Positions 1 to 31,320 of a stretch of DNA of 31,320 bases are shown here, piece by piece. Each line of letters opens with the position of its first letter. Within the stretch, counting starts at the first letter, position 1. Location: positions 1-31,320 of the IMG/VR virus record IMGVR_UViG_3300034374_006109; one strand, written 5' to 3'. The position numbers were made by a program, and so were the translations under genes. The DNA is from a virus. A model generated the notes under the pieces. It was not told the DNA's origin, did no database searches, and worked only from the letters and a program-made list of their open reading frames with translations.

Positions 1-802
1 TTTGTTCCATTGATGTAATGCCAACAGCAGTATCAGTGTTGGCAACTTCACAACGAATTGGAAGTGAAGGTAAACTCCAATATGCGTGTTCTAAATTATT
101 TGCGTGTTGGAACTCGTGGAAGTAATAATTTGTTCCACCTAAAACTAACCCACACCTAAGTCTTCCAACTCCCAACCACTGGAAGTCTGTGATAAACAGT
201 TGAGTCTTTGTCCAATCAACAGTAATGCTGGAAAGACCCGTACCATCAAGTGGATCAAGACTCCAATTGACTTGATTGACTACAACATCACTTGTGATTC
301 CAGTATTATATGATCTTCTTACAATAGAAACAATACCATCTCCATCCTGCTGAAGAAACACTCCATTTCTATCATCAAAATATCCAACTTTTTTTGTTGT
401 GTTTTCTCTATAATCAATAAAATTAAAACTTGCCATAGCAAACTGAGATTTGCCTGGCATATAGTGATGATACATTCTTGACTGGTGTATCACCTGTGAG
501 GTTGAACCAACACCAACTATGAGTCCAATAGATGCTGTGTTTGCATTTACAACGGTTGTTGAACCAGCACCAATTTTTTTCGTCAATAATTCAACTTCTT
601 CACCATAGATGTGGGAATAGTCTGCAAGAGTGTGTGGCTCAGATACACGCATTCTTCCAAATGCATCATATCCCCCTCCACCTACCCCAGTAGCAACTCC
701 ACAATTTCCAATATTACCAAATCTATCAGCACACATGAACACTTCATGAAGTGTTCTTTCCTGGTTTAAATAATCTTGTGTAATCTTATTCCACTGAGCC
801 AT
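1..802 (-). CDS. Virion structural protein, DAFGRMRVSEP family (3' end outside window)
   Basis: An open frame runs from an ATG at 802-800 to the window edge without a stop, giving 267 residues of an incomplete protein. It begins MAQWNKITQDYLNQERTLHE. At about residues 50-65 it carries the motif YDAFGRMRVSEPHTLADYSH, which resembles a motif I know from structural proteins of marine tailed phages (DAFGRLRVSEP). Further conserved-looking stretches are HHYMPGKSQFAMASFNF and TDFQWLGVGRLRCGLVLGG, and the mixed beta-rich composition suits a virion component. The start lies 3 bases after the stop of the preceding gene, so translation is probably coupled. I cannot assign a place in the particle. The reading frame is certain; the function beyond 'structural' is inference from motif and neighbourhood. 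Confidence 0.8.
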   Translation of the reverse strand, partial: MAQWNKITQDYLNQERTLHEVFMCADRFGNIGNCGVATGVGGGGYDAFGRMRVSEPHTLADYSHIYGEEVELLTKKIGAGSTTVVNANTASIGLIVGVGSTSQVIHQSRMYHHYMPGKSQFAMASFNFIDYRENTTKKVGYFDDRNGVFLQQDGDGIVSIVRRSYNTGITSDVVVNQVNWSLDPLDGTGLSSITVDWTKTQLFITDFQWLGVGRLRCGLVLGGTNYYFHEFQHANNLEHAYWSLPSLPIRCEVANTDTAVGITSMEQ

Positions 803-805
803 TAA

Positions 806-1132
806 TTAGTCACTCCAACTTAATCTTTCTGGTTGATATCTTTTAATTCCAGTAATTCTTAATGCACTATTAGAATTGTATTGTGCTGGATAAATGTTAT
901 GAACAACAGCACCTGGATATTCTGATTGAATCTGTTCTCCAAGTTCTTTTCTATTGGGAACTTCATTGGAGGAAATTTCCATTCTATAAAGTTTCCCTTC
1001 CCAAACAATGTCAGCAACAAACTCCTCACCCACCTTCTGGGGTTGAGGTGCTTCTCCACCAATATTTAGAGTGCCATTAAAATCCCCTTGAATTGTAACG
1101 CTCTCAGACATAAATTGTTTAAAGTTTTTCAT
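806..1132 (-). CDS. Small protein paralogous to a domain of the upstream mosaic protein
   Basis: The preferred start is the ATG at 1132-1130 (MKNFKQFMSES), giving 108 residues. It forms a TGATG overlap with the stop of the upstream gene. A GTG four codons upstream (1144) also keeps the frame, but the MKNFKQF start is the kind usual in this phage group. Residues from about 38 to the end (IVWEGKLYRMEI, PNRKELGEQIQSEYPGA, ALRITGIKRY) align with residues about 345-403 of the upstream 519-residue protein (FNWRGKYLSLRMFF, PTRSDVQDQIEKVYPGA, SFLRVSE). The two therefore share a small alpha/beta domain, probably by duplication. I do not recognise a characterised family. The coupling suggests that the two products are made together and may act in the same structure. 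Confidence 0.8.
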   Translation of the reverse strand: MKNFKQFMSESVTIQGDFNGTLNIGGEAPQPQKVGEEFVADIVWEGKLYRMEISSNEVPNRKELGEQIQSEYPGAVVHNIYPAQYNSNSALRITGIKRYQPERLSWSD

Positions 1133-2691
1133 CAGCAGTTCCACGCTCTAAGTGACTTATTGATTCTGCTATCAGGATCATTAGCAGTTTTGGCAGAAGT
1201 CAGTTTTTTCTTCATACCCTTCATCCTTGCACAGAATGATGCTCTTCTCTTATTACCAACCTTTTTGGAAGGTGCTTTGAGATCGGAACCTGGGTTTTCT
1301 CTTTCATAAGACTTGCGTCCTTTTTCATTGAGACCACCAGACTCAGACTTACCTGCTTTCTTAGTCCAAGCAGCACCTTCTTCTATCTGTGGCCCTTTGG
1401 AATCCACAACATCTTCTCCTGATGTTGTAGGGTTAGTTCCATAAGTCTCCGCAATTCTTTTTCCGTCTTTGTTTGTTTCTTCTGAAACTCTGAGGAATGA
1501 TTGTCCTGGTTCATAGCTTGAAACTTGAAAACTCTGCAGTCTTGCGCCAGGATATACCTTCTCAATCTGATCTTGCACATCAGACCTAGTTGGTAATTTT
1601 GTGTTCGGGAAGAACATTCTAAGAGAGAGATATTTACCTCTCCAATTAAACATTACAAAAATAAGATTACCAGTCTTAGCAGGAATTCGGACTGCCTCTG
1701 TAACTTCTTCAGAAGGACATTCTTTCTTTCCATGCACAGGGCATTCTTCACCCTTAAGATTATGCATACATTCTGCTTCTTCTTTTTTGACGCAGTTTGG
1801 ATATCTTTTACCAAACATAGTCTTCATACCTTTCTTTTCATAACCAGGCCAGCACTTCTCACCAAGCAGTTCGCTACCAATTCCCTGAGTTGGTTGAAGT
1901 GGTTCTGGTTTAATTAAATCAATAAATTCAACATAAGTTCTTCCTGATGCATCTTCAATTGAGACTGATTCTTTCTTTGTTGAGTTGCCCCAATTAGATG
2001 CACCTTTTTTACGACACTTGACTAGTGCTCCTGACGCATATGCACTTGGCCAAACTTTATAACGAGACTTTACTTTATGGTAGCAAGCATCTTTTTCACC
2101 TGCTGCTTCTTTGGTTATGTAACCTGCTGCTGCATCCATATTATGTTCGGTATCGGTGATTTTTGCTTGCATCCATGCGGGAAGGTCTTTCTCTTTTCTA
2201 CCAAGTTTCTTTTTTAGAGACTTGATATCTTTTTCTGCACTACTCAGTTGAGATTGTGCCATTGCAACTTCATGGTCTTTTTTGGTCTCTTCAGTAGCCA
2301 CATTAATTGCCTTCCCTCTTCTGTCTGGATTTGGGTCTTTACGATTCTTACGGCGGAACGCTGCCTCTTCCTCATCCTTGGAGAGGTTACGCTTCATCTT
2401 ACTAGAACCACACTTTGGTTTTGTAGTTTGTCCTGGTTGTTTAGCACAGGGTTTACCTGCATATTTGCCACCCAACTGAACCCAGCCAGGTTTGCCATCA
2501 CTGGACTTACTCTTACCAAACCAGTCACGAAGAGATGAATCTCCACTTTTATTTGCTTCATCAATAGAAGCACCATTCTCTTTACGGAGCATACCAGCAG
2601 GGTCAACCATGAATCCAGGGGGAATATCCCTACATTCTTTATTCGTATAGCAGTAATATTGCCCTGCAGGACAGCGGCCGTTTTTCTTCAT
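1132..2691 (-). CDS. Mosaic basic Cys-rich protein with several short marine-virus modules
   Basis: This 519-residue, Lys-rich protein looks like a string of small modules. Residues 7-35 hold a Cys motif (CPAGQYYCYTNKEC then GFMVDPAGML). Residues 56-135 hold WFGKSKSSDGKPGWVQLGGK, GKPCAKQPGQ..KPKC and RRKNRKDPNP. Residues 203-235 hold CYHKVKSRYKVWPSAYASG..VKCRKKGASNWG, and residues 280-325 hold CWPGYEKKG, MFGKRYPNCVKK and paired Cys/His. Residues 340-405 hold the domain shared with the next gene. Residues 440-519 hold a GGLNEKGRKSYE, SFCARMKGMKKKLTSAKT, DPDSRINKSLRAWNC tail that resembles DUF6321. I recall such modules from cyanophage and algal-virus proteins, but the identification is from memory. 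The charge and paired cysteines would suit nucleic-acid or metal binding; this is not shown. A perfect late promoter box lies about 30 bases upstream. Confidence 0.85.
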   Translation of the reverse strand: MKKNGRCPAGQYYCYTNKECRDIPPGFMVDPAGMLRKENGASIDEANKSGDSSLRDWFGKSKSSDGKPGWVQLGGKYAGKPCAKQPGQTTKPKCGSSKMKRNLSKDEEEAAFRRKNRKDPNPDRRGKAINVATEETKKDHEVAMAQSQLSSAEKDIKSLKKKLGRKEKDLPAWMQAKITDTEHNMDAAAGYITKEAAGEKDACYHKVKSRYKVWPSAYASGALVKCRKKGASNWGNSTKKESVSIEDASGRTYVEFIDLIKPEPLQPTQGIGSELLGEKCWPGYEKKGMKTMFGKRYPNCVKKEEAECMHNLKGEECPVHGKKECPSEEVTEAVRIPAKTGNLIFVMFNWRGKYLSLRMFFPNTKLPTRSDVQDQIEKVYPGARLQSFQVSSYEPGQSFLRVSEETNKDGKRIAETYGTNPTTSGEDVVDSKGPQIEEGAAWTKKAGKSESGGLNEKGRKSYERENPGSDLKAPSKKVGNKRRASFCARMKGMKKKLTSAKTANDPDSRINKSLRAWNC

Positions 2692-2720
2692 TTTACTGAT
2701 TTAGAGTGCTCCACCTAATA

Positions 2721-2728
2721 TATTTATA
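2721..2728 (-). promoter_or_regulatory. Perfect T4 late promoter box TATAAATA
   Basis: The minus strand reads TATAAATA, an exact match to the T4 late consensus, 29 bases before the ATG of the 519-residue gene in a 72-base gap. It is the best box in the window. Confidence 0.65.
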
Positions 2729-2763
2729 ATTAGTCCGTATCGAAGAAAAACATATTAAGGTAG

Positions 2764-3237
2764 TTACTCTTCTACTGATTCTGCCCCTGGCGGTGTTGGC
2801 CAAACAACATCATCTGGATTTGAATATGTTTCAGGAATATCTCTCAATTTTTGCATATAAGTATCAAGATCTGAGATATTATCTGTATGTGTTGTTATTC
2901 CTGCTCTCTCTTCACTTAGATATCTAAAAACTCTCCACTCTACTTCCTTAATCATTACATCTCTTTCTTCTCTAATACCCTGCCAAGCAAGATCATTTAA
3001 ATCAGCGAGTTCTTCTGCTGTTAATGCAATAACTTCCCATTCAACATCATTATTATCCCATGTCAATTTATGAGTATCTGCATTATACTCTGGTGGATAT
3101 GAAACTGTTGTTATTCCTGCACTTGATAACTCATCGGCAGTAAAAGTAGAACTATCTGTTCTTGTAGAACCATCAGATAATCTGATTCTATGAGGTAAAT
3201 TTTCTACGGGATATTCCCCGTTAATTGAATATAGCAT
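2764..3237 (-). CDS. Putative tail fiber assembly / tail assembly chaperone-like protein
   Basis: The protein has 157 residues. The N-terminal part (RIRLSDGSTRTDSSTFTADE) is of a type found in small phage proteins coded next to fibers. The C-terminal part has EWRVFRYLSEE, then DTYMQKLRDIPETYSNP and VVWPTPP, which matches the pattern of the phage tail-assembly-chaperone family (DWRVxR ... LRDIP ... P...WP.PP, PF16778-like). Such proteins help fold or attach tail fibers. It lies directly downstream of two lectin-like fiber proteins, with 11 bases between it and the 343-residue gene, which fits a role with that group. No transmembrane or signal segment is seen. The family assignment rests on motif memory and would need a profile search. 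Confidence 0.75.
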   Translation of the reverse strand: MLYSINGEYPVENLPHRIRLSDGSTRTDSSTFTADELSSAGITTVSYPPEYNADTHKLTWDNNDVEWEVIALTAEELADLNDLAWQGIREERDVMIKEVEWRVFRYLSEERAGITTHTDNISDLDTYMQKLRDIPETYSNPDDVVWPTPPGAESVEE

Positions 3238-3248
3238 TGTTTAATACC

Positions 3249-4280
3249 TTATAATAGTGTGTAATCTGATGTCATTCTAACCCAATAATATCTAGTAGCA
3301 GTAGTATAGTTTGGAGATGATCCCTCAAAATACAAATAATACCCACTGCTTGATCCATTAGCATCATATATACTTCCTGTATTACCTGAAGGTGTTCCTC
3401 CAGAATCATAATTCCATTTATATCCGGTGCTTGAATCAATAAAAATAGCAGAATAGGAAGTTGTAGGTGGAGTTAAAGAGGAGGTATATGAAGTATACCT
3501 TTCCCATCTACCCCTTCCAGTTGATGTTCCTGGATCAAGATCTATGGTTCCTGAAGTCGTATCAACTAGTTCCATATTATCAAATTGTGGATCATTGTAA
3601 AAATTACTTCCTGTTCTATATGCAATATAAATTCTACCCGTTGTTCCACTATATGATCCAAGATTTTCTGAATATGTGTTCCATGTTTGTGTGGTCCCTG
3701 TATGCTGTTGACCATTAACACTTCTTAAGAGGGTAACAGTTCCATTGGTTTGACGCCAATAAACATAAGTAGTCTTTATACTTATCCCATAAGCATAGTA
3801 TCTCCAATTAAATTCGGGTGCTCCAGCAGCAGCATCCGCTATTGTTAAATTTCCTGTTTCAGCTAAGATCTCTCCACTAGTTGATCCGATTCTAATTTCA
3901 ATCTTAGCAACATTTGATTCTGATATGCCATCCCCAGTAGGTTTAAGGTCAAAACTTCCACTATTGCTAGTAATAGTAAAACTACCAGATACATCTCCAG
4001 TTGTAAAATCAGCAGAGGTTAATGTGGGTCCAGAAACAGTTGCAATAGTGTAATATAATGTTGTGCTATCAAATATTCCTTCTGTGGATACGGTAATTGT
4101 ATTGTTTGTGCCCTCATCTAAGGCAGTTCCATTACTATTTGTTATTGATAAAACTTTCGGTGATGGTTGCCAACGATTAGAACTTGATAGTTGATGTGCA
4201 TCATAAAGATCCCACACACCAGATGTAGATGATGAAGTAATAGTTCTTAGTTTACCGAAAGTTCCTCCATTTCTACTCAT
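3249..4280 (-). CDS. Fiber-like structural protein with Calx-beta-like and jelly-roll-like regions
   Basis: The protein has 343 residues. Residues 1-30 (LRTITSSSTSGVWDLYDAHQL) repeat the N-terminus of the next upstream gene product (PKTITSSSTSGIWDL), suggesting a common attachment module. Residues about 45-150 (EGTNNTITVSTEGIFDSTTL, TSADFTTGDVSGSFTI, KIEIR..SGEILAETGNLTIAD) look like a Calx-beta or Ig-like beta sandwich. Residues about 155-240 (WRQTNGTVTLLRSVNGQQHT, SGTTGRIYIAYRTGS, DPQFDNMELV) look like a MAM or concanavalin-type jelly roll. The remainder is rich in Tyr, Ser, Thr and Gly, as in phage receptor-binding tips. The start is supported by a strong AGGAGG seven bases before the ATG. 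A surface-binding or adhesin role is inferred. Confidence 0.8.
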   Translation of the reverse strand: MSRNGGTFGKLRTITSSSTSGVWDLYDAHQLSSSNRWQPSPKVLSITNSNGTALDEGTNNTITVSTEGIFDSTTLYYTIATVSGPTLTSADFTTGDVSGSFTITSNSGSFDLKPTGDGISESNVAKIEIRIGSTSGEILAETGNLTIADAAAGAPEFNWRYYAYGISIKTTYVYWRQTNGTVTLLRSVNGQQHTGTTQTWNTYSENLGSYSGTTGRIYIAYRTGSNFYNDPQFDNMELVDTTSGTIDLDPGTSTGRGRWERYTSYTSSLTPPTTSYSAIFIDSSTGYKWNYDSGGTPSGNTGSIYDANGSSSGYYLYFEGSSPNYTTATRYYWVRMTSDYTLL

Positions 4281-4286
4281 AATTTA

Positions 4287-4294
4287 TCCTCCTA
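4287..4294 (-). promoter_or_regulatory. Strong ribosome binding site fused to upstream stop
   Basis: The minus strand reads TAGGAGGA followed by TAAATT and ATG. The TAG is the stop of the 315-residue gene, and the AGGAGG just overlapping it is a full Shine-Dalgarno match seven bases before the ATG at 4280. Most other genes here have weaker sites. Confidence 0.75.
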
Positions 4295-5239
4295 TCCATA
4301 TTTAGTGTTTAAATGCTCTACCAAGTCGTAACACTCTGTAGAGGTATATGGTCTATTTGCAAACCCTGATTCCATAATTCCATCAAAGGTAACTGCACTG
4401 TAATATGCATCAGCAAATACGGGGAGTCCTGTATTTGTTCCCGATCTTATACCATAACCTCCAGCTGAGGCAAGAAAGGTAATACTACTATTATCAAAAG
4501 TATTATTAGTAGATCCGGTGCTCCAATTTTTATTTCTCAACCAGAAGTTTGCAGTTCCATTTGAGTTTTGTTGAATAACCATACTAAGTGCATTTGTAGT
4601 ATTATAAGTAAGAACATTTCCTGTTGGATTGGAATGATCCCCGTTGGCAGTAGTAACATTAGTTGGCCTTCTATATTCAAACCGTTGGCTTCCTTGATTG
4701 GCGAAAATCAAAGGTCCATCAAACTCATCAGTATTTCCTTCAACAGTAGTTGTTGATCCATTTGCAAGTCCAAAATAATTAAATAATCTAGTCCAACCAG
4801 TATTACTTGCATACGGAATGAAAGTAAAATAAAATGTAAATCCTCCATTAAGTATAATTGAGTTATTTCCACTAGTATTGCTAACTGGTTGTAACCGAGA
4901 AGCATTAGATATTGGATAATAATATCTAGTAGCGCCACTTGAATTTGTATAAGAAGTTTTAGTTAATGTGCTACTAGTAGTCCAATTTCCAGTATATGCT
5001 TGAGTATTGCCTTCAGAAAGATCAGCATTTGTTCCACTAGTAAATGACGATGGTCCATCTTGTGCAGACATCACCCATTGCAATTCTGCATTAGAAACTG
5101 GAAATACATTTGTGCCAGGCCATTGTCTATTTTGAATTAATTTATTTGAATTGTCAAGATCCCAAATACCAGATGTGGAAGAACTAGTTATAGTTTTTGG
5201 ATTTCCGATAACATTGCCATTTCTACGAAAATATGGCAT
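4292..5239 (-). CDS. Fiber-like protein with concanavalin/LamG-like fold
   Basis: The protein has 315 residues. The N-terminus (VIGNPKTITSSSTSGIWDL) is paralogous to the next downstream gene product. The body alternates beta-strand patterns typical of a LamG or concanavalin-A-like sandwich: GGFTFYFTFIPYASNTGW, GPLIFANQGSQRFEYRRP, ALSMVIQQNSNGTANFWLRN, and the end YTSTECYDLVEHLNTKYG, which resembles the closing helix of lectin-like phage tail proteins. Its ATG overlaps the stop of the preceding gene by one base (TAATG), so translation is coupled. A carbohydrate-binding or particle-decoration role is inferred from the fold, not shown. No catalytic motif is seen. Confidence 0.8.
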   Translation of the reverse strand: MPYFRRNGNVIGNPKTITSSSTSGIWDLDNSNKLIQNRQWPGTNVFPVSNAELQWVMSAQDGPSSFTSGTNADLSEGNTQAYTGNWTTSSTLTKTSYTNSSGATRYYYPISNASRLQPVSNTSGNNSIILNGGFTFYFTFIPYASNTGWTRLFNYFGLANGSTTTVEGNTDEFDGPLIFANQGSQRFEYRRPTNVTTANGDHSNPTGNVLTYNTTNALSMVIQQNSNGTANFWLRNKNWSTGSTNNTFDNSSITFLASAGGYGIRSGTNTGLPVFADAYYSAVTFDGIMESGFANRPYTSTECYDLVEHLNTKYG

Positions 5240-5613
5240 TATTCACTAATCTCCTCATAAGAGCAAGTTGCACTTAAATCGCCAGCAACACTTGCTGCAA
5301 TATACAGTGACATATCTTCCATTAGATAAACCGATGTATCTTTAGAAATAACAACTAATGTTGCATCCGCAGGAACTGAAATTGTATTTGCTAATGTAGA
5401 ATATGTTGTGCCACCAGCAGCATTCCTAAGTGTTACAGTAATATCTGCAGCATTTGTTCCATCAATATTTGCAATAATCAAAGAGTTAATTTTAAATATT
5501 TTTCCTGATGATGCTGCATTACTTACAAGAGAAGCAGCAGTGACTGCAATATCAGTATCATATACGGTTTTTCCGTATATACTTGCTACAGATACAATAT
5601 TTGGGTTTGCCAT
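5239..5613 (-). CDS. Small beta-rich virion protein (paralogue of gene at 8989-9372)
   Basis: The protein has 124 residues, is hydrophobic and beta-strand rich. The pattern KINSLIIANIDGT..ADITVTLRN, ISVPADATLVVISKD, LMEDMSLYIAAS parallels that of the 127-residue protein at 8989-9372 (YIRSILVHNVGID, LVPDETVFFE, TLENNGDTIQVL), so both probably share a small beta-sandwich fold common in phage decoration or fiber-associated proteins. No catalytic residues are seen. A GAGGAG lies about 12 bases before the ATG, and an AATAAATA late box lies about 25 bases upstream. Coding status is firm; the exact role is unknown. Confidence 0.8.
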   Translation of the reverse strand: MANPNIVSVASIYGKTVYDTDIAVTAASLVSNAASSGKIFKINSLIIANIDGTNAADITVTLRNAAGGTTYSTLANTISVPADATLVVISKDTSVYLMEDMSLYIAASVAGDLSATCSYEEISE

Positions 5614-5637
5614 TAATCAGATGCTCCTCTATGAATT

Positions 5638-5645
5638 TATTTATT
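5638..5645 (-). promoter_or_regulatory. T4-like late promoter box AATAAATA
   Basis: The minus strand reads AATAAATA, one mismatch from the T4 late consensus TATAAATA, 25 bases before the ATG of the 124-residue gene, in a short gap between genes. Confidence 0.5.
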
Positions 5646-5649
5646 AATA

Positions 5650-5880
5650 TCAACCAAAAACCATTGCCATAGCAATTGCTTTTCCTGTAGTAACACCACC
5701 TCCTCCACCAGAAATTCCAGTTAGATTAGATCCATCACCATAAAAAGAAGTGGCACTAATAATACCTACAGAACCACCATACATGGTGATTCCAGTACCG
5801 ACATTCAAAAAGTCAGATGTTATGTTAGTTGAAACTAAATTTTCTGCTGTAATATTAGCAGTTTCTCTGGTTTTTCCCAT
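5650..5880 (-). CDS. Mini fiber protein carrying the GDGSNLTG module
   Basis: The protein has only 76 residues but is a shortened copy of the larger fiber at 6709-7818. Both start MGK-R-x-ANxTxxNL, and both carry an ISATSFYGDGSNLTG or VSATSFYGDGSNLSG module followed by a Gly run. Here the Gly run is followed by TTGKAIAMAMVFG and a stop, with no tip domain. The shared module is identical at DNA level for 27 bases (5729-5755 and 7664-7690). It may be a remnant of a deleted fiber gene, an adaptor that attaches another tip, or a recombination donor. A GAGG 12 bases before the ATG and two late-type boxes upstream suggest that it is expressed. Confidence 0.75.
   Translation of the reverse strand: MGKTRETANITAENLVSTNITSDFLNVGTGITMYGGSVGIISATSFYGDGSNLTGISGGGGGVTTGKAIAMAMVFG
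5729..5755. repeat. 27-base exact repeat, copy 1 (with 7664-7690)
   Basis: Positions 5729-5755 and 7664-7690 are identical. They encode the ATSFYGDGS part of the fiber module in the 76- and 369-residue genes. It is a possible site for homologous recombination that would delete or shuffle the genes between. Confidence 0.8.
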
Positions 5881-5896
5881 TTAGTATACATACCTC

Positions 5897-5904
5897 ATTT
5901 ATAT
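5897..5904 (-). promoter_or_regulatory. Possible late promoter box TATAAATG
   Basis: The minus strand reads TATAAATG, one mismatch from TATAAATA, 17 bases before the ATG of the 76-residue gene. It is close to the start, so the box at 5925-5932 may be the one used. Confidence 0.3.
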
Positions 5905-5924
5905 TGTCAGGTAAATCTTACAAA

Positions 5925-5932
5925 TATTTATT
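5925..5932 (-). promoter_or_regulatory. T4-like late promoter box AATAAATA
   Basis: The minus strand reads AATAAATA in the 68-base gap upstream of the 76-residue gene, 45 bases before its ATG. Confidence 0.5.
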
Positions 5933-5948
5933 ACTATACCATTTGTAA

Positions 5949-6704
5949 TTAGTATCCAAATCTAGATTTATCTAAATTAAAATTCTGCGATACTTCTGAT
6001 GCTGTTAGTGCCTTTTGATATATACGAACCACAGATAAGTATCCATTCAATTGACCAGCATTTTCGGATGGTATAGGACCTGGAAAGTCTATTCTATATC
6101 TACCAAGATCAGTAACTATGGAACTTGGTAGTGTATAACTATGAGTCGTAGTTCCTTGCAAACTGTTATTAAGGTAAAAATTTAAACTAGAACCATTCCA
6201 AGTACCAACAAGATGATACCAGGTATTGGTTGAAACTGTACTAGAAGTACCAAGCGTGCCAGCAGCGCTGCCACCTATTCTGAACTGAAGATAATTGCCA
6301 GAAGTTTTAAAATCATATCTTAAACCACTTCCACCGCCTTGAATTATAAATGAACTATCACCATCATCTCCAGTCATACTAGTAAGTCTTACCCATGCTT
6401 CTAGAGTTAAATTATTTGCAAATCCTGTAATGGTTCCACATTCAACACGATCATTATATCCATCAAAAAGAAAAGAACCAGTACCAGATCCACCATTACC
6501 TACAGTGCTAGATGAGGCACCATAAATTGTACTATGTTGATTTTGACTACTCAAATCATACCAAGTGCTTCCGCTACCAGTCCAAGAATTAGTATCAAAA
6601 GCAACAAGATTTAAAACTAAATCTTCTGTTACTAAACCAGTAGCACCTCCACCAGTAAGTGTACTAATAGGGCCAGACATTCCTAGAGTTGATAATGGAG
6701 GCAT
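5949..6704 (-). CDS. LamG-like (concanavalin-type) lectin domain protein
   Basis: The protein has 251 residues. After about 35 residues of lead (VTEDLVLNLVAFDTNSWTGS), the remainder matches the Laminin-G-3 pattern found in phage and bacterial adhesins: TWYDLSSQNQHSTIYGAS, GSFLFDGYNDRVECG, NNLTLEAWVRLTSM, STNTWYHLVGTWNGSSLNFY, NGYLSVVRIYQKALTASEV. The last segment is the closing strand-helix (VRIYxKALTASEVxxNF) diagnostic of the family. Such domains bind glycans or act as structural sandwiches. The gene starts 4 bases after the stop of the 369-residue fiber, so it may be the separately coded tip or partner of that fiber. An internal ATG at codon 9 is an alternative start; neither has a good ribosome site. 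Confidence 0.85.
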   Translation of the reverse strand: MPPLSTLGMSGPISTLTGGGATGLVTEDLVLNLVAFDTNSWTGSGSTWYDLSSQNQHSTIYGASSSTVGNGGSGTGSFLFDGYNDRVECGTITGFANNLTLEAWVRLTSMTGDDGDSSFIIQGGGSGLRYDFKTSGNYLQFRIGGSAAGTLGTSSTVSTNTWYHLVGTWNGSSLNFYLNNSLQGTTTHSYTLPSSIVTDLGRYRIDFPGPIPSENAGQLNGYLSVVRIYQKALTASEVSQNFNLDKSRFGY

Positions 6705-6708
6705 ATTA

Positions 6709-7818
6709 TTATGCGAAGTTTACTAAGTTTGCTAATACAATAAATGTTGCGCTACCTGTCTTAATTATATTATATGTGTAGACATCATATCCACCAGATC
6801 CACCTTCAGATGGTGCAGAACCACCTAACCATTCTTCAGTAGTTGCACCACCATCAATTGTCAATTGTGCAGAATATCCTGCTGCAGCAGCGGCAGAAAT
6901 AATAACAACTGTAATTGATTCACCAGTGCTCATGGAAGAATCAAGTGATGTTGAACTATCAACTCTTATATTTGGTGTTGATGTTGCAGTTTCTGTTGTT
7001 GTAAACAAATGAACCATACCATCAGCAAGATCAATATTTGTATTAGCACTCAGTTTTCCTGCAGTAATATTTACACCCTCTTTGAGTAATCCAGCAACAT
7101 CAAGATTACCTTGGAATGTAGTTGCACCCAGAATTCCAGAAGCAGAATTAAATGTTAGATTACTTCCAGACTTAGGTGGAAGATTTCCAGTTGCTGCAGT
7201 AGTAAATAATGGAAAACAAGTAGTATCAGAAGATTCATCTGCAACTGTTACGTTAGTTGCAGTAGTTGCAGTAGTTGCAGTGGTAGCAGAATCTACACTG
7301 ACTCCATTAAAATTACTATAACTGACAGATTCAAATATATCTCCTGTAGAAGCACCTGTTGTTAATGTGATGGTGGTACTATTTGTCGTAGCATATTCAG
7401 TACTATCAAGTTTTACACCATTTAAATAAACATCAATAAGAGATGAGTCATATGTAGCAACTGTAAATGCTGTTTGTGCATCTGTTGCAACAACTCTGGT
7501 TACAGTTCTGGTTATTGTGGGAATTGTAATATCAGTAACAGAACCATCATCAGACATTGTAATTCCACTACCAACAAAATTAATTGTTGATGCGGCTGAT
7601 GTGATAGAAGTTCCACCAGATTGAATTCCAATTGAACCACCACCAGAAACGCCAGACAGATTGGATCCATCACCATAAAAAGAAGTGGCAGATACTATTC
7701 CTACAACATTTAATGTTGCAGTTGGTTGGGTAGAACCTATACCAATTCTATTATTGGTAATATCGGATGTAATTAAATTGTTGGAGGTTAGATTTGCCTT
7801 CTGTCTATTCTTTCCCAT
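6709..7818 (-). CDS. Tail fiber-like protein with GDGSNLSG module
   Basis: The protein has 369 residues. Residues 1-60 (MGKNRQKANLTSNNLITSDI, NRIGIGSTQPTATLNVVGIV, SATSFYGDGSNLSGVSGGG) form a module shared with the 76-residue gene and with the 977-residue fiber. Residues about 105-170 (TRTVTRVVATDAQTAFTV, DVYLNGVKLDSTEYA, TITLTTGASTGDIFESVSY) match a second module of the 977-residue fiber (VNRYVATASQTLF, DVYINGTKLDSTEF, TVTLTTGATVDDIVELVAY). A TATTATTAT Thr/Ala run follows, coded by 9-base tandem repeats. The C-terminal half is beta-rich (TITVVIISAAAAAGYSAQ, SATFIVLANLVNFA). These are the features of phage tail fibers. A late box ACTAAATA lies upstream; no good ribosome site is seen. Confidence 0.85.
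   Translation of the reverse strand: MGKNRQKANLTSNNLITSDITNNRIGIGSTQPTATLNVVGIVSATSFYGDGSNLSGVSGGGSIGIQSGGTSITSAASTINFVGSGITMSDDGSVTDITIPTITRTVTRVVATDAQTAFTVATYDSSLIDVYLNGVKLDSTEYATTNSTTITLTTGASTGDIFESVSYSNFNGVSVDSATTATTATTATNVTVADESSDTTCFPLFTTAATGNLPPKSGSNLTFNSASGILGATTFQGNLDVAGLLKEGVNITAGKLSANTNIDLADGMVHLFTTTETATSTPNIRVDSSTSLDSSMSTGESITVVIISAAAAAGYSAQLTIDGGATTEEWLGGSAPSEGGSGGYDVYTYNIIKTGSATFIVLANLVNFA
7255..7281. repeat. Three perfect 9-base tandem repeats inside a fiber gene
   Basis: The plus strand has three exact copies of AGTTGCAGT. They encode an Ala-Thr-Thr run on the minus strand. A 9-base unit keeps the reading frame, so gain or loss of a copy would change length, not frame. Confidence 0.8.
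7664..7690. repeat. 27-base exact repeat, copy 2 (with 5729-5755)
   Basis: This is the second copy of the exact repeat described at 5729-5755, here in the 369-residue fiber gene. Confidence 0.8.
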
Positions 7819-7833
7819 CAGACATTTTTTAGC

Positions 7834-7841
7834 TATTTAGT
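7834..7841 (-). promoter_or_regulatory. Late promoter box ACTAAATA
   Basis: The minus strand reads ACTAAATA 16 bases before the ATG of the 369-residue fiber. Its first base is the last base of the TAA stop of the preceding gene. Confidence 0.45.
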
Positions 7842-8986
7842 TATGATATTCTATATCTAATGATGACGATACCAGATCCACCAGTTCCTCCAGTAGATCC
7901 ATGACCACCTCCTCCTCCACCACCAGTGTTTGCGACTCCGTGGATGGTTGGATCGCTAGAAGGTCGTGATGGTGAAGGAAGATCTACACCATTTCCTCCA
8001 CCACCAAAACCACCACCATTGATTGTGGCCGCGGTGCCGGCTCCCGCACCACCACCTCCAGCAAACCATCTACCTGGTGTTGGTCCAGGTGTTCCATAAT
8101 CAGTGGGAATTCCTGTATCCTGTGACCAAAGAGTTACACCAGGACCTCCATACCTCCAATCAGAGATAGATCCACCTGCTCCTCCAGCACCACCACCACC
8201 GTGTGAGTAAATATCTGCTGGTGGTACATTATTTCCTCCAGGATACCCTTGAACAACTCCTGGAGAATTTGGATTGTACACCGGAGAATCTGGTATGGGA
8301 TTTGCAGTATATCCCGGAGTATTTATTGGACCTCTCTGAATCAAAGCATTACCAGAACTTCCTATAGTGTTAAGTCTACCATTTAATGGATAATATCCAG
8401 ATGGATAAACTGGTGATGGACCAATCCATCCATTACCTCCACCAGAACCACCATCATCTCCCCAATATCCTGGCCAAGTACCATTAGTAGGATGAGCATC
8501 AGCTGCTGATCCTCCTCCTCCACCACCAATTGCGGTTATGGATGAAATACCTGGTCCTACAATTGAACTTGGTTCTCCAGGATTACCCATCCGCTCGATC
8601 GTCCCACCGGGAGCTTGAATGTAACTAGCCGCTCCACCACCGTTGCCAACAATAATAGTATATTCCCCAATAGGAAATGTGTAATTAAAATCTTGGAAAA
8701 CACCTCCAGCACCTCCACCACCACCTCCGTAGTATATGGATGGTGGATAAAACCCACCAGCACCACCAGATCCACCGCCTGCAATTACTGCAACATCAAC
8801 ATTTCCACCCCTGTTTACTGTTAAGACTCCTGGAGATGTAAAAAACAAATATCTATAACCATTCCCTGGTTCGGAAACATTGCTGGTTGAATAAGTTGCT
8901 CCGATTCCAGCAATATTATTGTCTGTTTCTACTTTATCTGAAGAGGATGAACTGTATCCAAATGCAGTACTTTTGATTGGTGACAT
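7841..8986 (-). CDS. Glycine-rich adhesin-like protein
   Basis: The protein has 381 residues. The N-terminal 75 residues (YRYLFFTSPGVLTVNRGG, VDVAVIAGGGSGGAGG) lead into several long Gly clusters (GGGGGGAGG, GGGGGGSAAD, GGGGAGGAGG, GGGGAGAGTA, GGGGGGGHGSTGGTGGSG). It closes with GIVIIRYRIS, the usual ending of phage Gly-rich tail domains. Gly-rich clusters separated by variable loops are the plan of T4-type gp38 adhesins, which fold as layered polyglycine helices with the loops forming the receptor tip. This gene is therefore a strong candidate for a receptor-binding determinant. Loop segments rich in Pro, Tyr and Trp (WIGPSPVYPSGYYPLNG) would be the variable parts. The Gly codons make it locally richer in G+C than its neighbours. 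Confidence 0.85.
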   Translation of the reverse strand: MSPIKSTAFGYSSSSSDKVETDNNIAGIGATYSTSNVSEPGNGYRYLFFTSPGVLTVNRGGNVDVAVIAGGGSGGAGGFYPPSIYYGGGGGGAGGVFQDFNYTFPIGEYTIIVGNGGGAASYIQAPGGTIERMGNPGEPSSIVGPGISSITAIGGGGGGSAADAHPTNGTWPGYWGDDGGSGGGNGWIGPSPVYPSGYYPLNGRLNTIGSSGNALIQRGPINTPGYTANPIPDSPVYNPNSPGVVQGYPGGNNVPPADIYSHGGGGAGGAGGSISDWRYGGPGVTLWSQDTGIPTDYGTPGPTPGRWFAGGGGAGAGTAATINGGGFGGGGNGVDLPSPSRPSSDPTIHGVANTGGGGGGGHGSTGGTGGSGIVIIRYRIS

Positions 8987-8988
8987 AA

Positions 8989-9372
8989 TTAAGCGTCCTT
9001 ATCTCCTAAAATTGTTACTACGATATCATTTGTTGCTCCTGTTGGACCAGCAGATCCTTCATTCAAAACTTGAATGGTATCTCCATTATTTTCTAATGTA
9101 AAGGGATATTGAGGTTCAAAAAATACAGTTTCATCAGGAACTAATGATAATCTTGCAACAGTATTTCCAACAGTTGCTACACCTACACTTCCTCCATTAT
9201 TGGGAACCATATAAACTCTTGCAGTTTGGGAAAGAGTTGTGTCAATACCAACATTATGAACTAAAATACTTCTAATATATGATTTTTTTGATGAGGACAC
9301 CGTATATACTGCTACTGAGCTACCTGCACCCACAACAACTGGAAATCCTAAATTTGACTTAGATAGTGCCAT
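8989..9372 (-). CDS. Small beta-rich virion protein (paralogue of gene at 5239-5613)
   Basis: The protein has 127 residues and a small beta-sandwich pattern: SKKSYIRSILVHNVGIDT, ARVYMVPNNGGSVGVATV, SLVPDETVFFEPQYPF, TLENNGDTIQVLNEG, NDIVVTILGDKD. The 'YIRSILVHN ... DETVFFE ... NGDTIQV' pattern is one I associate with small fiber- or neck-associated proteins of marine phages. It ends two bases before the Gly-rich adhesin gene, and an upstream CATAAATA box overlaps the stop of the 977-residue gene, so it may head a short adhesin operon. The function is unknown; its neighbours suggest it decorates or anchors the adhesin. Confidence 0.8.
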   Translation of the reverse strand: MALSKSNLGFPVVVGAGSSVAVYTVSSSKKSYIRSILVHNVGIDTTLSQTARVYMVPNNGGSVGVATVGNTVARLSLVPDETVFFEPQYPFTLENNGDTIQVLNEGSAGPTGATNDIVVTILGDKDA

Positions 9373-9396
9373 TGTATGATTTTATGATTTTATTTG

Positions 9397-9404
9397 TATT
9401 TATG
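9397..9404 (-). promoter_or_regulatory. Late promoter box CATAAATA
   Basis: The minus strand reads CATAAATA 24 bases before the ATG of the 127-residue gene. The TAA inside it is the stop codon of the 977-residue fiber. Confidence 0.5.
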
Positions 9405-12333
9405 AGAATAACATTGATTCAAGAATATCAGCACCTGCAGAAACTCCTGTCAAATTAGAACCATCACCAGAAAATGATGTTGCACTGATAATGCCAGAAG
9501 ATCTTATATCGCCCAAAACATCCAACTCGTAGGTGCTATTTGCTGTAGTTCCAATACCAACACTACTTGTGGTATTGATGCCAACTGCATCATCTACCCA
9601 AGGATTATAGACAGAAGTTATATTAACATCAGTGTATGCAACCAGTTCAACAATATCGTCAACAGTTGCACCTGTTGTTAATGTGACAGTAGTTCCATTG
9701 GTTGCAGTAAATTCAGTGCTGTCGAGTTTAGTACCATTGATATAAACATCAACATAACCAACATTATAAGATATAGATCCTGATGATGGGAATAATGTTT
9801 GACTTGCAGTTGCAACATATCGGTTTACTGATCTGGTTGTTGTTCCACCACCTCCTGATGATGCAAAAGTTACACTATCTCCACCAGCATTAGTAGTGAT
9901 AGTCATATTACTACCAGCAACTAATGTCAAAGTATCAGTTGCACTATCAGCAACTACATCACTTTGACCAGCAACAGAAATAGTTTTGAATGCTTCAGTA
10001 GCACCTCCTCCAGATCCAGAGGTAGCAACAGTAGAGATTCCCGTAATTCTTCCATTAGAATCAACTACAATAACTGGTGTTGCACTAGCAGATCCATAAG
10101 TTGCGGCAGAAGCACCAGTTAATCCAGTAAGACTAGAACCATCACCTGAAGGTGTCAAGTAATCAGTTCCTGCTGTCGCAGCAGAAATGTTTCCCCCACC
10201 ATCTGCCTTAACAATACCACTTATGGCCCCAACAACAGGATCTGTTTCTGTATAAGAAGTAAGATAAGTATTTCCATCAACAGACCCATCTGCCTTTAAG
10301 AACTGAGATGATGTTCCAGTGGTAGTTGAAAATCCAGTGGCAGTTACAATACCAGTAATATTTGCACCATTTAGGCCATCAATCTGATATGGAGTATCTA
10401 CCTTATTTGAATTTACTTGAACAGCATTACCCATGTAGGCATGAACACTACACTGATAATGAAGAATAGTCGGAGTAGTGTCGGTTACGACAATTTCAGT
10501 ATATGTTGATGTTGAGGTAACATTTGTGGTGTATTGAGTTGTTCTATCTGCTTCAAGATAGAATCTGAATGGGTGACTAGACATGTCACCAGAACTCAGA
10601 GTAAATCTATAAGTTCTACCAGGAGTAAATGTAAGGAATGGAGATTCTACCCCATCAATTACATAACCATTACTGCTACCCGAACCATTATATCTGTGTG
10701 CTGCAGTCTTAGTAGCAACTGTTACTGCATAGTTAACTGTAGTTCCATGTGGTGCTTGAAGATAATCAAAACCTTTAAGTGCAGTTGTAGTTACAACACC
10801 AGAAGAAACATTAATACCACCAGAAGAAACATTGATACCACCAGTATTAACTATAATTCCACTTCTTGCTGTTATTAGACCAATAGAATCAATATTGGTT
10901 ACATCTTCATAGGTAAGAGTTCCGCCAATAGTAACATTACCACTAAAAGTTGCTATACCAGTAATATTAATATTACCAGTCCCAGTAATATCATTAGAGT
11001 TAAGATCTAAATCTCCACCAAGTTGTGGGGTTGTATCCTGAGAAATATCTGTTAGATAATCTGTTCCTGCTGTTGCTGCAGAAATGGTTGTGCCATTAGA
11101 CTTAACAATTCCATTGATAGCAGCAACTACAGGATCAGTTTCTGTATAAGAAGTTAAATATGTAGAACTATCAACGGAACCATCTGCTTTTAAGAACTGT
11201 GATGATGTTCCACCAGATTTTACAAATGATGTTGCAGTTAGTATTCCGGAAACAATAACTCCTGATGATGTTGTATAGAATTTTAAACTATTATCATAAT
11301 GCAGATGAACACCACCATCATGATAAATGACAATACCATTCTCATTATCATGAGGTCTGAGGTAAATATCACCACCTACATCAGCAGCAACATTAGTGCG
11401 AATATAAAGATTTCCCGTGTCATTGTCTAAGTAACTACTAGTTCCGTTATGATAAATTGATAAGTCTGTTCCCGCACCAAAAGTTAATCTATCATCAGAA
11501 GCAGAAGCACTATCTCCAAAGTTAATATTTTTTGCATTTACATCTAAGTTACCACCAAGTTGTGGTGTAGTATCTTCTACAACATTAGAAATTCCAGTAG
11601 AAGTAAAAGTTATTGCTTTGGAGAATGTAGTTCCAATGCCAACAGATGCAACTGCTTTGGTTGTTATTGCAATACCTGGTCCAGCAATAAACTCAATAGG
11701 TTCTTCACCTGTTGCTTTGAGTGTATCTTGGCCATTAACATACCAGGGATTAAAAGTAGAACCTAAATCAACAAATGCAGTTCCACTACCCTCATCAGAT
11801 ACATTAAATCCAGCTCCATTATTAAATTGAATCTCACTTACATTACTGACAGTTACATTAGTAGCACCACCCTGACTTGCAACTTCCTTAACCGTTAAAG
11901 CAGAACCACCACCTCCAGAAGTAGCAACGGTAGAGATTCCAGTAATTCTTCCACCAGAATCTACAGTAATAACTGGTGTTACGCTAGAACCACCATAAGT
12001 TGCGGCAGAAGCACCAGTAAGTCCAGTTAAATTTGCACCTGAACCAGCAAAAGAAGTAGCAGTTACTGTTCCATCAACATCCAGTTTTGTGGTTGGTAAT
12101 GTAGAGCCAATACCAACATTGCCCTCAGTAAAGTATGCGTTATATGTATCTGTTCCAGCACCAACTCTAAATGGGTTGATAGCAATAACTGTGGTTCCAA
12201 TACCTACATTTTTGGATGCGTAGAGATATCCATCATAGGTATTAAGAGCTATCTCACCCAAAGGAACCTGGTCTGGTGTAGGAATCTTTCCCTCTACAGA
12301 AGACCTTTTCAGTCTAATTTTTGGATCTGCCAT
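9400..12333 (-). CDS. Long tail fiber with embedded cupredoxin-like domain
   Basis: The protein has 977 residues. The N-terminus (KIRLKRSSVEGKIPTPDQVP, LGEIALNTYDGYLYASKNVG) is the conserved virion-attachment head of marine phage fibers. Repeated modules follow: ATSFAGSGANLTGLTG, VTPVITVDSGGRITGISTVA (two copies), SSQFLKADGSVD..TYLTSYTETDPVV (two copies), DTTPQLGG.LD (two copies), and a terminal ATSFSGDGSNLTGVS. Residues about 540-645 look like a cupredoxin: FTPGRTYRFTLSSG, then HPFRFY with His587, then HYQCSVHAYMGN with Cys628, His631 and Met634. The Cys-x2-His-x2-Met spacing is that of amicyanin. Residues about 830-905 repeat the INGTKLDSTEF module of the 369-residue fiber. The role is probably host recognition; copper binding is inferred only. 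A GAGGG lies just before the ATG, and the leader holds two palindromes. Confidence 0.9.
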   Translation of the reverse strand: MADPKIRLKRSSVEGKIPTPDQVPLGEIALNTYDGYLYASKNVGIGTTVIAINPFRVGAGTDTYNAYFTEGNVGIGSTLPTTKLDVDGTVTATSFAGSGANLTGLTGASAATYGGSSVTPVITVDSGGRITGISTVATSGGGGSALTVKEVASQGGATNVTVSNVSEIQFNNGAGFNVSDEGSGTAFVDLGSTFNPWYVNGQDTLKATGEEPIEFIAGPGIAITTKAVASVGIGTTFSKAITFTSTGISNVVEDTTPQLGGNLDVNAKNINFGDSASASDDRLTFGAGTDLSIYHNGTSSYLDNDTGNLYIRTNVAADVGGDIYLRPHDNENGIVIYHDGGVHLHYDNSLKFYTTSSGVIVSGILTATSFVKSGGTSSQFLKADGSVDSSTYLTSYTETDPVVAAINGIVKSNGTTISAATAGTDYLTDISQDTTPQLGGDLDLNSNDITGTGNINITGIATFSGNVTIGGTLTYEDVTNIDSIGLITARSGIIVNTGGINVSSGGINVSSGVVTTTALKGFDYLQAPHGTTVNYAVTVATKTAAHRYNGSGSSNGYVIDGVESPFLTFTPGRTYRFTLSSGDMSSHPFRFYLEADRTTQYTTNVTSTSTYTEIVVTDTTPTILHYQCSVHAYMGNAVQVNSNKVDTPYQIDGLNGANITGIVTATGFSTTTGTSSQFLKADGSVDGNTYLTSYTETDPVVGAISGIVKADGGGNISAATAGTDYLTPSGDGSSLTGLTGASAATYGSASATPVIVVDSNGRITGISTVATSGSGGGATEAFKTISVAGQSDVVADSATDTLTLVAGSNMTITTNAGGDSVTFASSGGGGTTTRSVNRYVATASQTLFPSSGSISYNVGYVDVYINGTKLDSTEFTATNGTTVTLTTGATVDDIVELVAYTDVNITSVYNPWVDDAVGINTTSSVGIGTTANSTYELDVLGDIRSSGIISATSFSGDGSNLTGVSAGADILESMLFS
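10021..10130. repeat. Internal repeat A of long fiber (with 11920-12029)
   Basis: About 110 bases are similar to 11920-12029. They encode the TPVIxVDSxGRITGISTVATSG module twice in the same fiber gene. Confidence 0.7.
10207..10316. repeat. Internal repeat B of long fiber (with 11101-11210)
   Basis: About 110 bases are similar to 11101-11210. They encode the SSQFLKADGSVDxxTYLTSY and TETDPVV module twice. Repeats A and B flank the cupredoxin-like segment in the gene. Confidence 0.7.
10799..10840. repeat. Two 21-base tandem repeats in the long fiber
   Basis: Units 10799-10819 and 10820-10840 differ at one base. They encode GGINVSS twice, with a partial third unit after. The repeat keeps the reading frame. 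Confidence 0.8.
11101..11210. repeat. Internal repeat B, second copy
   Basis: This is the partner of 10207-10316, upstream of the cupredoxin-like segment in the reading direction. Confidence 0.7.
11920..12029. repeat. Internal repeat A, second copy
   Basis: This is the partner of 10021-10130, near the 5' end of the fiber gene. Confidence 0.7.
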
Positions 12334-12345
12334 CTATCCCTCAGT

Positions 12346-12357
12346 TGGTATATACCA
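12346..12357 (-). promoter_or_regulatory. 12-base palindrome in fiber leader
   Basis: TGGTATATACCA is a perfect palindrome 13 bases before the ATG of the 977-residue fiber, between the 18-base palindrome and the ribosome binding site. Confidence 0.55.
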
Positions 12358-12360
12358 TTT

Positions 12361-12378
12361 TCCTAGTATATACTAGGA
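12361..12378 (-). promoter_or_regulatory. 18-base perfect palindrome in fiber leader
   Basis: TCCTAGTATATACTAGGA reads the same on both strands. As RNA it could fold to a 7-base-pair stem with a 4-base loop. It would begin a few bases after the start predicted from the late box at 12389-12396. Confidence 0.6.
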
Positions 12379-12388
12379 GTGTTAAAGA

Positions 12389-12396
12389 TATTTATT
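12389..12396 (-). promoter_or_regulatory. Late promoter box AATAAATA
   Basis: The minus strand reads AATAAATA 55 bases before the ATG of the 977-residue fiber. Its first two bases are the end of the TAA stop of the 62-residue gene. Confidence 0.5.
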
Positions 12397-12583
12397 AAAA
12401 CTCTTCAGTAGATTTTGTAGACCTTTTTGGTTTCTTTTCTAACTCTGATATCTTTTGATTCAATAATTCTATAGTTTGTCTATATTTTAATTCTCTTGCT
12501 TCTAATGCAATATTTTGATTCATAAAATCAAAAAGTTTGCTTTGATATACTGAAATCAAATTCTTATAATCTTGTTCTTCCAT
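12395..12583 (-). CDS. Small coiled-coil protein
   Basis: The protein has 62 residues and is charged, with heptad-like spacing of hydrophobic residues (YKNLISVYQSKLFDFMNQNI, ELKYRQTIELLNQKISELE) and a basic tail (KKPKRSTKSTEEF). It is probably a single helix or coiled-coil. Small helical proteins of this size are common between fiber genes in marine T4-like phages. The ATG directly follows a run of seven U in the transcript and has no clear Shine-Dalgarno site. Its placement between two long fibers suggests a chaperone or structural helper. The function is not known. Confidence 0.7.
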   Translation of the reverse strand: MEEQDYKNLISVYQSKLFDFMNQNIALEARELKYRQTIELLNQKISELEKKPKRSTKSTEEF

Positions 12584-12610
12584 AAAAAAAGAGGGAAAAT
12601 AAACTCCCTC
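12584..12610 (-). terminator. Intrinsic terminator
   Basis: On the minus strand, GAGGGA, an 8-base loop, TCCCTC and then seven T form a classic stem plus U tract. The stem arms are 12605-12610 and 12591-12596; the T run is 12584-12590. It lies after the 386-residue gene and runs directly into the ATG of the 62-residue gene. Confidence 0.65.
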
Positions 12611-12618
12611 TATTTAGA
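12611..12618 (-). promoter_or_regulatory. Late promoter box TCTAAATA abutting the terminator stem
   Basis: The minus strand reads TCTAAATA immediately before the first terminator arm. T4 late start sites lie about 6 bases after the box, so transcripts from here would begin near the end of the first arm and could not form the stem. Confidence 0.45.
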
Positions 12619-12632
12619 TTATGTTGTTAATA

Positions 12633-13793
12633 TCAGAATGATCCGCCGTCTATCGTTGCATTAGTAATAACTACTTCTCCACCACTACAACCAATAACTT
12701 CAACTGTAGAACCACATCCACTAACATATAATGAAGCAACTTCTAATGCACCACCAGTATTATTGGTTAGAACACCAGAAGATTCAGATACATCTTGTGA
12801 AACAACAATTCTCGAAGTGCTATCATCCCAATATACTGCTGCCTTTTTAGGAGAACCAGAATAGTAGTTAAACAGAACACCAATGTCTTTGTCCAGATCA
12901 GAAGAAGGGGCCGATCCATCAACAAATCCCAAGTCAAGCAGTTGATCCTCAATAGTAGTTGTTGATGTATTGACCTGCGTGGTAGAACCGTTGACATATA
13001 GATTACCAGAAACCGTCAGATTGTTGGAAACGGTAACATCATTTGGAAGTCCAATCGTAATGGTTTGGTTTGATGCTGAAGTTTCAATTTCGTTTGCAGT
13101 GCCAGCAATCGTAAGTGATTGTGAATCTAAATCAACTGCACCAGTGCCCGAATCTCCAGCAACATCAAGGTCTTGTGATGTTATATTACTATCAACATAG
13201 TCTTTAACTGCTGCTGATGTTGGAAGAGTAGTATCGTTATCATTAGAACCAATACCGTCTGCTTCAGTTACAAGAGTTGCTGCAGCAATTTGAGCAGTTG
13301 TAACATCACTCGCAGTAATGGTAATAGTATTATCAGTTACCGCAGTGTCAATACCATCACCACCAGTAAATGTTAAAGTATCTGATAAAAGAGAAACAGT
13401 ATCATTGGATCCACTGTCTGCTGCTATTGTCAGTGTTGCTACAGCATCAATGAATGATAAAGTTCCAGATCCATTCGTTGCAAGAACCTGATTATTAGTT
13501 CCATCAGTTCCAGGCATTGTATATGTAACAATACCAGCAAGACTATCTGGCGCCTTGAGAGTTATAAAATCACTACCATTATCAGTTCCTTCTACAAGGT
13601 TAACACCACTACCAACTGTAGAGGAATTTACAGACCAATACCTTCCAGACCCAACAAATTTGTTATTCGCAAGAACTTCGTCAAGACCAACATAAAGGTC
13701 ATAACTATCTGTAGTAAATCCAGGTTCACCTGCTTTAAGAGCCGGTAAATTTGCTAAAAGACCTCTTTTAAACTGAAGAGTTGGTGCTGCCAT
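12633..13793 (-). CDS. Fiber-like virion protein with RGLLANLPALKAGEPGF head
   Basis: The protein has 386 residues. The N-terminal head (LQFKRGLLANLPALKAGEPG, FTTDSYDLYVGLDEVLANN) is a widely shared marine-phage structural motif, equivalent to the RLKRS head of the 977-residue fiber. Repeated beta segments follow (FITLKAPDSLAGIVTYTMPG, TLTIAADSGSNDTVSLLSD), then NNLTVSGNLYVNGSTTQVNT, IEDQLLDLGFVDGSAPSSDL and GVLFNYYSGSPKKAAVYWDD, a module I know from cyanophage structural proteins. The C-terminus is ATIDGGSF, and the same GGSF-type ending closes the next two upstream genes. A late box and a palindrome sit in its leader. The protein is probably a fiber or decoration protein; its exact location in the particle is not known. 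Confidence 0.85.
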   Translation of the reverse strand: MAAPTLQFKRGLLANLPALKAGEPGFTTDSYDLYVGLDEVLANNKFVGSGRYWSVNSSTVGSGVNLVEGTDNGSDFITLKAPDSLAGIVTYTMPGTDGTNNQVLATNGSGTLSFIDAVATLTIAADSGSNDTVSLLSDTLTFTGGDGIDTAVTDNTITITASDVTTAQIAAATLVTEADGIGSNDNDTTLPTSAAVKDYVDSNITSQDLDVAGDSGTGAVDLDSQSLTIAGTANEIETSASNQTITIGLPNDVTVSNNLTVSGNLYVNGSTTQVNTSTTTIEDQLLDLGFVDGSAPSSDLDKDIGVLFNYYSGSPKKAAVYWDDSTSRIVVSQDVSESSGVLTNNTGGALEVASLYVSGCGSTVEVIGCSGGEVVITNATIDGGSF

Positions 13794-13802
13794 TTTATTA
13801 GT

Positions 13803-13820
13803 TTATACTGTCCAGTATAA
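13803..13820 (-). promoter_or_regulatory. Inverted repeat at fiber promoter
   Basis: TTATACTG, a 2-base spacer and CAGTATAA form a perfect 8-base-arm inverted repeat, one base downstream of the late box at 13822-13829. It would lie across the expected start of transcription. Confidence 0.5.
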
Positions 13821-13821
13821 C

Positions 13822-13829
13822 TATTTAGT
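13822..13829 (-). promoter_or_regulatory. Late promoter box ACTAAATA
   Basis: The minus strand reads ACTAAATA 28 bases before the ATG of the 386-residue gene. Confidence 0.5.
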
Positions 13830-13852
13830 TATAAAATATTGCACAAATTATA

Positions 13853-14080
13853 TTAAAATGAACCCCCATTAAAAAATCTTGGAATGGGTCCTAATTCTGA
13901 TTCTACTGTTCTAAGAAATTTTTCTGGTGTTGGTGTTTCTATAGAATCACTTAATTTGTCATCTGTGGAAACAACATCAAATTTTTCATCTGTGGCATTA
14001 TATTTTAGTATATGTTTATTTTTATTGCTATCTAAATTATTTAAATTTGTATCCAGCAAATCTCTTACTCTAGTTGGCAT
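13853..14080 (-). CDS. Small structural protein with GGSF tail (paralogue of next upstream gene)
   Basis: The protein has 75 residues. The core HILKYNATDEKFDVVSTDDK parallels LLMSYDSATDKFVLVTADEL in the upstream 104-residue protein. Both then have a Pro/acidic stretch, a short helix (KFLRTVESELG versus DFIDRLEEELI) and a Gly-Gly-Phe end (FFNGGSF versus LDAGGF). The LxYDxATDKFxxV segment occurs in phage structural proteins. Its ATG overlaps the upstream stop (TGATG), so the paralogues are translated together. It may be a small adaptor or decoration protein; no enzymatic motif is seen. Confidence 0.75.
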   Translation of the reverse strand: MPTRVRDLLDTNLNNLDSNKNKHILKYNATDEKFDVVSTDDKLSDSIETPTPEKFLRTVESELGPIPRFFNGGSF

Positions 14081-14394
14081 CAGAATCCTCCTGCATCCAA
14101 TTCTGTGACTGGAATTATAAGTTCTTCCTCTAATCTATCGATAAAATCATCTGGCAAATCATCATCATCAACTGAAGATAAAAGAAGTTCATCTGCTGTT
14201 ACTAAAACAAATTTATCAGTTGCACTATCATATGACATCAATAAACCATCTTTAGAAGCATCTAAAGTTCCAAATGAAGTATCGTTCATTTCTTTAATTA
14301 AACTGGGCTCTCTTACACTTTGAACAGATACTTTTGCTGGATCTTTCTTTTTTGCTACATTGTTAATTGACTGTGCTTTTCTGGCTATTGGCAT
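14080..14394 (-). CDS. Small structural protein with GGF tail
   Basis: The protein has 104 residues. A basic N-terminus (MPIARKAQSINNVAKKKDPA) precedes the LLMSYDSATDKFVLVTADEL segment, an acidic stretch (SSVDDDDLPDDF), a short helix and the end LDAGGF. It is paralogous to the 75-residue product that follows and sits 5 bases after the 112-residue gene. The basic head and acidic tail suggest binding to a larger structure through the head. The function is unknown; the virion context is inferred from the operon. Confidence 0.75.
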   Translation of the reverse strand: MPIARKAQSINNVAKKKDPAKVSVQSVREPSLIKEMNDTSFGTLDASKDGLLMSYDSATDKFVLVTADELLLSSVDDDDLPDDFIDRLEEELIIPVTELDAGGF

Positions 14395-14399
14395 GAGTT

Positions 14400-14738
14400 T
14401 TAACCGGTAGTAATTCCTGCTGTAACAAAGGCCATACCTTCAACTAATCTTGTGGTAGCACCTGATGGAGATACTAATCTTACATCATAAAGATGTCTAC
14501 CAGGTTTTAATCCAGAAGTAACTCCAGATGTCATAGCAATAGCAACTTCTCCTATAGATGATACTATACTCACAGTAAAGGAAGTTGATGTAGTTGCTCC
14601 TGGATGCTTTTTCAAAGTGGCAGCGGCAGAATATCCTGCAAGATTTGTCACAGATCCATCAGACTCAGTTGAAACAAAAGTTTCTGAGAAATCTACACCT
14701 TGTGGTATTGAAATATTAATGACTGGATTGACTGCCAT
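14400..14738 (-). CDS. Small Ig-like beta-sandwich virion protein
   Basis: The protein has 112 residues and beta-sandwich spacing: INISIPQGVDFSETFVSTES, LAGYSAAATLKKHPGATTST, SFTVSIVSSIGEVAIAMT, GRHLYDVRLVSPSGATTRLV, EGMAFVTAGITTG. The pattern (IxQGxDFxxTF ... GYSxxAxLKKH ... GRHLYDV...G.TRLVEGMAFVTPGIT) is that of small phage baseplate or fiber-associated proteins with an Ig-like N-terminal domain, related to BppU-type modules. It is the first gene after gp16 and begins the fiber cassette. A late box overlapping the gp16 stop lies 23 bases upstream. Confidence 0.8.
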   Translation of the reverse strand: MAVNPVINISIPQGVDFSETFVSTESDGSVTNLAGYSAAATLKKHPGATTSTSFTVSIVSSIGEVAIAMTSGVTSGLKPGRHLYDVRLVSPSGATTRLVEGMAFVTAGITTG

Positions 14739-14759
14739 CGTAAGTATTATATTTTTTAA

Positions 14760-15200
14760 CTATTTAGTTTCTTCCTGGTCTTTATTTTGTTTTAGTAATT
14801 TTGACAATTCGGCAGTTGAACCAACAAACAATGCATTTGTAACATTTGTTGGTCCTTTTGCTACTGTCTCTTCTTCAACATCTTTAAGTTTTTTCTGCAG
14901 TTCCATCAACTTATCAGTTGCGTCTGCAACATTCTTGATTAACTGACCTGCAACTTCATATGCTCTAGGCATTTCACTCTCTTGAGCAAGTTCAAGAATA
15001 CCATTAATTGCTTCTTGTCCCTTTTCAATAATAGAATATAAATTACCTCTAGTATACTCATAATCCTTCTTGACATCTTCTGTAGAAGATGCTGAAGTTG
15101 AAATATGTTTTGGTGTATCCTTTACTGGTTCCGTAGAAACGATGTCTGCAGCAACATCAAAAGTTTCATTGAGTTCATCAAAATTTTTTGTCATTTTCAT
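14760..15200 (-). CDS. 16: Terminase small subunit gp16
   Basis: The protein has 146 residues (T4 gp16 has 164). After a variable N-terminus, residues 45-110 are helical (YEYTRGNLYSIIEKGQEAIN, GILELAQESEMPRAYEVAGQ, LIKNVADATDKLMELQKKL), forming the coiled-coil hairpin that assembles into a ring. Residues 115-132 read KGPTNVTNALFVGSTAEL, a stretch I know from cyanophage gp16 proteins. In T4, gp16 recognises DNA and regulates the large terminase gp17 during packaging into the prohead. The gene follows gp15 as in T4, with 7 bases between. gp17 is expected next, but here fiber genes follow, so gp17 is probably beyond the window. Confidence 0.88.
   Translation of the reverse strand: MKMTKNFDELNETFDVAADIVSTEPVKDTPKHISTSASSTEDVKKDYEYTRGNLYSIIEKGQEAINGILELAQESEMPRAYEVAGQLIKNVADATDKLMELQKKLKDVEEETVAKGPTNVTNALFVGSTAELSKLLKQNKDQEETK
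14761..14768 (-). promoter_or_regulatory. Late promoter box ACTAAATA overlapping gp16 stop
   Basis: The minus strand reads ACTAAATAG. The final TAG is the gp16 stop codon. It lies 23 bases before the ATG of the 112-residue gene, so it could start transcription of the fiber cassette separately from gp16. Confidence 0.5.
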
Positions 15201-15207
15201 TTCTCTA

Positions 15208-16209
15208 TCAATAACTTATACTGAAACCAAAGTCATCTCCGTCTTGAATGAGTGCATCATCCGCATTTGTAATAGACTTAATAGCCTCTCCTTTGACATG
15301 CTTAGTTGGGGTTGTCTTATCTTGTCCTCTTTTGACCTTAATGCTGTCAGTAAGAACATCAAGCACATACAATTCTTCACCATCCAGTTCAATATATGTA
15401 TTTTCCGTAATTGTGGAAGAGTCTGCAACCTTGAATACAACATCAACATCTTCAATATCTTGATCAAGAGTTGTGAGAACTGTGCCCGTATAATTCTTAA
15501 TTGCTCTTGGTTCAACAGCGTATGTAAGATCTCTTTGTGGAGTTCCTGTTCCAGTAGATCCAGCAACATATCCAATAGATACCTTTTTGACAATATCGGC
15601 ATTTGCAGAAGCAACAGGGCCAAACAAATAAGTCTTTGCACTAAATCTTAAAGTGTAGACAAGTGCTCTCCGTGCAGAAAAATCTCCCTCATAATCATCA
15701 CTCATACTAATGCTTTCAAGCGTGACGGGAATATCTCTTTTTTCGCCAATAGATTCTACCAAATTGACCGACATCGTATATGCTGGTTGAAAATAAGGTA
15801 AAATTTGCTCAATAATTTGAAGCATATCATCATTTAATTTAGTCATAATAGCCAGTTCAAACTCCATATTGTATGGAACTGGCATATATGCAGTTTGAAT
15901 TGAAGTCTTATTAGATGTAAGTGCTTTTTTAAACTTTTGAGTTTGCGTTACTTTTCTAGACGGATCATATGTAAGACCAATAAACTCAAATGACATTCTA
16001 GGCAAAGAAAGAGATACTGATTTGTTTAAATCAGGTTGTTGATTAATTCTTGCTAAGAATTTCTGCGTAGGACCATACGCCAAAGGAACTCTAAACTGGT
16101 TATTTATATTACCAGATGAATCTTCTTGTTTAATTTCTATATCATTAAACAGAGAACCGAATGATATAATGGTTCTTCTAAAAATTTCGTTATAAAAATA
16201 TTCAAACAT
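15208..16209 (-). CDS. 15: Tail sheath stabilizer / completion protein gp15
   Basis: The protein has 333 residues (T4 gp15 has 272). The N-terminus MFEYFYNEIFRRTIISFGSL, then FRVPLAYGPTQKFLARINQQ, LPRMSFEFIGLTYDPSRKV and MPVPYNMEFELAIMTKLNDD are hallmark gp15 segments, and QILPYFQPAYTMSVNL continues the match. gp15 forms the hexameric ring that caps the finished tail and holds the sheath before head joining. Residues about 259-312 (STITENTYIELDGEELYVLD, SIKVKRGQDKTTPTKHVKG) form an extra module also seen in the gp7-position and giant proteins, and they account for the added length. The end DGDDFGFSISY is intact. A CATAAATA late box lies 25 bases upstream of the ATG. Confidence 0.92.
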   Translation of the reverse strand: MFEYFYNEIFRRTIISFGSLFNDIEIKQEDSSGNINNQFRVPLAYGPTQKFLARINQQPDLNKSVSLSLPRMSFEFIGLTYDPSRKVTQTQKFKKALTSNKTSIQTAYMPVPYNMEFELAIMTKLNDDMLQIIEQILPYFQPAYTMSVNLVESIGEKRDIPVTLESISMSDDYEGDFSARRALVYTLRFSAKTYLFGPVASANADIVKKVSIGYVAGSTGTGTPQRDLTYAVEPRAIKNYTGTVLTTLDQDIEDVDVVFKVADSSTITENTYIELDGEELYVLDVLTDSIKVKRGQDKTTPTKHVKGEAIKSITNADDALIQDGDDFGFSISY

Positions 16210-16233
16210 TGGAACGGTTCTTTGTTTAACTAT

Positions 16234-16241
16234 TATTTATG
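16234..16241 (-). promoter_or_regulatory. Late promoter box CATAAATA
   Basis: The minus strand reads CATAAATA in the 35-base gap between gp14 and gp15, 25 bases before the gp15 ATG. Confidence 0.5.
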
Positions 16242-16244
16242 AAC

Positions 16245-17660
16245 TTAGGGCATACCGAATGGATTTCTCTCACTGAAGTCAATAATACTATCTGCTTCAT
16301 TCTCTATTTCTTCATTTGAAGTGAATCCTGTTTCTGGATAAGATGCGGAAGCAAGTTTGTAACTTGCTGAAGAAGCAGAGCCGACAATTTGCTCCCCAAC
16401 AACAAAATCTCCATCTGCTCTGTAGATTTCTAATGAACTTCCGTCTGCAACCCAATTGAGAACTCTTGCTGTAGATCCAGAAATAGAACCGGTAACAATT
16501 TCGTTCTTCTGGAAAGTTCCAACTCCAATCTGATTTGGTGCTGCAATAGTGATAGTTGGTGGTTCGGTATATCCCAGACCAGCATTAGTAAGATAAATCG
16601 CACTAATTGATCCAGCAGCACTAACAACAACTGTTGCAGCTGCAGAAACTGTTGAAATTCCACTGAATGTTACAAATGGTGCAGTTGCTGTTGTATAACC
16701 AGAACCGCCACCAGTAATAGTAACAATTCCAAGAACACCATTTCCAATAAATGCGGTTGCAGCAGCTCCAACACCATCACCGACAAATCTAACTGAAGGA
16801 GAAACTGTATAACCAGAACCTGGATTTGTAAGAAGAACTCTTTGAATAGATTCTGCGACTGGATTTGCGTTGAGTTCGCAGGCAACAATTCCAGAAATTC
16901 TCTCCGCAGTTGCTATTCCAGTTACACCTGGAGAGGATGATATTGCAACTCTTGGATTGTAAGTATATCCGCCGCCACGATTTGTGACACTAATTTGTCT
17001 AATACCGCCATCAGAAATATACCCTACAGTTGCTAATGCAGTTGTTCCAACCCCAACAAGACTTAGGAGTGTTGTCATTGCATCACCACCCAGAAGTTCT
17101 GAATCAGAAGCACCTAAAGTTCCCGCAATCGAATCATCAATTTCAGCAATATCAGTATCGATAACTTCGTTTTCGTATCTGAAGAGTTCACACTTTACTG
17201 TATATACGTATCCTTTCTGTAACTGATAGAAAGGTTTTTCGTGCTCTACAAACTTAATTTCAAATAATCTATCCCCAAGAGGGAAATAAATTAGGTCACC
17301 TTCTTTAGGCCTATTGCTAATTTTTATATTATCTTTTCCTGCTAAAAGTGGAGAAATATAATTCTCAAATCTTTCTTTTGAAATTGTGAGAGTTATTTCT
17401 TGAGTTGATTGGATTCCAAATTTAGATAAAATTGTTGTCTGATCGCCATATCCCTCAAAGTTTTCTACATATGCTTCAATTGGATGGGCTTCATCAAACT
17501 CAGATTCAATAACTTCTCTAATAACAGTTTTTTCTGTAATAAATTTTCTGGGCATATAATGAACTTCAACTCCATACATACGAAGTTGTTCATTAATTAA
17601 GTCCTGAATCAGATTCTGTTCTGATGGAGCACCTTGAAGAAAGAAAGGATTTAATGCCAT
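16245..17660 (-). CDS. 14: Neck protein gp14 with inserted repeats
   Basis: The protein has 471 residues (T4 gp14 has 256). Residues 1-175 carry the gp14 pattern: NPFFLQGAPSEQNLIQDLIN, EQLRMYGVEVHYMPRKF, LSKFGIQSTQEITLTISKER, PKEGDLIYFPLGDRLFEIKF. The C-terminus EIENEADSIIDFSERNPFG is also typical. Between them, residues about 215-375 hold four GxGYT repeats (GGGYTYNPRV, GSGYTVSPSV, GSGYTTATAP, GLGYTEPPTI), and residues about 380-430 hold a NEIVTGSISGSTARVLNW module. These inserts explain the extra length. gp14 joins gp13 in the neck that connects head and tail. Its start lies 4 bases after the gp13 stop. Confidence 0.92.
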   Translation of the reverse strand: MALNPFFLQGAPSEQNLIQDLINEQLRMYGVEVHYMPRKFITEKTVIREVIESEFDEAHPIEAYVENFEGYGDQTTILSKFGIQSTQEITLTISKERFENYISPLLAGKDNIKISNRPKEGDLIYFPLGDRLFEIKFVEHEKPFYQLQKGYVYTVKCELFRYENEVIDTDIAEIDDSIAGTLGASDSELLGGDAMTTLLSLVGVGTTALATVGYISDGGIRQISVTNRGGGYTYNPRVAISSSPGVTGIATAERISGIVACELNANPVAESIQRVLLTNPGSGYTVSPSVRFVGDGVGAAATAFIGNGVLGIVTITGGGSGYTTATAPFVTFSGISTVSAAATVVVSAAGSISAIYLTNAGLGYTEPPTITIAAPNQIGVGTFQKNEIVTGSISGSTARVLNWVADGSSLEIYRADGDFVVGEQIVGSASSASYKLASASYPETGFTSNEEIENEADSIIDFSERNPFGMP

Positions 17661-17664
17661 AATA

Positions 17665-18519
17665 TCAACCGATCATATCGAATGGTGGGAGTTCATATGT
17701 ATTTGACATCTTCTCCATTATTTTTTCTAAGTCTTTTTCTGCATCATCATACATTTGTCTACCATTTAATTCAACACCACCTGGAAGTTTAACTCCAGTA
17801 AACTTCATCATATTCATTCCCCATTGCCTCTTAATTAAAGCGGTGAGATATGGTTTGATGAATGAATCATTCCAAACTCTAGCATAATCATTTGGATCTA
17901 ATGTTGAATGGCATTGGATAATAAGATAATCATCAGCATTAACAGAACCCCAATCAAGATCCAAATATAATCGGTCTTGTCGCTTATTAAATCGTATTTG
18001 TTTATCAGTTGTCAATAAGAAATTGATATCTTCCAAATATGTCTTTGTCATTGCATAGGTCAACATCTCAGTTGCGCCCCAATAGTAGATATCATTAAGG
18101 AACATTTGATATCTAACACTGAACATATTGTTCGTTACTGTATTTGTCCCATCAAAATGAAACAATTTAGTAACACCAATTATATTTGGCGGAACTTGTA
18201 AATAATTGCTATTTTCTTCAAAAGTAAAAGTAGTAGCAGAACTATCTCCTGCAATTGTTACTGATGCTGTAGTTGTAGCAATACCTACTGCGGTGTTACT
18301 ACCACCTCTAGTTCTTCCCCTATCAATATCACTTTGAGTAATTTTATACTTATAATATGTTTCGTATACACCATCAAAATGTCTTTCTTGAAAAAACTGA
18401 ATGGCGTCATCTACCAGGTCATCAATCTGCTCATCAGCCACATTGATTTCAAGAACAGGATATCCAAGTTGTCTTTTGCAGTAGTCTATAAGCTCCTGCC
18501 TAGTAGATGGTTGTGCCAT
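17665..18519 (-). CDS. 13: Neck protein gp13
   Basis: The protein has 284 residues (T4 gp13 has 309). Residues 7-50 (RQELIDYCKRQLGYPVLEIN, VADEQIDDLVDDAIQFFQER, HFDG) match the T4 gp13 N-terminus in order and spacing: LGxPxxxxxxxxxQIxDxxxxAxxxxxEYHFDG. The middle has NYLQVPPNIIGVTKLFHF and RYQMFLNDIYYWGATEML, and the C-terminal half has FIKPYLTALIKRQWGMNMMK and FTGVKLPGGVELNGRQMYDD, conserved in marine gp13 proteins. gp13 binds the portal and completes the head before tail attachment. The start has AAGGAG 10 bases before the ATG and a late box ACTAAATA upstream. Confidence 0.92.
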   Translation of the reverse strand: MAQPSTRQELIDYCKRQLGYPVLEINVADEQIDDLVDDAIQFFQERHFDGVYETYYKYKITQSDIDRGRTRGGSNTAVGIATTTASVTIAGDSSATTFTFEENSNYLQVPPNIIGVTKLFHFDGTNTVTNNMFSVRYQMFLNDIYYWGATEMLTYAMTKTYLEDINFLLTTDKQIRFNKRQDRLYLDLDWGSVNADDYLIIQCHSTLDPNDYARVWNDSFIKPYLTALIKRQWGMNMMKFTGVKLPGGVELNGRQMYDDAEKDLEKIMEKMSNTYELPPFDMIG

Positions 18520-18542
18520 TTACACATTTCTCCTTATACTGA

Positions 18543-18550
18543 TATTTAGT
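18543..18550 (-). promoter_or_regulatory. Late promoter box ACTAAATA overlapping a stop codon
   Basis: The minus strand reads ACTAAATA. The TAA inside is the stop of the 76-residue gene. It lies 23 bases before the gp13 ATG, so it could drive gp13, gp14 and onward. Confidence 0.5.
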
Positions 18551-18776
18551 CTTGTTTTCTTGCCAGGTCTAGCAAAAGAGACTTAATTTCACTCAAATCA
18601 TTTTTAATATCGTTGACATCAGTTTCAAGTTGTTCAACTCGTTCTGCTTTTGAGGCATTTTTCTTTCTTGCCTTCATATATTCATCATACTCAGACTTGC
18701 TAGTGTTGAGTATTGCATTGGTTCGAGGATCCCTGACTAAACTCAGGTGATCCTTTACTTTTACGTATTCGTTCAT
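18546..18776 (-). CDS. Small coiled-coil protein upstream of gp13
   Basis: The protein has 76 residues. The N-terminus (VKDHLSLVRDPRTNAILNTS, KSEYDEYMKARKKNASKAE) leads into a heptad-type helix (RVEQLETDVNDIKNDLSEIK, SLLLDLARKQD) that should form a coiled coil. The VxDHxxLxRDxxTxAIxN pattern with a C-terminal coiled coil is familiar from small proteins next to gp13 in marine T4-like phages. It starts 2 bases after the giant structural gene. It may be a trimeric whisker or connector piece, in the position held by wac (fibritin) in T4, but no homology to wac is visible. Confidence 0.75.
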   Translation of the reverse strand: MNEYVKVKDHLSLVRDPRTNAILNTSKSEYDEYMKARKKNASKAERVEQLETDVNDIKNDLSEIKSLLLDLARKQD

Positions 18777-18778
18777 AA

Positions 18779-21700
18779 TTATGCAAGAGCGATAACTCTA
18801 AGATCTCTAAGAGAAGGTGGATATGATTGACTTGTAGAAGTCATTACGAGTTTGATTCTAAAGTGCTTGAATGATGGAAGATTATCTCTCGTAAAGGTGA
18901 AATCTTGGAAAGAATCGGCAATTTCACCAACAGTTGCCTGAATCAACTCAACATATGAATCAGATTTTCCATTACAATCTTCAAGATTGATGATTTCTCC
19001 CTTATCATTTAGATTATCCCATCCTGGGAATGGAACAAAGATAGGATCAAATCCAGAATCATTACCGAGAGCATAAAATGCTCTAATATCAGTATATGGA
19101 TTCATGTGAGCAGAAGTAATAATCTTAATTGAAGTTGCTGCATTCTCAAGACCCATCTCTTTAGAGATGTACTGGAATGAAGAAGGATCTCCCTCAATAC
19201 CAGAAACTCTTGAGTCCGTCGCAAAATCTTCAATAACACTATTGACTCTATTTGAAGTCAAAATAGTACTAACTCTTTGGCCATCAATTACGGGCGACAA
19301 GCGACTATCCGTGGTGGATAATTGAAGACTCATATTAAATGCTTTGTTTCCAGGAAGAGTTGTCAGAAGATTTGCTGAATTGACATCAGAAGTAATAATT
19401 CGTGTAGATGACAGATAATTTGGTTTGTTTAGAGAAATTGACTCAAAACCATTGTCAAGGAATGAAATTTCATTTCCACTCAAACTCTTACCAGTTACTG
19501 TTCTAATTGTTGCCGAAATATTAGTTCCTTCTGGAGTAATATTTTGAACAATTGGTGTAATAATTTCATAAGGCATATTTTGTGTTGCCTTGATACCAAA
19601 TCCACCAGCAGACTTGTTTTCCCTCACAAACAGTTTTGGCCATCCAGATGAGGCAGTTCTATCTGCACCATCAGCAGACATATCAATCTTCAATCTATAG
19701 TGATCATACCCAATTGAATCAGCAACAGTAGAATCTGCAAGTTCATGCGACTTATTGATTCTTCTGAGAGAAACTCCATTAAGTTCATATCTATAAACAG
19801 GAGTTCCGACAGGATAATCTTTAGGATCGCTACCTCTAGTAATTGTTCCTCCGATAGAACCAGAAGTTGCTGTTGTAAATCCGATAATTTCATCTCCAAT
19901 CAGAAGATAACCAACATTTGTAGTTCCAACACCAACGCTCTCAAATTGCTGGAACAAACTACCGTTATCTACTGAAAGTGCCCCAGTAGAATCTGCAGTA
20001 TATGCTGTAGTCAATTTAGTTGGTTTTGTATCTGGCGCGACCCCAGAGATAGTAACCGTATTGCCATCATCATACATTCCATGATTCTTATGGTTAACTT
20101 TGAAATGAAGTCCATCATTTTCAACGGTAATTTCTGTTGGTCTTGTCCATGGACCAATAGGACCACCAGAAGAGTAATTTAGTGTTGTTGTGACACCAGA
20201 ATTATTAATAAACTGAATTGTATTACCAACACCAGTGAGGAAGTCTCCCTGGACATTATCGAGAATCAGTTCACTGCTGCTTCCTATAGATGTTATAGAG
20301 AGTCTAGCTCCAGCACCAAGATTATTAGTTCCAATGGTAGTGATTCCCAAAACATCACCAACTTGATAACCAGAACCACCTCCAGATGGAGTTGAAATTG
20401 TAGCAAATCCGATAGTTCCATCAGAAGTTACTTGAACATCTGCTGTGGCATTTCTACCATTTCCAGTTACTGTAGTGAGAGCAACACCAGTATATGTAAA
20501 TGGTCCAGTGTAACCAATACCAGCATTGATCACATTCATATTTCCAACAGCAGTTCCTGCAGTTCCTACGAAATTAGCGGTAGCATCTGAGCCAATCTGG
20601 ATAACCGTATTGCCAATTGTCAAATCTGGATCATTGAATGTCGTAGAAAGACCAACTCTAATTTTCTTAGAGTTCATGGAAAGTGCATTGCCAAGAAGGG
20701 TAGGAATTTGTCCATTACCCTCTTTAAGTTGTGGATTGTAGAACTCTACAGAACCATTCTCAATAAAGTCTGCTCTGTAAAGAGTAAACTTAAGGTCTTC
20801 CCACTGACTTGGTTCCCAAGTAGATGCATTCTGAGACTTGAATAATGAACCAAGATATGGTTGATTAGAAATAAATGTATTGGTGAGAAGATCATTTTCA
20901 CCAACTCTTGAAACATATACACTATATTTGGTAGAATTTGATGCGACGCAGATAGCATAATCTTTTCCTCTACCCTCTAAGTAAACTGGTGCTTTAAACT
21001 CAAAAGTAGTTGCAACAGATCCATCACCAGAAATATTGACCTGATCTGGGTCTAAAGTTACTTCAGAGAATGGGAGAATTTTCTGAGTTGGCAGACCATT
21101 ATTCATAGTCCTGATTTGAAGAGTTACTGGAACATCAGAATCATCTTTTGATCTAAAGAAGATATCGCACTTGGTGAGATAAATTCCAGTATCATCGTCT
21201 ACCAAGAAAGACTGTGCAAGTGGATCGTACCAATAATGAACTCTTTGTTGAATTGGACGACTAAGAATTGTGCGACTATTAACTAACTGAGTTCCAGTTG
21301 TTCTAGAAACTGATCTACTATCAAATTCAAGTTTGTTCTGAATTCTAGCATTTCTGACAGAAACGATACTTTCTTGAATAGATTCGATAGTTCCACTGGA
21401 TACATATCCCTCCTCTGCAATTGTTGTTGCAGTTTCTTGATTGTTAGTGCTACTGTTGACAAATGTGAGAACTCTTGTTCCCGTCTCAAATCTTGGATTC
21501 GTGCTTACATTTGGATCAGGAATAAAGAAACTTCCTTGAAGTGATGATGTAATATCAGAGATGAGTTTTACATCGGTGATTGTTGCTTGAGCCCCACTAG
21601 TTTTGCCTACAAGAGTCATGTTTCTCTCGACATAACCGAAGAAATCTCCTTGTGGTTGGTTTGCGAGAGAGAATGTATCTACATTAAGAATCGTGGATGT

Positions 21701-24700
21701 TGATGAATATGCTTCAGGTAATGGTTGTGAGTTATATGGACTAAAACGATATACTCTATCTGGAGAATCATATTGACCAGACTTATGATTTGCTTGAGCA
21801 ACTCTGAATGTAATTCTTGGCGAATTTGTATTATGGGGTCCAGTTCCTGCATTGATTATAGAACCAACAACAGTTTCTCCAACTTCAAAAGTTCCCGAAG
21901 TCATGGAAATTTCCAGCAACTTGGGTACACAGAACTTAGTTACATTAGCACTATCAAAAAATGCGTAAAGTCTTGTCAGTGGTTTGAGTTTCTTAGCCTC
22001 AAATTGAACATTTCTAGACCTCATGTAAGGAACAACATTTCTACTTACAACTCTATCGCCAACAGAAGTTCTATCGAATTGCTCAGTAACAATGGTTCTA
22101 GAACCAGTTCTGGACATTACACCAGTTTCTCTTGTCTGTCTATAGGTTTCTTCAATGACATTTTGATTGACAGTTCTAGTCCAGGTTCTGTAAACATTTC
22201 TACCGCCAGGACCTTGAATATTGACAGATGATTGATTATTTGTCCCTCTAATTCTTGTTGTTTGAGTTACTTCTCTACCTGTCCAATTGGTTTCCCAGGC
22301 ATTCCAAATCGTTGGGGCAAAACCTGTCTGTGGATCAACGCCCTGTTCCTCAACAGATCTTGCCATCACATTTTCATAATCACCTTCAACATCAATAATT
22401 TTTGCTTCAAGTCTTACAGTATCTACCCAAGTATCAGATGCTGGAGTCAATTCAAGGGTTCCTTGCCAGAAACTTACCAAGAAAGGAGTTACACTTTCAG
22501 TTCTTGTGGCAAATGATTGTCTAAGCCACTCAACATCAGCATAGTCTAGAGTAATAATATCATTAGACTTTCTTACATTGACTCCTTCTGGTTGCTCAAC
22601 TGACAAATCAGCACCAACATTTACATTTACTACTGGCCCCTGAATTAAATCAATTGCATTTGTATAGTGCTGTGGTCTTAAAGTTTTTAATTCAGCATCT
22701 AAACTATTTTTAAATGGAACTGATTCTTCTTGTGCGTTCAGAGATGTGAAATTGTCAACAAAGAATCCTGACTTGAATCTATTAAGACCGTCTCTATCGG
22801 GAATAAAGAAGTTTGCAGTATTGGTCTCAAGCAGAGAAAGAGCAGTGTAATACTCAAGATTTCTAATTCTATTCTCAAGATTTTTGATATCGGACATGCG
22901 ATATCTCTTATGTTGTAAGAAATCTAATTTGACTTGAGAAGTATCGTAAAGATACGGTGGAAGGGTAACAGTTGCTACTTCAATAGCATCATCAACAGCC
23001 AAAGGTCTTTCAATCTTTTCAGATGGGACTCCATACTGAACCTGGAACTTGCCAGATTGAGTTAAGAAAATTCTATCAATTCTTGGAAGATAGAATGAGA
23101 ATGATACGTCAAATGCATCATCAGAAGAAAGCACACTTGAGAAATTTCCTGCTCCATTAAATACTCTTCCGTAGAATTCAAATGGAGATCTTGCCCCCTC
23201 AGTTACAGTATAATTAGAAGTCTTTGGTCTGATATCAATAATATCAGTATTTCTATGGCCATCAATAGATCTAACATCTTTTACATAATCAAATTCACTA
23301 TATGAATTAGCAGTAATTATGTCTCCAGTATCCGCTGCTTCAAAATAACCATTGGTGAAATATACTTTCAGTTGTCTGGTTGGAGAATCAATTCCATCTT
23401 TTCTTACTATAGATGAATCGCCATAGAATGACCCTCTCTGTCCAGTGCTGAACTTAAAGTTTTTAGATATATTAAAACTTGGTTCATCCACAACAGAAAC
23501 AGTGGCATCAAGTCCTGTTTCGCCAAAGATAACAGTCTCCCCTTCAATAAGGGAGTTGGTATTTTTTGAAATATATGAAATCTTAGTATCAGTTAATTTT
23601 TCCGCGACTACACCGACAGCACCACTTGTAAGTCCTCTAAATTTTTCACCAATCAAGAGATCACTTGTCTTTCCTTGAGGACCAGAGAGAGATGCTAAAA
23701 TAACAGTCGGAGCAGACGCTGGAGAAGTATCTGCAGATTCATAAATTGCCTGAATGCTAATGACATCACTAACATTTAAAGAAATTCTTTCATCTTGAAC
23801 TCTTGTTCCAAATGCATAATTTCCATATGTGAGTCCATCATTAAGTGTTGTTGCACCAACACCCGAAGCAACTAATTTTGACTTATCAATAATAAGGGAA
23901 TTTACTCTATTTTTCTTCTTTTTCTTAGCAACTGGTTTGAGTTTTTTGACTGTATAGATTAACTGTGCTCCAGTGTCATCACTTCCAAGATTATAAATTT
24001 GAAGTTCCGTATTGTTATTTGCTAAAGCAAACTTGTCTGCTGTCAATACTTCTGTAGTTCCATCAGATCTAATAAGAGAATATCGCTCTTCATCAAATGG
24101 CAAGAATGTTTCGTTTGTGCCAGAAGTAACCACAGCAGACAATTCGTTGTCTGCAATGTTTACTGTCTCATACTTTCTAAGATTGATGAATGAATCATTC
24201 AATGCAAGAGAAGAAACATTCTCTTTAGGTAATGCTGTATATAAAGTGCTATCACTTGATGTTGATAATTTAGTTCCAAGAACTTTAAAATCAGTTACTT
24301 CAATTCTTGTTCCAGTTGTTGGCAGTCTTCCTTCACAAATCCCAGTGACAGTTGTAACACCAGAAATGACAATACTTGCATCATTGACCGTTTGAACTGT
24401 AGCAAAAACAGGATCCGTAAAACTTTGATTAATGTCAGTACTTGTATAACTAACAAGATCACCAACACTAACCAGTCCAGGAAACTGTGGATTTGCTGAG
24501 ATTACTGTACTCTCTCCACTTGCATTCACCGTAGAAATTGTGGCAATGCCTATTGTGGAATCGGTTGAAGGAATAACGTCGGCAGCAAAAGTCGTTCCTA
24601 CTCCAACTTTACCGTAGATTGATTGAACATCAGACAATCCATAAGAAGTGATTGCTGTAGCAACTCTTCCATTTTCAAGGCCATCAAACTCAAACCCCTC

Positions 24701-26293
24701 ATATCTGATAAACTCACCAGAAGTATCATATAGTTCAATGACATTACTGTCGCTAATACTATTTTTTAAGAATCCAGTTGCTCCACTATTGGTGCCTTTT
24801 ACGAATGTTGGAGTTGTTAATGTAGTATTTTCATTCAGAGTAATCTTAGTAATTGTTTGAACATCAAATAAAGAGATATTCCACTCATTCAAATCTCCAT
24901 TTGAAATATTGTATGAACCAGACTCTAATCTAAAGTCATAGACTCTAGCAACACCAATTTCAGCACCAGCAGGTTCTGTTTGAGCAGCACCGACTGCACC
25001 ATCAACCGATCCAACTCTTTCATCCCTTAAACTCAAAATATAAGTATTGCCTACACCAACCAGAGGTGCTCCATACACTCTGTTCAAGTTGAGAGTTGAA
25101 CCCGTGTTATAAAAAATTGACTGGTTATCAATTGTTTTTGTGGTTCTTGGTTTTGGTAAGTCAAGTAAAGTTGATCCTACCGTTTCAATTTCATATCCTT
25201 TTACATAGGCCTTTCCTGGAGAAATTTGATATAGAGCCAAATCGTCAGATGGAACTGAACCTCCTGAGGTTACTTGATCTGCTTCTAAAAGACCTCTATT
25301 TCCTTCTCCATCATTCAGAGATTCTTTGACAATAATATCAAATGGTTTTACATAGTAATTTCCAGACTCATCATAAGTTCTTCTTGCAAGTTCATCGTTG
25401 ATGACACTATATTGGGAAGAATTTCTAACAGTTTTTAAGATGCCATTCTCTACAGTGGCAAGTTCTACAAAGTTTTCGTCATTGAAGTCAGTCAAAGACT
25501 TCTTGAAGAGAAAAACGCTAACTTTAAGTCTATCTGCACCTGGTGCAGCATAGTTATTATACCCTTGAGAGTTGTCCGTCAGGGTCTCATCTTGATCTGG
25601 AGTGACAATAACTTCATTAATGTAAAGGCCAATTCTATAGGAGGGTGAATTTGTATACTGATCTAGAATCAGAGTCTCATCTTCAACATTTACAAACTGT
25701 CCTCTTATAAAGTAAACTCCATTAGAAATTGAAAATGCAGAACCAGTTGAAGTCGCACTAGTTGCAATTGTTGATCCAAATGCTTCTCCACTTGCAATGA
25801 CTTCATTTCCTAGAAGTCCACTAACAATATCTCCCTCTGCACTCAGAATTTCGCCATCGGCAAATACTTGTGTTTCATTATTTTGTGTGCTTGAACCAAG
25901 GTAATTCAAATAAAGAGTAGGATTTCCTCTCTCAGAATCCGAAGAAGTCAGAATACTACTGACAATTGCCGTAACACCAGAAGTTCTTCCGGTAATCTTT
26001 AAACCAATTAATTGATCGAGATATGCATCAATAGGAACACCTTGATGTGTCGTATTTAGTTCTACTGCAAAGTAATTCCTACTATATGCGGTGTTTCCGG
26101 GAATTACTTTAGCACCTTCTTTAAAAAAGTGCTGTCCAAATCTCTCAATCTGATTCTGTAGAATCGATTGGAGCGTCGTTAATTCTCTCGCCTGAACTGG
26201 ATACCCAGGCTTAAACAATACTCTGTGATAGTTGTCCGTAGGATCAAAATCATCATAATAAGGGGCAACGTTGAGATTTGTGATTTGCGACAT
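18779..26293 (-). CDS. Giant DUF4815-type virion protein (T4 gp9-gp12 position)
   Basis: The protein has 2504 residues, in one uninterrupted frame. Residues 10-66 (YYDDFDPTDNYHRVLFKPGY, PVQARELTTLQSILQNQIER, FGQHFFKEGAKVIPG) match DUF4815-type phage structural proteins. Other landmarks are a Lys run (KPVAKKKKKNRV) near residue 790; PYMRSRNVQFEAKKLKPLTR and LYAFFDSANVTKFCVPK near 1430-1465; HYWYDPLAQSFLVDDDTGIY near 1690; GxGYT repeats near 1920-1980; and a GDEIIGF...TRGSDPKDYPVG module near 2140. The C-terminal 350 residues (SGWPKLFVRENKSAGGFGIK, SAHMNPYTDIRAFYALGND, FKHFRIKLVMTSTSQSYPPS) look conserved. Position between gp8 and gp13 suggests that it replaces the T4 gp9-gp12 fiber and pin proteins. 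It is probably a baseplate-attached fiber or wedge protein. Confidence 0.9.
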   Translation of the reverse strand: MSQITNLNVAPYYDDFDPTDNYHRVLFKPGYPVQARELTTLQSILQNQIERFGQHFFKEGAKVIPGNTAYSRNYFAVELNTTHQGVPIDAYLDQLIGLKITGRTSGVTAIVSSILTSSDSERGNPTLYLNYLGSSTQNNETQVFADGEILSAEGDIVSGLLGNEVIASGEAFGSTIATSATSTGSAFSISNGVYFIRGQFVNVEDETLILDQYTNSPSYRIGLYINEVIVTPDQDETLTDNSQGYNNYAAPGADRLKVSVFLFKKSLTDFNDENFVELATVENGILKTVRNSSQYSVINDELARRTYDESGNYYVKPFDIIVKESLNDGEGNRGLLEADQVTSGGSVPSDDLALYQISPGKAYVKGYEIETVGSTLLDLPKPRTTKTIDNQSIFYNTGSTLNLNRVYGAPLVGVGNTYILSLRDERVGSVDGAVGAAQTEPAGAEIGVARVYDFRLESGSYNISNGDLNEWNISLFDVQTITKITLNENTTLTTPTFVKGTNSGATGFLKNSISDSNVIELYDTSGEFIRYEGFEFDGLENGRVATAITSYGLSDVQSIYGKVGVGTTFAADVIPSTDSTIGIATISTVNASGESTVISANPQFPGLVSVGDLVSYTSTDINQSFTDPVFATVQTVNDASIVISGVTTVTGICEGRLPTTGTRIEVTDFKVLGTKLSTSSDSTLYTALPKENVSSLALNDSFINLRKYETVNIADNELSAVVTSGTNETFLPFDEERYSLIRSDGTTEVLTADKFALANNNTELQIYNLGSDDTGAQLIYTVKKLKPVAKKKKKNRVNSLIIDKSKLVASGVGATTLNDGLTYGNYAFGTRVQDERISLNVSDVISIQAIYESADTSPASAPTVILASLSGPQGKTSDLLIGEKFRGLTSGAVGVVAEKLTDTKISYISKNTNSLIEGETVIFGETGLDATVSVVDEPSFNISKNFKFSTGQRGSFYGDSSIVRKDGIDSPTRQLKVYFTNGYFEAADTGDIITANSYSEFDYVKDVRSIDGHRNTDIIDIRPKTSNYTVTEGARSPFEFYGRVFNGAGNFSSVLSSDDAFDVSFSFYLPRIDRIFLTQSGKFQVQYGVPSEKIERPLAVDDAIEVATVTLPPYLYDTSQVKLDFLQHKRYRMSDIKNLENRIRNLEYYTALSLLETNTANFFIPDRDGLNRFKSGFFVDNFTSLNAQEESVPFKNSLDAELKTLRPQHYTNAIDLIQGPVVNVNVGADLSVEQPEGVNVRKSNDIITLDYADVEWLRQSFATRTESVTPFLVSFWQGTLELTPASDTWVDTVRLEAKIIDVEGDYENVMARSVEEQGVDPQTGFAPTIWNAWETNWTGREVTQTTRIRGTNNQSSVNIQGPGGRNVYRTWTRTVNQNVIEETYRQTRETGVMSRTGSRTIVTEQFDRTSVGDRVVSRNVVPYMRSRNVQFEAKKLKPLTRLYAFFDSANVTKFCVPKLLEISMTSGTFEVGETVVGSIINAGTGPHNTNSPRITFRVAQANHKSGQYDSPDRVYRFSPYNSQPLPEAYSSTSTILNVDTFSLANQPQGDFFGYVERNMTLVGKTSGAQATITDVKLISDITSSLQGSFFIPDPNVSTNPRFETGTRVLTFVNSSTNNQETATTIAEEGYVSSGTIESIQESIVSVRNARIQNKLEFDSRSVSRTTGTQLVNSRTILSRPIQQRVHYWYDPLAQSFLVDDDTGIYLTKCDIFFRSKDDSDVPVTLQIRTMNNGLPTQKILPFSEVTLDPDQVNISGDGSVATTFEFKAPVYLEGRGKDYAICVASNSTKYSVYVSRVGENDLLTNTFISNQPYLGSLFKSQNASTWEPSQWEDLKFTLYRADFIENGSVEFYNPQLKEGNGQIPTLLGNALSMNSKKIRVGLSTTFNDPDLTIGNTVIQIGSDATANFVGTAGTAVGNMNVINAGIGYTGPFTYTGVALTTVTGNGRNATADVQVTSDGTIGFATISTPSGGGSGYQVGDVLGITTIGTNNLGAGARLSITSIGSSSELILDNVQGDFLTGVGNTIQFINNSGVTTTLNYSSGGPIGPWTRPTEITVENDGLHFKVNHKNHGMYDDGNTVTISGVAPDTKPTKLTTAYTADSTGALSVDNGSLFQQFESVGVGTTNVGYLLIGDEIIGFTTATSGSIGGTITRGSDPKDYPVGTPVYRYELNGVSLRRINKSHELADSTVADSIGYDHYRLKIDMSADGADRTASSGWPKLFVRENKSAGGFGIKATQNMPYEIITPIVQNITPEGTNISATIRTVTGKSLSGNEISFLDNGFESISLNKPNYLSSTRIITSDVNSANLLTTLPGNKAFNMSLQLSTTDSRLSPVIDGQRVSTILTSNRVNSVIEDFATDSRVSGIEGDPSSFQYISKEMGLENAATSIKIITSAHMNPYTDIRAFYALGNDSGFDPIFVPFPGWDNLNDKGEIINLEDCNGKSDSYVELIQATVGEIADSFQDFTFTRDNLPSFKHFRIKLVMTSTSQSYPPSLRDLRVIALA

Positions 26294-26299
26294 AATTCC

Positions 26300-27856
26300 T
26301 TAGAATTGTAATATAACCTTGATGTCTTCTTTTTGATTGGTTGATCTTGTCACGGATGGTCTATTGTCAACATAAATGATGTTTCCAGAGTATTTTGCAA
26401 CCTCAGGGTTTGCAATTCCATTAGTAAATGATTGACCAAGGTAGAATGTTCTATTATTTATTACGGTTGATAAACCCGTAAAAGTATTATCAATGGATAA
26501 CCCTTCTGCGACAGTTCCCCCAATAATTTTCAGAGAACCTTCTCCAGTCGGTGATGAAGTAAAATCAACTTGATCAAATCCATACTGCGGATTTGTAATT
26601 GCAGCACCAACAGTATTGAAACCAGATTGTGACCTATCTTGCCATACTTTTAAAACGCCAGTAGATTGATCATAACTTACAACTTTAGCAACAGCAGTAG
26701 TTCCAGTTGCAACTGTTTGAGTTACAAATGAATCCGCATCATAACTAGCAGAACTATATCCAATTCCAGTCAATTTAAGAGCAGTTACAGCACTTGCTTT
26801 ATCTACAGTAAGAGGAGTATTTGTCCCAAAAGTGCTTGGTTTCTCTACGATACCAACTCTTGCAATTTGATTTCCTGTGATAAAGTCGGGATTTTGAATG
26901 TCATTCTCAAATCTAGAATACATGAGAACATTTTTTGCTCCCAATTCTTTATAAATGTCTGCTCCATGACCACCCTGTGGAGAAATAATGACATCGAATG
27001 TTGGCCTTGTAGTTCCAGTTGGAACTCCACCAGCAACCAAATCTACATTACCATAAGTATATCCCGAACCTTGGGATGAGACTACAACAGATGAGACTTG
27101 GGAGTCAGCATTCATTGTAATTGTACACTCTGCTCCTGTTCCATTTCCTTTAATTGGAACATTAGTATAAACAGCGTTTGCGGTACCTAACGATACACCT
27201 CTACCAGAGATAAGTACGGTTTTGATCGATCCATCTACAGCATTATCACGAACGGATGCATTTGTTGTTGAATCTTCCCAGTTGGATGGAACGGGAATAT
27301 AGTTTGTGGAATCAAACTTAACAATGTCTGCTGGTGCAATAGTATACAAATACTTCCAGATATACCCATCGCCACTAGAACCAGCAGCTCTTGGTTCTAA
27401 GTCTACGAATGTTGGTTCATCAAGAGATGGTGCTCCATTTGGAGTCTCTGGAGTTGTTCCGTTCTGGAGGCAGATATAAACTCTATATTCACTGTTCATT
27501 ACATAAAATGATGCCCCATAAAGATTAGTAGCTCCAGATACTTTCGCAGTGTTTGAAGTATTATAATCATGGCGATACATATCAAATGTATTACCAGACC
27601 TCCACTCAATTTTTGGAACTACTAACCTTACATCACTACTCGTAATTTTTTTCAATCCAATCATGGTCTCCCAGATTTCATTCTCATTATCGAAATTATC
27701 TACGGGAGATGGTGGGTTGTTATCCCAATCTGACTGAATATCAGTAGCATTTGGCAGTCCAATAAAAGAATAATAAGAACTACCGGAAGTAGTAATGCCG
27801 TCAAGAAAATTTCTTGCATTCAATATTCTAATTTGATCAGTAATTATTGCGGCCAT
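26300..27856 (-). CDS. 8: Baseplate wedge protein gp8
   Basis: The protein has 518 residues (T4 gp8 has 334). It matches T4 gp8 at both ends. Residues 28-95 have YYSFIGLPNATDIQSDWDNN, PPSPVDNFDNENEIWETMIG and VRLVVPKIEWRSGNTFDMYR. Residues 162-177 read GDGYIWKYLYTIAPAD, where T4 has GDGYVWEYLFEIPPD. The C-terminus GNIIYVDNRPSVTRSTNQKE, DIKVILQF corresponds to T4 GEMIYMENRPP...EEINILF. gp8 is a dimeric part of the baseplate wedge joined to gp7 and gp10. Extra length comes from inserted repeat material in the middle, including GSGYTYGNVDLV. Two late boxes lie in the 57-base leader; no clear Shine-Dalgarno site is seen. Confidence 0.93.
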   Translation of the reverse strand: MAAIITDQIRILNARNFLDGITTSGSSYYSFIGLPNATDIQSDWDNNPPSPVDNFDNENEIWETMIGLKKITSSDVRLVVPKIEWRSGNTFDMYRHDYNTSNTAKVSGATNLYGASFYVMNSEYRVYICLQNGTTPETPNGAPSLDEPTFVDLEPRAAGSSGDGYIWKYLYTIAPADIVKFDSTNYIPVPSNWEDSTTNASVRDNAVDGSIKTVLISGRGVSLGTANAVYTNVPIKGNGTGAECTITMNADSQVSSVVVSSQGSGYTYGNVDLVAGGVPTGTTRPTFDVIISPQGGHGADIYKELGAKNVLMYSRFENDIQNPDFITGNQIARVGIVEKPSTFGTNTPLTVDKASAVTALKLTGIGYSSASYDADSFVTQTVATGTTAVAKVVSYDQSTGVLKVWQDRSQSGFNTVGAAITNPQYGFDQVDFTSSPTGEGSLKIIGGTVAEGLSIDNTFTGLSTVINNRTFYLGQSFTNGIANPEVAKYSGNIIYVDNRPSVTRSTNQKEDIKVILQF

Positions 27857-27874
27857 TTTGCTGGGGTTTTTACT

Positions 27875-27882
27875 TATTTATT
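27875..27882 (-). promoter_or_regulatory. Late promoter box AATAAATA upstream of gp8
   Basis: The minus strand reads AATAAATA 19 bases before the gp8 ATG. Confidence 0.45.
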
Positions 27883-27903
27883 AGAGGTTTAATAACTAAA
27901 TTT

Positions 27904-27911
27904 TATTTAGT
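27904..27911 (-). promoter_or_regulatory. Late promoter box ACTAAATA upstream of gp8, within an inverted repeat
   Basis: The minus strand reads ACTAAATA 48 bases before the gp8 ATG. It is half of a perfect inverted repeat, 27894-27901 and 27905-27912 (AACTAAAT, 3 bases, ATTTAGTT). Confidence 0.45.
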
Positions 27912-27913
27912 TG

Positions 27914-30900
27914 TCACACATTATAGTTGGATATCTTCAGTGGTACAAATCTTCTGATCACAGCAGAAGTTGAAATTCCAGTTACACCATTTTCATTATA
28001 GGAGTTGAAGTTAGATAATGAAGTTCTCGCCGTGGTGTTAATTTTACCAAAACTATAATCTCCAAAATAAGTATTTACTCCAACATCAGTAAAGTCATAA
28101 CCATTGTAACTTAGAACACTAATAGTGATATCATTAACCATAGTAGAACCATATCCAGGAAGAGTTTTTTGGGTGGTTGCTGAACCAACAACCTCATAAA
28201 CATTATCAATACAAGTAGTTCCTACGCCAACTGCAACTGAGTTTCCATATTTGAGCGAAGTGACGCCAAATCCGATATTAGAGTTTCTGACTACAAAGAA
28301 ATCGCCAACAGCAAGACCACTAACAGTAATTGCTGTTCCTACCAGAGTATCATTTCTTAGTGCAGAATCAGTAGGAATAAACAGACTCAGAATCAATCCA
28401 GTAGATGCAACACCAACAATGCTAGTAGTTGCTACTCCAACAATAGTTCCAAAATCTCCACTATAAGTAATTCCTGCATTAAGTCTTTCTGTAATAGCTA
28501 CTGGCGATTCAATAAGAACAACTGGTGGGTTTGACTGCGAATAACCAGTCTTAGCAGCACCTAGAGTAATTGAAGTTACGACTCCAGCAGTGATAGATGC
28601 AGTTGCAGTTTGTCTTTGATCAGAACCAAGTCCAACAGGATTTCCAATAACAACAGTGGGTGATGTAGTGTATCCAACACCACCATCAGAGATTGAAATT
28701 GATGTGATTGTTCCTGCGGACCCAACAATGGCAGTGGCAGATGCTCCTACTCTCGTATCTTGTGAAACCAGTAGAACATCCTTCTGGAATGAAAGTGATG
28801 TTTCACTTTCATTATCTTGATTGAATAGAACTTGAACATTCTCAACATAGATATTTGTTGAACCAACTCCAACAGTCTGAATTACATTAGTTGTTGGGAA
28901 AATATTTGCTTTATATTGAGGTCTGTCCTTACCTACTCTTTCTCCGTTAATAATCTTGTCTTCTGTTTGCTTGCACCAAGTAACTGGTCTTTCCATGGTA
29001 ATATTATTTGCAAGACCAGGGCCATAGTATGCATTTGTAGTTACTTGTTCAGTAGAATCAATACTATAAACAAGTCTTCTATCCTCATCAAAGTAAGATG
29101 ATTGACCTCTTGCCGAATCATAATCAATATCTAAGGTATCACCTTCTTTGACAGTCTCAAGAATATCAACGGTCCTAACATCAACATCTCCATTTCCTCT
29201 GTAGAAAAGAATATCCACGGTATCACCGGGTTTTAGTGGTTCTGGGAATACAATTGTACTTCCTCCATTAAAGATATAACCTTCACCTGGCACTTGAAGA
29301 ATACTATTGACGAGGACAATTAAAACATCTTGTATAACAATACTTGAACCCTTAGATGTCATAATGGAGGTAATGTTTCCACCAATTTTGAGTTGGAAAT
29401 CAGTTTTTTGTCCATCAAATTCATCATCAAAACTATCCATTGTTTGAAGTTGGCCAATAGACCATCCAGCAAACTTATCCGAATAAATCTTTTCAATATT
29501 GATAGTAAATCTTTCAAACTCGCCGCCAAGAGTTGGATTTGTTGGAATTCCTGTAGGGCCACCCGTGGGAAGAGTTAAGAATTGACCTGCTCCATATCCA
29601 AATCCAGTGTTAGAAATTTCAAAGTCAACAATATCGGAACCAAATCCAACATTAACATTAATTTTAGCCTGAGAACCAACTCCAGTCGAAGGTTCAGCAA
29701 GACCATCAGTTTGATAGACAAGAGGAATATTTTCATAAGAAAGTGGGTCTTCAATAATCACTTCTGGTGGATTTGTGGAAGTATATCCCTCACCAGGACT
29801 TGTTATATGTACTGTCTCAAGAAGGTGTCCAGCACTAATGGTAGCAACACCAATATGAGTTACTGTTTGAATGCCAACAGAACTGCTTGCAACACCAACG
29901 CGAACAATACCTACTGATGGATTGAAAACTCTGACGATGACAGAAGTGCCTGCTGGGATATCAAGAGAAGATACGCTACTAATACCGATAGTTACCGAAG
30001 TTGTTCCAAAACCAGTGATTGCAGTTGGTCTGCTGAAGAAAGTTCCAACACCAATTGAGGATGCAGCCCCCGCATTAAATTCAAGGAACTTAAATACACT
30101 ATTTTCATTATTAAGAGTGATTGTCGTGCTGCTAGCAGAAACTGTTGTTGCAACACTGGTAAGAACATCATATTGTGTAGATGCTCTATATCCAGAACCT
30201 GTACTTCCGATAGTGATGGCAGAGATAGTTCCAGCAACAGATACTGTTGATGTGCCACCAGCAGAGACGAGGGGTTGATAACCAAATCCACTAGAAGAAC
30301 CAACAGAAACGATAACGCCACCAATAGGAAGATTAGAAGAATTTACATCATTGGTGATAGTCTGTCCATCATTGACAAAGATTGCAGATGTAATACCTGC
30401 CTGTTCTGCAAGAGTGAAGTTTTGATTTAAACCTGGAATTTGAATAATATCGTTAATCAGGATAATAGCGTTATCATCTTCATATCCAGTAGTATCAGAA
30501 CCACTAGACTTTAACGCGAATGTGTCGTTGGAACCATTAAACTGGTCAGAAATGTCATCAAAGAGATAATTTCTGCCATATGTTCTGATGGTTGATCCTG
30601 GGGTTCCAGATCTCAAGAACACTCTTCCTTGGAATGTTGAACTGGTTTCAATTCCAGTCCAATCTCTCTCTGATGGTCTAACAAAATTGACATCAAAAAT
30701 AGGAAGGTTTCCATAAGGAGCTTCGACAAAATTGAGAGTATTATTTACAATGTTGTAATTTCCCTGAACTTTAGTTACAAGTGCCCCAGTAGAATAACCT
30801 GCTCTTCTTGTTCCAAGCCATGCTCTTTGAACTCTTACGATATTTGTAGAACCAACGCCAACTGATTCTACTTTCATAATTTCATCACCAATCTGAATCA

Positions 30901-31320
30901 AGTCACCACCAGAAATGGACCCAATTCCACTCATATACATAAAACTTTGACTTGAGAATAATTGATCACTTAAAGAAGAAGTAAGTGCAGTTGCAACAAC
31001 TGGTGACTGAATATAATTATCAATAGCAATTAGACACTTAGTATTTTGGTCATTTGCGGTGAATGTATGCGAAGTTCCAATACCGACTGTAGTGATGTTA
31101 AAATAATCGGTTGGTATAGGTGACAGTGCTTTTTCTGCAGTATCTGTAAGTCTAATCTTATTGGAATCAATCTTAATTACGTATACATCTTCTGGAAGTT
31201 TGTCAGTGTTACCAATTCCAGAAATATTTGTCAATCCAATACCAATATTTTCTGTTGTTCCTGCACCTGGAGTAGAATAAGTTAATTTTTCTCCCGTTAC
31301 AAAGAAATGATTTGGTATTG
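27914..31320 (-). CDS. Large virion protein in gp7 position (5' end outside window)
   Basis: The frame is open from the right window edge to a TGA at 27914-27916, so 1134 residues of an incomplete protein are visible. It is a mosaic of beta modules. One is GDLIQIGDEIMKVESVGVG...RAWLGTRRAGYSTGALV. A pair of 'FNG/FDG...FxL' modules follows (DQFNGSNDTFALKSSG with IILINDIIQIPG; DEFDGQKTDFQLKIGG with IVLVNSILQVPG). Several GxGYT units are present (GEGYTSTNPPEVIIEDP, GVGYTTSPTVVIGNP, KTGYSQSNPPVVLIESP). ITMERPVTWCKQTEDKIING and KDRPQYKANIFPTTNVIQTV lie in the middle. It sits directly upstream of gp8, where T4 has gp7 (1032 residues). I infer a baseplate-wedge role from position and cannot see clear T4 gp7 homology. 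The gp8 gene starts 57 bases on. Confidence 0.85.
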   Translation of the reverse strand, partial: IPNHFFVTGEKLTYSTPGAGTTENIGIGLTNISGIGNTDKLPEDVYVIKIDSNKIRLTDTAEKALSPIPTDYFNITTVGIGTSHTFTANDQNTKCLIAIDNYIQSPVVATALTSSLSDQLFSSQSFMYMSGIGSISGGDLIQIGDEIMKVESVGVGSTNIVRVQRAWLGTRRAGYSTGALVTKVQGNYNIVNNTLNFVEAPYGNLPIFDVNFVRPSERDWTGIETSSTFQGRVFLRSGTPGSTIRTYGRNYLFDDISDQFNGSNDTFALKSSGSDTTGYEDDNAIILINDIIQIPGLNQNFTLAEQAGITSAIFVNDGQTITNDVNSSNLPIGGVIVSVGSSSGFGYQPLVSAGGTSTVSVAGTISAITIGSTGSGYRASTQYDVLTSVATTVSASSTTITLNNENSVFKFLEFNAGAASSIGVGTFFSRPTAITGFGTTSVTIGISSVSSLDIPAGTSVIVRVFNPSVGIVRVGVASSSVGIQTVTHIGVATISAGHLLETVHITSPGEGYTSTNPPEVIIEDPLSYENIPLVYQTDGLAEPSTGVGSQAKINVNVGFGSDIVDFEISNTGFGYGAGQFLTLPTGGPTGIPTNPTLGGEFERFTINIEKIYSDKFAGWSIGQLQTMDSFDDEFDGQKTDFQLKIGGNITSIMTSKGSSIVIQDVLIVLVNSILQVPGEGYIFNGGSTIVFPEPLKPGDTVDILFYRGNGDVDVRTVDILETVKEGDTLDIDYDSARGQSSYFDEDRRLVYSIDSTEQVTTNAYYGPGLANNITMERPVTWCKQTEDKIINGERVGKDRPQYKANIFPTTNVIQTVGVGSTNIYVENVQVLFNQDNESETSLSFQKDVLLVSQDTRVGASATAIVGSAGTITSISISDGGVGYTTSPTVVIGNPVGLGSDQRQTATASITAGVVTSITLGAAKTGYSQSNPPVVLIESPVAITERLNAGITYSGDFGTIVGVATTSIVGVASTGLILSLFIPTDSALRNDTLVGTAITVSGLAVGDFFVVRNSNIGFGVTSLKYGNSVAVGVGTTCIDNVYEVVGSATTQKTLPGYGSTMVNDITISVLSYNGYDFTDVGVNTYFGDYSFGKINTTARTSLSNFNSYNENGVTGISTSAVIRRFVPLKISNYNV

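Follow-up and report, generated by a model that had tools for sequence, protein, structure and literature searches.

The established roles of blue copper domains are to carry electrons and to form parts of oxidases. A tail fiber encoded by an ocean virus raises the question of whether such a domain, complete with its copper site, can also be a component of a virion. The window analyzed, a 31,320-base viral record, has the gene set of a T4-like marine myovirus, as judged by gene content: head-tail connectors, a sheath stabilizer, a small terminase, baseplate wedge subunits and fibers, all on the minus strand. On the evidence below, we think it likely that the fiber carries a cupredoxin domain whose type-1 copper site is intact, and that this domain is an exchangeable module of the parts with which marine tailed phages contact their hosts. 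Copper binding is a prediction, and a role of the domain in host contact is proposed with less confidence than copper binding.

A cupredoxin domain inserted in a tail fiber

The fiber (Table 1) is probably what this ocean phage uses to touch its host. A preliminary description placed a cupredoxin-like domain at 10385-10720. The domain itself is upheld, but its bounds are slightly offset, as the family profile extends from 10414 to 10731. The four proposed ligands, His587, Cys628, His631 and Met634, stand in the open reading frame exactly where they had been placed, with 40 residues between H587 and C628. The loop reads C-x2-H-x2-M, as expected from the amicyanin-type spacing that had been noted. 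In alignment register, the residues occupy the order, strands and loop of a type-1 site, that is His-Cys-His plus an axial Met or Gln. This register suggests that the four predicted ligands converge in space.

The domain had also been portrayed as an insertion between duplicated fiber modules, and two copies with 82% identity (residues 379-428 and 677-727; E 4e-27) do flank it. A 369-aa neighbor (window 6709-7818) has three modules in common with the 977-aa fiber, at 52-55% identity, which indicates that fiber parts have been shuffled inside the gene cluster. Elsewhere in the window (16245-17660 and 27914-31318), the C-terminal extension of a head closure protein (gp14-like) has a module in common with a baseplate wedge ORF (40% over 57 aa, E 4e-7).

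Table 1. Features of the tail fiber gene and its cupredoxin domain (window coordinates)
Feature	Position	Strand	Details
Tail fiber carrying the domain	9400..12333	-	977 aa; PHROG 30742 'tail fiber protein', E 8e-69; among T4-like structural genes
Fiber module copy A	11050..11199	-	residues 379-428; 82% identity to copy B
Cupredoxin domain	10414..10731	-	fiber residues 535-640; family HMM E 2.9e-32; AlphaFold2; structure matches
His587, first equatorial ligand position	10573..10575	-	alignment
Cys628, thiolate ligand position	10450..10452	-	alignment; sole Cys in the 977-aa fiber
His631, second equatorial His position	10441..10443	-	alignment
Met634, axial ligand position	10432..10434	-	alignment; Gln in rare relatives
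Fiber module copy B	10153..10305	-	residues 677-727; 82% identity to copy A

Predicted fold and relationship to known cupredoxins

Structure prediction and profile searches had been suggested as checks on the domain. AlphaFold2, run with an alignment, gave an all-beta model (pLDDT 89.9, pTM 0.82) that is nearest to cupredoxins. Foldseek against PDB ranked rusticyanins first (E 2.2e-3), and the leading VIA match was the cupredoxin domain at the N-terminus of nitrite reductase from H. denitrificans (2dv6; Z 9.1, rmsd 2.9, 95 aligned), followed by two-domain laccases; the top of the list consists entirely of copper proteins. The model thus has the cupredoxin beta-sandwich fold, with Z scores (8-9) that are moderate for a beta-sandwich. 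Structure matches to the model in BFVD include cyanophage fibers as well as small giant-virus proteins named 'beta-sandwich proteins', such as A0A481Z6J5, A0A481Z7Q7 and A0A481YY19 (Pithovirus/Marseillevirus LCPAC, LCMAC), some of which are 124-133 aa long.

When the family profile was compared with PDB, pseudoazurin (0.0044) and plastocyanins (0.007-0.035) led the matches. The alignments matched the Cys-His loop in both and, in plastocyanins, the first His as well. Similarly, hhalign of the phage family with marine plastocyanins (E 5e-4) aligned the Cys-His pair, and also the first His, with their plastocyanin counterparts. A secreted 134-aa cupredoxin of Prochlorococcus matches both PF00127 (Copper-bind; 33 bits; cut-off 21.2) and the phage family profile (E 1.5e-12), and therefore joins the two. 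PF00127 also matches a copy in phage P-SSM2 (E 1.8e-4). These four lines of evidence place the family in the cupredoxin superfamily. Alignment, fold prediction and profile matches agree with the original proposal of a cupredoxin fold with a complete type-1 ligand set.

The window domain is not filed under the plastocyanin/azurin family proper (PF00127). It passed no cut-off in Pfam or NCBIfam and is absent from the list of PF00127 matches, and the phage copies scored lie under the curated cut-off of that family, 21.2 bits (14.4-19.8 bits). On the phage-family alignment, PF00127 gave weak matches in 10 of 80 members (best E 0.013). More generally, the scores examined for phage copies against Pfam and NCBIfam cupredoxin models are below, or were not shown to pass, the curated cut-offs. 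A PDB sequence search found no structure of the family.

Recent capture of a phage-borne plastocyanin gene was considered as an origin and rejected, because the petE-like plastocyanin of P-SSM2 (66.9 bits against PF00127) is a separate gene, and the other matching copy in this phage falls under the cut-off.

Small secreted cupredoxins with an SHPF or RHPF strand are encoded in Prochlorococcus and Bacteroidetes genomes (L387:376-780, minus strand; L388; L389:214-609, plus strand). These proteins are probably related to the phage module and exist outside phages as free-living forms of it.

The ligand set is nearly always kept or lost as a whole

The motif CxxHxxM is present in all 80 close relatives from IMG/VR, and further scans yielded at least hundreds of more distant copies. 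In a diverse alignment of 80 sequences, with a mean column identity of 42%, H587, C628, H631 and M634 are the sole invariant columns. Even a nearly identical fiber (L001) has the loop CSSHEYMG in place of CSVHAYMG; the intervening positions vary and the ligands are constant. This invariance across relatives rules out a chance motif.

Because some seed patterns included the Cys-His loop, part of the sampling was biased, and three controls were run. The first control used a profile limited to the initial part of the domain, in which the leading His was masked. Of the 198 distinct viral copies that were complete, 191 show C-x2-H-x2-M. Three of the seven exceptions have C-x2-H-x3-M, in one the motif lies just past the inspected stretch, and three are without it. 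In the second control, the four ligand columns of the profile were all masked; run on 564 sequences, which comprised every locus together with the window, it recovered 334 non-redundant copies. All four ligands are present in 296 of these, and His-Cys-His with another axial letter in five, so His-Cys-His is kept in 301 of 334. The remaining 33 have none or one of the four. The copies thus form two groups, and no copy has two ligands. Finally, non-seed copies in loci fetched by the fiber N-terminus have the ligand set in 10 of 10 cases, and 54 first-domain copies of gp7, likewise not used as seeds, keep it too.

Three of the five axial variants carry Gln, which is the axial ligand of stellacyanin-type sites. 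The other two, both small secreted cupredoxins, have a loop with two extra residues that ends in Met.

The preliminary description held that homologues keeping the fold but losing Cys, His and Met would speak against a copper site. Such homologues exist, as the paralogous second-domain clade of cyanophage baseplate wedge proteins, as cyanophage PSS2 gp080, and as a few single copies. However, the ligands are lost as a set, which indicates a shared metal site rather than arguing against one. In a tree, the 33 ligand-poor copies represent five loss events, and a single clade holds 28 of them; independent losses are therefore few. The 36 complete copies without the ligand set appear to be the second domain of gp7. 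The window copy has all four ligands and lies apart from the ligand-free clade, which forms its own branch within the baseplate wedge proteins.

When modeled from its own 25-sequence alignment, the ligand-free clade is predicted with a pLDDT of 93.3, and VIA returned a list of cupredoxins led by auracyanin A (Z 8.1). Because this clade is still predicted to be a cupredoxin, the fold would seem not to need the four residues, and selection presumably acts on the site itself. Copies that retain these residues retain them together, which has the look of a metal site.

Cyanophages with gp7-like wedge proteins (L461, L462, L464 and L560-L562, which are cultured, and L480-L559) have four ligands in the first cupredoxin domain of the protein and none in the second. 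The gp9 gene adjoining the gp7-like gene also has four ligands, so each virion offers a natural pair with and without the set. PSS2 gp080 (L466:2492-2830) is a stand-alone 112-aa virion-type cupredoxin without the Cys and His ligands; it is annotated as a baseplate wedge subunit, and its gene is downstream of the tape measure gene.

A module of marine phage tails

The suspicion that the family might be widespread among marine viruses is borne out, as the module recurs in tail parts of many marine phages. It is found in fibers of the cultured T4-like cyanophages P-SSM2, P-TIM68 and Bellamy, in the gp9 'baseplate wedge tail fiber connector' (PHROG 677) of many Synechococcus phages, and in the gp7-like wedge protein of cultured cyanophages. 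T7-like pelagiphage fibers with a PF03906 N-terminus have the domain close to the C-terminus, and it is also present in HTVC028P and in Methylophilales phage Melnitz. Among the matches listed, the named hosts are Synechococcus, Prochlorococcus, SAR11 and OM43.

Fibers with an N-terminus of the window type occur both with the domain (L417, L420) and, as complete ORFs, without it (L422, L423, L427, L434, L435, L438), and one locus (L005) has two copies. Thus, the domain behaves as an exchangeable module.

We also considered a common gene derived from the host. This origin was rejected, because genomes seldom match (two of 101 in the Prochlorococcus family and two of 147 in the Pelagibacter family). 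The Pelagibacter 'host' contigs tested carry T7-type phage fibers (PF03906) and are therefore phage.

Giant proteins of marine Bacteroidetes, encoded by open frames of 13,623 and 5,494 aa, also contain the domain (L372 in G007:C16 and L385 in G001:C44, respectively). The L385 protein has FG-GAP and Ig-like repeats, and one copy among these two proteins has lost the ligands.

Possible functions of the site

If the site is what it resembles, the domain would bind one copper ion with high affinity. The copper could be picked up in the infected cell, at lysis, or from seawater. Once loaded, the site would support a rigid beta-sandwich shown on the fiber, the gp9 connector and the gp7 wedge, and this displayed sandwich might contribute when the phage touches the host envelope. 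Phage tails may therefore carry copper. A more ambitious version, in which fibers and baseplates of abundant ocean phages infecting Synechococcus, Prochlorococcus, SAR11 and OM43 bear genuine type-1 copper sites, with several on each virion and a function at host contact, is speculative and on balance unlikely; such sites might, for example, offer copper to a metal receptor of the host or sense a reducing envelope.

Conservation by itself does not distinguish copper from another thiophilic metal. The set would hold Zn or Co in vitro, as cupredoxin ligand sets do, and iron is present in the tip of T4 gp37. The P2 spike, another tail part that contacts the host, is iron-loaded according to a citation in PMC5797145, which provides a precedent for metal staples in phage tails. 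The natural metal of the phage domain could accordingly be Zn, Fe or Ni, serving as a structural staple of this kind. However, relatives of known chemistry are copper proteins, Cys-x2-His-x2-Met is the type-1 copper loop, and the known fiber staples are His sites that have no thiolate. We consider a metal other than copper improbable. Likewise, it is quite improbable that Cys, His and Met are kept purely for the fold of a metal-free, Ig-like fiber spacer. The domain is used much as Ig-like spacers are, repeated in tandem or built into giant multidomain proteins, and the ligand-free branch in a baseplate protein shows that the module can do a virion job without metal. Yet that same branch retains the predicted fold without these residues, ligand loss is all-or-none, and the sole axial change with His-Cys-His intact is to Gln, a known axial ligand.

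Because the design of type-1 sites serves electron transfer, the copper might instead be reduced at the host envelope, and the resulting change might signal commitment of the fiber or baseplate. The presence of copies in the baseplate parts gp7 and gp9 would suit such a trigger or carrier. However, type-1 sites are rigid, and their shape barely differs between redox states; moreover, no partner is known, and a single isolated site per fiber chain makes no circuit. These considerations make an electron carrier or redox trigger very improbable, and a copper-loaded module for binding or stability is the more likely function.

A search of the literature, with many journals and all preprints outside its reach, did not find a cupredoxin in a phage fiber or baseplate. 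As far as that search extends, cupredoxins are well known, but a conserved type-1 copper-site module on phage fibers and baseplates is apparently undescribed. If the prediction is correct, a conserved copper-site domain on the adsorption apparatus of marine phages would represent a new use of the cupredoxin fold, copper would be a new virion metal, and it would be carried on very many ocean virus particles. Metal analysis and spectroscopy of cultured phages offer a direct test.

Comparison with known systems

The closest known proteins are plastocyanin, pseudoazurin and amicyanin (PF00127), which give the best PDB profile matches and have in common with the phage domain the predicted fold, the His...Cys-x2-His-...-Met order and the register; amicyanin also has the C-x2-H-x2-M spacing. 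Plastocyanin has 'HN' after the first His, whereas the phage domain has 'HP'. In addition, PF00127 proteins are soluble electron carriers, whereas the phage copies, which score under the Pfam cut-off, are part of virion proteins. P-SSM2 has a true plastocyanin gene that is distinct from its fiber domain.

Cupredoxins fused to copper nitrite reductases (N-terminal in 2dv6, C-terminal in 6hbe) include the top structure match (2dv6, Z 9.1), and the 6hbe segment YICSIHPYMKG is similar to YQCSVHAYMGN in the phage domain. Unlike the phage domain, they are non-viral and serve electron transfer in an enzyme. The small secreted cupredoxins of Prochlorococcus (L387) and Bacteroidetes (L389) share the SHPF strand and the Cys-His-Met loop, but they are free proteins with an apparent signal peptide, and the Prochlorococcus loop is longer (C-x2-H-x4-M).

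Among phage-tail metal sites, the P2 spike and the T4 gp37 tip resemble the predicted site in placing a metal in a tail part that contacts the host. They differ in that their iron is held by His in a trimeric needle, with neither a thiolate nor a cupredoxin fold.
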